From: Saccharothrix carnea
Lineage (GTDB): Bacteria; Actinomycetota; Actinomycetes; Mycobacteriales; Pseudonocardiaceae
Assembly (NCBI RefSeq): GCF_003014735.1
Contig: NZ_PYAX01000015.1
Location: forward strand, 62,001-126,000
Length of the DNA stretch: 64,000 bases
Direction of reading: 5' to 3'
Shown here: positions 1-64,000 of the stretch, piece by piece
Numbering within the stretch: position 1 is the stretch's first letter
How the letters are laid out: every line of letters starts with the position of its first letter
Program-made: the position numbers and the translations under genes
The notes under the pieces: generated by a model
Databases searched by the model: none
Told to the model about the DNA's origin: nothing
What the model saw: only the letters and a program-made list of their open reading frames with translations

Positions 1-2
1 GG

Positions 3-50
3 GCGCTGACGGCGGCCGTGGACACCCAGGAGGTCGGGCCGTGGATCTGA
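3..50 (+). CDS. 3' end of an upstream gene (partial)
   Basis: The frame opening at base 3 reads ALTAAVDTQEVGPWI and ends at a TGA at 48-50. It overlaps the GTG start of the next gene by ten bases, which is the usual spacing in this operon. Too little is left to name the product; by context it would belong to the same biosynthetic operon. Confidence 0.45.
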   Translation, partial: ALTAAVDTQEVGPWI

Positions 51-817
51 CGCACTGGCGACAGCTGTCCGATCGCGGACCCGACCTCGTGCTGTGCCTC
101 GACTTCCCCGGTGGACGGGCCGCGGCGGGGTTCGCGGACCTGGCGTCCGGTGTTCCGGTGGACGCCTCCTTCCTGCACATCGCCCAACCGGGCTCGGGGC
201 CGCTCGACGCGTGCGTCGACCGCTGGGTGGCGGACGCGGCGGCGACCGGCCGACCGGTGCGCGCGGTGCTGGGGTACTGCGCCGGGGCGTCGCTGGCCAC
301 CTGCGTCGCCGACGCCGTCGCCGAGTCGGCACCCGCGCCGGTGACCGTGCTCTTCGACGCCGCGGCGACCACGGCCGGTTCGCTGGGCCACCAGTTCACG
401 TCCACCATCGAGACCTCCGCGGACCACCTGACCGCCGAGGAGCTGGACGACGCGCGTGCCCTGGCGGACGCGCTGGTCGAGGCGCACCCGGACGACTTGC
501 CCCGCATCGCCGCGTCCCTGGTCGACCGGTACGACGCGCTGATGGGCGAGGTTGCCGCCCGGCTGTCGCTCAACCAGTTCTTCCGGCAGCAGCTCACCGG
601 CGGGTTCACCGCCTACGTGGACTACATGCTGCTCGCCGCCCAGGGCAGGTTCGACACGCGCTCCGGGACACCGCTGTTCGTGTCCTCGAAGGACCACGAG
701 CCGCCCGTGGACGACGTCCGCCGCCTCGCGCTGGACTTCGACCACGCCGACCTGCTGCGCGAGCCCGCGGTGCACGACCTCGTCGCCGAACTGCTGATAG
801 GAGAGCGCCCGTGGTGA
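41..817 (+). CDS. alpha/beta-hydrolase/thioesterase-like protein with Cys nucleophile
   Basis: This 258-residue protein looks like an alpha/beta hydrolase of the type II thioesterase kind. The nucleophile elbow reads GYCAG, with Cys80 where Ser is normal, inside the VLGYCAGASLA strand-turn-helix segment. No signal peptide or membrane segment is visible. The GTG start is chosen because AGGAGG lies seven bases upstream. The gene overlaps its upstream neighbour by ten bases and the next gene by seven, so it is probably translated as part of the same transcript. Given the neighbours (carrier protein, AMP ligase, carrier-thioesterase), it may release or proofread carrier-bound acyl or aminoacyl groups. 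Cys-type thioesterases exist in some nonribosomal pathways, but the substrate here cannot be read from sequence. Confidence 0.6.
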   Translation: MDLTHWRQLSDRGPDLVLCLDFPGGRAAAGFADLASGVPVDASFLHIAQPGSGPLDACVDRWVADAAATGRPVRAVLGYCAGASLATCVADAVAESAPAPVTVLFDAAATTAGSLGHQFTSTIETSADHLTAEELDDARALADALVEAHPDDLPRIAASLVDRYDALMGEVAARLSLNQFFRQQLTGGFTAYVDYMLLAAQGRFDTRSGTPLFVSSKDHEPPVDDVRRLALDFDHADLLREPAVHDLVAELLIGERPW

Positions 818-1320
818 ACGTGGCCGAGATAGCCGACGTCCTGTCCGCGCACCCCGGTGTGAACCGGGCCGAGGTCGCCGTCGTGCGCCACGACGGGCGT
901 GACGTCACGGTCGCCGCCGTCGAGCTGACCGAGTACCTGAGCGGACCGGTGCTGCGCAACCACGTGCACCAACAGCTGGGCGAGGACTGCGGGCTCAACG
1001 GGGTGCTCGTCGTGGACCAGGTCCCGATGGCGGACGGCGCGGTGGACGCCGGGCAGCTGGCGGCGGCCGTCGCGGACGGCCGGTGCACCCTGTTCGAGGA
1101 CCCGCGCGACGACGTCGAACGGCGGGTGGCGGCGATCTGGTCGGCGCAGATGGACGTGCGGCCGGTCGGCGCGACCGACGACTTCCTGGAGCTGGGCGGC
1201 GATTCGCTGTCCGCGCTGGGCATCATCGCCGCGCTCGAGGCGGAGTTCGACCGGCCGCTGGACGTGTACGAGTTCATGAGCGCGTCCAGCGTCCGGCGGC
1301 TGGCCGAGATGCTGCGGTAG
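811..1320 (+). CDS. adenylation C-subdomain-like / acyl carrier protein fusion
   Basis: A 169-residue protein in two parts. Residues about 1-95 resemble the small C-terminal subdomain of an adenylation enzyme (AHPGVNRAEVAV, then VVDQVPMADGAVD). The position of the catalytic A10 lysine (normally NGK) reads DGA, so the half-domain should be catalytically inactive. Residues about 100-169 are a carrier domain with the phosphopantetheine motif LGGDSL. GTG at 811 is preceded by AGGAGAG at 799-805. It overlaps the hydrolase upstream and is followed two bases after its stop by the AMP ligase, its likely loading partner. An orphan A-subdomain on a free carrier suggests a split or decayed module; alternatively the N-terminal part may only mediate docking. 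Confidence 0.7.
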   Translation: MVNVAEIADVLSAHPGVNRAEVAVVRHDGRDVTVAAVELTEYLSGPVLRNHVHQQLGEDCGLNGVLVVDQVPMADGAVDAGQLAAAVADGRCTLFEDPRDDVERRVAAIWSAQMDVRPVGATDDFLELGGDSLSALGIIAALEAEFDRPLDVYEFMSASSVRRLAEMLR

Positions 1321-1322
1321 CG

Positions 1323-2792
1323 ATGACCCTCCCCGTGCACCGGCGGATCGCCGACATCGCCCGCGCCGAACCCGGTCGGACGGCCCTGATCGGGTTCGAC
1401 GCCGACCTGGCCGAGCAGACCCTGTCGTGGGGGGAGCTCGCCGAGTCGGTGGAGGACGCGGCGGCCGCGCTGCGGGCGGCGCTCGACCCGGACGTGCCGT
1501 CGTGCGTCGTCGTGGAGGCGGCCAACACCCTGGGCGCGGCGACCGGCATCGCGGCGGCGCTCGCGGCCGAGGTGCCCGTCTTCCCGCTGAACCCCGCCAC
1601 CCCCGCCGCCGAGCGGGACGTCCTGCTCGGGCTGCTCGGCCGCCGGTACGGGCACGTCCACCTGATGGACGTCGGGAACCGCCCGGGACCGGCGATCGTG
1701 TCGGCCACGCCGCCGTCGACCCGGGACGGCGCCGTGGCCTACCTGCTGGCGACCGGTGCGAGCACGGGCGTGCCGAAGATCTCCGCGCGACCGGGGCCGC
1801 TGCGCTACGACCCGGCGCGGACACCGTCGCTGGTGATCCGGCAGACCGGGTGGCGCACCGGCCAGCGGCAGCTCATCGTCGGTCCGCTGTACCACGCGGC
1901 ACCGTTCACCGCGTTCGTGGACGCGCTGCTGGACCTGAACACCGTGGTGCTGCAACCGTTCTTCGCCGCGCAGTGGACCGTGGACCTGGTGCGGCGGCAC
2001 CGCGTCGAGTGGGTGCAGCTGACGCCGACGCACATGCGCGAGATCCTGATGCTCGCCGACGCGGACCCGGCGGCCTTCGACAGCCTGCGCGCACTCCTGC
2101 ACACCGCGGCCGCCTGCGACGCGGACACCAAGCGCGGGTGGATCGACCTGCTCGGCCCCGAGCGGGTCTTCGAGCTGTACGGCGCGACCGAGGGCATCGG
2201 CGTGACGCTGGCCCGCGGCGACGAGTGGCTGGCCCGGCCGGGCACGGTCGGGCGCGGTGTCCTGACCCAGCTCCGCGTCCTGGGCGACGACGGCGCACCG
2301 GTCGCGCCGGGCGAGGCCGGCACCGTGTTCATGCGCACCCCCCAGCGGGTCGGCCGGTCCGACTACGTCAACGACCAGCTCGTCCGCACCACCCCGGACG
2401 GGTTCGCCACGGTGGGCGACCGCGGCAGGCTCGACCGCGACGGCTACCTCTACCTCGAACCCCGCGACCACGGCACGATCAACGTGGGCGGCGAGAAGGT
2501 CGACCCGAACGAGGTCGAGGCCGCGCTGCTGGCCCACCCCGCGGTGGTCGACGCCGTCGCGCTGGCCGTGCCGCACCGGACCCTCGGGTCGGTGGTCGGC
2601 GTGCAGGTGGTGCTGCGGCCCGAGGTGAGCGTCCGCAAGGCCGACCTCGCCGCGCACTGCGGTCGGCGGCTGGCCGGCTACAAGATCCCGAAGCACTTCA
2701 CGTTCGTCGACCGACTCCCCCGCTCCGCGGCCGGGAAGATCCAGCGCTGGCGGCTCGCCGCCGATCACGAAGGCGGTGCGCCCACACCATGA
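1323..2792 (+). CDS. AMP-dependent acyl/aryl acid ligase (adenylation enzyme)
   Basis: A stand-alone 489-residue ANL-superfamily adenylating enzyme. Visible core motifs are a phosphate loop LLATGASTGVPK (a variant of the usual TSGSTGxPKG), the A5 motif ELYGATEG, the A7 motif VGDRGRLDRDGY, a hinge and INVGGEKVDPNEVE, and the A10 lysine in SAAGKIQRW. It should activate a carboxylic acid as the adenylate and load it on a carrier, most plausibly the one in the gene just before it. Its length fits stand-alone aryl/acyl-CoA or acyl-AMP ligases rather than amino-acid A domains with fused carriers. The substrate is not predictable by eye. The stop overlaps the next ATG (ATGA). Confidence 0.8.
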   Translation: MTLPVHRRIADIARAEPGRTALIGFDADLAEQTLSWGELAESVEDAAAALRAALDPDVPSCVVVEAANTLGAATGIAAALAAEVPVFPLNPATPAAERDVLLGLLGRRYGHVHLMDVGNRPGPAIVSATPPSTRDGAVAYLLATGASTGVPKISARPGPLRYDPARTPSLVIRQTGWRTGQRQLIVGPLYHAAPFTAFVDALLDLNTVVLQPFFAAQWTVDLVRRHRVEWVQLTPTHMREILMLADADPAAFDSLRALLHTAAACDADTKRGWIDLLGPERVFELYGATEGIGVTLARGDEWLARPGTVGRGVLTQLRVLGDDGAPVAPGEAGTVFMRTPQRVGRSDYVNDQLVRTTPDGFATVGDRGRLDRDGYLYLEPRDHGTINVGGEKVDPNEVEAALLAHPAVVDAVALAVPHRTLGSVVGVQVVLRPEVSVRKADLAAHCGRRLAGYKIPKHFTFVDRLPRSAAGKIQRWRLAADHEGGAPTP

Positions 2793-3733
2793 ACCCGACC
2801 GTGGACGATGTGCTCGACACCGGCTACCGGCACCCCCGCGACCCGGTGGAGCTGTGGCTGGCACGGCAGTGGCAGGAGGTCATCGGGTTCGCCGTCGGCA
2901 TCCGGGAGAACTTCTTCGAGCTGGGCGGCAACTCCCTCGACGCGGCCCGGGTCGTGAACGCCGTCCTCGAAGACCTGGGCGTGCAACTGCCCCTGAACGT
3001 GATGACCGAGCACCCCACCGTGGAGAGCCTCGCCGCCCGGCTGCGCGAGCACAACGCGCAGCTGTCCGGCCCGCTGGTGGAGATCCAGCGCGGCGACGGG
3101 ACGGCTCCCCCGTTGTTCCTGGTCCACCCGGCCAACGGGCAGGTCGGCCCGTACGCCGGGCTCGCCCAGGCGCTGGGCGAGGATTTCAGCGTGTTCGGGC
3201 TCCAAGCGGCCGGGCTCTACTCGGACGTCGACCCGGTCGCCTCGGTGCGGGCCATGGCGCACAGCTACGTCGAAGCCGTCCGCGCGGTGCGGCCGACCGG
3301 CCCCTACCTGCTCGGCGGATGTTCGACCGGCGCGGCGGTCGCCCACGAGATGGCCGTCCGGCTCACCGAGGAGGGAGCCGAGGTGCGGCTGCTGGCCCTG
3401 GTCGACGCCGGGCTCCTGGACACCGGACCCCGGTTCGACCAGCCGCCCGGCGACCCGGCCGCGGTCCTGGACCGGTGGAAGGAGCTCGACCTCGTGCCGT
3501 GGGACGCGACCCCCGGGTTCGTCGGGCGTGCGGCGCGCGTGTGGCAGGCGAACGAGGACGCCGTCCGCGACTGGGCACCCCGGCCGTACTCCGGTCCGCT
3601 CGACGTCCTCCTCAGCCCCTCGCACGACCGCCCGGCGTTCGCGGACTGGCCATCGGCGGTGACGCGCGAGCACACCCCGCGGGACGGGGACGTGGCCGGC
3701 GCGCTGCGCGGGTTGATCGGCGGCACGGGATGA
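2789..3733 (+). CDS. carrier protein-thioesterase didomain (PCP-TE)
   Basis: A 314-residue protein with an N-terminal carrier domain (residues about 18-90, attachment Ser49 in ELGGNSL) and a type I thioesterase (about 105-314). The thioesterase nucleophile is Ser179 in GGCSTG, with the core FLVHPANG near its start. It starts with ATGA overlap on the AMP ligase and ends with ATGA overlap on the condensation protein, so the three are translationally coupled. It could be the chain-releasing module of the pathway. The large synthetase at 26553-36953 has no terminal thioesterase of its own, so this protein is a candidate to act in trans for it; that link is inference only, since 23 kb of other genes lie between. 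Confidence 0.85.
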   Translation: MNPTVDDVLDTGYRHPRDPVELWLARQWQEVIGFAVGIRENFFELGGNSLDAARVVNAVLEDLGVQLPLNVMTEHPTVESLAARLREHNAQLSGPLVEIQRGDGTAPPLFLVHPANGQVGPYAGLAQALGEDFSVFGLQAAGLYSDVDPVASVRAMAHSYVEAVRAVRPTGPYLLGGCSTGAAVAHEMAVRLTEEGAEVRLLALVDAGLLDTGPRFDQPPGDPAAVLDRWKELDLVPWDATPGFVGRAARVWQANEDAVRDWAPRPYSGPLDVLLSPSHDRPAFADWPSAVTREHTPRDGDVAGALRGLIGGTG

Positions 3734-5484
3734 GCACCTCGACCGACACCGGTCAGCGCAGGCGGCGCGTGCGGCTCACGCCCGTCGACGCCATCCAGGT
3801 CAGCTCCACCGGACCGCGTGCGGCCGAGGGACCCGTCACCCTCGGCCAGCTCAACACCCTGCAGTGGTTGGAGCCCGACGCCGACCACCTCGCCGCGGTC
3901 CTGCGCGTCGAACTGCCCGTGCCCGGCGGGGTGTCCGTGGACGACGTCGCCCGGACGGCCGCCGTGCTGGTGGCCAGGCACGAATCCCTGCGGACCACCT
4001 ACGTCCGGGGTGAGGACGCGCGCCAGGTGGTCGCGGCGACCGGCGTGTTCACGCTCGACGTGTGCACCCTCGGCGAGGGTCCGTGGGGGCCTCGCGATCG
4101 CCCCGCAGTGGCCGTGCGGCTGCTCGCGTGGTTGCGGGAACGCGGCGACACGGCGGCCACTACGCTGCGGATGGCGGTGGCCACCGACGAGCACGGCACG
4201 GTCATCGCCTGCGTCGCGGGGTTCTCGCACATGGCCGTCGACTTCGGCTCCATCGAGGTGCTCAAGCGCGAGTTCACCGAGATGCTCGCGCACCCGGACC
4301 GCCGCCAGGTGGGCGAACCACGCCACCAGCCGCTGGACCAGGCCGAGCTGGAGGCCACCCCCGCCGAGCGACGGCGGACCCGGGCGGCGAACGACTACGT
4401 CCGGGAGTTGGCGCGGCGGCAACCCCGCTGCCTGCTCGCGCTGCCGGGGGCTGCGCCGTCCGGCGAGTCGCTGGCGGTGGAGCTGTCGTCCCCGGCCGCC
4501 GCGTTGGCCGTGCGCCAGGTGGCGGCACGCACCCGGTCCAGCCGGTCCTCCGTCGTGCTCGCCGCGACGTGCGCGGTGCTGGCGCGCCGCACCGGCTACC
4601 GCGAGCTGGTGTTCCCGTCGCTGTCGAGCAACCGCTTCGAGCGCCACCTGGTCGACTTCGTCGGTTCCCTGGCGCAGGGCAACCTCGTCGCCGTCGAGGT
4701 CGGCGACCGGAGCTTCGACGCGCTGGTCAAGCACACGTGGGCCGCGGTGCTGGAAGCGAGCAGGCACTCCAGGTACGACGGCGTCGAGCGTGGCGCCTCG
4801 GACGAGCGGATCCAGCACGAACGGGGGATGCACTTCCTCTACGACCCGTTGTTCAACAGCCTCGTGCCCGAGTCGTGGTCCGGGGTCACCGCGGGCGTCA
4901 AGCACCGGCCGGAGGAGATCGCCGCCGCGCTGCGGCAGACGCAACTGCGGGCGCGTCCGGTGCCCCGCAACGGGACGCCGCTGCGGTTCGGCCTGGAGGA
5001 GGTGGACGGCCGGGTCCGGCTCGACGCGTGGAGCGCGGACACCGGGCTGGTGCCCCGGGCCGAGATGGAGTCGTTGTTGCTGGCCGTCGAGCGCCTGCTG
5101 GTCGCCGCGGCCGAGGGTGACCTCGACGCGTCGCGCATCCGCGAGGTCACCGGCCTGGAACCCATCACCCGCACGCCCGACTGGGTGCTGGTCGACTCGT
5201 GCTGGGTCGACCTCGCCGAGGTGCAACAGCTGCTGGACGAAGCCCTGGCGCCTTCCACGGCCCGCGTCTTCGGCTCGGTCGACGGCCGCGAGCTGGTCGC
5301 CTACCTGACCGCCACCGACGCCGTGCGGACACCCGAACAGGCCCATGCCCGTTGCCTGGCCGCGCTACCCGACCACCTCAACGCCCTCGCCCCACGCCAC
5401 TACGTCCTGTGCCCCACCGCCCCGCCGGACACGACGGACCCCGCCGCGTGGCCGGCACCCCTCGCCACCGGCACCGGGCGGTGA
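3730..5484 (+). CDS. stand-alone NRPS condensation-domain protein
   Basis: This 584-residue protein has the layout of a single condensation domain. An early TLGQLNTLQWLE segment is followed by the active-site region CVAGFSHMAVDFGS, in which the HHxxxDG motif is SHxxxDF. The second, catalytic His and the Asp are kept while the first His is Ser. RFERHLVDFVGSLAQGN corresponds to the later conserved part of C domains. No adenylation or carrier domain is attached. The start overlaps the PCP-TE stop (ATGA). It probably joins an acyl or aminoacyl group held on one of the two free carriers to a second amine or alcohol. The sequence is divergent enough that a regulatory or ester-forming role is possible. 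Confidence 0.7.
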   Translation: MSTSTDTGQRRRRVRLTPVDAIQVSSTGPRAAEGPVTLGQLNTLQWLEPDADHLAAVLRVELPVPGGVSVDDVARTAAVLVARHESLRTTYVRGEDARQVVAATGVFTLDVCTLGEGPWGPRDRPAVAVRLLAWLRERGDTAATTLRMAVATDEHGTVIACVAGFSHMAVDFGSIEVLKREFTEMLAHPDRRQVGEPRHQPLDQAELEATPAERRRTRAANDYVRELARRQPRCLLALPGAAPSGESLAVELSSPAAALAVRQVAARTRSSRSSVVLAATCAVLARRTGYRELVFPSLSSNRFERHLVDFVGSLAQGNLVAVEVGDRSFDALVKHTWAAVLEASRHSRYDGVERGASDERIQHERGMHFLYDPLFNSLVPESWSGVTAGVKHRPEEIAAALRQTQLRARPVPRNGTPLRFGLEEVDGRVRLDAWSADTGLVPRAEMESLLLAVERLLVAAAEGDLDASRIREVTGLEPITRTPDWVLVDSCWVDLAEVQQLLDEALAPSTARVFGSVDGRELVAYLTATDAVRTPEQAHARCLAALPDHLNALAPRHYVLCPTAPPDTTDPAAWPAPLATGTGR

Positions 5485-5492
5485 TCCCGCGG

Positions 5493-6683
5493 TCAGTCGT
5501 CGATCGCCTCGTAGACGGCGGGCCAGAAGTCGTGCCAGATCGGCAACCTCTGGTCACCCGTGTGTCCCCGCTGCATGAAGAACACCGCCGCCAGGTCCCG
5601 GGCGGGATCGTTGTACCAGGCGGTGCCGTAGAAGCCGGACCACCCGTAGCTGCCGGCCGACAGGCCCAACCCGCTGGGGGCGGTCAGGACGGACATCCCG
5701 AAACCCCAACCCATCCCGCTGAAGAACCCCGGCCAGAACCCAGAGACCGCCTTCTGCTCCGAGGTCAGCTGGTCGCTCGTCATCAGCGCGACCGACGACG
5801 GGGAAAGCACCTGCCGGCCGTCGTGGGAACCACCGGCCAGCAGGGCCGAGGCGAAGGCGAAGTAGTCCTGGGCGGTCGAGACCAGTCCGCCGCCACCTGA
5901 TTCGAACTTCGGCGGTCGGCTCCACCGCCCGTCCGGGCCGTCGTCCACGACCGGCTCGCCGGTGGCGGCGTTGTCGCGTTGGTACGCCGTCGCGAACCGG
6001 GCGATGTCCGCGCCGGGCACGCTGAAGGCGGTGTCCTTCATCCCGAGCGGGTCGCAGAGCCGTTCGCGGAAGGCGTCCCCGAAGGACATGCCGGTGGCCC
6101 TGGCGATGAGCACGCCGACCACGTTGGAGGCGGTGTCGTACATCCAGCGCTCGCCCGGCTGGTAGGCGAGCGGGAGCGAGCCCATCCCGCGCATGAACGC
6201 GTCCGGCGACGAGTAGTCGAGTGCGTTCACCGCGTCGACGATCGGGACCCTTCCCGGCTTGGTCGGGAACATCCCGGTGCCGCAGGTGTACGCCAGCAGA
6301 TCCCGCAGCGTGATCGGGCGTTCCGCCGGGACCGTGTCGTCCAGCGGCCCGTGGAGATCGGCGAGCACGGTCATGTCCGCCAGCTCCGGGAGGAGGTCGT
6401 CGACCGGGTCGTCGAGGCGCAGGGTGCCGTCGTCGACGAGGGTCATCGCGCACGCGGCGACGAGCGGCTTCGTCATCGACGCCGTGCGGCAGATCGTGTC
6501 GGCCGCCATCGGCGTCCCCGAGCCCGCGCCCTCGAAGGCGAGGGTGCCCGCCGCTTCCACGTGCACCTCGCCGTGGCGGCCGAGAACCGCTACCGCGCCG
6601 GGCACGAAGCCGGACTCGACGTGGCGCTCCAGCAGCTCCCGCACCCGAGCCGGCCCTTTCGACGAGAAGCCACCAGTGGCCAT
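5493..6683 (-). CDS. serine hydrolase of the beta-lactamase/EstB family
   Basis: A 396-residue class C beta-lactamase-like serine hydrolase. The SxxK motif is SMTK (Ser69, Lys72), and the downstream region WMYDTASNVVGVLIARATGM holds the tyrosine motif. The end is rich in Gly and Trp, typical of the esterase/D-aminopeptidase branch. No signal peptide is visible, which favours a cytoplasmic esterase or peptidase over a secreted penicillinase. ATG at 6683 is the first convincing start; an alternative lies at 6698. It converges on the condensation gene, with only eight bases between the stops, and runs against the surrounding operon, so it may not belong to the biosynthetic locus. Confidence 0.8.
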   Translation of the reverse strand: MATGGFSSKGPARVRELLERHVESGFVPGAVAVLGRHGEVHVEAAGTLAFEGAGSGTPMAADTICRTASMTKPLVAACAMTLVDDGTLRLDDPVDDLLPELADMTVLADLHGPLDDTVPAERPITLRDLLAYTCGTGMFPTKPGRVPIVDAVNALDYSSPDAFMRGMGSLPLAYQPGERWMYDTASNVVGVLIARATGMSFGDAFRERLCDPLGMKDTAFSVPGADIARFATAYQRDNAATGEPVVDDGPDGRWSRPPKFESGGGGLVSTAQDYFAFASALLAGGSHDGRQVLSPSSVALMTSDQLTSEQKAVSGFWPGFFSGMGWGFGMSVLTAPSGLGLSAGSYGWSGFYGTAWYNDPARDLAAVFFMQRGHTGDQRLPIWHDFWPAVYEAIDD

Positions 6684-6814
6684 CAGCCTCGACCTCATCC
6701 CGTCCGCACGCCGCCTGTCGCGCGACGACCGTAGCCTTCCGCGACAACGCCGGGGAGGGGACTTCGGCCCGGCACTACGGCTTCGGCCGCCCGGGGCGGA
6801 GCACATCCGCAGAG

Positions 6815-6843
6815 TTGCGCAAGAAAAACCTTGCGGATAAACG
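6815..6843 (+). promoter_or_regulatory. sigma70-like promoter before the ABC exporter operon
   Basis: TTGCGC at 6815-6820 and TAAACG at 6838-6843 are 17 bases apart in a locally AT-rich stretch. The ABC operon begins about 110 bases downstream at 6957. Confidence 0.4.
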
Positions 6844-6956
6844 AAATCACTTCCTTGAAGGTGCTCGCACCCCCGTGCTTGGATGCCCAGGGGCGCCTGG
6901 CCAGCCGGTTGAGGATCGTCGACGAACCGCACCACCGAAGGACTCGCGGGAGCGCC

Positions 6957-8954
6957 ATGACGACCGGAACACCGCCCGCGCCGGCCGGGTTGCGCGCCAC
7001 GTGGGCGAACTGGGTGGACGAGGCGGTGCGGCCGCGGTTGCGGATCGCGCGGTTGCTGCCGTCCGGCGGCGTGGGCCTGGTCGTGTTCCTGACCGTGCTC
7101 AACCTCGTGCTCGGCCTGTTGCCGGTGGCCTTCGTGCTCGCGACGAGCGTGCTGATCGGCGAGGTGCCCGCCGCGGTGGGCGGTGGGGTCGGCAGCGCGG
7201 CCTGGGACCGGCTCACGTCGATCTTCCTGCTCGCCGCCGCCGCGTTCCTGCTCACGCAGGTCCTCACCCCCGTGGGCAACGCCCTGGGCCAGCAGTTGCG
7301 TCGACGGGTGGACAGCGCGCTGCGGGACGACGCGATGGCGTTGATGCTGCGGCCGGTCGGTATCGGGCCGTTGGAGGACCAGCGCACGCTGGACGAGCTG
7401 AACGAAGCCGTGCGCGCCTTCGAGCGCGACTGGGGCACACCGGGGCAGGCGTGCTTCGGCTTGGTGGCGCTGGTCGCCCGCTACACCCGCCTGGTGGCCC
7501 TGGTGGTGGCGATCGGGCTGGCGATCGGGTGGCCCGCGGCGCTCGGGGTCGGTGCGGCGGTGTCGGCGTTCCGCTACGGCCAGCGCGGTGGGCTGCGCAA
7601 GTACTCGCGGGTGGGGCGCGACCTCATCGGCCGGATGCGCGAGATCGGCTACCTGCACGAGCTCACGATGACCGACGTGGCGGCGAAGGAGATCCGGGTC
7701 TTCGGCCTCACCGGCTGGCTCGCGGATCGCTACGCGGCCGTGTGGGAGACCGTGCGCAACACCTTCGAACGGGCGCGCCGCCGCGTCTACCTGACCCCGT
7801 ACCTGCTGCTGACGTCGCTGGGCCTGCTGCTGGCGGGTGGCGCGATGGTGTACGCCGCCCAGCTCGCCGCGACCGGGCGGGTCAGCCTGACCGCGTTGGC
7901 GCTCGGGGTGCAGGCGGTCGTGCTGGCGATCTCGCTGGGCGGCTACTACCCCGAGTCGGACACCAGCACCCAGTACGCGATGCAGTCGCTGACGGCCCTG
8001 CAACGGTTGCGCGACCGGCTGGACGAGCTGGACGAGGGCCTGCGCCCGCGAGGTCGGGCCGAGGTTCCCCCGGGCACGCCGGCCGCGTCGCTCACGTTCG
8101 ACCGCGTCGGCTTCCACTACCCCGGTTCGGACCGCACCGTGCTCGACGGCATCGAGCTGGACCTGCCCGCCGGGCGGTGCACGGCCGTGGTCGGCGTCAA
8201 CGGCGCGGGCAAGACCACGCTGGTGAAGCTGCTCTCGCGGCTGTACGAGCCGACGTCGGGTGCGGTGCGCGCGGACGGCGTGGACATCGCGGAGTTCGAC
8301 CCGGTGCTCTGGCGGCGTCAGGTCGGCGTGATCTTCCAGGACTTCGTGCGCTACGAGTTGAGCGCGGCGGAGAACATCGCGCTGGGCGCGGCGCACGCGC
8401 CGGTCGACCGGGCGGTGGTGCTGCGCGCCGCCGAACGGGCCGGGATCGCCGAAGCGCTGCTCGCCCTGCCCAACGGCCTGGACACGCCGCTCTCGCGGGC
8501 CTACCCGGGCGGGACGGACCTGTCCGGCGGGCAGTGGCAGCGGATCGCCATCGCGCGGGCGCTCTACGCGCTGGAGGCGGGGGCAACGGTCCTGGTGCTG
8601 GACGAGCCCACCTCGGCGCTGGACGTCCGCGCCGAGGTGGCGTTCTTCGACCGGTTCGTGGAGCTGACTCGCGGGGTGACCTCGCTGCTGATCTCGCACC
8701 GGTTCTCCAGCGTCCGGCGGGCCGACCACATCGTGGTGGTGGACGGCGGGCAGGTGGTCGAGCGCGGCTCGCACGACGAGCTGATCGCGGCGGGCGGCCA
8801 CTACGCGCGCCTGTTCACCTTGCAGGCGAGGCGTTTCGCGCACGGCCTGGACGACGACACCGCGGACGACTCGCTGGACGGTGACACGGCCACCGGGTAT
8901 CCGGCGGGCGACGGCGCGGCGGCGGACGCCGTGGTGGAGGGGGTCAGCCGGTGA
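6957..8954 (+). CDS. ABC transporter half (fused permease-ATPase), first of pair
   Basis: A 665-residue half-transporter of the exporter type. Hydrophobic segments fill residues about 40-330, including LVVFLTVLNLVLGLLPVAFV and two later hairpins. An ATPase follows, with Walker A GVNGAGKTT, Q-loop IFQDF, signature LSGGQWQR, Walker B VLVLDEPTSALD and switch His in LLISHRF. An acidic, Asp/Ala-rich tail of about 40 residues follows the ATPase. ATG at 6957 follows GGGAG. The stop overlaps the second half-transporter (GTGA), so the two probably form a heterodimer. By position it would export the product of the neighbouring synthetic genes. Confidence 0.85.
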   Translation: MTTGTPPAPAGLRATWANWVDEAVRPRLRIARLLPSGGVGLVVFLTVLNLVLGLLPVAFVLATSVLIGEVPAAVGGGVGSAAWDRLTSIFLLAAAAFLLTQVLTPVGNALGQQLRRRVDSALRDDAMALMLRPVGIGPLEDQRTLDELNEAVRAFERDWGTPGQACFGLVALVARYTRLVALVVAIGLAIGWPAALGVGAAVSAFRYGQRGGLRKYSRVGRDLIGRMREIGYLHELTMTDVAAKEIRVFGLTGWLADRYAAVWETVRNTFERARRRVYLTPYLLLTSLGLLLAGGAMVYAAQLAATGRVSLTALALGVQAVVLAISLGGYYPESDTSTQYAMQSLTALQRLRDRLDELDEGLRPRGRAEVPPGTPAASLTFDRVGFHYPGSDRTVLDGIELDLPAGRCTAVVGVNGAGKTTLVKLLSRLYEPTSGAVRADGVDIAEFDPVLWRRQVGVIFQDFVRYELSAAENIALGAAHAPVDRAVVLRAAERAGIAEALLALPNGLDTPLSRAYPGGTDLSGGQWQRIAIARALYALEAGATVLVLDEPTSALDVRAEVAFFDRFVELTRGVTSLLISHRFSSVRRADHIVVVDGGQVVERGSHDELIAAGGHYARLFTLQARRFAHGLDDDTADDSLDGDTATGYPAGDGAAADAVVEGVSR

Positions 8955-10738
8955 TCGAGGTCGTCCGCGGTGGCTGGGAGCTGTTCGTCATCGCCTGGCA
9001 GGAGAGCCGGTACCGCCTGGTGCTGGCCGTCGTGCTCATGATCGCCCAGGCGTCGGCGATGCCGCTGGCCGCGCCCGCCCTGGCCGCGCTCACCGACTCG
9101 GCGCTGGCCGGCGACGTCCGGGGCGCGACCGTGGCGGCGGTGCTGGTCGTGGTCGCGGTGATCGCCGCGCTGACCGCCGGGCACTTCGCCCACATCTTCT
9201 ACTTCGAACTCGGCGACCGCGCCGTGCCGCGCCTGGAGCGCGAGCTGATCGAGATGACCAACGGCTCGGCCGGGCTGGAGCACCACGAGCGGCCCGAGTA
9301 CGCCGACAAGCTCCAAGTGCTGCGCCAGGAACTGCACCGGGCCGGGTGGGGTTCGATGGAGGGCCTGCTGAACAGCCTCGGCCTGCTGGTGGCGATCTCG
9401 ATCACCGCGGTCCTGCTGGCCCGGCTCAACCCGCTGCTGTTGCTGCTGCCGCTGGCCGCCGTGCCGCCGCTGCTGCTCGGGCGGCGGGCCGAGTCGATCG
9501 TCAACGGCGCGCGCGAGCGCTCGGCACCGCCGTCCCGGCACGCCAAGCACCTCTTCGGGCTCGTGGCGAGCGCGGCGTCGGCCAAGGAGCTGCGCGTCAG
9601 CGGGCTGGAGTCGGAGCTGCGCGCGCGCCAGCGCCGGGCCTGGGACGACGCGTCGGAGGAGCTGTGGCGCGGTGAGCGCCGGGCCGTGGTGCTGCGCACC
9701 GGCGGTGAGCTGTTCTTCGCCGTGGCCTACGTGTTGGGCACGCTTCTGGTGCTGCGTGACGCGGTGGCCGGCCGCCGCGGCGTGGGCGACGTGCTGCTCG
9801 TGCTGACCTTGGCATCCCAGGTGAACCAGCAGGTCACCTCGTCCGTGGCCACGTTGCAGGAGATGCAGCGCACCGGGCGGGTCATGGGCAACCTGCGCTG
9901 GGTGCGCGCGCTGGTGGCGAGCCAGGCCCCTCCCCCGCCCGACCGGGACGTACCCCGACTCATCCGGGACGGCGTCGAGCTGCGCGGTGTGTCGTTCACC
10001 TACCCGGGCACCGACCGACCGGTGATCGCCGATGTCGACCTCGCCCTGCCCGCAGGCGGCACGGTCGCCTTCGTCGGTGAGAACGGCGCCGGGAAGACCA
10101 CCCTGGTCAAGCTGCTGTGCCGGTTCTACCCGGTCACCACCGGCACGGTCACGTTGGACGGCACGGACTTCACCCGCTTCCCCGTGGACGAGTGGCGCGC
10201 CCGCATCGCCACCGGGTTCCAGGACTTCGCCCGGTTCGAGCTGCTCGCCCGCGAGAACGTCGGTGTCGGCGGGCTGGCCGAGATCGAGTCGGCCGACGCC
10301 GTGCACGACGCCCTGCGCCGCGCACGGGCCGAGGACGTCCTGGACCGCCTCGAGGACGGTATCGAGACCCAGCTCGGCAAGACCTACGCGGACGGGGTCG
10401 AGCTGTCCGGCGGGCAGTGGCAGAAGCTCGCGCTCGGCCGGGCCATGATGCGCCGCGATCCGTTGCTGCTCGTCCTCGACGAACCGACCTCGGCGCTCGA
10501 CGCGCAGGCCGAGCACCGGTTGTTCGAGCGGTACGCGGCCGGTGCGCGCGAGGTCGGCCGGCGGACCGGTGCCATCACGTTGCTCGTCTCGCACCGGTTC
10601 TCCACCGTGCGCATGGCCGACCTCATCGTGGTGGTGGCGGGCGGACGCGTCCGGGAGCAGGGTTCGCACGACGAGCTCATGGCCGCGAACGGCCTGTACG
10701 CCGAGCTGTACACGATGCAAGCGGCGGCCTACGCGTGA
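8951..10738 (+). CDS. ABC transporter half (fused permease-ATPase), second of pair
   Basis: A 595-residue exporter half with transmembrane segments in roughly residues 20-280. The ATPase shows Walker A GENGAGKTT, Q-loop GFQDFARFE, signature LSGGQWQK, Walker B LLVLDEPTSALD and SHRF. Both signature and Walker B sites look intact here and in its partner, so both ATP sites may be active. It starts with GTGA overlap on the first half and ends with GTGA overlap on the FMN oxidase, so the three genes form one translational unit. Confidence 0.85.
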   Translation: MIEVVRGGWELFVIAWQESRYRLVLAVVLMIAQASAMPLAAPALAALTDSALAGDVRGATVAAVLVVVAVIAALTAGHFAHIFYFELGDRAVPRLERELIEMTNGSAGLEHHERPEYADKLQVLRQELHRAGWGSMEGLLNSLGLLVAISITAVLLARLNPLLLLLPLAAVPPLLLGRRAESIVNGARERSAPPSRHAKHLFGLVASAASAKELRVSGLESELRARQRRAWDDASEELWRGERRAVVLRTGGELFFAVAYVLGTLLVLRDAVAGRRGVGDVLLVLTLASQVNQQVTSSVATLQEMQRTGRVMGNLRWVRALVASQAPPPPDRDVPRLIRDGVELRGVSFTYPGTDRPVIADVDLALPAGGTVAFVGENGAGKTTLVKLLCRFYPVTTGTVTLDGTDFTRFPVDEWRARIATGFQDFARFELLARENVGVGGLAEIESADAVHDALRRARAEDVLDRLEDGIETQLGKTYADGVELSGGQWQKLALGRAMMRRDPLLLVLDEPTSALDAQAEHRLFERYAAGAREVGRRTGAITLLVSHRFSTVRMADLIVVVAGGRVREQGSHDELMAANGLYAELYTMQAAAYA

Positions 10739-11832
10739 GCGCCGGGTCGTTGCCGGACGTGTGGTCGACGGCCGACGTCGAGCGGTTGGCCGCCGAGCGG
10801 TCGGCGCCGGACGTGTGGGACTACATCGCGGGCGGCAGCGGCGAGGAGGTCACGCTCGCCGCGAACCGGGCCGCGTTGGACCGGGTCGCGGTCGTGCCGC
10901 GGACTCTGGTGGACGTCTCGGCCTGCGACACGGGCTGCGAGCTGTTCGGGGCCACGTCGACGCTGCCGCTGGCCGTGGCTCCGATGGCCTACCAGCGGCT
11001 GATCCACGACGGTGGCGAGCGTGCGGTCGCCGCCGCCGCGGCGGCGGCCGGTGTGCCGTACGTCGTGAGCACGCTCAGCTCCGACCCGATCGAGGACGTG
11101 GCCGCGGCGGGCGGCACGACGTGGTTCCAGCTGTACTGGCTGCGCGACCGCGAGGTGATGGTGAAGCTGCTGCGCCGTGCCGAGGAGGCGGGGTGTCGTG
11201 CGGTGGTGCTGACCGTCGACGTGCCGGTGCTCGGGCGGCGGCTGCGGGACCTGCGCAACGGGTTCGCGCTGCCGTCGTGGGTCAAGCCGGTGAACACGGA
11301 CGGCGAGGTCGGCGAGCGGGTGCCCGGCGACTCGGTGATCGCCCGGCACACCAGCGCGGTGTTCGACCCGTCGTTGAGCTGGCGTGACCTGGAGTGGATC
11401 CGGGCGCACACGAGCCTGCCGCTGGTGGTCAAGGGGGTCCTCGACGCGGGTGACGCGGCGCGGGCCGTCGACCTCGGGGTGCGGGGTGTGGTGGTGTCCA
11501 ACCACGGCGGGCGGCAGTTGGACGGTGCGGTGCCGAGTGCGGTCGCACTGCCGGAGGTCGTCGCCGCGGTGGCCGGGCGGTGCCCGGTGCTGCTGGACAG
11601 CGGGGTTCGCAGCGGGGTGGACGTCCTGCGGGCGTTGGCGCTCGGGGCCACGGCGGTCCTGGTCGGCAGGCCCGTGCTGTGGGGGCTCGCGGCGGGCGGT
11701 GAGCGGGGTGTGACAGCCGTGCTGGACGTGCTGCGGCACGAGTTCGAGACGGCGCTGCGCCTGGCGGGCTGCCCGGACCTGGCCTCGGCCCGCCGGCTGA
11801 CCGTCGCCGAGAGCCCTGGTGCCAGGACTTAG
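10735..11832 (+). CDS. FMN-dependent alpha-hydroxy acid oxidase (hydroxymandelate oxidase-like)
   Basis: A 365-residue TIM-barrel flavoenzyme that oxidises a 2-hydroxy acid to the 2-keto acid. Family signatures are DYIAGGSGEE near residue 27, PMAYQRLIH, WFQLYWLRD, the catalytic His257 in SNHGGRQLDG, and the phosphate-binding LDSGVRSGVD with LVGRPVLWG. Length and motifs match 4-hydroxymandelate oxidase and lactate oxidase relatives. Coupled to the exporters by a GTGA overlap, it may make a 2-keto-acid precursor, such as an arylglyoxylate on the way to a phenylglycine. The matching synthase and aminotransferase are not in this window, so that pathway is unproven. Confidence 0.8.
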   Translation: MSAGSLPDVWSTADVERLAAERSAPDVWDYIAGGSGEEVTLAANRAALDRVAVVPRTLVDVSACDTGCELFGATSTLPLAVAPMAYQRLIHDGGERAVAAAAAAAGVPYVVSTLSSDPIEDVAAAGGTTWFQLYWLRDREVMVKLLRRAEEAGCRAVVLTVDVPVLGRRLRDLRNGFALPSWVKPVNTDGEVGERVPGDSVIARHTSAVFDPSLSWRDLEWIRAHTSLPLVVKGVLDAGDAARAVDLGVRGVVVSNHGGRQLDGAVPSAVALPEVVAAVAGRCPVLLDSGVRSGVDVLRALALGATAVLVGRPVLWGLAAGGERGVTAVLDVLRHEFETALRLAGCPDLASARRLTVAESPGART

Positions 11833-11997
11833 AGAGCCGGCGACCGGGGCGGCTCAGCCCTGGTTGGCGGCCAGGTTGCTCCGGATGCGGTGATCAGCCG
11901 TCTGGCGACATCGGCGCCCCGGTCCCATCGTGTCACCGGCCGCTTTCGTCGCGGTTCACCGAAGCCGGCCGGGGCGAGCACCACCGCCGCGCGAAGG

Positions 11998-12606
11998 TCA
12001 GCTCGTCGTGCCGCGGTGGCGTTGGTAGTGGCGGGCGGAGCGGGCGCGGTTGCCGCAGCCCGCCGAGCACCACTCCCGGCGGGGGTGGTGCTTGACGAAG
12101 TACAGGACGCATCCCGGTCCGAGGCAGGCGCGCAACTGGTGGCGGGTGTCCTGGCTGAACAGTGCGATGGCGTCCTCGGCGATGGCGGAGACGGTCGCCG
12201 CGATGGCCCGTCCGCTGGTGCGGGTGTGCCGTGCGGGCTGCCGGCCGGGCGTCCAGGACAGCGCGGACCAGCGAGGCGTGTCGCCCGCGGCCTCGTTCAG
12301 CACGGTCACGGCCGCTTCGAGTGCGCTCGGGTCGGAGGCCGCGGTCGGGCGTGGGTCCTCGGTGACCTCGGCGGCCAGTCGGCGCAGCGCGTCCCGCACA
12401 CCGATCAGGCGGTCGAGGTCGGACGCGGTCAGCTCGTCCAGGTCGTTCGGGGTCAGCAGGTCCGTTCTGGGGCAGAGCGCGCGCAGCCAGGCTCGGACGC
12501 CGTCGCGGTCGCGCAGCGCGTCGTGCACGCCGTCCCGATCGGCCCAGACGGTGTTCATCAGCTCGACCGGCAGCGGCTCGCCGAGCAGTGGCGCGTCCGT
12601 GTCCAC
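11998..12606 (-). CDS. CGNR zinc-finger transcriptional regulator (ABATE domain)
   Basis: A 202-residue protein of the ABATE/CGNR family. An N-terminal ligand-type region (ELMNTVWADRDGVHD near the start) leads to a C-terminal zinc finger: CLGPGC, then WCSAGCGNRARSARHYQRH, with four cysteines. GTG at 12606 is the only good start. It is divergent from the PNPOx-fold gene at 12746, and the 139-base gap holds repeated AACGG elements, so it probably controls that operon and itself. The ligand is unknown. Confidence 0.85.
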   Translation of the reverse strand: MDTDAPLLGEPLPVELMNTVWADRDGVHDALRDRDGVRAWLRALCPRTDLLTPNDLDELTASDLDRLIGVRDALRRLAAEVTEDPRPTAASDPSALEAAVTVLNEAAGDTPRWSALSWTPGRQPARHTRTSGRAIAATVSAIAEDAIALFSQDTRHQLRACLGPGCVLYFVKHHPRREWCSAGCGNRARSARHYQRHRGTTS

Positions 12607-12625
12607 GTCGTCGAGGTTACCGCAC

Positions 12626-12696
12626 TTCTAACGGTTGCAGCGGCCTCCATCCGTTGACAACGGCCGTGGCGACATGCCAGGCTGGTTCTAACGGTT
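12626..12696. promoter_or_regulatory. divergent operator region with AACGG repeats
   Basis: A direct repeat TTCTAACGGTT occurs at 12626-12636 and 12686-12696. Between them lies a perfect 13-base palindrome CCGTTGACAACGG at 12651-12663. All share an AACGG core. The position between the CGNR regulator and its divergent neighbour fits an autoregulatory operator. Confidence 0.5.
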
Positions 12697-12745
12697 ACTG
12701 GCACATCCAAGCGTCAGAACATTGACCGAAGGGAGTGCGGCCCGC

Positions 12746-13681
12746 ATGACCGACCTGGCACGCACCGAGGCTGCGGGCTTCCACGAGGGCGAGTTGGCCG
12801 TGCAGCGCCGCGCGGGGGTCTCCAGGGACGCCGCCCGGCTCTCGGCGATGGCCGCACCCGCCGGGCTGGGCGTCGGGGCGGCGCGGTTCCTCGCGGACCG
12901 GACGTTCGCGGCGATCACCGCCCGCGACGCCCGGGGCACGCTGTGGCTCTCCCCTCTCACCGGTCCGCCGGGATTCCTCCACGTCGACTCCCCCACCGCC
13001 CTCACGGCACGGACGTCACCGGCCGAAGGGGACCCGCTCCGCGGCCTGCCGACGGACCAGCCGGTGGGGATGATCGCGGTCGAGTTCGCCGCACGCAGGC
13101 GTCTGCGGGGCAACGGCACCGTGACCGACGCCGGGGACGACGGGCTGCGCGTCGACGTGGCGCAGGCGTTCGGCAACTGCCCCCAGTACATCCAGGTCCG
13201 ACACCTCGGGGCCGCACCCGACACGACCCGGAACCCCGCGCCGGTCCGACGCGGGGAAAGCCTGACACCGGACGACGTAGAGCTGATCCGCCGCTCCGAC
13301 ACCTTGCTGGTCGGCACCACCCACCCGACCCGCGGCAACGACGCCTCGCACCGCGGCGGGGCGCCCGGTTTCGTCCGCGTCGAGGACGGGTCGCTGTGGT
13401 GGCCCGACTACTCGGGCAACAACATGTTCACCACTCTCGGCAACATCCACGCCGACCCGGATGCCGCCCTGCTCTTCTTCGACTTCACCACCGGCCGCAC
13501 GCTGCACCTGTCCGGCCGGGCCGAGGTGGAGTGGACCAGCCCGGGAGCAACCGGCGACGACGACCGCACCGGCCGCCGCGTCCGCTTCACCCCTCGGCAC
13601 GTGGTCGCCGGCCGGCTGCTGCCGCTGCGGGCCGACTCCGTGACCCCCGCCCACGACAACCCGCCGCTCACGGCGCCGTGA
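12746..13681 (+). CDS. pyridoxamine 5'-phosphate oxidase-fold (split barrel) protein
   Basis: A 311-residue flavin-binding split-barrel protein of the larger PNPOx-like kind. Residues about 45-60 ([22 protein letters not shown]) and 225-250 ([16 protein letters not shown] with [18 protein letters not shown]) are the usual strand pairs of the two barrel halves. It probably binds FMN, F420 or heme and acts as a small oxidoreductase; the cofactor is not decidable by eye. ATG at 12746 follows AAGGGAG. Its stop overlaps AAGGAGAG, the ribosome site of the next gene, so the two are an operon, probably under the divergent CGNR regulator. Confidence 0.75.
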
Positions 13682-13695
13682 AGGAGAGCCCGGCC

Positions 13696-14163
13696 ATGAC
13701 CGACGCCCGACCGCCGTTCCCGCCGTTCGACCTCGACGGCGCCCTGGCCAAGGTCCAGGCCGCCGAGGACGCCTGGAACACCCGGGACCCGCACCGGGTC
13801 GCCCTCGCCTACACGCCGGACTCGGTCTGGCGCAACCGCGACGTCTTCCTCACCGGCCGCGACGAGATCGTCGAGTTCCTCACCGACAAGTGGGCACGCG
13901 AGCTGGACTACGTGCTGCGCAAGAGCCTGTGGGCCTTCCACGGCAACCGCATCGCCGTCCGCTTCCAGTACGAGTGGCACGACGCGGAAGGCCGGTGGTT
14001 CCGCTCCTACGGCAACGAGCTGTGGGAGTTCGCCGACAACGGCCTGATGAGCCGCCGCGAAGCGAGCATCAACGACGTGCGCATCGACGCAGCCGACCGC
14101 CGCTACAGCGGTCCCCGCCCGCAGGACGAGCGAGGACCGGGGCACGACATCCCGCCGGCCTGA
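13696..14163 (+). CDS. SnoaL/NTF2-like protein (DUF1348 type)
   Basis: A 155-residue protein with the cone-shaped NTF2 fold seen from sequence: [25 protein letters not shown] in the first helix and strand, then [19 protein letters not shown] and WEFADNGLM. This matches the conserved DUF1348 family (about 150 residues) of unknown function, whose relatives are often isomerases, cyclases or small-molecule binding proteins. AAGGAGAG eight bases before the ATG gives a strong start. It follows the PNPOx-fold gene by 14 bases and ends the two-gene operon. Confidence 0.8.
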
Positions 14164-14254
14164 GCCACGTGTTCACCACCTCGCGCAGGCGGTCGCGAAC
14201 ACGGCTTGCCAGGCCCGCGGCGACGAGTAGGCGGGCCGGCCGAACCCGGAGCCC

Positions 14255-17200
14255 TCAGTGGCCGGTGTGGATGTGGGAGGCCCAGAGGACGGGTTTGTGG
14301 GGATAGCTGTCGCGGTGGTGGCGGACGGCGTGGTGGAGGGCGATCGCGGCGCGGTCGGACTGCGGTGGGGTGGTGCCGCGGTCGGTGAGGTGCAGGTAGG
14401 TGTGGTGGGCGATGGCGGTGGCGGTGGTGTCGTCGACGGGCCAGAGGGTGCCGATCACGGCGCGGTAGCCGGCGAGGTGGAAGGCCGCGGTCAGGTGGGT
14501 CGCCTCGTCGGCGTGCCGCGGGTTGGTGTCCGTGGTGCTGCACGCGGACAGGTAGGCGAGCCGGGCGTTGCCGAGGTTCAGGGCGGTGATGTCGGCGACG
14601 GTCAGCGGTGCGGTGACGTGGTCGTGCAGGATCAGCCTGCTCGCCGCGGGGTCGACCCAGTCGGCCACGCCGTGGCAGGCGAAGTGCGCGACCGGGTGGT
14701 GGGGTAACGCGGCGAGGACGGCGTCACGGGTGCTCGGCGTCGGCATCACCGCGGCGGTGGGGACGAGGTCGCGGAGCCGCTCGACCTCCTCGACGACGCC
14801 GGGGAGCCGCGAGGTGTCGGGAGCGTCGGGGACGGCGACGACCAACGTGCTGTCCGCCTCGCGGAGTGGCGATTTCGCGGCGTTGTGCAGGAGTGACCGC
14901 GCGGTCGGGGTGTACGAGGAGACGACACGGTCGAGGACGGTCCGGTGAGGACTGTCGTCGGTGGACCGGTCGACGTGGTGACCTGCGGCGTGGAGGGGCA
15001 GGAAGGTGGCGATCCCGACCGGGCACCAGTGCACGCGCGGCCAGTCCGGGTCGTCGTGGGGTGTCATGCGGTGACCGAGGTGGTCGAGCACGGGTCCGGT
15101 GATCGCGTCCCACATCCACGCCAGCGTGACGGGCAGGCGGCGGACGGCCTCGACCCGCGTTCGGGCCGGCACCAGGGGGTTCGTCGCGGTTCGGACGAGG
15201 TCGATGTGGTGGTAGGCGTCGGCCTTGGTCAGGGTGGGCAGGGGTAACGCGCGGACCGGCTGCCGGGCGTCGTCGGTGAGCACGACGGCGTGGCACGCGT
15301 GGGAGTGGATGACGAGGTAGACGACCGGGCCACCGGCCGCGGCGTGCCGCAACCGGTCGATACCCGGTGGGAGCAGGAACTCGGACAGCGCGGGAACGGC
15401 GCGGATCCCGGCGAGCAGCCGGTCCCAGTCCGCCAGGACCTGTTCGCGCGCGTGACCGGGAGCCGGGGTGTCGGATTCGGCGGTGGCGTGGTCCAGCACG
15501 TCGAGCGTGTCACGCAACGCGCCGAACTCCGCCGCCAGCGCCGGTGCGTGGTGGCGGAGGGTGCCGAGGTCGCCGCGGGTGTCGAGCGTGTCGGTGATCA
15601 GCAGTCCGCGGGTCTGCTCCAGCAACTCGACCGCCCGGTCGGCCTTCCCGGCCGCCAAGGCCGCGGCGGCGACCGTGGCGGGCAGCCCGGCGAGGTCGGC
15701 GATGCGGTGCTGTCGATCCGGCCGGCGCAGGCGCCGCGGCGCCACCAGGCCGAGCAGTTCGACAGCCCGTTCCGCCATCGTGAACGCGTGGGCGACGTCG
15801 CCGGCGGTCAGGTCGGCCTCGGCCGCCCGCTGAGCCGCGTCGACCCGCAGGTGGACCGGCCCCGCCTCCACCGCCCAGGCGTCGGTGAAGCACTGGCGTG
15901 CCCGGTCCAGCACGCGACGATCGGCCGTCCGCTCGAACAGCTCCAGCACCACGCTGCCCAAGTTGGACAGGCGCCCGCACCGGCTGGGGTGCGCAGCGGG
16001 GGTGACGGCCACGGACCGTTCGCCGAGCCGGATGGCTTCGTCGAGGTCGCCGAAGAGCTTGGTCATGCGGAACCGCGTCGACAGCGCGATGGACAGGTTC
16101 AGCAAGTGCATGCCGTGGCGGACGTGGTCGCCGGGAGTCGTGTCCGCGGCCAGCCGGAAGTGCTCGACGGCCTCGTCGAGGAACCTCAGGTCGCCTGTCT
16201 GCCTGAACTTCGTCATCACCACGTCGGCGACGTTCAACAGGTGGGTGTCGCGATCGACGTGCTCCACGGGGATGGCGGCCACGCCTCGGCGTCCGAGGTC
16301 GACCGCCTCGTCCAGCGCCGCCGGGTCACCGGTCCGCTCGAACTTGGAGCCGAGGGCCACCCCGAGGGCGCAGAGGTGGTCCCCGCGCCGGGGGTGATCG
16401 GCCGGGGCCGCTTCCAGCGCCGCGCGCAGGTGACGGATGGCTTCGTCGAGCAGGAGCAACTCGTCGGTCCGGTGGAACCGGATCTGGAGGAGCCCGCCGA
16501 GGTTGCTCAGGAACAGGGGGCGAAGGGGGTGGCCACCCGCTGTCACCTCCACGGCTTGGCGGAGGTGGTGGATGGCCTCGTCCAGCAGCGGCGCTTCCCC
16601 CGTCTGCTCGAACTCCACCCGGAGGATCTCGCCGAGGTTGGAGTGGAAGAGGCCTCGCTGCGGGTGGTCGGCGGGAACGGCTTCGACGGCCCGGCGTTCG
16701 ACCTCGATCGCCTCGGCCAACGCGGCGTGGTCCCCGGTCCGCTCGAACCTGGCGCGGAGCGCCCCGCCCAGGCTGGACAGGTGCCTGCCGCGGACCGAAG
16801 GGGCGGCGTCGGTCGACGCCACCGCTCGACGACCGACGTCGACGGCCTCGTCGAGCACGGACAGCTCACCCGTCATCGTGAACTCGGCCCGCAGCACGAT
16901 GCCGAGGTTGGCCAGTGGCACGGCGCGCTCGGCGTCATCGAGGGAACGGGCATCCACCGCCTGCCGGCAGACGTCGACCGCCTCCTCCAGGACCTCCCGC
17001 TTTCCCGTGTGGTCGTAGTACGCCCGGAGCACGTCACCGAGACCGGTGAGGCAGCCGGCGCGGAACGGGTCGTCGGCGGGAGAGTCCCGCACAGCTCGCC
17101 GGCAGACTTCGACGGCCTCCTCCAAGACCTCCCGCTCCCCGGTCTGCTCGAACCTGCTCTGCAGTGCGCCGCCCAGCGCTCCCAGGAACACACCTCGGTA

Positions 17201-17929
17201 AGGGTTTTCTGGCGGAGTCGCACTGACGGCTCGTCGGTGGAGGCGGATGGACTCGTCGGCATCGGCCAACTCGCCCGTCCGCTCGAACCGGAGCCGCAGC
17301 ACGTCGCCGAGTTGGGCCAGGTAGATGCCGTCGACAGCAGCCCCGGCCGGAGTGGCTGCCGCGGCCTCCCGGCAGGCGACGACGGCCTCGTCGAGCAAGG
17401 CGAGGTCATCGCTGTGCTCGAACCAGGTCCGGAGGGCGGTGCCCAGGCTGAACAGGTGGAAACCGCGGTCGGGGTGGTCGTCGGAGGCGAGCACGACCCG
17501 CCGGAACAGCACGACGGCTCGACCCAGTGCCTCGGGCTCCCCGGTCCGGCGGTGGTCGACGAGCCCTTCGAACGCACGGCGGAGCAGGTCGGGGAGAACC
17601 GGCCGGTCGAGGTGCCGGACCAGCTCGATCGGCAGGAGTCCGGGTGCCCTCTCCAGGAAGGGGTGCAGGAAACCGGCGGCGTACCGGAAGTCGACGTCAC
17701 CGGCTCCGGCGGGCAGGGCCTCGTAGCGCATCCAGTGCCACCAACCCAGCACGTGGTCGGCGCGCGGGTCGCCGTCGCGGAGCGCGGTGAGCGCCACGAC
17801 CTTCGCCAGGTGGCCGACCCGGTCCTGCAACACCTGACCCGGGTCGTCGCGCGGGATGCCGTTGAGGGCGGCGCGGAGCTCCTCCAGAGCCGCATCTCCG
17901 CTGTTGCCTGCTGTCGGGGTGTGGGCCAC
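14255..17929 (-). CDS. TPR-CHAT protease, last gene of CATRA-like operon
   Basis: A 1224-residue protein. After an N-terminal segment of about 200 residues come some 12 tandem repeats of 45 residues (consensus RFERTGDxxxLDEAVxxxRRAV, then HPxRGxxLSNLGxxL), then a helical linker and a C-terminal CHAT peptidase. The catalytic dyad is intact: His1086 in HFACHG and Cys1130 in YLSACST. The Trp-Pro segment GTLWPVDD after it is typical of CHAT. GTG at 17929 is chosen for the GGAAGG eight bases upstream, 32 bases after the preceding gene's stop. CHAT enzymes are caspase-like proteases switched on by partner sensors. Here the TPR superhelix would hold a partner or substrate, probably from the same operon. 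Confidence 0.85.
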   Translation of the reverse strand: MAHTPTAGNSGDAALEELRAALNGIPRDDPGQVLQDRVGHLAKVVALTALRDGDPRADHVLGWWHWMRYEALPAGAGDVDFRYAAGFLHPFLERAPGLLPIELVRHLDRPVLPDLLRRAFEGLVDHRRTGEPEALGRAVVLFRRVVLASDDHPDRGFHLFSLGTALRTWFEHSDDLALLDEAVVACREAAAATPAGAAVDGIYLAQLGDVLRLRFERTGELADADESIRLHRRAVSATPPENPYRGVFLGALGGALQSRFEQTGEREVLEEAVEVCRRAVRDSPADDPFRAGCLTGLGDVLRAYYDHTGKREVLEEAVDVCRQAVDARSLDDAERAVPLANLGIVLRAEFTMTGELSVLDEAVDVGRRAVASTDAAPSVRGRHLSSLGGALRARFERTGDHAALAEAIEVERRAVEAVPADHPQRGLFHSNLGEILRVEFEQTGEAPLLDEAIHHLRQAVEVTAGGHPLRPLFLSNLGGLLQIRFHRTDELLLLDEAIRHLRAALEAAPADHPRRGDHLCALGVALGSKFERTGDPAALDEAVDLGRRGVAAIPVEHVDRDTHLLNVADVVMTKFRQTGDLRFLDEAVEHFRLAADTTPGDHVRHGMHLLNLSIALSTRFRMTKLFGDLDEAIRLGERSVAVTPAAHPSRCGRLSNLGSVVLELFERTADRRVLDRARQCFTDAWAVEAGPVHLRVDAAQRAAEADLTAGDVAHAFTMAERAVELLGLVAPRRLRRPDRQHRIADLAGLPATVAAAALAAGKADRAVELLEQTRGLLITDTLDTRGDLGTLRHHAPALAAEFGALRDTLDVLDHATAESDTPAPGHAREQVLADWDRLLAGIRAVPALSEFLLPPGIDRLRHAAAGGPVVYLVIHSHACHAVVLTDDARQPVRALPLPTLTKADAYHHIDLVRTATNPLVPARTRVEAVRRLPVTLAWMWDAITGPVLDHLGHRMTPHDDPDWPRVHWCPVGIATFLPLHAAGHHVDRSTDDSPHRTVLDRVVSSYTPTARSLLHNAAKSPLREADSTLVVAVPDAPDTSRLPGVVEEVERLRDLVPTAAVMPTPSTRDAVLAALPHHPVAHFACHGVADWVDPAASRLILHDHVTAPLTVADITALNLGNARLAYLSACSTTDTNPRHADEATHLTAAFHLAGYRAVIGTLWPVDDTTATAIAHHTYLHLTDRGTTPPQSDRAAIALHHAVRHHRDSYPHKPVLWASHIHTGH

Positions 17930-17960
17930 CCGCACCACCTTCCGGTCGGAGGCGAACGTT

Positions 17961-19565
17961 TCAGCTGTGCCGCGTCGTCCACAGCCAGCCGCGGCCGGCG
18001 AACGCCTTGACCACGACGTCCACCGGTTCGAAGTCGTCCGGGTCCAGTCCCGGCGTGCCCTCACCGACGACGTACTCGTGCAGGCGGTCCGACAGCACCA
18101 CGGCCAGGTCCGTCTCCGGCGAACCGGCGATGGCCGCCCGCAGCGGCGCGCTGTCGAGCAGTCGGCCGATGGTGAGCGCGACCTTGCCGCCGAACCCGAG
18201 GGCCGCGAGCCCGACCGGGCCGACGTCGGCCGCCATCCGCAGCCGGACGCGGTCGCGGTGGACGGCGTTGTCCTCCGCCACCCGCCTCGCCATCCCGTTG
18301 AGCAGGGACGGCAACGCCCGCTGCACGTCGACGTGGTCGGGCAGGAACACCAGCAGCCCGTCGCCCGTCCCCTGGTGGTCCGCGTCGGCGAAGTCGAGGC
18401 CCAGGTCGGCGACCACGTCCCTGACCACCTCGGCGACCCGTCCCTGGATCCGCTCCTCGTCCGGGGTCGTCCGGCCGCTGTAGTCGACCACGTCGACCAT
18501 GAACCCCATCCGGAAGCGCCTGCCCACCGGCTGCGGCACCGGGCGGGGCGGCACGGGTTCGGGCGCGATCGCCCGGATCTCCCGAGCCAGGTTCCGGCTG
18601 CGGTCGAGCTGGGTGAGCGCGTCGCCGAGCTGGGCGTGGAACCAGTCGGCCAGCGCGGTGTCGGCACTGAGCTGCCGGGGCAGCAGGGACGCCATGTTGT
18701 CCCGCACCACGGCCACCGACCGACGCATCCGCTCCACCCGGTCGGCGGCGACGACGAGCCCCGCCTCGTCGCCGCGCAGCTCGTCCGCCACGTCCGCCCG
18801 CGTCAGGTCCGCCTGCAGCTCGTCCACCCGGGTGTCCACCTGGGCGCGCAGGTGGGCCAGCCAGTCCTCGTCCCGCTGCCAGACGCGGATGTGGTGCCGG
18901 AGCTTGGCCGCGTTGGCCAGGTAGCGCGCGAGTGGCGGCATCTCCGTGCCACCCCGGCTCCACGTCCACGCGCTCAGGCGGGCGTCCTCGCCGACCGGTG
19001 CCGTGATCACGATGTCGCGGTCGGCCCCGGTCGAGGGGTCGGACTCCCACAGCCGGAGGTCGTCGTCCAACGTCTGGCGCGCGTCCCACCGGATCCCGCC
19101 GCGCAATCGGCCGGGCAGGGGTTCGGGGGTCGACTCGCCGGGCTGCTGGGCCTGGTAGATCCGGACCGTGCCGAGCAGGTCTCCGACGTCATCGCCCTGG
19201 ACCTCGGACCACCACCGGTCGAACTCGATCCAGCCGGGTGGCACGAAGGACGCGAGGCCCGTCCGCGCCGGCGCGGCGAACAGCACCGACAGGTTCAGCA
19301 GGTCGTGGTGGCGGCGCAGCACGAGCTGGAGGTCGACGGCCTCGTTCTGCGCCGCGGCCAGTGCGCCGTCCAGACCTGTCGGGACGGAGGCGGGCGGCTC
19401 GGCGGGCAGGCCGGTGCCGCCGATCGGGTCGGTCACGCCCAACAGCTCGCGGCAGCGCAGCCAGATCGCCCGCACCTGCTCCCCCGCCCGCCGGGCGTGT
19501 CGACCGCCCAACGGGGCGAACACGTGGACGACCAGGTCCTGCTCACCCGGCGTCGGGTCGTTCAT
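17961..19565 (-). CDS. CATRA-like conflict protein with C-terminal cyclase-like domain
   Basis: A 534-residue protein. Residues about 1-180 (QDLVVHVFAPLGGRHARRAGEQ onward) and a following alpha-helical region match my memory of the N-terminal region of CATRA (caspase/CHAT and TPR-associated) proteins. Residues 353-534 form a class III nucleotide cyclase-like domain. FMVDVVDYS and GTGDGLLVFLP carry the two metal-binding Asp positions, but the usual Asn/Arg transition-state residues are not apparent, so it may bind rather than cyclise a nucleotide. ATG at 19565 lies inside the preceding small gene (23-base overlap), indicating coupled translation. The same cyclase-like domain occurs in the STAND protein at 23929. 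Confidence 0.7.
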   Translation of the reverse strand: MNDPTPGEQDLVVHVFAPLGGRHARRAGEQVRAIWLRCRELLGVTDPIGGTGLPAEPPASVPTGLDGALAAAQNEAVDLQLVLRRHHDLLNLSVLFAAPARTGLASFVPPGWIEFDRWWSEVQGDDVGDLLGTVRIYQAQQPGESTPEPLPGRLRGGIRWDARQTLDDDLRLWESDPSTGADRDIVITAPVGEDARLSAWTWSRGGTEMPPLARYLANAAKLRHHIRVWQRDEDWLAHLRAQVDTRVDELQADLTRADVADELRGDEAGLVVAADRVERMRRSVAVVRDNMASLLPRQLSADTALADWFHAQLGDALTQLDRSRNLAREIRAIAPEPVPPRPVPQPVGRRFRMGFMVDVVDYSGRTTPDEERIQGRVAEVVRDVVADLGLDFADADHQGTGDGLLVFLPDHVDVQRALPSLLNGMARRVAEDNAVHRDRVRLRMAADVGPVGLAALGFGGKVALTIGRLLDSAPLRAAIAGSPETDLAVVLSDRLHEYVVGEGTPGLDPDDFEPVDVVVKAFAGRGWLWTTRHS

Positions 19566-19863
19566 CGTCGCCCTCCACGTTCTCGTTCGCCCGCAGGCTG
19601 TCCAGCGTCTCGCTGCGCCGTTCCAGCACGAACGGGGGTGGCGGCACGACGGGTTCCTCGCCGATCCGCGTCGCGCGCACCGGCGCGACCACCGCGAGGT
19701 CCTCGGTCGCATCGTGGACCGCGTCCGAGGCACCCGAGCGGACGGCCTCGGTGAGGTCGGCGACCAGCTCGGCGACCTCCCGCCAGCCCTGCCCGGTCAT
19801 CTCCCAGCCCAGCAAGTCGTCGAGCACCGCTCTGGCGTGGTCGACGACCTCCTCTTCCAGCAC
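19543..19863 (-). CDS. small acidic CATRA-associated protein
   Basis: A 106-residue acidic protein, largely helical in its first 70 residues (EEEVVDHARAVLDDLLGWEM, then WREVAELVADLTEAV) with a Pro-rich middle (VVPPPPFVLERR) and an acidic tail. GTG at 19863 is chosen because GGAGGA lies just upstream; longer in-frame starts lack a site. It sits 28 bases after the membrane CHAT gene and overlaps the CATRA-like gene by 23 bases. Small proteins of this size accompany CATRA systems and may be adaptors or protease substrates; no function is visible in the sequence itself. Confidence 0.7.
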   Translation of the reverse strand: MLEEEVVDHARAVLDDLLGWEMTGQGWREVAELVADLTEAVRSGASDAVHDATEDLAVVAPVRATRIGEEPVVPPPPFVLERRSETLDSLRANENVEGDDERPDAG

Positions 19864-19891
19864 CGTTCCTCCTCGTCGGGTTCCGAGCGGG

Positions 19892-22800
19892 TCAACCACG
19901 CGCGACCGTCCTGCTCACGCAGGTGAACCCGGCCCACCGCACCGGGGCCGGTCGGCTCCGGAACGAGCGCAGGTGGGCCAGCTGGGCGTGCCGCAACGCC
20001 ACTGCGGGGTGCTCACCCCGCCGGATCCCGCCCGCGATGTCCGGGCACACGGTGCTCGCCGCGGCGCTGTTCACCGCGATGATCCCGCCGATCACGGAGT
20101 CCGCGCCGCCCAGCAGGCAGCTGACCGGCAAGCCCAGCGGGTCCTGTCCCGTGTCGACGCGCACGTCCCCGACGAAGCAGGCCGCGAACACCACCCACGG
20201 CGGCCAGGGCAGCGTCAAGGCCGTTGCCGCCGACAACGCCCCGCCGTCGTGGAAGACCATCCGCTGCGTCAGGCCCCGACCGTCACCGTGGGCGGCGACG
20301 TAGGCGCCCGCGAAGCGACCCGATCGCAGCGCGCCGAGCATCGCGTCCCGGGACGCGACCGGGTGGTGGCCGAGTTCGGCCACCACGCGCGCCTCCTCGG
20401 CGGTGCCCACCGACGGGTCGACGTAGGCGAGCACCGGCCCGTCGTCCGCCGGCGCCGGGTCCGGGGTCAGGACCGCCAGCGCGGGCACGATCTGCACCAC
20501 CGCCGCCTCCACGAGCAGCTGCTGCCCGTCGACCGGCAGCGCCGCCCACGGGAACGCCGACAGCTCCGCGCTCGGCACGACCACCAGCGTGGGCGCCTCG
20601 TCCGCGCTCGCGAGAGCTCGTCGCAGCCCGTCAGGCAGCAGCTCCGCGCCCAGGGCCGCCCACCGGCGCGCCTCGACGTCGTGCGACTGGCGGCGGGACA
20701 GCACCGCGTGCCGGGCCGCCGGCTCGTCCGCCCGGAGCACGGCGAGGAGGTCCGGATCCCTGACGGTGACCGGTCGCACCACCGCGTCGCCCTGCGGCGG
20801 CAGGTGGACGACGTGGCCGTGCGCGCCACGGGAACCGATCTCGGTGAAGTGGTAGGCGAGGCAGTGCGCGTTGCCGAGAACCTCCCGCAACGGCTGCACC
20901 CTCACCGGCTCCGGCAGGTACACCGACGCGAACTCCGCCGACAGCGTCCTCGCGAGACCGTCGTGCAGGCGGACCAGCTCCTGCTCGGACTCCGGGCCGC
21001 CGACAGCCTCGACCTCCTCTATGCGCGAGCGGAATCCCTCCACCTCCGGGCCGAAGTCCGAGATCCGGTCACGCAGCGTCCGGGCCAGGGCGTTGCGGCG
21101 CAACGACTCGACCAGCTCGAACGCGACCATCCCCGCGGCCGGTTCCACGGGCAGCAGCCGGGTGAGCGCGTCGAGGGCCAGCCGGTAGGTCTCGGTGTGC
21201 CGGTGCACCAGCCGGGTGCGGTACCGCCCCGTCGCCAGTTGCCCCCTGGCTTCCTCCAAGGCGTGGACGCCCGCCGTCAGCTCGGGCAGGCCGTGTCGCG
21301 GGTTCGAGCGGTTGCGGACGACACCCAGCAGGATGCTCGTGACCGCGCGGTCGACCGCGAGCGCCGGACCGCCGAAGTCCTCCAGCGCCTTGCGCAGGTG
21401 CGCGGACGCGGTGCCGTTGCGGCCGTGGTCCGCGTGCAACCGCCCGAGCAGCAGCCGTGCACGCGCCAGCGCCTCCCGGACCCGTTCGCGTCGCACGGGA
21501 CCCATCCCGGGAAACGCATCGTCCTCGAACGACAACACCTGGGACAGCCTCGACTCCAGGTCGGCGAGGGGAAGCCGGTCCGCGTACCGCGCGACGACCG
21601 CCACCTCGGCTTCGACGAGCATGTAGACGTTGCCGCTGCGCAGCAGCCCGCCCGTCGCCCGCCCCAGGGCGAGCAGCGCCTCGTCCGGGTCGGTCGCGGA
21701 CGCGCGCACCTGCGCGAGGGCGGCGAGGACCTGCGGGTCCCGGCGCTGACGCCGGGACGTCACGGCGTGGTCGAGCAGCCGGGCCGCGCGCTCGTCGTCG
21801 CCGGCGGCGAGGAAGACCCGACCGGCGATACCGTCCACGAGCGGTCGCACCCGCTCCACGTCCGTGAACGCGAGCGCGTCCTCCGCACACCGGACCGCTT
21901 CCTGCACGGCGCCGCGGTCCAGGTGGACGTGGGCCGTCGCGGCGTGCGCGGCGGCTCTCACCGCAGGCGACCGCGAGCCGTCCCCGGCGAGCTCGCCCCA
22001 CAACCGCAACGCCTCGGCGGCACGTCCGTCCTCGTGCGTCCGGCGGGCCGCGTTCCACGTCCGGCGGGCGCCGATCCCCGCCGCGAGCGGTAGCCGCGGT
22101 GCGACGTCATCGGACCCGATCATGCGGGCGGTGGCCGCGGGGAACACCGCACGGGCCAGGAGACCGACCACGATCCCCCACCCGAGCAGGGGCAGTGCCG
22201 ACACGCCGAAGACCACCGGACCGGCGGCGAACAGCAGCACCGTGCCGGTGATCGGCGGTCGCGTCCGGACGGACCGCCGGGTGAGCGACCACGCCGGTAG
22301 CGCCGCGAGCAGCGCGGACACGACCTCCGGGAGCCCTCGACCGGACGTGGTCAGCCCGGTGAGCAAGGCCCCTCCGCCGGCCACGACGACGGCACCGACC
22401 CGGGACGACCACAGCACCGCGGACTCGGTGAGGCCGAGCCTGAGCAGCCGCGCCTCGAAGTTGGGCCCTGTCGGCACGCCCCAGTCCCACCACAGCAACC
22501 CCCTGGCGAGCCGCACCGTGCACCGACCGAGGCTGCGTGCGTCGGCCAGTGCCCAGGTGACGGCCCACAGCTCGATGATCGGGTCGCTGAAGTCGAGCGA
22601 GTCACCCGGCGACAGCAGCGACCGGCGCAACCGGCGTTCCACGACGCGGGGTGGCGGCAGGTGGAGGAACGCCCGCCGGCCCCTCCTCACCAGCACCAGC
22701 CCGCGCCGCCACGACCGTCCCGCCACGAGCAGCACCACCACGGTCACCACGACGCGCAGCAGCACAGCCACCGCGGCGACCGGCGATACGAACCACACGG

Positions 22801-23038
22801 CAACGGCGACCACCGGTGCGATCCACTGCCGAGCCACCGGTCTCGCCACGACCAGCAGTACCGCCGCGGCCACGACCGCGAGCACCGGTGCGTCGGAGGC
22901 GGGCAACGAGGCCAGCGCCACGACCGTGCACAAAGGGCGCACCACGAACCACACGACCCGGACGCCGGCCGGCCAGGCTTGCCACTGCCTGCCGAAGGCC
23001 TCGCGCAACGTCCTCGGTTGCGTGGTCGTCCCGGTCAT
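19892..23038 (-). CDS. membrane-anchored TPR-CHAT protease, first gene of CATRA-like operon
   Basis: A 1048-residue protein. Residues about 20-130 hold four or so hydrophobic segments, and a second hydrophobic cluster lies near 215-310 (GAVVVAGGGALLTGL, FAAGPVVFGVSALPLLGWGIV), so the N-terminal third is a membrane domain. Residues about 330-700 are helical repeats of the TPR type. The C-terminal CHAT peptidase has His917 in AAHGDG and Cys954 in FAACFVGD. ATG at 23038 follows GGAGGG with six bases spacing. It is the promoter-proximal gene of a four-gene operon that also encodes a soluble CHAT protease, which suggests a membrane sensor-protease paired with a cytosolic one. Confidence 0.8.
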   Translation of the reverse strand: MTGTTTQPRTLREAFGRQWQAWPAGVRVVWFVVRPLCTVVALASLPASDAPVLAVVAAAVLLVVARPVARQWIAPVVAVAVWFVSPVAAVAVLLRVVVTVVVLLVAGRSWRRGLVLVRRGRRAFLHLPPPRVVERRLRRSLLSPGDSLDFSDPIIELWAVTWALADARSLGRCTVRLARGLLWWDWGVPTGPNFEARLLRLGLTESAVLWSSRVGAVVVAGGGALLTGLTTSGRGLPEVVSALLAALPAWSLTRRSVRTRPPITGTVLLFAAGPVVFGVSALPLLGWGIVVGLLARAVFPAATARMIGSDDVAPRLPLAAGIGARRTWNAARRTHEDGRAAEALRLWGELAGDGSRSPAVRAAAHAATAHVHLDRGAVQEAVRCAEDALAFTDVERVRPLVDGIAGRVFLAAGDDERAARLLDHAVTSRRQRRDPQVLAALAQVRASATDPDEALLALGRATGGLLRSGNVYMLVEAEVAVVARYADRLPLADLESRLSQVLSFEDDAFPGMGPVRRERVREALARARLLLGRLHADHGRNGTASAHLRKALEDFGGPALAVDRAVTSILLGVVRNRSNPRHGLPELTAGVHALEEARGQLATGRYRTRLVHRHTETYRLALDALTRLLPVEPAAGMVAFELVESLRRNALARTLRDRISDFGPEVEGFRSRIEEVEAVGGPESEQELVRLHDGLARTLSAEFASVYLPEPVRVQPLREVLGNAHCLAYHFTEIGSRGAHGHVVHLPPQGDAVVRPVTVRDPDLLAVLRADEPAARHAVLSRRQSHDVEARRWAALGAELLPDGLRRALASADEAPTLVVVPSAELSAFPWAALPVDGQQLLVEAAVVQIVPALAVLTPDPAPADDGPVLAYVDPSVGTAEEARVVAELGHHPVASRDAMLGALRSGRFAGAYVAAHGDGRGLTQRMVFHDGGALSAATALTLPWPPWVVFAACFVGDVRVDTGQDPLGLPVSCLLGGADSVIGGIIAVNSAAASTVCPDIAGGIRRGEHPAVALRHAQLAHLRSFRSRPAPVRWAGFTCVSRTVARG

Positions 23039-23173
23039 CGCGATCCCTCCGCCGGTCGGTGTCGGCTCACGTTGGCGAAGCGGGCCGCCGGCACGAGTCG
23101 ACAGATCCTCGTCCGAGGCGGGGCGCCGGTATACGCAGAAGTGCGGTGCCTGCCCGGGTTTCACCCGTCGGGT

Positions 23174-23311
23174 ATGTGGATCTCGGAGGCGGTCGACGGG
23201 GCACTCGCCGCCGTGGCGCGGCCGGACGAACCGGCGGGATCGGCTTGGCACTGGTCCGACGACACGTTCCGCGCGCACCTGCCCCGGCTGTCCGCGCTGT
23301 TCCTGTCCTGA
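23174..23311 (+). pseudogene. possible 3' remnant of a lost gene or 45-codon small ORF
   Basis: From ATG at 23174 a 45-codon frame with strongly GC-biased third positions runs to TGA at 23311 (MWISEAVDGALAAVARPDEP at its start). No ribosome site precedes it, and the coding-like bias continues upstream without a start. It looks like the tail of a decayed gene on the strand opposite the CHAT operon. The rest of the 276-base gap 23039-23314 shows nothing else. Confidence 0.3.
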
Positions 23312-23314
23312 ACC

Positions 23315-23722
23315 TCAGCGGTGTGCGGGTACCGGATCGACGGCTTCGCGGGACAGCAGGGTGAAGCGGGTCCCGCCGAGGTCGGTGTCGAGCGGGCGGT
23401 CGAGTTCCAGGGTGGGCGGCTCGTCGGTGATCCGGTAGGTCGGGGACGAGGTCGTGGCGAGCGGTTGCCGGTCCTCCACCTCGTGCCGCGTCCGACCGTC
23501 GACCACCGACCACGTGCCGGACAGCAGCACCACCAGCCTCACCTCCAGCACCCCGGCCGCGGTCTCCCGCCACCGGAAGCGCTCGACGGTGAACGCCGTG
23601 CTCCAACTGCACCAGTACGTCCAGCCCGTGCCGTCCGCCTGGAACGCGAGCTCGGAGTACTCCGGGTCGTGCGGGTACAGCTCGCGGTCCGACCAGTGGC
23701 CCACCAGGTACTCGTCCGGCAC
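23315..23722 (-). CDS. hypothetical beta-rich protein
   Basis: A 135-residue protein without a signal peptide or recognised motif. Alternating aromatic and polar residues (WTYWCSWSTAFTVERFRWRE, then VLEVRLVVLLSGTWSV) suggest a small beta barrel of the lipocalin kind. GTG at 23722 is the first usable start. It lies 277 bases upstream of the CATRA-like operon on the same strand and is divergent from the STAND regulator at 23929, so it could be an accessory gene of either. I cannot assign a function. Confidence 0.6.
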   Translation of the reverse strand: MPDEYLVGHWSDRELYPHDPEYSELAFQADGTGWTYWCSWSTAFTVERFRWRETAAGVLEVRLVVLLSGTWSVVDGRTRHEVEDRQPLATTSSPTYRITDEPPTLELDRPLDTDLGGTRFTLLSREAVDPVPAHR

Positions 23723-23928
23723 GGGCGCGATTGTGCCACCGCTGCCCCATGGGTGGACGTCGCGCGGTTGCCGCGGTTCAGCCGACGACCTCGACGGGGC
23801 TCGGCCGGGCGAGTGGATCCGTGCGGCCGTTCGGGCGGTACGCGGGCCGGATCCGGGTGGGCAGCGGTCGGCGGTGCGGTAGAACGCGGGTTCATCGGCG
23901 TGCCCGGCCGGGTGCTCGGGGAGCTGGG

Positions 23929-26552
23929 ATGGTGGGTTCGGGTCAGGCCGTGCACCGCACGATCGTCGTGGTGGACGTGGAGGGGTTCGGTGATCCGCGC
24001 CGGACGCTGCCGCACCAGGTCGGCACCCGGGCGGGCTTGTACCGGGTGGTCGCCGACAGCTTGCGCGCGGCCGGGGTGCGGTGGGAGGCGTGCTACCACG
24101 AGGACCGCGGTGACAGCGTGTTCGTGCTGGTCCCGGCCGAGTACGCCAAGGCGCCGCTGGTGGAGGTGCTGCCGGGGGCGTTGGTGGAGGCGTTGCGGCG
24201 GCACAACGACACCAGTCCGCCGGCCCAGCGCGTCCGGCTGCGGGTGGCGGTCCACGCCGGTGAGGTGGTCTTCGACCGCCACGGTGTCACCTCGACCGCG
24301 GTCACCACGGCGTTCCGCCTGCTCGACGCGCCGAAGGTCAAGCGCGCGCTCGCGGACTCGCCGGGCCTGGTCGTGCTGGTCGTGTCGCGCTGGCTGTTCG
24401 ACGAGGTCGTCCGCCACTCCGCGGTGCTCGACCCGGCCACCTTCCGGCAGGTACCGGTGGCGGTGAAGGAGGTCCGCGACACCGCCTGGATCGCCCTGCC
24501 CGACCACCCCTACCCCGCCGACCCCACTGTCCTCGACGGACCCGCGCCCCGGGACGGCGACGGAACGCCCCGACAACTGCCCGCACCACCGGCCCACTTC
24601 GTCGGGCGCGAGGAGTACCTGGCCGAACTCGACCGCGCCCTGACCGGGGCGGGCGGGACGCTGTGCGTCTCGGCTCTGGGCGGCACGGGCGGTATCGGCA
24701 AGACCTGGTTGGCGCTGCACTGGGCTTACCACCGCGCCGACCGCTTCCCGGACGGGCAGCTGTTCGTCGACCTGCGCGGCTTCAGCCCGGACAGCCAGCC
24801 CCTCGACCCGGCGGTCGCGGTACGAGGCATCCTCGACGCGTTCGGCGTCGACCCCGGCCGGATCCCCGTCGACCTCGACGCCCGGACGGCGTTGTACCGC
24901 AGCCTGATCGCGGACAAGCGGATGCTGATCGTGCTGGACAACGCCGCCACCGCCGACCAGGTCATCCCCCTGCTGCCCGGCACCCCCGGCTGCACCGTGG
25001 TGGTCACCAGCCGCACGAAGCTCGCCACCCTGATCGACCGGCACGGCGCCCACCACCTCCAACTGGACGTCCTCTCCCGGGAAGAAGCCCACGCGCTGCT
25101 GGCCGAACGCCTCGGTGACAAGCGCCTGGCCGCCGAACCCGAGGCGACCGACGAGCTGATCGAGCTGTGCGGTCGCTACCCGCTGGCGTTGTCGATCACG
25201 GCACGGCACGCCTCCCTCCGCCCGCGGGTCCCGCTGGCCGAGTTCACCGCCGAACTGCGCGACTTCGGCCTGGACGTGCTGGACGACGACGATCCCGCCG
25301 CCGGCCTGCCCGCCGTGCTGTCCTGGTCCCTGCGCCGGCTCACCGACACCCAGCGCACCCTGTTCGGGCTGCTGGGCATCGCACCCGGTCCCGACACCAC
25401 CCTGCCCGCCGCGGCCTCCCTCGCCGCCCTGACCCCCGCCCGCGCACGCACGACCCTGGCGGCGTTGGAGGAAGCGTCCCTGGTCGACCGGCGACCGGGC
25501 GGCCGCTACGCGATGCACGACCTGGTCCGCGCCTACGCCGCCACGCACGCCGACACCACGCTCCCCGAGCCCGTGCGGCAGGCCGCGCTCGAGCGGGTGG
25601 TCGACTTCTACGTGCACACCTGCCACACCGCCCACGACCTCGTCGAACCCAACGACGCGCAGAGCCGGTCGGAGCCGCCCGCGCCCGGCGTGCTCCCGCT
25701 TCCGCTGTCCGACCAGGCCGCCGCACTGGCCTGGCTCGACGCCGAACACCCGCACCTGCTCGCCGCCCAGCGCATCGCCGCCGCCCACCACCGGCACCAC
25801 GCCGTGTGGGACCTGGCGTGGAACCTGACGACCTTCCACAAACGGCGGGGGCACCTCCGCGACAACCTGACCGGGTGGCAGCTCGCGCTGGACGCCGCCA
25901 CCCACCTGCCCGACCCCGTCGTCCGCATCCGCGCCCTTCGCCAGGTCGGCACCGCCCACGCCCTGTTGGACAGGCACCAGGACGCCATCGGCTACCTGCA
26001 CCGAGCACTCGCCCAGGCCGACCACCACCAGGAGACCCTGCAACGAGCCGGGTCCCACATGGACCTGGCCGCGTCGTGGGCGCAGCAGGAGGACAACCGC
26101 CAGGCCCTGGACCACGCCCGGCACGCCCTGGGCTTCCTCCGCGTCGTCGGCAACCCGATCTGGGAAGCCGGCGCGCTCAACATGGTGGGCTGGTGTGCCG
26201 CCCGCCTGGGCGACTACGACACCGCGCGCGACCACTGCCAGGCCGCTCTGGAACTGCACCGACAGCACCACGACCTGCACGGCGAGGCGGCCACCCTGAA
26301 CACGCTGGGCTTCATCGACCAGCACACCGGCCGCCACCACCGGGCGATCCGGCGGTACCGGCAGGTGCTCGCCCTGTTCGACACCCTCGGCCACGCCTAC
26401 GAGGCCGCCAACACCCTCGACCGCCTCGGCCACCCGCACACCGCGCTCGGCCAACACGACCAGGCCCGCGAGGTGTGGCGGGAGGCGCTGAAGCTGTACC
26501 GGGACCAGGGCCGTGACGCCGACGCCCGACGAGTCCAGCGACAGCTCGACGG

Positions 26553-26562
<10 letters not shown>
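23929..26562 (+). CDS. STAND protein: cyclase-like domain, NB-ARC NTPase, TPR repeats
   Basis: An 877-residue signalling NTPase. Residues about 9-190 are a cyclase-like domain (IVVVDVEGF, then RGDSVFVLVP) closely parallel to that of the CATRA-like protein at 17961-19565. An NB-ARC ATPase follows with P-loop GGTGGIGKTWLA (Lys258), Walker B MLIVLDNA, VVVTSR and GRYPLALSI. A winged-helix region (AMHDLVRAYA near residue 530) leads to about seven TPR units to the C terminus. There is no SARP DNA-binding domain, so it is not a classical pathway activator. ATG at 23929 is the first Met before the conserved domain. It converges on the hybrid synthetase gene, with stops overlapping by ten bases. It may sense a nucleotide or invader signal for the adjacent protease operon. 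Confidence 0.8.
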
Positions 26563-36953
<10,391 letters not shown>

Positions 36954-38296
36954 GTTCCCGCCTCCTGGTACCACCGCTCGACCCGGGGGCCGACGAGCGG
37001 GTTGTGAACAACAGAAAAGCCGTCGCCGCGCACAGCGCCAGTCCGTGGAGCAGGGCCACGACCGCGAGGGCGGGAAGGACTTCCAACAAGGCGCCCGCCG
37101 CTGCCATGCCGAGGGCGAACCCGGAGGTCTCGATCGTCGCGGAGAGACCGAACAACCGCGTGCGTAGGTGGTCGGGTGCTTCTTGCAGGCGTGACACGTA
37201 GGCGATCTCGGTGACGCCGTCAGCCAGGCCCGCGACCAGGACGACGATCGCCATCGCGATGTCGGGCAGTCCGGTGAACGCCAGGGTGAACGACACCGCC
37301 ATCGCGCAGGTGGCCAAGCCGAAGGCCCGCTGCAGGCGGTGGGCGGTGCCGAGGCCGCCCCACCTGGTCACGACGCGGTGGGCCGACAGCACCCCCACCG
37401 CCCAGGCGACCCAGAAGTAGCTCATGAACGTCGCGGCCCCGTCCGGTCGCGTGGTGGCCGCGAACACCGGGAGGGCGGTGTTGTGCGAGGACGACGCGAA
37501 GGCATCGACCCCTCGCAGCACCAGCATCAACAGCACGACCGGCGCCACGCCCGCGAGCGTGGCCCGGGCACCTGCCTCGCCGGTGGCCGGTGCCACGGCC
37601 GCCGGGTCGTGGGCGCGGAACCGGATCAGGGCCAGCGCGACGGCCGACACGGCGAAGGTCGCCGCGTTGAAGGCGAACGCGGCCGGGAAACCGCCGATGC
37701 CGATCAGGGGTCCGGCACCGGCGAAACCGCACACCATGGCCACGGACTTCGCCGTGACGAGCAGGCCGTTCGCCCGGACCCTCGCCGCCTCACCCACCAT
37801 GTCCGGCACCGCCGAGCGCAGTGCCACGGTGAACAGGCTGTTGCCCGCGCCGAGCACCGCGACCGCGCAACCGAGCACCACGACGTCGGCGGCGCGGGTG
37901 GTGGCCGCGAGCACGGTCATCGCCACCAACTGTGCGAGATCCGCGCCGATCATGAGCCGACGCCGGTCGAACCGCTCGGCCAGCGCACCGGCGGCGAACC
38001 CGGCGAGGCTTCCCGTGACCAGGCGCAGGGCGGCCAGCAGCCCGACCCCGAGCCCGCTGCCGGTCACCTCGTAGGTGAACAGCGCGAGGGCGACGAGGTT
38101 CAGGTAGTTGCCGCAGGTGGAGACCCCGTATGCGGCCACCGGCCAGGTGAACCGCCTACCCGGTGCGATCGAGGACCCCGTCTGGTTGCCGGTCTGGCTG
38201 TTGGCCGCGTTCACTGCCGTTCATCTCGGTCGGAAGGTGTGGTGTCCTCGGCCCGGCACCACGAGGCGCATCGGTGAAGTCAGACTGGCCCGAGCG

Positions 38297-38325
38297 AACG
38301 TAATCAGGTCGCCCGAACCAGTCAA
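38297..38325 (-). promoter_or_regulatory. promoter of the MFS-synthetase operon
   Basis: Read on the minus strand, TTGACT (38325-38320) and TACGTT (38302-38297) are 17 bases apart, a near-consensus sigma70/HrdB promoter. The exporter start at 38214 lies about 80 bases downstream. Confidence 0.6.
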
Positions 38326-38400
38326 CCCCCGAACATGCGGCCCCTGAGCGGAGCAGCACACCACGCTGTGTGGTCTGACGCCTCACCCGATCGCCGCCGG

Positions 38401-38727
38401 TCACAGCTGACGGCGACCTCGACCCCGCAGTCGGGCCCGGAGCACGGCATACCGGGTCCCGGTGCCCAGGTGCCGCTCCCTCCGGGCTCGCAAGCGGCCT
38501 TGCCGGGCGGTGTGGTGTCCGCGACCGGACGACGGACCGTGCACGTGCTCGTCGCCCTCGAACATCCGCCGCCGGTCGCGTTCGAGCAGCGGCACGGGGA
38601 TGCGGAGGGGCGTCTTCGGTGTGCGGATGACGGGAAGACCGAGGTCGCAGGTCGCCCAGAACGCTTCGCGGTGGATGCCGGACCCGGCACGTTCGAAGGG
38701 CAGGAAGGTACGGCGGAGGTCGCTCAT
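38401..38727 (-). CDS. hypothetical small protein, possibly decayed
   Basis: A 108-codon frame starting with ATG at 38727. The first 60 residues (SDLRRTFLPFERAGSGIHRE onward) have GC-rich third positions and ordinary composition. The last 40 become Arg-rich, as in out-of-frame GC-rich DNA, hinting at a frameshift near 38530. It is not recognised. It is read in the same direction as the exporter-synthetase operon but lies upstream of its promoter. Confidence 0.35.
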   Translation of the reverse strand: MSDLRRTFLPFERAGSGIHREAFWATCDLGLPVIRTPKTPLRIPVPLLERDRRRMFEGDEHVHGPSSGRGHHTARQGRLRARRERHLGTGTRYAVLRARLRGRGRRQL

Positions 38728-39050
38728 GGCTTCGGGGACTCCAGGACTCGTGCAGGAGGCGTGGTGCGGCGCATCGCCTCGGGACCAGTGGCGAACGGCC
38801 CGCACCGATCAGGCGGCGCGGGCTTCGAGCGGCACGGTGGAGGGCGGCGGGACGCGACTCGACCCCGCCGTCGACCTCTTCCGAGCGTCACTGGTCACTG
38901 CTGCATGTCGGCCATGATGTTCACCCTGCCGACCACCGGTCAACGGATTTTCGGGGGACTCCCGGTGCCGACTCCGAAAGATTCCGACGCTGAGCCGGTG
39001 ACGTGGAGGAAGCCACCAGAGCGGGCCTCCTCCACGTCACGATCGTCCGA
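38728..39050. other. 323-base gap, no gene seen
   Basis: No frame with convincing coding bias. The only structure I see is the hairpin at 38998-39040 that ends the ribosomal-protein operon coming from the right. Confidence 0.5.
38998..39040 (-). terminator. hairpin after rpmF
   Basis: A perfect 13-base inverted repeat (GTGACGTGGAGGA at 38998-39010 with its complement at 39028-39040) lies 11 bases past the L32 stop. It has no T-run, as is usual for terminators in high-GC actinobacteria. Confidence 0.6.
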
Positions 39051-39212
39051 TCAGAGCAGTCCCCGGCGGTATGCGGGCACCAGGCGACGGGGCACCATCA
39101 GCTTGCGACCGTCCACGGTGGTCACCGGCACCAGGTTCGGCGCCTCCGCCTTCCACTGCGAACGACGGTGGCGGGTGTTGCTGCGCGAGGTCTTGCGCTT
39201 GGGCACGGCCAT
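39051..39212 (-). CDS. rpmF: 50S ribosomal protein L32, zinc-independent (C-) paralog
   Basis: A 53-residue protein ([20 protein letters not shown] at its start) that is clearly L32 but has no cysteines, so it lacks the zinc ribbon. Such C-minus paralogs replace the zinc-binding form when zinc is scarce and are normally repressed by Zur. It lies one base downstream of the L31 gene and ends the operon, being followed by a strong hairpin. Confidence 0.93.
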
Positions 39213-39213
39213 G

Positions 39214-39465
39214 TCAGCGGTTCCTCCTGCCGTAGCGGCGGTTGAACTTCTCGACGCGGCCGGCGGTGTCCATCACCCGCTGCGCGCCGGTCCAGAACGG
39301 GTGGGAGTCGGAGGTGATGTCCACGGTGATGAGCGGGTAGGTGTTGCCGTCCTCCCACTCGACCGTGCGCGTGGACGTGGCCGTGGACCGGGTCAGGAAC
39401 GCCTTGCCCGTCGCCTGGTCCTGGAAGACCACCGGGTGGTAGTCGGGGTGGATGCCCTGCTTCAC
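39214..39465 (-). CDS. rpmE2: 50S ribosomal protein L31 type B, zinc-independent
   Basis: An 83-residue type B L31: [15 protein letters not shown] at the start, SHPFWTG in the middle, FNRRYGRR at the end. The CxxC pairs of zinc-binding L31 are missing. The GTG start at 39465 overlaps the stop of the Mrf-like gene (GTGA), and GGAGGA sits unusually close, only three bases before it, so it depends on translation of the upstream gene. It belongs to the zinc-starvation operon under the box at 40573-40589. Confidence 0.93.
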
Positions 39466-40556
39466 GATTCCTCCATCTCGTCGTGCCACTCGGCGAACGG
39501 GTCGACGAACTCCAGCTCGTCGATCAGCGCCAGTTCCTCGTCGGTCACCAGCGCCTCGCGCAGGGCCGTCGTGATCTCCTCCGGGTCTGCGGTGCCGGCG
39601 ATGACCACGAGTTCCTGCGCCCGGTCGCCGAAGTAGGGGTCCCAGGACGCCGAGGCGACGGCCCGGCGTTCGGCGGGCACGTCGGACCAGTCCGCGACGG
39701 CGGCGAGCCACGGGCCGAGGTTGCCGACGTTCAGGCCACCGCCGGCGGACTCCAGCCACAGCGCGACATCCGGTTGGCTCGCGACCCACACCCGGCCGCG
39801 GGTGCGCACCACGCCGTCGAGCAGCACGTCGATCGCGCTGTGCAGCCGCATCGGGTGGAACGGTCGCCGTTCGGTGAAGTGGACGACCGCCGCGCCGTGG
39901 ACCGGGTGCAGCGGCGGCTGCCCGTGCAGCAGGGGGCCGAAACCGTCGTCGAAACGGCCCCGGCGGGAGCCCTCGGGGATCGCGGCCAGCAGTTCGGCCA
40001 CGTCCAGGGCCTCCCGGCGGCGTCGGGGCGCGATCGGGTTCAGCCGGTCCAGTACGGCGTCCGCGGCGGGGTCCACGCCGTCGCCGGTCAGGACGATCGC
40101 GTCGGCGAACTCCGCCTGCCCCACGACGACCTGCGCCACCGTGCGGTCATCGCCCTCCGCCGCACCGAGGCCGCGGTCGTCCAGCGTGTCGTCGCCGGTC
40201 GCGTCGGCCAGCCACGTCGCCCGGTCCACCGCGGTGACCACGGCTTCGACCCGGACGTCGGCCTCGCGCAGGGCGAAGCAGACGGCCTCGGGCTCCAGCG
40301 CCGGGTCCAGGTGCACGACGACCAGACCGCCGAGGCGTTCGAGCAGCGGGATCAGGTCCAGGCGCAGCGTGCACGACACGCAGCCGTGTGCGAGTTCCAG
40401 CACCGTCAGCTCGCCGTCAACCCACCGCCGCACCACGCCCTCGGCGAGGTCGCGCAGGTCGTGGCGCACCAGCACCGAGCCCGGCGACGCGCGCCAGACC
40501 TCCTCGGCCACGTCGTGGTGCGCGAGTCCGGCCACCAGTAGGACCTCGGTTCCCAT
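39462..40556 (-). CDS. mrf: CobW-family Mrf-like protein (ribosome hibernation recruitment)
   Basis: A 364-residue CobW/ZNG1-related protein. The metal-binding motif HGCVSCTLR (CxxC) is clear, as is the C-terminal CobW domain ([14 protein letters not shown], then RVWVASQPD). The N-terminal P-loop is degenerate: [14 protein letters not shown] stands where GxxGxGKT is expected, so GTP binding is doubtful. In mycobacteria the Mrf protein encoded beside C-minus ribosomal proteins recruits the hibernation factor to ribosomes in low zinc; context and CxxC motif match. ATG at 40556 sits about seven bases past the -10 element, so the transcript may be leaderless. It leads the operon mrf-rpmE2-rpmF. 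Confidence 0.8.
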
Positions 40557-40563
40557 GTGGGTT

Positions 40564-40591
40564 AGCCTAACGGAAACGATTGTCGTTTCAA
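40564..40591 (-). promoter_or_regulatory. promoter of mrf operon, overlapped by Zur-like box
   Basis: On the minus strand TTGAAA (40591-40586) and TAGGCT (40569-40564) are 16 bases apart. The same arrangement, TTGAAA with TAGGTT, stands before the zinc-transporter operon at 48510-48538. The spacer contains the palindrome at 40573-40589. Confidence 0.6.
40573..40589. promoter_or_regulatory. Zur-like operator
   Basis: A perfect inverted repeat GAAACGA-TTG-TCGTTTC with seven-base arms in the divergent gap between mrf and rpmB. It resembles known actinobacterial Zur boxes (TGAAAAxxxxTTTTCA type), and the genes on both sides are classical Zur targets. Confidence 0.7.
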
Positions 40592-40603
40592 ACTGGAGGT
40601 AGC

Positions 40604-40843
40604 GTGTCGTCACGGCACTGCCAGGTCACCGGGCGCAAGCCCGGCTTCGGCAAACAGGTCTCGCACTCGCACCGGCGCACGTCCCGGCGCTGGCTGCCCA
40701 ACACGCAGCGCCGCCGGTTCTGGCTGCCCTCGGAGAACCGGTACGTGGTGCTGACCCTGGCGACCAAGGGCATCAAGACCGTGGACAAGCGCGGCATCGA
40801 GGCCGTGGTGGCCGAGCTGCGCCGCCAGGGGGTGAAGGTCTGA
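40604..40843 (+). CDS. rpmB2: 50S ribosomal protein L28, alternate paralog
   Basis: A 79-residue L28 ([36 protein letters not shown]). Only one cysteine remains near the start (SSRHCQVTG), not the CxxC pair needed for zinc. GTG at 40604 follows GGAGG by five bases. First gene of the divergent alternate-ribosomal-protein operon L28-L33-S14-S18, regulated from the shared Zur-like box. Confidence 0.93.
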
Positions 40844-41010
40844 TGGCCAGGTCCACCGACGTCCGACCGATCATCAAGATGAGGTCGACCGCGGGCACCG
40901 GCTACACCTACGTGACCCGCAAGAACCGCCGCAACGACCCCGACCGCCTGGTGCTGCGCAAGTTCGATCCCGTCGTGCGCCGCCACGTCGACTTCAAGGA
41001 GGAGCGCTGA
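40843..41010 (+). CDS. rpmG2: 50S ribosomal protein L33, zinc-independent
   Basis: A 55-residue L33 ([20 protein letters not shown] at residues 8-27) with no cysteines at all, the C-minus form. ATG overlaps the L28 stop by one base (TGATG) and its own stop overlaps the S14 start in the same way, so the four genes are tightly coupled. Confidence 0.93.
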
Positions 41011-41306
41011 TGGCCAAGAAGTCCAAGATCGCCAAGGACCGGCAGCGACGCGAGGTCGTCGCCCGCTACGCCGAGCGGCGCCACGAGCTGAAGGAGATCG
41101 TCCGACTCGACCCGGAGCGCCGCGACGAGGCCCTGCGGGCACTGCAGAAGCTGCCGCGTGACGCCAGCCCCACCAGGCTGCGCAACCGCGACGCCGTGGA
41201 CGGTCGCCCCAGGGCGTTCAACCGCGCGTTCGGCCTGTCCCGCATCCGGCTGCGCGAGATGGCGCACCGCGGCGAGCTGCCCGGCGTCAGCAAGTCGAGC
41301 TGGTGA
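41010..41306 (+). CDS. rpsN2: 30S ribosomal protein S14, zinc-independent long form
   Basis: A 98-residue S14 ([16 protein letters not shown] at the start, [20 protein letters not shown] toward the end). It has the length of the long, cysteine-free form, whereas the zinc form is about 61 residues with CxxC motifs. It overlaps L33 by one base and S18 by four bases. Confidence 0.93.
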
Positions 41307-41545
41307 GCCGGATGCCGAAGATCGAACGCACCCAGAAGCGCCGGGCGAACCTCCTGCGCAAGGAGGGCATCACCGATGTGGACTGGAAGGACGCGGCACT
41401 GCTGCGGAAGTTCATCTCCGACCGCGGCAAGATCCGTTCCCGCCGGGTCACCGGCCTGACGCCGCAGCAACAGCGCCAGGTCGCCACCGCCATCAAGAAC
41501 GCACGAGAGATGGCCCTGCTCCCCTACCCCAGCCAAGGACGCTGA
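41303..41545 (+). CDS. rpsR2: 30S ribosomal protein S18, alternate paralog
   Basis: An 80-residue S18 ([37 protein letters not shown]) without cysteines. The GTG at 41303 gives a GTGA overlap with S14; an internal ATG at 41312 could also serve. Last gene of the operon; a strong hairpin follows at 41547-41586. Confidence 0.93.
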
Positions 41546-41546
41546 C

Positions 41547-41586
41547 GGACGCGGGGCCTGCACGAGTTCGTCCAGGCCCCGCGTCC
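41547..41586. terminator. bidirectional hairpin between converging operons
   Basis: A perfect 14-base inverted repeat, GGACGCGGGGCCTG at 41547-41560 and its complement at 41573-41586, with a 12-base loop. It sits between the S18 stop and the stop of the converging surface-protein gene. Confidence 0.75.
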
Positions 41587-41595
41587 CCTGTCCGA

Positions 41596-43209
41596 TCAGC
41601 CGCGGTGGGTCCGCCTGCGCCTGGTGAGGACGAGTGCCGCGGCACCGCCGGTGGTCAGCAGGACGGCGACCAGCACCGCCGTGCCCAGCCCTCCGACGCC
41701 GGTGGACGCCAGGCCGCGCCGTGTGGGCGCGGACGCCGCCGTCGTGGTGGTCGAAGTCGGACCGGTGGTCGTGGCCGTGGTCGTCGAGGTGGTGTTCGGG
41801 GGTGCGCAAGCGCCGTTGGCGGTGGGGTCGACGTCGCCGACCGCGATGGTGAACACGTCGCTGTCGGTGGCCGCGCGGCCATCGGCGAGGGTGGCGGTGA
41901 CCTCGATGGTGATCCGGTAGGTGCCCTCCGCGCCGAAGGCCCAGTTGGCGTGGGCGTGGGTGCCGAGCGGGACGGTGGTGGTGTCGGGCAGGCCGTCGCC
42001 GGAGTCGACCAGCACGACCGGTGCGATGCCGGTGAGGAAGATGCCGAGGCGGCCGGGACCGTCCACGGCGGTCACGCGGAGGTCGACGCCCCCGGCGACG
42101 TCCTGCGGGCTGAGCGACTCGGTGTTCCAGCCGGCCCACACGATGCCGGGGATCTGGGTCTGCGGGATGAGCCAGACCGGTGCGCCCGGCGTGCCCAGGA
42201 ACGAGTAGGCGGGGTCGGTGGGCACGGTGTTGCGCGCGGCGGGGACCAGGTGCAGCACCACGTCGACCGGGTCTCGCCACACGGCCCGGTCGGGACCGGC
42301 GGTGCCGTCCTTGACCCGGGTGGTCAGGGTGCCGTCGAGGAGGCGTGGGGCGATGAGGTCCACGTGGCCGTCGTCGAGGACCACGCACGAGGTGGGTGGC
42401 GCGGTCGTTGTCGTCGTGCCCGTGGTCGTCGTTGTCGTGGTTGTTGTCGTAGTTGTCGTGGTCGTCGTGGTGGTCGTTGTCGTCGTGGAGGGGTCGGTCC
42501 CGAGGCCGGGCTTCACGGTGGTGGGGTCGACCGCTCCCACGGCGATGGCGTAGGTCGTGGTGTCACTCAGCGGCGTCCCGTCCGGGGTGGTGGCCGTGAC
42601 GGTGAAGGTGAGCCGGTAGACGCCCTCGGCGGAGAACGTCCAGTTGGCGTGGGCGTGGGTGCCGATCAGCAACGGGTACTGCTGAGGCAGGGGGTGCGCG
42701 GTGTCGAACACGCGCGGCAGCGGTTCGCCGACCGGTCCGCTCTGGAACACGGTGAGCTTGCCGGGTGCGGCGCTGCCGGGCTGGTCGCCGCCGATCGCGT
42801 CGAGGGTCCAGCGCACCGAGTCCGGGTCGACCTGGTCGTCGGTCAGGGACTCGGTGTTCCAGCCCGCCCAGACCACGTTGGGGTCCTGGATCTCCGGGAT
42901 GAGCCACAGGTCGCTGCCCACCGGGCCGAGGAAGGCGTACTCGGGGAGGTCGGGCACCTGGATGCGCGACTCCGGCTTGACGTGCGTGACGACCTGCTCC
43001 GGATCGCGGACGGTCGGTGGCGTGGTGTTGCCGTCCTTGTAGCGGATGTCCAGCACACCATCGACCACCGCGGGGGCGAGCAGGTCCACGTGCCCGACGT
43101 CCACGACGGTCGTGGACTCCTGGGCGAAGGCCGGTGCGAGGGACAGCGCGGCGAGGGCGGTGACCGCGAGAGCGGCGACGGCGGTTCTCACGCGGGTCGG
43201 GGTGGTCAC
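41596..43209 (-). CDS. sortase-anchored protein with two choice-of-anchor-M domains
   Basis: A 537-residue surface protein. A Sec signal peptide (to about residue 29, ending APAFAQ) precedes two copies of an actinobacterial surface-repeat domain. Each copy runs from GHVDLLAP or GHVDLIAP through AYxFLGxxG, WAGWNTES and THAHANW. They are joined by a threonine linker of 22 Thr, Gly and 5 Thr. A shorter Thr/Ser linker leads to the anchor LASTG, a hydrophobic segment and RRRRTHRG, a sortase signal with LAxTG in place of LPxTG. It is the last gene of the anchored-repeat ABC transporter operon and overlaps the preceding gene (GTGA). A role holding zinc or the importer in the wall is inference. Confidence 0.85.
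   Translation of the reverse strand: MTTPTRVRTAVAALAVTALAALSLAPAFAQESTTVVDVGHVDLLAPAVVDGVLDIRYKDGNTTPPTVRDPEQVVTHVKPESRIQVPDLPEYAFLGPVGSDLWLIPEIQDPNVVWAGWNTESLTDDQVDPDSVRWTLDAIGGDQPGSAAPGKLTVFQSGPVGEPLPRVFDTAHPLPQQYPLLIGTHAHANWTFSAEGVYRLTFTVTATTPDGTPLSDTTTYAIAVGAVDPTTVKPGLGTDPSTTTTTTTTTTTTTTTTTTTTTTGTTTTTAPPTSCVVLDDGHVDLIAPRLLDGTLTTRVKDGTAGPDRAVWRDPVDVVLHLVPAARNTVPTDPAYSFLGTPGAPVWLIPQTQIPGIVWAGWNTESLSPQDVAGGVDLRVTAVDGPGRLGIFLTGIAPVVLVDSGDGLPDTTTVPLGTHAHANWAFGAEGTYRITIEVTATLADGRAATDSDVFTIAVGDVDPTANGACAPPNTTSTTTATTTGPTSTTTTAASAPTRRGLASTGVGGLGTAVLVAVLLTTGGAAALVLTRRRRTHRG
42403..42486. repeat. threonine-codon microsatellite
   Basis: Twenty-eight consecutive codons encode 5 Thr, Gly and 22 Thr (read on the minus strand), using ACG, ACA, ACC and ACT in mixed order. 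It encodes an extended, probably glycosylated linker between the two surface domains and is a likely site of length variation. Confidence 0.9.
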
Positions 43210-44534
43210 GGGGTCTCCTTGGCGGGGCGGCGGCGGGCGAGCACGAGGGCGGCGGTGCCCGTCGCGACCAGGGCGAGCGCGAGACCGGCGGTGGCGGGCA
43301 ACGCTTCGGCACCGGTGGAGGCCAGGCGGTTGGGCGTGCCGGTCTGTCGGCCGGTGTTGCCCGGCTGCTGCTGTTGGGCCGGTGCCCCGGTGCCGTCACC
43401 GACGACGAAGGTGAGGGTTTCGGTGTCGGTCAGCGCGGCACCGTTCGCACCGGTCGCCGCTGCGGTGAAGGTCAGCCGGTAGCGGCCGGGTTCGGCGAAC
43501 GCCCAGTTGGCGTGGGCGTGGGTGCCCAGGGGCACGGACAGGGTGTCGGGCAGGCCGTCGCCGCTGTTGAAGATGACTTGCGGTGCGCCGAACGAACCGG
43601 TGGTGAACAGGCCGAACGGTCCCGGTCCGTCGACCGCGGTCAGCGTCCACGTCACCGGGCCGGAGACGTCGGCCGGACGCAGTTCCTCGGTGTTCCAGCC
43701 CGTCCACAGCAGGTCCGCGCTCTGGGTCTGCGGCAGCAGGAAGACCTGCTCGCCCGCCCCGCCGAGGAACGACAGCGCCGGTTGCGCCGGGAGTTCGGTG
43801 CGGGCGGCGGCCGTGACGCGGAACTCGACGTCCGCGGGTTCGCGCCAGGTCGTGACGCCGGTGGCGGTGCCGTCCTTGACCTGGACGTGCAGGCCGTCCG
43901 CCAGCAGGCGGGGCGCGACGGCGTCCACGTGGCCGCGCTCCAGGGTGACGCGGCCGGTCGCCGTGGGCGGTTGCTGCGCGGCGGCGGCGACCTGCGGTTG
44001 TGGCGCGGCGAGGGCCGGGAGCTGCGGGAGTGCCCGAGGCTCGACGGCGACCTCCACCTCGGGTCGGGCCGGCTCCGTGACGACCAACCGGTAGTCGCGC
44101 TCGACGGCCAGCGGCCGGCCGTCGAGCGCGTGGGCGACGGCCTCGACGCGGAGCAGGTGCTCCCCCGGCGCCGGCACGTCGACGTTCAGCGTTCCGCTCG
44201 CGGCCACCGGGACCGTGACCGGATCCCCGTGGCGCGTCTCCACCGCGGACTCGTCCCTGAGGGACGTGCGCAGTTCGACCCGGTCACCGAACACGGAACC
44301 GGGTTCGATGGCGGTGGTGTCCCAGCTCAGTTCCACCTGTTCGGCTTCGGTGGTGGCCGCCAGAGCGTCGGGTGGTCCGTCCAGCGCCAGCCGGTCGGCT
44401 TCGACGTCCAGCACGGCGTCCGCGATGGGCCCGTCGGGCGGGGTGGTCGGTTCCGGCTCGGCGATCGCGGCGGGCGCGGCCATCAGCAGCGCGGCGGCCA
44501 CGCCGAGCAGCGCACCGGTCCGGTTCGGGGTCAC
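43206..44534 (-). CDS. sortase-anchored transporter-associated surface-repeat protein
   Basis: A 442-residue protein with a signal peptide (LMAAPAAIAEPEP), an N-terminal Ig-like region of about 150 residues (VELSWDTTAIEPGSVFGDRV onward), a Pro/Gln-rich hinge and one choice-of-anchor-M domain (GHVDAVAPRL, LSFLGGAG, WTGWNTEE, THAHANWAF). After a Gln/Pro spacer comes the LASTG anchor, a hydrophobic span and RRRPAKE. It matches the 'ABC transporter-associated repeat protein' type I know from TIGRFAM models. It starts with GTGA overlap on the permease gene and overlaps the next surface-protein gene, so it is co-translated with the importer. Confidence 0.85.
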   Translation of the reverse strand: MTPNRTGALLGVAAALLMAAPAAIAEPEPTTPPDGPIADAVLDVEADRLALDGPPDALAATTEAEQVELSWDTTAIEPGSVFGDRVELRTSLRDESAVETRHGDPVTVPVAASGTLNVDVPAPGEHLLRVEAVAHALDGRPLAVERDYRLVVTEPARPEVEVAVEPRALPQLPALAAPQPQVAAAAQQPPTATGRVTLERGHVDAVAPRLLADGLHVQVKDGTATGVTTWREPADVEFRVTAAARTELPAQPALSFLGGAGEQVFLLPQTQSADLLWTGWNTEELRPADVSGPVTWTLTAVDGPGPFGLFTTGSFGAPQVIFNSGDGLPDTLSVPLGTHAHANWAFAEPGRYRLTFTAAATGANGAALTDTETLTFVVGDGTGAPAQQQQPGNTGRQTGTPNRLASTGAEALPATAGLALALVATGTAALVLARRRPAKETP

Positions 44535-45412
44535 GACTTCTCCTCGGCGAGAACGGCAGGGACAGCGGTCCGTCGAGGCCGGGTGAGCAGGCCGTGGCGG
44601 GGTGCGAAGAGCCAGCACAGCAGGAAGATCGCGGTGAGGGTCAGCACGATCAGACCGCCGGCGGCCAGGTCGAACGCATACGACAGGTAGAGGCCGAGCA
44701 CGCTGCCGCCCGCGCCGATCGACGGGGCGAGCAGCATCATGGCGCCGAGCCGGTCGGTGAGCAGCCTCGCCGCGGCGGCAGGGGTGACCAGCAGGGCGAG
44801 CACCAGGATGTTGCCCACGGCCTGCAACGAGATGACGATGGCCAGGGTCACCATCACGTGCAGCACCACGTCGAGCCAGAACACCGGCAGACCCACCGCG
44901 CGGGCCTGTTCGCGGTCCAAGGTCGCGGCCACGAACCGGCTGTTGAACAGCGCCGTGCACAGCAGCACCCCCGCGCCGATCACCGCCACCGACACCACGT
45001 CGGAGTCGCTGATGCCCAGGATCGAGCCGAACAGGAACGACTCCAGCGACCCGCCGTAGCCGGGGGCGGTGCTGAGGATGACGATGCCCAGGCCGAACGA
45101 GGCGGCGAAGAAGATCCCGATGACCGAGTCCTCCTTGAGCCTGCGGTTCTGGGTGAACACCGCGATCAGCAACGCGGTGACCACGCCCGCGACCGCGCCG
45201 CCGAGCACCAGGTTCGAGCCGAGCACGAACGCGACCGCGATGCCGGGGAAGACCGCGTGCGAGACGGCGTCGCCGATGAACGCCATGCCGCGCAGCACCA
45301 CGTGGCTGCCGATCACCCCGCAGACCAGGCCCGACATCAACGCCACCAGCAGCGCCCGCCGCCAGAAGTCGTACTCCCACGGCGCGGTCAGGAACTCGAA
45401 GGCCGCGGTCAC
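44531..45412 (-). CDS. anchored repeat-type ABC transporter permease (zinc/manganese family)
   Basis: A 293-residue ABC-3 family permease with eight or nine hydrophobic segments. Family segments are GSHVVLRGMAFIGDAVSHAVFPGIA near residues 36-60 (split here for length) and LQAVGNILVLALLVTPAAAA. This family imports Zn or Mn. It starts with GTGA overlap on the ATPase and ends with GTGA overlap on a surface-protein gene. Zur-like sites at the operon head favour zinc. Confidence 0.88.
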   Translation of the reverse strand: MTAAFEFLTAPWEYDFWRRALLVALMSGLVCGVIGSHVVLRGMAFIGDAVSHAVFPGIAVAFVLGSNLVLGGAVAGVVTALLIAVFTQNRRLKEDSVIGIFFAASFGLGIVILSTAPGYGGSLESFLFGSILGISDSDVVSVAVIGAGVLLCTALFNSRFVAATLDREQARAVGLPVFWLDVVLHVMVTLAIVISLQAVGNILVLALLVTPAAAARLLTDRLGAMMLLAPSIGAGGSVLGLYLSYAFDLAAGGLIVLTLTAIFLLCWLFAPRHGLLTRPRRTAVPAVLAEEKS

Positions 45413-46161
45413 CCGGTCACCCCCAGCGCCTTGAGCAGCTGCTCGGCCCGGTCCAGGCCGAACGTGCGCAGCCAGATGTCGGTGTCGGCCAGCGCCGCGG
45501 GCTCGTCGTCGGCCACGACCGTGCGGTTGAGCAGGCACAGCCGGCTGCACAGCGCGGTGGCGGCGGCGAGGTCGTGGGTGGTCATGAGCACCGCCACGCC
45601 TTCGTCGCGCAGTCCGGTCAGCAACGTGCTCAGCAACTCCTGGGTGGGTGCGTCGATCCCGGTGAACGGCTCGTCCAGCAGCAGCACCTGCGGCCGCAGC
45701 GCCAGCGCCCGCGCGACCAGCACCCGTTGCCGCTGACCACCCGACAACTCGCCGACCGGGCGGGTCCTCAGCTCCGCCATGCCCACGCGGTCCAAGGCGT
45801 CGGCGACGGCTTCGCGGTCCTGCGCGGTGCGTCGGCGCAGCAGGCCGGTCAGGTGGGTGCGACCGGTGGCGACCGCGCCCTCGACCGTGATGGGGAAGTC
45901 CCAGGCGAACTCGTGGCGCTGCGGCACGTAACCCAGCGTTCCCTGTGCTTGGCGCGGGGTGCGGCCGCCGACGAGGACCGTGCCCCGGTGGACCGGGACG
46001 AGGCCGAGTGCGGTGCGCAGCAACGTCGTCTTGCCCGCGCCGTTAGGTCCGATCAAGCCGACCAGTTCACCGGACCGCAGCCGGAAGTCCACATCGGACA
46101 GCACTTCGCGTCCGCCCAGGTGCACGGTCACGTCGGTGATGTCGAGCACCGGTTCAGTCAT
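45409..46161 (-). CDS. anchored repeat-type ABC transporter ATP-binding protein
   Basis: A 250-residue ATPase with Walker A GPNGAGKTT, Q-loop YVPQRHEFAW, signature LSGGQRQR, Walker B VLLLDEPFTGID and switch TTHDL. VPQR with an aromatic following is usual in metal-importer ATPases of the ZnuC/MntB type. ATG at 46161 overlaps the end of the preceding surface-protein gene by eight bases, and its stop overlaps the permease start. Confidence 0.9.
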   Translation of the reverse strand: MTEPVLDITDVTVHLGGREVLSDVDFRLRSGELVGLIGPNGAGKTTLLRTALGLVPVHRGTVLVGGRTPRQAQGTLGYVPQRHEFAWDFPITVEGAVATGRTHLTGLLRRRTAQDREAVADALDRVGMAELRTRPVGELSGGQRQRVLVARALALRPQVLLLDEPFTGIDAPTQELLSTLLTGLRDEGVAVLMTTHDLAAATALCSRLCLLNRTVVADDEPAALADTDIWLRTFGLDRAEQLLKALGVTG

Positions 46162-46945
46162 CGGTACCTCTCCTGGCACGGCGCAGGACGAACGCCGCCA
46201 CCGCACCTGCCACGAGCACGCCGCCCACCGCGATCCACACCCAGGACGGTCCTGCGGGCTGTGCCGGGGTGGCGCCGGACGGCGGGACGCTGGGCTCGGT
46301 GGTGAACGCCGTCGCCGGGTCACCCGGACCGACGTGGACCCGCAGCGTCGCGCGGTCCGCGTGGCCGTCGACGGTGGCCATTTCCACGTCCAGCGAGTAG
46401 GCGCCGGGTGCGGTGAACACCCAGTTGCCGTGCACGTGGGTGCCCGCCTCGACGCCGGTCTCCTGCGGATAGGGCCGTTCGCTGCTGAAGATGGTCTCCG
46501 GCGCGCCGAAGTTGCCGGTGAGGAACAGCTCGAAGCGACCGGGGCCTTCGACGCCGTGCAGCCGCCAGTCCACCTCCCGGCCGACGACCTCGGCGATGCT
46601 CGGGTCCTGGGTGTTCCAGCCAGGCCACACCAACCGCTGGTCCTGGACCTGCGGCAGCACCCAGACGTCGGTGCCGGGCGTGCCGAGGAACGCGTACGCC
46701 GGGTCGTCGGGGACAGTGGTCTTGGCCACGTCCGCCACCTGGAGCACCACGTCGGCGGGTTCGCGCCACACCGGGCCGTCACCGGTGTCGTCCCGGATCT
46801 GGAGGGTCCACCGGCTGTCGACCAGGCGCGGACCGAGGTCCACGTGGCCGTCCGCGATGACGACCGGCGCGTCGGCGTGCGCGGCCGGTGGGACGAGCAG
46901 GAGCGCGGCGGCGGCCGCGAGCAGGACCCGGATCAGGCGAGGCAC
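46154..46945 (-). CDS. choice-of-anchor-M surface protein with C-terminal membrane anchor
   Basis: A 263-residue protein: signal peptide (LLLVPPAAHA), one choice-of-anchor-M domain (GHVDLGPRL, AYAFLGTPG, WPGWNTQD, THVHGNWVF), a Pro/Ala linker, and a C-terminal membrane span (WIAVGGVLVAGAVAAFVLRR). No LPxTG-like motif is present, so it should be membrane- rather than wall-anchored. The His motif reads THVHGNW instead of THAHANW. GTG at 46945 overlaps the binding-protein gene by 13 bases. Placed between binding protein and ATPase, it is likely a component or chaperone of the importer. Confidence 0.85.
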   Translation of the reverse strand: MPRLIRVLLAAAAALLLVPPAAHADAPVVIADGHVDLGPRLVDSRWTLQIRDDTGDGPVWREPADVVLQVADVAKTTVPDDPAYAFLGTPGTDVWVLPQVQDQRLVWPGWNTQDPSIAEVVGREVDWRLHGVEGPGRFELFLTGNFGAPETIFSSERPYPQETGVEAGTHVHGNWVFTAPGAYSLDVEMATVDGHADRATLRVHVGPGDPATAFTTEPSVPPSGATPAQPAGPSWVWIAVGGVLVAGAVAAFVLRRARRGTDD

Positions 46946-48459
46946 CGGGCGATCTCCTCCGCGTTGTGGCGCATCATGTCCGCGTAGTCGCGGGTGCGTT
47001 CGTCGAAGGAGTCCCCGTAGAGCAGGCACACCTGGACGCCCTGGTCGCGGGCGACCTGGGTGAGCACCGAGCCGCGTTGGGCGAGGTTGGGTTCCATGAA
47101 GACGGCGGGCACTCCCAGGTTGCGGATGGTCTCGGTCAGCTTGCGCACGTCCTCGACGCTGGGTTCCTGCGCGGGGTTGGGCACCACGAACCCGGCCACG
47201 GTCATGTCGTAGGCACTGGCGAAGTAGCCGAACCCGTCGTGCGTGGTGACCAGGTGGCGGCGGTGGCGGGGCACGGCCGCCACGGTGTCGCGGACCTGCT
47301 CGTCGAGTTCGTCGAGCCGGGTGAGGTAGTCGCGGGCGTTGCGGTCGTAGTCCGCCGCACCGGCCGGGTCCGCGGTGCGGAGGGTGTCGCGGATCAGCTC
47401 GGCGTAGGCACGGCCGTTGCGCACGTCCTGCCACAGGTGCGGGTCGATCTCGCCGTGCACGTGCTTGCCCAGCACCGCCTGCGGCAGCTGGTGCACCGAC
47501 GTTCCGCCCGATCCCAGGAACGCGAACCTGGCGTCGTCCGGCACCGTCGTGATGGCCTTGTTCGGCACCTCGATGACGGCCTCCGCGGCGGGCACGACCT
47601 CTTGGGTGGTGCCGCCCGCGCGGTCGTTGAACGTGTACAACTCGCCGGTGTCCAGGTCGACCGTCAGGTCCGTGTGGCCCTCGTCGAGCACGGTCTTCGC
47701 GATACCGGTCGGGTCGACGCCCACCGCGAACGTGAACGTGCTCTGCCCCAGCGGCATCTCGTCACCACCGTTGACCAGCGACGCGCGCAGCGTCAGCCGG
47801 TAGGTGCCCGGCGCGGTGAACGCCCAGTTGAGGTGCGTGTGCGCGGCGGGCGGCAGCGTGGTGGAGTCCACATCGGACAGACCGTCGCCGGAGTCGAAGT
47901 ACACCACCGGCTTGCCCAGCGACTCGGTCAGGTAGGCCACGAGCTCGCCCGGCCCCTCCACGGCGGTCGCGGTCAGCCGCACCTCCGACGTGCGCGTGGC
48001 CCCGCGCTGCTTGCCGTCACCGCGCACGCGCAGCCCCAGCCACAGCACGTCCAGGCCGACGTTCTCCACCAACGGGATCACGTGCGCGCCGTAGGTCTCC
48101 GAGGCTTCGGCCAGCGAGACGTTCGGCGTACCCTCGCGGGCGTTGGCGTCGATCGCCTTGATCAGCCGTTGTTCTTCCAGCAGCAGGTGGTTGGTGAACG
48201 TGACGTCCGCCGCGGCGACCTTCTTCGCGTCCGCCGGTGTCGGCTCGTAGGAGTGCGGGTCACCACCCGGTGGCACCAGCGAGTCCACCCGGACCCGGTC
48301 TCCCCCGACGTTGCGCACCAGGTCGGCGAGGATCTCGGTGGTGGCGACCACTGACAGGCCGTCGCCATCGCCTTGGCCCCCGGCCGAGGTGCACGCGGTC
48401 ACGGCGAGCAGAACCGCGCACAAGGACGCGGCGGCCCGTGAGGGCGCACGCACTCGCAT
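46933..48459 (-). CDS. zinc-type ABC binding lipoprotein with inserted surface-repeat domain
   Basis: A 508-residue lipoprotein: signal with lipobox AVTAC near residue 23, then a ZnuA-like metal-binding protein split by an insert. The N-lobe has LVPPGGDPHSYEPTPAD and the second part has GEIDPHLWQDV, VTTHDGFGYFA and FMEPNLAQRGSV, which carry the usual His and acidic ligands. The roughly 190-residue insert holds choice-of-anchor-M sequence, but its halves are in swapped order: the THLNWAF half comes first and the GHTDL half second, so the domain looks circularly permuted. This fusion is the hallmark of the anchored-repeat transporter family. First gene of the operon, under a promoter overlapped by a Zur-like box. 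Confidence 0.88.
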   Translation of the reverse strand: MRVRAPSRAAASLCAVLLAVTACTSAGGQGDGDGLSVVATTEILADLVRNVGGDRVRVDSLVPPGGDPHSYEPTPADAKKVAAADVTFTNHLLLEEQRLIKAIDANAREGTPNVSLAEASETYGAHVIPLVENVGLDVLWLGLRVRGDGKQRGATRTSEVRLTATAVEGPGELVAYLTESLGKPVVYFDSGDGLSDVDSTTLPPAAHTHLNWAFTAPGTYRLTLRASLVNGGDEMPLGQSTFTFAVGVDPTGIAKTVLDEGHTDLTVDLDTGELYTFNDRAGGTTQEVVPAAEAVIEVPNKAITTVPDDARFAFLGSGGTSVHQLPQAVLGKHVHGEIDPHLWQDVRNGRAYAELIRDTLRTADPAGAADYDRNARDYLTRLDELDEQVRDTVAAVPRHRRHLVTTHDGFGYFASAYDMTVAGFVVPNPAQEPSVEDVRKLTETIRNLGVPAVFMEPNLAQRGSVLTQVARDQGVQVCLLYGDSFDERTRDYADMMRHNAEEIARCLA

Positions 48460-48509
48460 GTGTTCTCGAACCTCCAGACACCCGTCACCCGACCGGCGAG
48501 GGCACCGCG

Positions 48510-48538
48510 AACCTAATCCGAACGACAACCGTTTTCAA
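48510..48538 (-). promoter_or_regulatory. promoter of zinc-importer operon
   Basis: On the minus strand TTGAAA (48538-48533) and TAGGTT (48515-48510) are 17 bases apart. The spacer holds a Zur-like box, so repressor binding would block polymerase. The binding-protein start lies about 45 bases downstream. Confidence 0.6.
48519..48538. promoter_or_regulatory. Zur-like operator, importer side
   Basis: GAACGACAACCGTTTTCA (plus strand, 48520-48537) reads TGAAAACGGTTGTCGTTC on the minus strand. It is similar in core to the box at 40573-40589. Confidence 0.55.
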
Positions 48539-48558
48539 TAGGCCATCCGGCCGATGCT

Positions 48559-48577
48559 GGCAACGATTGTCATGTGC
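48559..48577. promoter_or_regulatory. Zur-like operator, secreted-protein side
   Basis: GGCAACGATTGTCATGTGC shares the ten-base core AACGATTGTC with the box between mrf and rpmB. It lies 60 bases before the divergent secreted-protein gene, so both directions appear to be zinc-controlled. Confidence 0.55.
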
Positions 48578-48636
48578 GACGCTCCACCCGTGGTCCCACC
48601 GGACCGCACCAACCGCACGATTGGAGTGCACCCACC

Positions 48637-49284
48637 TTGCGCACCACCGCACGCATCGCCCTGCTCACCGCAGCGGTGACCGGTCTGTCCGGCCTCGCCG
48701 CCGCACCCGCGACGGCCGCACCGGTCGTCACCATCGACACCGGGCACGTCGACGTCTTCGGCGTCGCCTACGAGGACGGCGAGTTCCACCTGCACGTCCA
48801 CGACGAGGCCGCCGAGGCCGAGTACGAACCCTCCGAGGTCCTGCTCGTCGCCAAGTCCGCGGCGAAGACCACCGTGCCCGCCGACCCCGCGTACTCCTTC
48901 CTCGGCGCACCCGGTGCCCCGGTCTGGGTGCTGCCCGAGGTCGAGGACCCGGACCTGCTGTGGCCCGGCATCGCCGCCGAGGAGGTCGAACCCGGCGTGT
49001 TCGTCGACGGCTCGCTGCGCCTGCGCGTGGTGAACGTCTGCGGCCCCGACGACTTCAGCGTCTTCACCACCGACGCGGTCGGCGCGCCGAACGTGCTGGT
49101 CGACAGCGGCAACGGCCTGCCGGACCGCGTCGACCTGACCCCCGGCGGCCACCTGCACGCCAACTGGGCGTTCGAGGCGGCCGGTCACTACAGCATCACC
49201 GTCCGCGCGGTCGGGACCCTCGCCGCGACCGGCGAGCGCGTCGCGTCCGCCCCCGCCACCTACTCCTTCAAGGTGAACGCATGA
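48637..49284 (+). CDS. secreted choice-of-anchor-M protein
   Basis: A 215-residue protein with a signal peptide (LSGLAAAPATAAP) and one repeat domain: GHVDVFGV, AYSFLGAPG, GGHLHANWAFEAAGHYS. The His motif is HLHANW. There is no wall or membrane anchor, so it is released. The start is taken as TTG at 48637, with GGAG ten bases upstream; the ATG 63 bases earlier would place a non-signal stretch in front of the signal peptide and overlap the Zur-like box. The stop overlaps the next gene (ATGA). It is divergent from the importer operon and probably co-regulated. Confidence 0.8.
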   Translation: MRTTARIALLTAAVTGLSGLAAAPATAAPVVTIDTGHVDVFGVAYEDGEFHLHVHDEAAEAEYEPSEVLLVAKSAAKTTVPADPAYSFLGAPGAPVWVLPEVEDPDLLWPGIAAEEVEPGVFVDGSLRLRVVNVCGPDDFSVFTTDAVGAPNVLVDSGNGLPDRVDLTPGGHLHANWAFEAAGHYSITVRAVGTLAATGERVASAPATYSFKVNA

Positions 49285-49913
49285 TCACCCGCCTCGCCGT
49301 CGCCGCACTGGCCGCCGGGCTCGCCCTGATCACCACGGGCACCGCCCACGCGACCACCCTCTCCTCCGGTCACGTGGACGTCATCGACGTCGACTGGACC
49401 GGCAGCGCGCTCACGCTCGACCTCCGCGACGGCACCGTGTCACCCGCCGTCGACCGCGCCCCGTCGACCGTGACGCTCAACGCCGTACCGGCGAGCAAGT
49501 CCACCGTGCCCTCCGGCAGCGCGTACTCGTTCCTCGGCGCGCCCGGGTCGACGTTCTGGGTCCTGCCGCAGAACTCGGTCAGCGGTGTCCTGTGGCCGGG
49601 CTTCGACACCTCGGGCGTCCCGTCCGGCGTGCTGCTGAACAACTCGGTGAGCGTGAAGCTCGTCTCGGTCACCGGTCCCGCCGACTTCAGCGTCTACACC
49701 ACCGGCTTCGGCGGCTCGGTGAGCGTGTGGTTCGACAGCGGCAACGGCCTGCCCGACAGCCGCACCCTGGCGATCAACAGCCACGCCCACGCCAACTGGG
49801 CGTTCGAGGCGGCGGGCACCTACACCGCCGTCTTCGAGGTCACCGCCACCAAGGCGGCGGGCGGCGCGGTCACCACCGGCCAGAAGAGCTACACCTTCGC
49901 CGTGCAGCCCTGA
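49281..49913 (+). CDS. secreted choice-of-anchor-M protein, second copy
   Basis: A 210-residue paralog of its upstream neighbour: signal peptide (LITTGTAHA), GHVDVIDVDW, AYSFLGAPGSTFW, WPGFDTSG, SHAHANWAFEAAGTY, ending at FAVQP with no anchor. ATG overlaps the previous stop (ATGA). The pair looks like a tandem duplication of the soluble form. A hairpin follows at 49938-49975. Confidence 0.85.
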   Translation: MITRLAVAALAAGLALITTGTAHATTLSSGHVDVIDVDWTGSALTLDLRDGTVSPAVDRAPSTVTLNAVPASKSTVPSGSAYSFLGAPGSTFWVLPQNSVSGVLWPGFDTSGVPSGVLLNNSVSVKLVSVTGPADFSVYTTGFGGSVSVWFDSGNGLPDSRTLAINSHAHANWAFEAAGTYTAVFEVTATKAAGGAVTTGQKSYTFAVQP

Positions 49914-49937
49914 CCGCTTGCGGGATCCGACATCCCC

Positions 49938-49975
49938 GGTCCGCGACCTCCACCGTTGGGTGGGGGTCGCGGACC
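49938..49975. terminator. strong hairpin terminator
   Basis: A 17-base stem (GGTCCGCGACC with complement GGTCGCGGACC at its base, one G-T pair near the top) with a GTTG loop, 25 bases after the secreted-protein stop. Confidence 0.75.
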
Positions 49976-50007
49976 TCGGCCGAACCTGCCTACCGCGGGA
50001 CGCGCGA

Positions 50008-50037
50008 AGGCCGTGACACCTCGCGGTGCCACGGCCT
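50008..50037. terminator. second hairpin, likely for the Spo0M-like gene
   Basis: AGGCCGTGACACC pairs with GGTGCCACGGCCT (13 bases, one mismatch, TCGC loop), 37 bases past the stop of the converging gene. Two hairpins thus separate the converging genes. Confidence 0.65.
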
Positions 50038-50073
50038 CGTGATGCTCGTGCGGTCAGGCGATCGGTGAGGTGC

Positions 50074-51099
50074 TCACTCCTCGAAGCCCATGTCCATCCC
50101 GCCGTCGTCCTCGAAGACCTCTTCCACCATCTCGCCCATCACCATGCCGCCGACCACACCGGCCGCGACACCGCCGACCACGGCGCCCATGCCGGGACCG
50201 CGGCGGTGCCCGTGGCGGTGGTCGTCGTCGTAGTGGCCGTGCTGCCCGTAGCCCGGCTGGCCGTAACCGGGCTGGCCGTAACCGGGCTGGCCGTAGCCGG
50301 GGGCGTGACCGCCGAAGGCCGAGTGGCCGCCGCGCTCGGCGATCTGGGCCATCCACTGGTTGATGGCACCGGCCCAGTCGGTGTGCATCGCGTCCTGGTG
50401 CGACACGTGGAAGCGGCCGAAGGCGTCGGAGCCGGAGGAGAACATGCCGCCGCGCTTGTCGGCTTCCAGCACCACCACGAGCTCGTGCGGGTTGGTGACG
50501 AAGGTCAGCTCGACCTGGTTGATCCGGCCCGCGAACTGGGCGGGCGGGAAGAACTCGATCTCCTGGTAGAAGCCGAGTTCCTGGTTGACGCCGTGGATGC
50601 GACCGGCTTCGACGTCGGCGCTGCGGAACTGGAAGCCCAGTTGCCCGAACGCCTCCAGCACCCGGTCCTGCGACGGCAGCGGGCCGACGAGCACCGGGTC
50701 CAGGTCGCCCTTGTCCGGGGCGCCGGAGATGACCAGCTCGGTGCGCACCCCGACGGTCATGCCGGGCAGCTGCTGCCCGCCCACGGCGGTGATCGGCGTC
50801 TCCCACGGGATCGGGAGCTGGAACGGCACCGCCATCGGCTGACCGGCCGGCACCCGCACGCCCTGCGCGACGACGACGCGCAGGAACTCCGACACGCCAC
50901 CGAACTCGTGGTCGCCGTGCTCGACCTCGACGCGCGTCACCAGCGACAGGACGATCTGGTCGATGTTGGCGTCGTTGCTGCCGCCCTGGATGCGGACCTG
51001 GCCGGTGATCACCTGGCCGGGAGTGGCGTGCGGGGTGTCCAGGACGGTGTCGACGGACGGTCCGCCGACGCCGAACGCGCTGAGCATCCGTTTGAACAT
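50074..51099 (-). CDS. Spo0M-like sporulation-control protein
   Basis: A 341-residue arrestin-fold protein. Residues about 1-235 match the Spo0M/SpoOM family (DANIDQIVLSLVTRVEVE, VPFQLPIPWETP, VGVRTELVISG, LGFYQEIEFFPP). A linker with four tandem GYGQP units follows, then a His/Arg-rich stretch and a Gly/Met-rich segment ending in acidic residues. In bacilli Spo0M affects sporulation and division; in actinomycetes it is common but little studied. The repeat linker is an addition to the usual family length of about 250. It converges with the zinc island and lies 28 bases past the end of the membrane-protein operon. Confidence 0.85.
   Translation of the reverse strand: MFKRMLSAFGVGGPSVDTVLDTPHATPGQVITGQVRIQGGSNDANIDQIVLSLVTRVEVEHGDHEFGGVSEFLRVVVAQGVRVPAGQPMAVPFQLPIPWETPITAVGGQQLPGMTVGVRTELVISGAPDKGDLDPVLVGPLPSQDRVLEAFGQLGFQFRSADVEAGRIHGVNQELGFYQEIEFFPPAQFAGRINQVELTFVTNPHELVVVLEADKRGGMFSSGSDAFGRFHVSHQDAMHTDWAGAINQWMAQIAERGGHSAFGGHAPGYGQPGYGQPGYGQPGYGQHGHYDDDHRHGHRRGPGMGAVVGGVAAGVVGGMVMGEMVEEVFEDDGGMDMGFEE
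50245..50302. repeat. 15-bp tandem repeat coding GYGQP
   Basis: Four near-identical 15-base units (GGCTGGCCGTAACCG type) within the Spo0M-like gene encode Gly-Tyr-Gly-Gln-Pro repeats. They are prone to slippage. Confidence 0.85.
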
Positions 51100-51127
51100 C
51101 TGTGCTTCCTCCGGGAGGGGTGGTTGT

Positions 51128-52171
51128 TCACGTGCGGAGCAAGGTGTCGGTCTCGTCCTCGAAGTCGCCGATCAGCTCTTCGAGGAGGTCTTCCAACGCG
51201 GCGATGCCGATGACGCGGTCCTCCGGGTCGGACACCAGCGCCAGTTGGGCTCGTTCGGCGCGCATCGCGGTGACCGCGCCGGCGACCGGCATGGCGGCGG
51301 GCAGCGTCACCGCCGGTGCCATCAGTTCCCGGGCGGTCGCGCGACGACCCTGTGCGATGGCGCGCACCGCCTCACGGATGTGGACCAGGCCGAGGAACCG
51401 GCCGTCCACGTCCATCACCGGGAACCGGGAACGCCCCGATTCGCGGCTTCGCCGTTCGATGGCGAGCGCGCTGCTGTGCACCGACACGCTCAGCGTGTCC
51501 TCGATGGGCACCATGACCTGCGCGACGGTGGTGTTCTGCAGTTGCAGCATCCGGGTCAGCAGCCGCTGCTGGCCCTCGGGGATCAGGCCGTGCTCGGCGG
51601 ACTGGCGGACCAGCATCCGCAGGTCGTCGGGCCGGTGGGCCTGGGCCAGCTCGTCCTGCGGCTCGACCTTGCCCAGCCGCAGCAACGCGTTCGTCGTGCG
51701 GTTGAGTCCACTGAGGATCCAGCGGACGGAGTGCGCGAACGCGCGGAACGGCAGCGCGAGCAGCACCGCCGAGCGTTCGGGGTGGCTGATCGCCCACGAC
51801 TTCGGGGCCATCTCGCCCACCACCATGTGCAGGAAAACCACCAGCACCAGGCTGAGCGTGAACGCGATGCCGTAGGAAACGCCCGAGGGCAGGCCGGTGG
51901 CCAGCAGCAGCGGGTCGACCAGGTCGGCCACCGCGGGCTTGGCCAGCGCACCCAACCCGAGCGTGCACAGCGTGATGCCCAACTGGGCCCCGGCGAGCAT
52001 CAGGGACAGCTCGCGGATACCGGCCACGGCCGCGCGGGCGGCGCGGCTGGTCTCGGCGTCCTGTTCCAGGCGGTGCCGCTTGGCGGCGATGAGCGCGAAC
52101 TCGGCGGCCACGAAGAACGCGTTGGCCACCAACAACACCAGGGAGATCAGCAACGACCACGTGGTGCTCAT
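51128..52171 (-). CDS. CNNM-CBS membrane protein (CorC/HlyC family), second of pair
   Basis: A 347-residue protein: a CNNM/DUF21 membrane domain (about residues 1-180; LVLLVANAFFVAAEFALIAAKR, LAGAQLGITLCTLGLGALAKP, HMVVGEMAPKSWAI), then two CBS motifs (VMVPIEDT, RSRFPVMD, LGLVHIRE). The C-terminal transporter-associated HlyC domain of longer homologs is missing; the protein ends just after the second CBS. Such proteins are linked to Mg or other cation export. Its ATG overlaps the stop of the preceding paralog, forming a two-gene operon. Confidence 0.85.
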   Translation of the reverse strand: MSTTWSLLISLVLLVANAFFVAAEFALIAAKRHRLEQDAETSRAARAAVAGIRELSLMLAGAQLGITLCTLGLGALAKPAVADLVDPLLLATGLPSGVSYGIAFTLSLVLVVFLHMVVGEMAPKSWAISHPERSAVLLALPFRAFAHSVRWILSGLNRTTNALLRLGKVEPQDELAQAHRPDDLRMLVRQSAEHGLIPEGQQRLLTRMLQLQNTTVAQVMVPIEDTLSVSVHSSALAIERRSRESGRSRFPVMDVDGRFLGLVHIREAVRAIAQGRRATARELMAPAVTLPAAMPVAGAVTAMRAERAQLALVSDPEDRVIGIAALEDLLEELIGDFEDETDTLLRT

Positions 52172-53481
52172 CGGGCGTCCTCCCGGACTGCGGTGGCCGC
52201 GGCCAGCACGACGGACGAGGGCACGTTGCGCGCGACCTCGGTCACCCGCACCGACACGCCGTCGAAGCTGATCTCGTCGTCGACCCGGGCGGTCCGCCCC
52301 AGCCGGCTCAGCACCAGCCCGGACACGGTGTCGTAGCTGTCGTGCTCGGGCAGCTCCACGCCGGTGGCGTCGGCGATCTCGTCCACCCGCATCCGACCGG
52401 GCACCCGCCACACCCCCTCGGCCAACGGCTCGATGACGGCCTCGACCAGGTCGTCCTCGTCGTGGATCTCCCCGACCAGCTCCTCGGCCAGGTCTTCCAG
52501 CGACACGACACCGGCGAACCCGCCGAACTCGTCCACCACGCACGCCAACTGCCGCCGTTCGCTGCGCAGCCGTTCCAGCACGGCGGGCAGCGGCAGCGTG
52601 GCGGGCACCACCAGCGCGGGTGAGGCGACGTCACCGATGGGGGTGACCGAGCGCTGGTCGGGTTCGACGGTCAGCACCTCGGCCAACCCGACGACGCCAC
52701 GCAGGTCGTCCAGGTCGTCACCGAAGACGGGGAACCGCGAGTGACCGGTGTCCAGCAGCTCCACCACGCGGGCGACCGGCTCGTCGGCGCGCACCGAGTG
52801 CACCACCACCCGCGGGGACATGGCCTGCTCGGCGACCAGCTCCCGGAAGCCCAGACCGCGTTCCAGCAGGTGCGACAGCTCCGGGTCCAGGTGACCTTCG
52901 TTGCTCGCGTCGCCGATGATCTGCTTGAGGTCCTCCGGCGTGGCGCCCTGCGGCAACTCCTCCACCGGCTCGATCCCGACCGCGCGCAGCATCCGGTTGG
53001 CCGTCGCGTCGAACAGCCGGATCACCGGACCGGCGATCTTGAGGTAGACCAGCGTGGAGGCGCTCAACGCCTTGGCCAGCGGCTCCGGCCGGGCGATGGC
53101 GAAGTTCTTGGGCAACAGCTCACCCAGCACCATCTGCACCACCGTGGCGAACACCAGGGCGACCACCATCGACAGCGACACCGACACCGCGGTCGGCAGA
53201 CCGGTCAACCCGAGCAGGTCGGCCAGACCCGTGCCCAGCAGCGGTTCGGCCACGTAGCCCGCGAGCAGTGCCGTCACCGTGATGCCGAACTGGGCGCCGG
53301 AGAGCATGAACGACAACTTCTGCGTCACCCGCAGGGCCCGGTCCGCGGCCTTGTCGCCGCCCTCGGCCATCTGCCGCAGCCGGCCCCGGTCCACCGCCAT
53401 GTAGGCGAACTCCTGGGCCACGAAGTACCCCGTGGCCACGGTGAGGGCCACGATCGCGAGCAAGCCGGCGAGGATCAACAC
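52168..53481 (-). CDS. CNNM-CBS-HlyC membrane protein (hemolysin C/CorC family), first of pair
   Basis: A 437-residue full-length member: CNNM domain (residues 1-180; ATGYFVAQEFAYMAVDRGR, LSGAQFGITVTALLAGYVAEP, VLGELLPKNFAIA), CBS pair (QAMSPRVVVHSV, HSRFPVFGDD, RRQLACVVDEFGG) and the C-terminal CorC/HlyC domain (VWRVPGRMRVDEI, DSYDTVSGLVL). GTG at 53481 starts directly with the first membrane segment. The first gene of the pair, with a shorter paralog coupled behind it; the two may form a heterodimer. Confidence 0.88.
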   Translation of the reverse strand: MLILAGLLAIVALTVATGYFVAQEFAYMAVDRGRLRQMAEGGDKAADRALRVTQKLSFMLSGAQFGITVTALLAGYVAEPLLGTGLADLLGLTGLPTAVSVSLSMVVALVFATVVQMVLGELLPKNFAIARPEPLAKALSASTLVYLKIAGPVIRLFDATANRMLRAVGIEPVEELPQGATPEDLKQIIGDASNEGHLDPELSHLLERGLGFRELVAEQAMSPRVVVHSVRADEPVARVVELLDTGHSRFPVFGDDLDDLRGVVGLAEVLTVEPDQRSVTPIGDVASPALVVPATLPLPAVLERLRSERRQLACVVDEFGGFAGVVSLEDLAEELVGEIHDEDDLVEAVIEPLAEGVWRVPGRMRVDEIADATGVELPEHDSYDTVSGLVLSRLGRTARVDDEISFDGVSVRVTEVARNVPSSVVLAAATAVREDAR

Positions 53482-53631
53482 GGCACACCCGCCAGACGCG
53501 GAGAGATCATGATCAGCCGGGTCCCACCCGGCCCACTACTACAGCCGTCCGTATCGGCGCTATCAGGCATACTTCACGGTAGCACGTGACGCTGTACGGT
53601 TGGCACTGAGTGAACGGAGGTGAAACCGAGA

Positions 53632-54030
53632 GTGACCGTCGCCCTCCTCAAGATCGGTGAGCTCGCCGCCCGAGCGCAGGTCAGCCCTCGCACCGTCGAC
53701 TACTACACCAGCCTCGGCCTGCTCACGCCGGCGAAGCGCACCGCGAGCAACTACCGCCTCTACGACCCGTCCGACGTCGAACGCATCCACCTCGTACAAC
53801 GCCTCGAGGTCCAGGGTGTTCCCCTGGAGGAGATCGCGACCGCGCTCACCAACCAGAACGCCGACGTCGGCGCCATCCTGGACCGCATCGACGAGGACCT
53901 GCGCACCCTCCAGACCGCGGCGGAGGCCGCGTCACCCGAGGTCCAAGGCCTGTTGGCCGCGGTCGCCACCCGCGTCCACTCCCTCATCACCGTCGCGCTC
54001 CAGATCCCGCCCGACCTGCCCCTCCCCTGA
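53632..54030 (+). CDS. MerR-family transcriptional regulator
   Basis: A 132-residue MerR-type activator: winged helix at the start (KIGELAARAQVSPRTVDYYT, RTASNYRLYD) and a coiled dimerisation helix (DRIDEDLRTLQTAAEAASPE). There is no cysteine cluster for metals and no large ligand domain, so the signal is unknown. GTG at 53632 is chosen over 53620 because GGAGG at 53616-53620 would otherwise overlap the start. It is divergent from the CNNM pair and may control it. Confidence 0.85.
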   Translation: MTVALLKIGELAARAQVSPRTVDYYTSLGLLTPAKRTASNYRLYDPSDVERIHLVQRLEVQGVPLEEIATALTNQNADVGAILDRIDEDLRTLQTAAEAASPEVQGLLAAVATRVHSLITVALQIPPDLPLP

Positions 54031-54088
54031 GTCGAACAGCACCCGGAGGCGTGACGCCCGCCACGTGCCGGAACAGTCCCGAGGATTT

Positions 54089-54104
54089 ACCTGTTCGGAC
54101 AGGT
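54089..54104. promoter_or_regulatory. inverted repeat before the SRPBCC-SnoaL gene
   Basis: ACCTGT-TCGG-ACAGGT, six-base complementary arms, 35 bases before the start at 54139. It may be an operator, perhaps for the MerR regulator just upstream. Confidence 0.35.
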
Positions 54105-54138
54105 ATCAGCGGGACAACCGAACGACCAGGGGAACGCC

Positions 54139-54927
54139 ATGCCGCACGCCTCGCACACCACGACCGTAGACGCCACCTACGACGAGGTCCGCGCACTGCT
54201 CGCGGACAAGGTCGACCACCCGCGCAAGTACGTGCCGGTCACCAGCAGCACCATCCTGGAACGCACAGACGACCACGTCCTGCGCGAGATGTTCCAGCCC
54301 TACCCGGTCCCGCTGACCATCCGCGAGAGGATCCGCGAGACAGCCGTGGACGGCGGGGTCGACATCGTGTTCGAGCACGTCGACAACCCCACCTACACGG
54401 GCAGCTTCCACAACACCCTCCGCCGCGGACCTGACGGCGTGACCCTGGAGTACCGCATGGAGTGGACGCCCGTCTCGGGCGCCGACCCCATGTCCGACGA
54501 GACCGCGGCCCGCATGGTCCGCGACGGCGTCACCCACCTCAAGCACCTCGCCGAGAATCCCGTCCAGGTGCCCGACTGGGTGCGCGGGTTCTTCGACGCG
54601 GTCGACTCGGCGGACCTGACCGCGGTGGCCGGACTGCTGACCGACGACGTCCGCTTCCGGATCGGCAACGGGCCCGAACTCGTCGGGCGGGCCGCTGCCG
54701 TCGCCCAACTCGCGAAGGAAGCCGACCGCCACGCCACGACGCGGCACGACCACGTCGACGTGACCACTGTGGACGATCGGGCGTTCGTCAACGGCTACGT
54801 CGAGCACACCACCCACGACGGCGAAGAGCACCTGTTCCCGTCCTTCACCGAACTGCGCCGCCGTGAGGGCAGGATCTCGACGTTCCTGATCTTCGCCGAC
54901 ACCTCCCCCACACCGCGATCGGCGTAG
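54139..54927 (+). CDS. SRPBCC (AtaL/DUF1857-like)-SnoaL fusion protein
   Basis: A 262-residue protein with two small-molecule-binding folds. Residues about 1-145 resemble AtaL/DUF1857 SRPBCC proteins (TYDEVRALLADKVDHPRKYVP, TLEYRMEWTP, VRDGVTHLKHLAENP). Residues about 148-255 are a SnoaL/NTF2 domain (VRGFFDAVDSADLTAVAGLLTDDVRFRIGN starts it, given here in outline; FTELRRREGRISTFLIF ends it). Each half would bind a hydrophobic ligand. Tandem fusion of these folds is uncommon. ATG at 54139 follows AGGGGAA. No clear operon partner; function unknown. Confidence 0.75.
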   Translation: MPHASHTTTVDATYDEVRALLADKVDHPRKYVPVTSSTILERTDDHVLREMFQPYPVPLTIRERIRETAVDGGVDIVFEHVDNPTYTGSFHNTLRRGPDGVTLEYRMEWTPVSGADPMSDETAARMVRDGVTHLKHLAENPVQVPDWVRGFFDAVDSADLTAVAGLLTDDVRFRIGNGPELVGRAAAVAQLAKEADRHATTRHDHVDVTTVDDRAFVNGYVEHTTHDGEEHLFPSFTELRRREGRISTFLIFADTSPTPRSA

Positions 54928-55017
54928 TGGCACCGCCCCGCACTCACCACCGGTTCGACGCGCACCGCGGGCCTGATTGCCTGCTTGCCGCAGTGCGCGC
55001 GGAGCCGGTCGGGCGAG

Positions 55018-55938
55018 TCAGGCCAGGACGACGCTCTTGCCGGTGAGGGCGCCGGCTTCGCCGCGGGCGTGGACGTCGGCGAGGTCGACCAGGGCGACCC
55101 GTTCGGCGACGTGGACGTGGAGCTTGCCCGCGTCGACCCGGTCGACCAGTTCGGCGAGCTGGGCCGCGTCACTGCGGACGAACACGCTCACCGAGCGCAC
55201 GCCGTTCTCCGGGCCGGGCGTGGTGGTGGTGACCAGCACGCCGCCGTCGCGCACGACACCGGCCAACGCCGCCATGACCTCGGGCGGCACGGGCGCGAAG
55301 TTGAACACCGCGTCGAACCGGCCCGTCACCTGGTCGGCGACCGCGCCGGCGGTGTGGTCCACCACCTCGTCGGCGCCGTAACCGCGCACGCGCTCGGCGT
55401 TGCGGCCCACCGCCACCGCCACGACCTCGGCACCTGCCTGGTGCGCGAGCTGCACCGCGTGACCACCGACCGCTCCGCCCGCGCCGTTGACCAGCACGCG
55501 CTGCCCCGGCCGCACCCCGGCGTGCTCGACGACCGACTGCCAGGCGGTCAGCGCCACGGCCGGCAGCGCCGCCGCGTCGCCGAGCGGGATCGCGGTGGGT
55601 GCGACGGCCAGCACCTCCACCGGCGCGACCACGTATTCGGCGGCCGCGCCGTCGCCGACCATCGACAGGAAGCCCACCACCTGGTCGCCGACCTCGAAGC
55701 GGGTGACGCCCTCCCCCACCTCCGCGACCGTGCCGGACACGTCGATGCCGGGCGTGTGCGGCAGGCCGACCGGGAAGACCTGCCGCAGGTACCCGGCGCG
55801 GATGGTGGCGTCGACCGGGTTGAACGACGTGCCCGCCACCCGCACGAGCACCTCGCCCACACCGGGAACCGGCCGCTCGACGTCCTCGTAGCGCAGGATC
55901 GCGGCCTCGCCGTACTGGTGGAAACGGATCGCCTTCAT
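55018..55938 (-). CDS. NADPH:quinone oxidoreductase (zinc-independent MDR family)
   Basis: A 306-residue medium-chain reductase: GroES-like N-terminal part (KAIRFHQYGEAAILRYEDV, TSFNPVDATIRAGYL, TPGIDVSGTVAEVG) and Rossmann domain with VLVNGAGGAVGGHAVQLAH. The structural and catalytic zinc cysteines are missing, as in the quinone reductase branch. It likely reduces quinones or enones with NADPH for detoxification. It is divergent from a MarR regulator; its promoter (minus strand TTGCTT, 16 bases, TATGGT) overlaps one of the two palindromes. Confidence 0.88.
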   Translation of the reverse strand: MKAIRFHQYGEAAILRYEDVERPVPGVGEVLVRVAGTSFNPVDATIRAGYLRQVFPVGLPHTPGIDVSGTVAEVGEGVTRFEVGDQVVGFLSMVGDGAAAEYVVAPVEVLAVAPTAIPLGDAAALPAVALTAWQSVVEHAGVRPGQRVLVNGAGGAVGGHAVQLAHQAGAEVVAVAVGRNAERVRGYGADEVVDHTAGAVADQVTGRFDAVFNFAPVPPEVMAALAGVVRDGGVLVTTTTPGPENGVRSVSVFVRSDAAQLAELVDRVDAGKLHVHVAERVALVDLADVHARGEAGALTGKSVVLA

Positions 55939-55958
55939 GACCTTCACCCTTCGCAAGT

Positions 55959-55976
55959 TGCTTCGAATTCGAAGCA
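55959..55976. promoter_or_regulatory. MarR-type operator 1
   Basis: Perfect 18-base palindrome TGCTTCGAATTCGAAGCA, located 21 bases upstream of the reductase start. Confidence 0.75.
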
Positions 55977-55983
55977 TGTACGA

Positions 55984-56011
55984 ACCATAGCACGCTTCGA
56001 ATTCGAAGCAA
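55984..56011 (-). promoter_or_regulatory. promoter of the quinone oxidoreductase gene
   Basis: On the minus strand TTGCTT (56011-56006) and TATGGT (55989-55984) are 16 bases apart. The -35 end is inside operator 2, so repressor binding would block it. Confidence 0.5.
55994..56009. promoter_or_regulatory. MarR-type operator 2
   Basis: A second copy of the 16-base palindrome GCTTCGAATTCGAAGC, 34 bases (centre to centre) from the first. On the plus strand TAGACT at 56013-56018 could be the -10 of a leaderless MarR transcript starting at the GTG at 56025. Confidence 0.75.
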
Positions 56012-56024
56012 GTAGACTGCGGGT

Positions 56025-56531
56025 GTGACCCCGGACCCAGCACCGCTCGACGCCGATCAGCTCAACGCCTACTTCGCGTTGATGGAGGTCGGCTCACTGC
56101 TCCAGCACGCCGTCGAGCAGCAGTTGCGCACCGAAGGCGACCTCAGCTGGGTGCAGTTCCAGGTCCTCGCCAGGCTCACCGACGCCCCGGACGGCCGCCA
56201 CCGGATGACCGATCTCGCGGACGGTGTCGTGTACAGCCGCAGCGGCCTGACCTACCAGGCCGGTCTGCTGGAGAAGAACGGCCTGGTCACCCGCGAGTCC
56301 GACCCCGACGACGAGCGGGCGGTCGTCGTCGCCATCACCGACGCGGGCCGCGCCCTCATCGCCCGCCTCCTGCCCGGTCACGTCGACGTCGTGCGCCGAC
56401 TGCTGTTCCAACCCCTGCGCCACCGCGACCTCGACACCCTCAGCCAGGTACTGGGCCGAGTCCGCGACCACATCCGCGCCACACCACCGCGCTCAGCGAA
56501 ACCCCGCCGTTCCCGCGGTCCGGCGACCTGA
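56025..56531 (+). CDS. MarR-family transcriptional regulator
   Basis: A 168-residue winged-helix repressor: LSWVQFQVLARLTDAPDGRHRM, DLADGVVYSRSGLTYQAGLLEK (recognition helix) and the wing DPDDERAVVVAITDAGRALI are typical MarR. The basic tail (SAKPRRSRGP) is extra. It is divergent from the quinone oxidoreductase, with two identical palindromes between. A simple circuit is likely: it represses both genes until an electrophile or phenolic ligand binds. No redox cysteine is visible. Confidence 0.9.
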   Translation: MTPDPAPLDADQLNAYFALMEVGSLLQHAVEQQLRTEGDLSWVQFQVLARLTDAPDGRHRMTDLADGVVYSRSGLTYQAGLLEKNGLVTRESDPDDERAVVVAITDAGRALIARLLPGHVDVVRRLLFQPLRHRDLDTLSQVLGRVRDHIRATPPRSAKPRRSRGPAT

Positions 56532-56679
56532 CGCACGGGACAAAAGACACACGCGCGTCCCAGGCCCTCCCGCTACCCGTCTCTGCGGTGTCCGCGACCT
56601 TCTTCTCCTGTCCCCATTTATACGGTGAACTCAGGGCCGATCCGGTGAAGAATCCCCTCCGATTCGCGAGAAGGGGACT

Positions 56680-59082
56680 GTGGACGACACCGACGAAGTG
56701 ACGCACGCCGAGCACCTGGTGAGGGCCGGGCTGTTCATAGCGGGCGTCGTCCACGCGGTGTGGGAGTCCAGGGTCGAGTCGGCTGAGGACATCCCCGAGT
56801 CGACGCGCGATGTGGTGGTCCACTTCCTCCTCGACCACAGCGACTCCGGCAAGACCCGGTTGTTGCGGGAGCACCCGGAACTGCTCGGGCCGCAGGCCGA
56901 ACGCCTCATGGACTGCGCGGTCAGCGCGTCGTACGACTTGCCCGGTTCGGACGGCGCTCTCAAGGAGTTCTTCGCCCTGCACCTGGAAATGGTCCGGTCG
57001 GCCCGTGCTCGGGGGCCTCGCCCTGACGTCGACGATCCGGTGGTGCACGATGCCGAGGAGATCACCGCGTCCCAGGAGTTGCGTGCGCGGGCCCGGGCCC
57101 TGCGGGACCAAGGCCGACTCGAAGAAGCGCAGGCGGTCCTCGCCGAAGCGGTACGCCTCGCGCAGTCCGAAGGGGACGCCGACTGTGAGGGTGGCGCTGA
57201 ACTGGACCAGTTCGAGATCCTCGCCGACACCGCGAAGTTCCGGCCGCACGGGTGGCGGGCACCACTCGCGCACGCTCAGCGATCCGCCACCGCCTACCGG
57301 CGCGCCGGGAACCGCGACGGCGAACGTGACGCTCTGGTCGCCGTGACGACGGTCCTCGCCGACGCCGACTCGGAACCGAACCTCCTCGCCGTGCTCGACC
57401 GGCTCACCGAACTGGACGAAGGGTACGGCCGCTGGTGGCGGGCGTACACGAACGCGAGGAACAGCGGCGGTCCGGACGGGTTCATCACCGGGTTGCGGTG
57501 GTGCGCGGAGCACGCCGACCTGCTCGGTGAGCGTGCCGCGTACTACCGCACGATGTGCGAGCAGAAGTTGGCCTTGTTGGAGTGGCAGCCGTTCACGCCG
57601 CCTGAGGAGGGCGATGCCCGCACGCGTTCACTGCTGTTGCACGTCGACATGCTGCGACACGGGCCGACCGAGAAGACCATGGCCCTGTTGTCCCGCATCG
57701 TGGATGACGTCGAGGAGCGACGAAGGTACGCGCGTTCGTCGACCCTGCAGCGAGACCTCTCCGGTGACAACTTCCTCGCTTACCTCGCGGCCGCGCGATC
57801 CGCCGAGGAACTCCGGTCGCCGGCGGCAGCACTCGACTTGATCGAACTGTCGTGCAGCCGGGCGTTGCCGGTCCAAGCCGGGTTGTACTCGCTGTGGCGG
57901 CGTTGCCCACCCGACGCCAGGGAAAGGACCCGATCGCGCGTCCTGCAGAAACACCTCGGGGACTACCTGGCACGACCGACCGAGCACGACCGCTTCCACC
58001 TGGCGGAGGCGTTCGAGCTCGAACGGGACAACCAACGGCACCACGAGCAGCACCTGGTGACGGTGGGACACGCGCCTTCCACGGTGCCGCTGCCCGCCAA
58101 CGTGGCCCAGGTCCGCGCGATGCTCGCGGAGGATCAGCACGTGGTCGTCCTGGCCAGTACCCAGTCGATCTACCTGGTCACACCGGACCGTTGCGAGATC
58201 ATCGGGAGCTGGCCGACAGCAGAGGTCGAACGCCTGGTGGACGATGCGCTCGCCGGTCTGTCGGATCCGTCCTTCGACCCGGGCGACGCGCTGACCAGGC
58301 TCGAGGACCACGTGGTGCGGCCCGTTCTCGACCACACCGCGGTGGGGTCCCGCGTCTACCTGATGCCCTCGGGTCCGCTATGGCGCGTCCCGCTCGGAGT
58401 CCTCGGCACCGGTGAACTGTCGGCGACACGCGATGTCAGCGTGGTTCCCAGCCTGAGCGTCCTGGCTCGTCTGCTGCTGCCCCAGCCGCCCCCTCGGACC
58501 GTCGAGCGCTTCGTCGGGATCAGCGACCCGGACGGCGGGTTGGCGCACGCCCGCGGGGAAGTCGACCACGCAGCGGGCCGGTTCACCGACTCGTTCACGT
58601 TGTCCGGTGACGAGTTGGAGTACCACGCGGTCATGGCCAACCTGGCGGACGCCGACGTCGCGCACCTGGCGTGCCACGGCATCTTCTTCCCCGAGGACCC
58701 GGACTTCTCGGCGCTGCACATCGGCGGGCCGGCCACCGATCCCGAAGTGCTCTGGTACGGCGATGTGGCGCGCCACAGGCTCCGCGCGCGGCTAGTGGTA
58801 CTGGCGGCGTGCCACGCCGGAACAGGTTCCGAGACCCAGGGCTTCGAGTACTCGGGCTTCCCGGGTGCCTTCCTCGCCGCAGGTGCACGTGCCGTGCTGG
58901 CACCGCTGTGGGCCGTGCCGGACGACTCGACCGCACGGCTGATGACCCGCTTCTACTCCGCGTTGACATCCCCGGTGTCGGTGACCGAGGCGCTCCGACA
59001 GGCCCAGCGGTCGGTCGCAGCCGACCCTCGCACCTCGCACCCGTACCACTGGGCGGGTTTCCAACTGTTCGGTGTCACGTGA
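56680..59082 (+). CDS. CHAT protease with helical repeat N-terminal region
   Basis: An 800-residue protein. Residues about 1-110 are an unrecognised helical domain (HAEHLVRAGLFIAGVVHAVW). Residues 115-420 are TPR-like helices (LRARARALRDQGRLEEAQAVLAEAVRLA, in outline). Residues about 490-800 are a CHAT peptidase with His666 in LACHGIF and Cys711 in VLAACHAGTG, both intact, and ending HPYHWAGFQLFG. GTG at 56680 follows AAGGGG. It overlaps the next gene by four bases (GTGA). This second CHAT locus is unrelated in layout to the CATRA-like operon at 14255-23038. It is probably a defence or programmed-death protease whose trigger is its partner. Confidence 0.85.
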   Translation: MDDTDEVTHAEHLVRAGLFIAGVVHAVWESRVESAEDIPESTRDVVVHFLLDHSDSGKTRLLREHPELLGPQAERLMDCAVSASYDLPGSDGALKEFFALHLEMVRSARARGPRPDVDDPVVHDAEEITASQELRARARALRDQGRLEEAQAVLAEAVRLAQSEGDADCEGGAELDQFEILADTAKFRPHGWRAPLAHAQRSATAYRRAGNRDGERDALVAVTTVLADADSEPNLLAVLDRLTELDEGYGRWWRAYTNARNSGGPDGFITGLRWCAEHADLLGERAAYYRTMCEQKLALLEWQPFTPPEEGDARTRSLLLHVDMLRHGPTEKTMALLSRIVDDVEERRRYARSSTLQRDLSGDNFLAYLAAARSAEELRSPAAALDLIELSCSRALPVQAGLYSLWRRCPPDARERTRSRVLQKHLGDYLARPTEHDRFHLAEAFELERDNQRHHEQHLVTVGHAPSTVPLPANVAQVRAMLAEDQHVVVLASTQSIYLVTPDRCEIIGSWPTAEVERLVDDALAGLSDPSFDPGDALTRLEDHVVRPVLDHTAVGSRVYLMPSGPLWRVPLGVLGTGELSATRDVSVVPSLSVLARLLLPQPPPRTVERFVGISDPDGGLAHARGEVDHAAGRFTDSFTLSGDELEYHAVMANLADADVAHLACHGIFFPEDPDFSALHIGGPATDPEVLWYGDVARHRLRARLVVLAACHAGTGSETQGFEYSGFPGAFLAAGARAVLAPLWAVPDDSTARLMTRFYSALTSPVSVTEALRQAQRSVAADPRTSHPYHWAGFQLFGVT

Positions 59083-60320
59083 CCGGCGACGACACCCGTG
59101 ACATCGAGCCTCCGGCAGGCTCATGGACGCCGCACCCGCCGGAGGCGCTGTATCTCGGCTATGACCTGGAGAACCTCCTTTGCGCCTACTGCGAGGCAAC
59201 CATCACCCTCAGCAGGGGGTTCCCTCCTGCCGTGGTGAACCAGATCAGGAGACTGGGTCATTGGGCGGTGTCGCGGCTCCAGGCCCTGGGTGTGACGCCG
59301 GCGCTCGTCAGGCGCTTCGAGCGGAGGTTGGACGACCTGCCCAGCCGCGAGCAGTTCCAGCGACTGACCAGTGATCAGTGGTCGGCGACCATCCAGGACG
59401 TACCAGGCGAGATCGAGGAACTGTTCGACAAGGTGCGGACGGCCATGGGTACAGACGGCCTCCGCTACTTCAGCTTCGGCATCCTGCTCTGCCGCCTGCA
59501 GATCTGTAGCGGCATCATGCGCACCTTGACCGAGATGCCGGTGCCTGCCGCCGTCGCCACCTACCCCTTGAGGCTCACGTACCACCGTGAACTGGTTCGT
59601 CTGGTCGCCGTGTTGGCGCAACGCGTCGAAGACGACACGAATTGGCCGCGTGACCCGCAACAGGCCGACCTGGACCGTGCCTACGACGAGTTCATCGACT
59701 ACGTCCCACGGTGGATTGCCGCAGGTGCCCCGATCGCCGAAGAGTTCCACCAGCAGGTGGCCCGCCTGGCGGAGGTGTCGGGTATCCGCCGCACGGGCAC
59801 GGCCGAGCAACAGACCACCTGGACCTCGTATCCCGATCTCGTCGCGGAGGAGCAGGTCACACCGCTGCCGGTCCCGCACACGCCCGAAGATCGCTCCCGG
59901 CTGGAGTCGGACTTCGCCGCGATCCCGCCGTCGCCCGGACCTTCCGATGCCGAGCACCGTCGTGACGAACTGCAGCGGCTGCTCCGGTCGTGCCGGCGGA
60001 CCCTCGGACCCGTCCACGACCTGACCCTGCGGGTCCAGACCGCCCTGGCCTCGACGTACCTCCCGACCGGACAGGGCGACGTGGCGGCGGGAATGCTCCG
60101 TGACATCGTGAACACGGTCGTGACCCACTACGCCGACCTGCACGCGACACGCTACGTGCTCGTCGATCACGTCTGTCACTGGCTCGGGCACACCGACCCC
60201 GTGGCCGCGGGCGAGATCAGGGAGCTGGTCCTCGGCCGGATCACGTCGCTCGACAACGAGGACGAGGTGCCGCCGTCGTTGCGCGAGGTGTGGGCGCTCC
60301 TGCGCCGACCTGAGGGATGA
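59079..60320 (+). CDS. unrecognised partner of the CHAT protease
   Basis: A 413-residue protein with no signal peptide or known motif. It is mostly helical: an N-terminal part to about residue 250 (PPEALYLGYDLENLLCAYCEA onward) and a C-terminal part (LQRLLRSCRRTLGPVHDLTLRVQTALASTY region) that looks like the TPR units which follow NB-ARC proteins (GPxHxxTLxxxxxLA). GTG at 59079 overlaps the protease stop, so the two are made together. It may be a sensor, substrate or inhibitor of the protease; nothing in the sequence decides. Confidence 0.7.
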   Translation: MTGDDTRDIEPPAGSWTPHPPEALYLGYDLENLLCAYCEATITLSRGFPPAVVNQIRRLGHWAVSRLQALGVTPALVRRFERRLDDLPSREQFQRLTSDQWSATIQDVPGEIEELFDKVRTAMGTDGLRYFSFGILLCRLQICSGIMRTLTEMPVPAAVATYPLRLTYHRELVRLVAVLAQRVEDDTNWPRDPQQADLDRAYDEFIDYVPRWIAAGAPIAEEFHQQVARLAEVSGIRRTGTAEQQTTWTSYPDLVAEEQVTPLPVPHTPEDRSRLESDFAAIPPSPGPSDAEHRRDELQRLLRSCRRTLGPVHDLTLRVQTALASTYLPTGQGDVAAGMLRDIVNTVVTHYADLHATRYVLVDHVCHWLGHTDPVAAGEIRELVLGRITSLDNEDEVPPSLREVWALLRRPEG

Positions 60321-60579
60321 GGCCCTGTGGCCGGTCGGAGCTCCGCGTCGCCGTGCGAGCGGCATTTCCATCACCCGGCGTTGCAGGTGTCCCTTGGGCG
60401 GTCCAGCGCACCGTGTCGGCCGTCCTGACGCAGCGAATGGGCTGAGCGCGCGCCACGACCGGTAGGGACTTTCGGGCAGTGTTGGCGTGGTTGGCACGCA
60501 ACAGTTTCGACAACGCTTGTGGCCGGTCTCCCGGTGCCGCTAGAACTGGTCGGCCGCCGGTCGATCGGGGAGGCCGCAC

Positions 60580-63279
60580 ATGCGCTCGATGAAACTCCTG
60601 TTATCCGCGTTGGTGGTCGCGGTGCTGATCACGCCGGCCGAGGCGACGGCCCTGGCCCGGCAAGGGCCGGACGTGCCGCCGCCGGGGTGGTCGATCAGCG
60701 GTGCGGGGTTGACGTGGACGGCACCCGGTCCGATCCCGGCAGGCGGTGCCGCGATCGAGTTCTGGGACGGCGACCGGCTGCTCGGTGTACCGCGCCCGTC
60801 CGCCGACCTGCGCACCTACACCCTGGACGTGGTCGGGGTCGATGCCGTCGACGGGCTGCGGGTACGGGCGTCCGGCAGGCGGTTGGACGTCGAGGAGCCC
60901 ACGCCACCGACGACCGCGGCCAACGTGGCGCCGCCCGCGCTGCAGCCCGCCGGGGACACCGATCCCGGCAGGCCCGGACCGTTCGCCACGCGCACCGGTG
61001 AGTACGAACTCGACCCGATCACCGTGCCCGGGTACGCGGTACCGCTGGAGGTCGAGGCCGTCGTCGTCGCGCCGATCGGTGCGCCGGGCAGGCGCCCACT
61101 GGCCCTCTTCCTGCACGGCAGGCACATCACCTGCTACCAAGGCACCCAGATGCTGCTGGAGTGGCCCTGCCCGGCGTCCGCGAAACCGGTACCGAGCCAC
61201 CGCGGCTACCTCCAGGCACAACGGCTGCTCGCCTCGCAGGGCTACGTGACCGTGTCCGTGTCGGCCAACGCGGTCAACGCCCACGACGCGCTGGACGTCG
61301 AAGCGGGCGCGGGTGCGCGGTCGGCGCTGGTCCGCGCCCACCTGGCGAAGTGGGCGGACTGGGCGGGCGCCGGTCGGGGTTCCGCACCCGAGGTCGTCCG
61401 TGCCGCGCCGGTCGCCGACCTGGGCAACGTGTTCCTGGTCGGGCACTCGCGGGGCGGCGAAGGCGTCAACCGGGCCGCGATCGACAGCCTCGTCCCGCCG
61501 CCTCCCGGTACCGGTCACGACGGCCCGGCGCGGTGGAGGATCAAGGGCCAGCTGCTGATCGGTCCGACGATCTTCGGGCACAACCCGGCACCGGACGTGC
61601 CATCGGTGACGATCCTGCCCGGCTGCGACGGTGACGTGTCCGACCTCCAGGGCCAGCTCTTCGTGGACGCGACACGTGGCGTGAGCCGGGGAACCGCCCT
61701 GCACAGCGCGCTGTACCTCGTCGGCGCGAACCACAACTTCTTCAACACCGAGTGGACCCCCGGCCAGGCGGAAGCCCCGGCGCAGGACGACTTCCGCGAC
61801 ACGTGGGTCGACGCGGTGTGCTCGCCGGGCACCGCCACCCGGCTCACCGCCGCGCAGCAGCAGACCGCGGGCGCGACCTACATCGCCGCGGCGGCACGCC
61901 TGTTCGTCGCCGGTGACCAGCGGGTCCTGCCGCTGCTGGACGGGTCGGGCGTCCGCGCGCCCTCGGCCGACCCGGCGCGGGTGCTCGCCCACGCCGTGGG
62001 CGGCGCGCGTGCCCCGTTCGTCGTGCTCGACGGGACGACTTCGGCGAGCGGGTCGGCTCGGGTGTGCGCGCAGGTCTCGGCCGACCCGGCGGCGGCGTGC
62101 GTCGACCCGGCCGTCACCCGCCCGTCACCGCACTTCGTCCGGTTCAACCGCGTGGTGCCGGAGTCCGGCCGGTTCGCCGTCGCACTCCGGTGGACCGCCG
62201 AGGGCCAGGCGGCGACCGTGCGCCCCGCCGCGCCGGTGTCCCTGGTGGGGGCGCGAGAGCTGGCGCTGAGGCTGGCCGTGCCGCCCAACACCGCGGCCAA
62301 CCGCTTCACCGTGACCGTCACCGACGCGTCCGGGCGGCGCGCGCAGCTGGGGACGGTGGCACTGGACGGGCTGCCCGCCACCGAGCGGCTGTCCGCCAAC
62401 TGGGCGCAGGAGGTCCGCGTGCCGCTGCCGTCGCGCGGGATCGACCTGCGCCACGTCGCCGAACTGGAACTCGTACCGCAGAGCGGCTCCGGGCAGGCGT
62501 GGCTCCTCGACGCCCACGGCTGGGCGCCCGGCCTGCCCGACCCCCGCCCGGTGGCGCTGCCGCGCGTCGACCTCGGCGCGCTGACCGTCGAGGAGGGCGA
62601 CACCGGCACGCGGACCGTCCGGTTCCCGGTCTCGGTCACCGGTGACGGCGCGGGCTCCGTGCGGGTGTTCGTCCAGGACGAGGACGGCCGCGCGTACACC
62701 GAGCGGCTGGTGGTGATCGAGCCGGGGCAGCACGAGGTCGAGGTGCCGATCGAGGTCACCGGCAACACCCGGTTCAGCTACGGTGCGAGGCGCGTGGTGC
62801 TCGCCAAGGCCGTGCGGGGCACGGTCATCGGCCACTACGCGGACCGGTTGACGGTGCCGAACGACGACCCGGAACCGACCGTCACCGCGACCCCGGTCAT
62901 CGACGCGGTCACCGAGGGCGGCACCTTGACGTGGCGCGTGACCCTGTCCTCCCCGGCCGACTCGAACTTCACGATCATCGGCCGGGCGGCCGCCCCGGAA
63001 GGGGTCGAGCTGTCCACCACGGACGTCGACGAGACGTGGTTCCGCCAGCGCGTCTCCCAGGAGGACCCGCTGCCCTCGCGACCGTTGTCGACCACCGGGG
63101 TGCAGGTGGTGGCCTACTTCCCGCGCGGGGAGGTCAGCCGGGAGGTGTCCGTGCTGACGGTGGTCGACGCGGAAGCCGAACCGGTCGAACGGGTCCGCTT
63201 CGACCTCTCGTCGCTCACGCCGGGTGCTCCCCGGGTCCCGGTCATCGGGACGGTCACCGACGCGTCGGACGGGCGGTGA
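60580..63279 (+). CDS. large secreted alpha/beta hydrolase with Calx-beta-like repeats
   Basis: An 899-residue exported protein. Signal peptide (MKLLLSALVVAVLITPAEAT), then a region of about 120 residues, and a hydrolase domain (about 140-460) with PLALFLHGRH, the nucleophile elbow GHSRGGEG and a later HNFFNTEW that may hold the catalytic His. Residues about 470-660 are a beta region, and 670-899 hold two Calx-beta-like units (LTVEEGDTGTRTVRFPVSVTG; AVTEGGTLTWRVTLSSPAD). Such hydrolases are often esterases or lipases, but the acyl substrate is unknown. ATG at 60580; the 259-base gap before it shows no other gene. A hairpin follows. Confidence 0.8.
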   Translation: MRSMKLLLSALVVAVLITPAEATALARQGPDVPPPGWSISGAGLTWTAPGPIPAGGAAIEFWDGDRLLGVPRPSADLRTYTLDVVGVDAVDGLRVRASGRRLDVEEPTPPTTAANVAPPALQPAGDTDPGRPGPFATRTGEYELDPITVPGYAVPLEVEAVVVAPIGAPGRRPLALFLHGRHITCYQGTQMLLEWPCPASAKPVPSHRGYLQAQRLLASQGYVTVSVSANAVNAHDALDVEAGAGARSALVRAHLAKWADWAGAGRGSAPEVVRAAPVADLGNVFLVGHSRGGEGVNRAAIDSLVPPPPGTGHDGPARWRIKGQLLIGPTIFGHNPAPDVPSVTILPGCDGDVSDLQGQLFVDATRGVSRGTALHSALYLVGANHNFFNTEWTPGQAEAPAQDDFRDTWVDAVCSPGTATRLTAAQQQTAGATYIAAAARLFVAGDQRVLPLLDGSGVRAPSADPARVLAHAVGGARAPFVVLDGTTSASGSARVCAQVSADPAAACVDPAVTRPSPHFVRFNRVVPESGRFAVALRWTAEGQAATVRPAAPVSLVGARELALRLAVPPNTAANRFTVTVTDASGRRAQLGTVALDGLPATERLSANWAQEVRVPLPSRGIDLRHVAELELVPQSGSGQAWLLDAHGWAPGLPDPRPVALPRVDLGALTVEEGDTGTRTVRFPVSVTGDGAGSVRVFVQDEDGRAYTERLVVIEPGQHEVEVPIEVTGNTRFSYGARRVVLAKAVRGTVIGHYADRLTVPNDDPEPTVTATPVIDAVTEGGTLTWRVTLSSPADSNFTIIGRAAAPEGVELSTTDVDETWFRQRVSQEDPLPSRPLSTTGVQVVAYFPRGEVSREVSVLTVVDAEAEPVERVRFDLSSLTPGAPRVPVIGTVTDASDGR

Positions 63280-63322
63280 CCGGCGGGTACCGCTCAAGGC
63301 CAAGGGAGGCACGGCGTGGCAC

Positions 63323-63343
63323 GACCTTCCGCACTGGAAGGTC
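63323..63343 (+). terminator. hairpin after the secreted hydrolase
   Basis: GACCTTCC and GGAAGGTC form a perfect eight-base stem with a five-base loop, 44 bases past the stop. Confidence 0.5.
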
Positions 63344-63375
63344 AAGTCGCCGGTGGTCCGCGCTAGAGATTGGGT

Positions 63376-63387
63376 GTTAGCGCTAAC
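63376..63387. promoter_or_regulatory. LacI-type operator 1
   Basis: Perfect 12-base palindrome GTTAGCGCTAAC with a central CG, the form bound by LacI-family sugar repressors in actinobacteria. Confidence 0.6.
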
Positions 63388-63413
63388 GAGAACCGGGTAC
63401 CCGCCCCGTGGGC

Positions 63414-63443
63414 TTGTCGACCGTGATCGGGCTGCGCTACGGT
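63414..63443 (+). promoter_or_regulatory. promoter candidate
   Basis: TTGTCG at 63414-63419 and TACGGT at 63438-63443 are 18 bases apart. The transcription start would fall at about 63450, inside the CebR-like box. Confidence 0.4.
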
Positions 63444-63448
63444 GCCTC

Positions 63449-63464
63449 CTGGGAACGCTCCCAG
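63449..63464. promoter_or_regulatory. CebR-like operator
   Basis: CTGGGAACGCTCCCAG differs by one base from the streptomycete CebR site TGGGAGCGCTCCCA. CebR represses cellulase and cello-oligosaccharide genes and is released by cellobiose. Confidence 0.6.
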
Positions 63465-63524
63465 TCGTGCTCACCCGGTATTCGGCGGCAACCGCAACGC
63501 ACCCTGCTCGCAAGGAGGCGAAGC

Positions 63525-63617
63525 ATGGAACCACGTGCGCGTAAGGCGTCCGGGTCGTCCACGTTCCGCTTGAGACCGGGCCGGGCCGCCTCCGCGACCG
63601 CCGCCCGACGCGTCTAG
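63525..63617 (+). CDS. 30-residue basic small ORF (leader peptide?)
   Basis: ATG at 63525 follows AAGGAGG with an ideal seven-base gap and reads 30 residues, rich in Arg, Ala and Ser (MEPRARKASGSS start), to a TAG at 63617. It lies between the CebR-like box and the lectin gene, 120 bases before the latter. It may be a leader peptide or a chance frame. Confidence 0.35.
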   Translation: MEPRARKASGSSTFRLRPGRAASATAARRV

Positions 63618-63686
63618 CGACACTTCCGCTCGTACCCCCTTCGGTGCACGTCGACCGCCATCGACGCGGCATTCCGCCTCCTCAAA

Positions 63687-63702
63687 TTGTTAGCGATAAC
63701 AA
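63687..63702. promoter_or_regulatory. LacI-type operator 2
   Basis: TTGTTAGCGATAACAA, a palindrome broken only at the centre, 35 bases before the lectin gene. It shares GTTAGCG with the site at 63376. Confidence 0.6.
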
Positions 63703-63736
63703 GGCGATTGGCCTTGCATTCCGTGAGAGGAAGACC

Positions 63737-64000
63737 ATGCGATATCCCCTCGCGACCAGGAAGAACGCCGTCCACCGAGCGCGGCTGCGAGCGGTGTGGG
63801 TGGTGGCGCTGTCGGTCGCCGCGGTCGTTCTTCCGGTACGCACCGCGTCGGCTGCCACCGTGGACACCAACGCCTCGTACGTGCTGGTCAACCGCAACAG
63901 CGGCAAGGTGCTGGACGTGTACGGGCGCAGCACCGCGAACAATGCCCGGATCTCCCAGTACACCCGCAACGACGGCGCCTGGCAGCAGTGGCAGTTCGTC
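63737..64000 (+). CDS. secreted ricin-B lectin-containing protein, N-terminal part
   Basis: The window ends inside this gene after 88 codons. A twin-Arg-poor Sec signal peptide (VVALSVAAVVLPVRTASAA, to about residue 41) is followed at once by a ricin-type beta-trefoil start: SYVLVNRNSGKVLDVYG and the QxW motif in WQQWQF. In actinobacteria such modules usually precede or follow a glycoside hydrolase, for example an arabinanase or xylanase, and bind sugar polymers. ATG at 63737 follows GAGAGGAAG. The LacI and CebR-type boxes upstream fit a sugar-induced secreted enzyme. The catalytic part, if any, is outside the window. Confidence 0.85.
   Translation, partial: MRYPLATRKNAVHRARLRAVWVVALSVAAVVLPVRTASAATVDTNASYVLVNRNSGKVLDVYGRSTANNARISQYTRNDGAWQQWQFV

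Follow-up and report, generated by a model that had tools for sequence, protein, structure and literature searches.

A CATRA-type gene cassette of variant layout, with two CHAT proteases and a cyclase-like domain, in Saccharothrix carnea

Four consecutive minus-strand genes (23038-14255) in a 64,000-nucleotide stretch of DNA of the soil bacterium Saccharothrix carnea (hereafter, the window, meaning the whole stretch analysed) were assigned by their family matches to the CATRA kind of conflict system, in a variant layout. Our leading reading, held tentatively and short of an even chance, is that the genes form a conflict cassette in which a protease switches on the CATRA-bound cyclase-like domain, and that a nucleotide messenger follows.

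Gene organization

Inspection of the open reading frames and recomputation of the gaps gave intergenic spacings of 28, -23 and 31 bases for the four genes, as in an earlier reading made from the sequence only (the sequence-only reading), and the genes for CATASP and CATRA overlap by 23 bases. When a gene caller based on codon usage was trained with three of the operon's own genes, it chose the identical four genes, with the start of protease B at 17938 instead of 17929. The features are as follows.

19892..23038, minus strand: protease A, TPR-CHAT protein with hydrophobic N-terminus, 1048 aa (ORF; CHAT E 2.8e-21)
22145..22969, minus strand: stretch of protease A with six hydrophobic segments, residues 24-298, likely to span the membrane (hydropathy)
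19916..20653, minus strand: CHAT domain of protease A, residues 796-1041, His917/Cys954 (Pfam match and CHAT alignment)
19543..19863, minus strand: CATASP, CATRA-associated small protein, 106 aa, GTG start (PF20271, E 2e-21)
17961..19565, minus strand: CATRA protein with C-terminal cyclase-like domain, 534 aa (NF038357, E 5e-99)
18951..19535, minus strand: CATRA-N domain, residues 11-205 (PF20269, E 3.2e-53)
18585..18938, minus strand: CATRA-C domain, residues 210-327, three long helices (PF20270, E 9.9e-30; structure models)
18522..18584, minus strand: proline-rich linker, residues 328-348, candidate protease site (sequence; pLDDT)
17964..18521, minus strand: class III nucleotide-cyclase-like domain, residues 349-534 (profile and predicted fold)
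14255..17929, minus strand: protease B, 1224 aa, a TPR-CHAT protein whose 45-residue repeat occurs about 12 times, GTG start or alternatively a start at 17938 (CHAT E 2.7e-38)
14261..15124, minus strand: CHAT domain of protease B, residues 936-1223, His1086/Cys1130 (Pfam match and CHAT alignment)

A divergent STAND gene (23929-26562; a cyclase-like domain of the same family, NB-ARC and TPR) was considered as a fifth member and is not counted as part of the operon. For its membership, at least 10 such cyclase domains were found in the window genome (among the best 150 of 205 candidates), and separate cyclase-domain genes occurred in the stretches of 7 of 54 CATRA rows, with at least about 1 expected. 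Against it, the family was matched in all 25 genomes of the genus (at least 18-39 matches each), and 6 of the best 10 outside matches (G827, G826 twice, G817, G818 and G816) lie in genomes without CATRA. With 5 of 53 loci (window, L047, L095, L119 and L117), STAND genes of this kind at most 6.5 kb from CATRA are roughly as frequent as their abundance predicts.

The CATRA and CATASP core

CATRA-N (PF20269) scored 181 bits against a cut-off of 27, CATRA-C (PF20270) 104.5 against 24.6 and CATASP (PF20271) 76.1 against 29, and both CHAT domains exceeded the Pfam cut-off. Because all these parts match curated models, the locus was assigned to the CATRA systems (families cited via passages of PMC8195603). 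This model search of the 534- and 106-residue proteins bears out the CATRA-like identity proposed in the sequence-only reading, and the acidic character that it gave the smaller protein is seen in 26 acidic and 9 basic residues of 106. As in known CATRA systems, CATRA-N, CATRA-C, an adjoining CATASP, linked TPR-CHAT proteins and a variable CATRA C-terminus are all present side by side; what sets the window apart is a pair of proteases, of which the upstream one is apparently anchored in the membrane. The same reading had also called such systems NTP-regulated: CATRA membership stands, but "NTP-dependent" stems from the title of a 2020 eLife paper whose text contains CATRA 0 times.

CATASP and CATRA are naturally fused in locus L054. 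The CATRA linker is predicted with a pLDDT of 79 (block 331-340) and 61 (block 341-350), and no common cleavage motif was obvious by eye across the linkers of the CATRA loci.

In a Foldseek search with CATRA, the best match had an E of 1.9e-3 (probability up to 0.98; none below 1e-3 among the matches listed), and 45 of the best 50 listed were CorA, ZntB, Mrs2 or CmaX. The follow-up comparison with CorA aligned mainly helices 221-335 with a Z of 13.6, a level that helical bundles can reach by chance. Comparison with 18 actinobacterial CorA sequences gave an hhalign probability of 0.3%, the same for membrane-tail CATRA, and the membrane tails (about four hydrophobic stretches) lack by eye the GMN motif of CorA. 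Kinship with CorA was set aside on the sequence comparison, and a CorA-like fold for CATRA is only a lead. A search of a viral structure library yielded no match of that level (best probability 0.47 among 50 matches listed).

Survey of CATRA loci

Counts rest on 54 CATRA rows. Three loci were removed beforehand: L060, which copies the window, L059, where CATRA was not found, and L092, which duplicates L061. Also removed were a truncated copy of CATRA in L039, the second part of the split CATRA in L091 and a contig-end fragment in L121; L120 yielded no CATRA row. The 53 rows classified by C-terminus are the 54 without L091, and the 53 loci of the neighbour counts come from the 54 rows by counting L101 a single time. 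CATASP adjoins or is fused to CATRA in 46 rows (41 on the same strand or fused, 5 divergent) and was not found by profile in the other 8. A CHAT gene lies within 6 kb of CATRA, likewise in 46/54 rows, a count that includes two possibly spurious rows of 280-282 aa at 5.9 kb (L103, L107) and omits a TPR-CHAT gene in L099 undetected by profile and noticed by eye; about 1.4% would be expected per locus from a background of 183 CHAT genes in about 178 Mb of 20 CATRA-bearing genomes (hand-summed, about 1 per Mb). Without five near-duplicate loci, the 49 remaining rows give 37 for same-strand or fused CATASP, 41 for CHAT and 20 for the cyclase.

The co-occurrence proposed for the four genes was thus found for the core (CATRA, CATASP and CHAT travel together instead of lying mostly apart in other genomes), but the strict layout, with gene order and direction both kept for all four, occurs in 3/54 rows (window, L041 and L108), with L094 as a fourth two-protease locus if its inverted CATASP is accepted. 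Plasmid NZ_CP108308.1 of Streptomyces sp. NBC_00015 carries the same three core genes, CATASP-CATRA-CHAT, in the same order, with the differences that it has a single CHAT protein (1610 aa) and that the CATRA C-terminus is, by eye, a hydrophobic tail in place of the cyclase; its record names the set a CATRA conflict system. A scan of named genomes with a single protein gave one locus, in Saccharothrix deserti.

The two CHAT proteases

Protease A has six hydrophobic segments within residues 24-298 and two further ones inside the CHAT domain, which were interpreted as buried; by this hydropathy profile it is apparently membrane-anchored, in line with the membrane-TPR-CHAT architecture first read from the sequence. 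Residues 1-736 have one relative in 396 other genomes (best 2 candidates per genome), and that relative adjoins CATRA. Protease B shows motifs at a 45-residue period, about 11-12 units, close to the 12 repeats counted before. The dyads noted earlier as intact were located at His917/Cys954 (protease A) and His1086/Cys1130 (protease B); among 65 aligned CHAT domains of CATRA loci, including these two, His and Cys are each kept in 64.

On the CHAT tree, the domain of protease A groups with the proteases of other CATRA cassettes. The upstream co-directional label required 12 changes against 13.7 after shuffling (61 of 500 shuffles as low) and all four position labels 29 against 33.6 (5 of 200 as low), so that gene position clusters weakly; a division of CHAT genes into two slots is carried by two supported branches and not by overall position. 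Searches of solved structures with both proteases gave nothing useful.

A precedent for the leading reading is the TPR-CHAT protease activated in type III-E CRISPR systems, as described in parts of PMC9729208 and PMC11106740. Protease B shares the TPR-CHAT architecture of the Craspase protease Csx29 and matches its model weakly, but its 36.5 bits are far under the cut-off of 300, and no CRISPR gene, including a Cas7-11 partner, was found among 10 neighbours scanned. PADLOC gave no match for the four operon proteins at E 0.01.

The cyclase-like domain and its slot

The predicted structure of the C-terminal domain superposed on 5d0h_B with a Z of 17.6 (155 aligned residues, rmsd 2.1) and its sequence matched the 3mr7 profile with an E of 6.4e-5; on this modelling the domain has a class III cyclase fold, which agrees with the cyclase-like end described from the sequence.

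The domain sits in an exchangeable slot on CATRA, occupied among the 53 classified rows by a cyclase (22), a membrane tail (14), a TIR (6), a phosphorylase (6), GT4 (3), trypsin (1) or an unassigned segment (1), and partner genes fit the domain occupying it. PycTM-family genes (PF18967, E 3.5e-16 for the one gene scanned) lie 86-609 bases from cyclase-type CATRA in 4/21 loci and beside 0/32 other loci, which raises the readings in which the domain makes a signal. Three of the four loci (L051, L052 and L055, one genus) have neither CATASP nor CHAT, so that the cyclase there would need no protease; the fourth, L104, has PycTM and CHAT genes both. ThsA-type Macro genes adjoin all three CATRA loci with a CAP12-type TIR, a likeness to Thoeris that is absent at the window locus, and a Macro gene adjoins 5/6 phosphorylase-type loci. 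Other families recurring in at least 4 CATRA loci, each named from one representative, were ordinary (short-chain dehydrogenase, LuxR and response regulators, LysR, zinc dehydrogenase, ABC transporter, FAD oxidoreductase and a TPR protein).

A Pycsar system consists of a pyrimidine cyclase and a PycTM or PycTIR receptor (passages of PMC11224242). Besides the PycTM-family neighbours, the likeness extends to the class III cyclase with both metal Asps and to the CAP12/Pycsar-type TIR that fills the same slot in relatives; the differences are that in the window the cyclase is a CATRA fusion flanked by CHAT proteases, and that a whole-genome search of the window genome gave 0 PycTM matches.

Among 28 cyclase domains, Asp358, Asp402, Arg468 and Lys520 are each conserved in at least 90%, the two Asp residues being metal-binding. 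In the alignment including 3mr7, Gln398 and Leu464 replace the canonical base-selecting Lys and transition-state Asn (the latter also grouped as base-selecting), and because of Leu464 the activity may be low. These losses would suit a pseudo-cyclase that just binds nucleotide, with CATRA as a sensor or adaptor for CHAT proteases that cleave essential proteins, and so would one relative with a cyclase and a remnant resembling TIR, from which the segment that aligns with VLLEAG and presumably holds the catalytic Glu is missing. That explanation appears distinctly unlikely in view of the conserved residues and of the PycTM-family genes at cyclase loci. Known pyrimidine cyclases likewise vary at base-selecting positions, according to parts of PMC11224242, so that loss of the Lys is not a sign of inactivity. 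Met356, Gln398 and Thr400 occupy positions where pyrimidine cyclases have other residues. Given the exchangeable slot and the PycTM-family neighbours in relatives, the domain likely makes a nucleotide signal.

Order of signalling

Whether such a signal would come after or before the proteases was weighed from the same loci, slightly favouring after. The reverse order is possible but rather doubtful: CATRA-CATASP would sense the invader, a nucleotide would be made, and the CHAT proteases would be its readers and executioners, one maybe activating the other, which is close to the mechanism suggested in the sequence-only reading. A membrane signal, the other trigger named there, might act on protease A. 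Apart from the proteases, no candidate executioner is encoded in the operon, and the genome has no PycTM match, but no known nucleotide-binding domain was found in either protease, and no cyclic-nucleotide-binding domain in the four operon proteins (Pfam scans). PycTM-family genes at the three cyclase loci without CATASP and CHAT look like alternative readers, yet L104 holds PycTM and CHAT genes together. Protease B matches TPR-S (40.2 bits, cut-off 27.6), a predicted sensor of NAD-derived signals; TPR-S was rejected as a general nucleotide sensor of the CHAT partners, as protease B is the sole match among 19 CHAT proteins beside cyclase-type CATRA and none was found among 11 beside membrane-tail CATRA. 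In type III-B CRISPR, nucleotide-activated CHAT proteases start a two-protease cascade, a precedent for this order, but the membrane tails, GT4 and trypsin found in the slot make no nucleotide signal, so that with these occupants a flow from protease to CATRA is the simplest.

An unlikely variant has CATRA as a protease-linked hub that takes the signal makers of other defence systems, each paired with a reader of its own: PycTM for the cyclase, ThsA-type Macro for the CAP12-type TIR, and, for the nucleoside phosphorylase, Macro in fusion with TIR or cyclase. At the window the readers would be the two CHAT proteases, and the cyclase, with base-selecting residues of its own, would produce a cyclic nucleotide of non-canonical kind, which would trigger a protease cascade of two steps at the membrane. 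Less likely still would be the added twist that the scaffold has a CorA-like origin.

Defence or another role

A role other than defence seems improbable, whether in the housekeeping or developmental signalling of a filamentous actinobacterium or as genes carried along with the neighbouring NRPS/PKS cluster. Near the operon there are indeed transporter genes and a hybrid NRPS-PKS gene (26553-36953), but the spread of CATRA is patchy (18/397 genomes of the order, 7/25 of the genus), TIR, GT4-conflict, ThsA-type Macro and PycTM-family domains occur among relatives, and the core on the Streptomyces plasmid (typed non-mobilizable) adjoins a TraM-recognition protein gene.

Discussion

In the leading reading, the constant core would be the CATRA scaffold and CATASP, whose genes overlap and which are probably bound together, with a protease layer of two caspase-like CHAT proteases, A apparently at the membrane and B with a long TPR array. 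Upon infection or damage, a protease would be switched on and the CATRA-CATASP complex cut or rearranged, most simply at the proline-rich linker of CATRA. The cyclase-like domain, released or activated, would then make a nucleotide second messenger or drain nucleotides, and the infected cell would stop or die; in some relatives the messenger may be read by a PycTM-type membrane protein. There is precedent for a proenzyme, a nuclease, being activated by a protease (in passages of PMC12799240).

CATRA systems are predicted immune modules, and, in agreement with the sequence-only reading, no experiment on a member was found in the open-licence literature. The loci surveyed provide a testable grammar of a CATASP-CATRA-CHAT core, an exchangeable C-terminus and fitting partners (PycTM, ThsA-type Macro and Macro). 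If this grammar holds, a single bacterial pathway would unite nucleotide signalling with caspase-like proteolysis, and in the cassette described here its first protease would be membrane-linked.

Composition of the CATRA operon

The four genes were found to be co-directional, with spacings of 28, -23 and 31 bases, and each product was assigned to Pfam families as follows.

23038-19892, minus strand: protein 1 (protease A), with CHAT, a caspase-like protease domain (E 2.8e-21)
19863-19543, minus strand: protein 2, CATASP (E 2e-21)
19565-17961, minus strand: protein 3, CATRA, with CATRA-N (E 3.2e-53) and CATRA-C (E 9.9e-30)
17929-14255, minus strand: protein 4 (protease B), with CHAT (E 2.7e-38)

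The CATRA protein was placed in the BN6_48550 family by NCBIfam (E 5e-99), and relatives are labelled 'CATRA conflict system' proteins in plasmid records. Systems of this kind are already known (PMC8195603, PMC12657218); no experimental study of one was found in the open-licence papers searched, and none of the four proteins was matched by PADLOC at E 0.01. The host genome (8.9 Mb) contains 23 CHAT matches and, on another contig, a second CATRA-cyclase locus. Divergent from the operon, a STAND gene (23929-26562, plus strand) encodes, from the N-terminus on, a cyclase-like domain related at family level to the one in CATRA, then NB-ARC and TPR; the family of this gene is very abundant in the genus. 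A luciferase-like monooxygenase domain is encoded within a hybrid NRPS-PKS gene (26553-36953, minus strand), after which comes an MFS transporter gene (36922-38139).

Occurrence and gene content of CATRA loci

Counts of genomes with CATRA-N were 7 of 25 for the genus, 33 of 390 for the family (31 above the cut-off), 18 of 397 for the order, and 3 of 396 in a phylum sample, the window genome counted. The distribution is patchy, and CATRA systems are called phyletically restricted in PMC12657218.

Loci comprised up to 20 kb of sequence around CATRA-N matches, plus a Saccharothrix deserti locus; their genes were predicted by a caller based on codon usage and identified by profiles. Among the 54 CATRA genes counted, CATASP lay upstream on the same strand or was fused to CATRA in 41, and adjoined it divergently in 5. 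A CHAT gene was located within 6 kb of CATRA in 46 of the 54, and at least two in 16; at the density of 183 CHAT per approximately 178 Mb in 20 CATRA-bearing genomes, approximately 1.4% of loci would be expected to have one by chance. The co-directional order CHAT-CATASP-CATRA-CHAT was found in the window, in L108 (a locus of the same genus, corresponding to the window operon gene for gene) and in L041; in L094 the order recurs with CATASP inverted, and the S. deserti locus carries the same four gene kinds with the last inverted. On a Streptomyces plasmid (NZ_CP108308.1), CATASP-CATRA-CHAT was found near a gene for a TraM-recognition protein.

Domain architecture of CATRA

The exchangeable slot behind CATRA-C was classified in 53 CATRA genes by Pfam on ten representatives and by similarity to those ten for the remainder, giving cyclase (22), membrane tail (14), TIR (6), nucleoside phosphorylase (6), conflict-type GT4 (3), trypsin (1) and unassigned (1). 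Slot class changed at least 9 times on the CATRA tree (minimum 6), and shuffles needed 27.5; domain swaps in the slot occur but are rare.

In the window protein, residues 349-534 matched no cyclase model in Pfam up to E 1, and a profile of 28 relatives of the domain found the class III cyclase 3mr7 (E 6.4e-5). The predicted structure of the protein (mean pLDDT 90.5) aligned over this domain with Ma1120 of Mycobacterium avium (Z 17.6, 155 residues, rmsd 2.1). The metal-binding positions Asp358 and Asp402, together with Arg468 and Lys520, are conserved in 90% or more of these relatives. In the 3mr7 alignment, the base-selecting Lys is replaced by Gln398 and Asn by Leu464. Loss of this Lys need not mean an inactive cyclase, because the pyrimidine cyclase EaPycC, with metal Asps 102 and 146, selects its base through Phe100, Arg142 and Gln144 (PMC11224242); a plain residue count from the Asps puts the equivalent positions in the CATRA protein at Met356, Gln398 and Thr400. 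At L045:8095-10299, CATRA with a cyclase-like domain is followed by a TIR-like remnant that lacks the segment bearing the presumed catalytic Glu.

For CATRA alone (residues 1-335), a model with pLDDT 93.7 and pTM 0.91 was obtained, and CorA, ZntB, Mrs2 or CmaX made up 45 of the 50 best Foldseek matches listed (best E 1.9e-3 and probability up to 0.98 among these). A second aligner supported mainly the three-helix part, with Z 13.6, a value that chance can give in helical bundles, and profile comparison of CATRA with CorA found nothing. A CorA-like fold of CATRA is a lead, not a result.

Partner genes matching the slot

Four of the 21 cyclase loci carry, 86-609 bases away from CATRA, a gene of the Pycsar effector family PycTM (L104:10869-11363, assigned by PF18967, E 3.5e-16; L051:10382-10855, L052:8949-9404 and L055:10445-10918, assigned by similarity), as against 0 of the 32 other loci. 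Three of the four belong to one genus and all three lack CATASP and CHAT, so the cases count as two independent ones. With narrow profiles built from the Macro genes themselves, ThsA-type Macro genes were found within 3.2 kb exclusively in the loci with CAP12/Pycsar-type TIR, in all three of them (L040, L041 and L049; 3 of the 6 TIR loci). Macro genes joined to a TIR or cyclase(-like) domain were likewise confined to phosphorylase loci, 5 of 6 (L054, L094, L096, L100 and L110). The pairing at L040, L041 and L049 resembles Thoeris. Since partner genes fit the slot class, these data suggest that slot enzymes make nucleotide signals that a partner reads.

A PycTM profile search of the host genome gave no match; one of the proteases is therefore a candidate reader here, and may, as one possibility, read the cyclase signal in the window operon. 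An order in which the cyclase acts first and the CHAT proteases are readers of its signal is considered slightly less likely than one in which a protease acts first.

CHAT proteases

A tree was built of 65 CHAT domains, all taken from CATRA loci. The protein 1 domain fell in an 11-member branch (support 96/86) with the upstream proteases of L040, L041, L043, L061 (S. deserti) and L108, and also inverted or downstream proteases (L038/L039, L045, L056 and L057). The protein 4 domain formed a three-member group (100/96) together with L108's downstream protease and an upstream protease of L110. Proteins 1 and 4 are therefore distinct lineages and not a recent duplication; gene position as a label clustered weakly on the tree. 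The hydrophobic N-terminus of protein 1, seen by hydropathy, is an unusual feature of the operon: residues 1-736 had a relative in 1 of 396 other genomes (two candidates scored per genome, so that distant relatives could escape), and this relative likewise sits among CATRA genes. A TPR-S match was present in protease B and in none of the other CHAT partners of cyclase-type CATRA (1 of 19).

Possible order of events

Gene content, families, linkage, His/Cys dyads, fold, slot exchange and, in relatives, partner genes are established by the analysis. The mechanism proposed runs from protease to CATRA, with the cyclase acting after the protease, and is put forward tentatively. CATRA would be held by CATASP, and some cue would switch on a CHAT protease; CATRA would then be cut or rearranged, perhaps in the proline-rich linker 328-348 between CATRA-C and the cyclase-like domain, and the cyclase would afterwards produce a nucleotide signal or drain nucleotides. 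The protease-first and cyclase-first readings differ in the order of events only.
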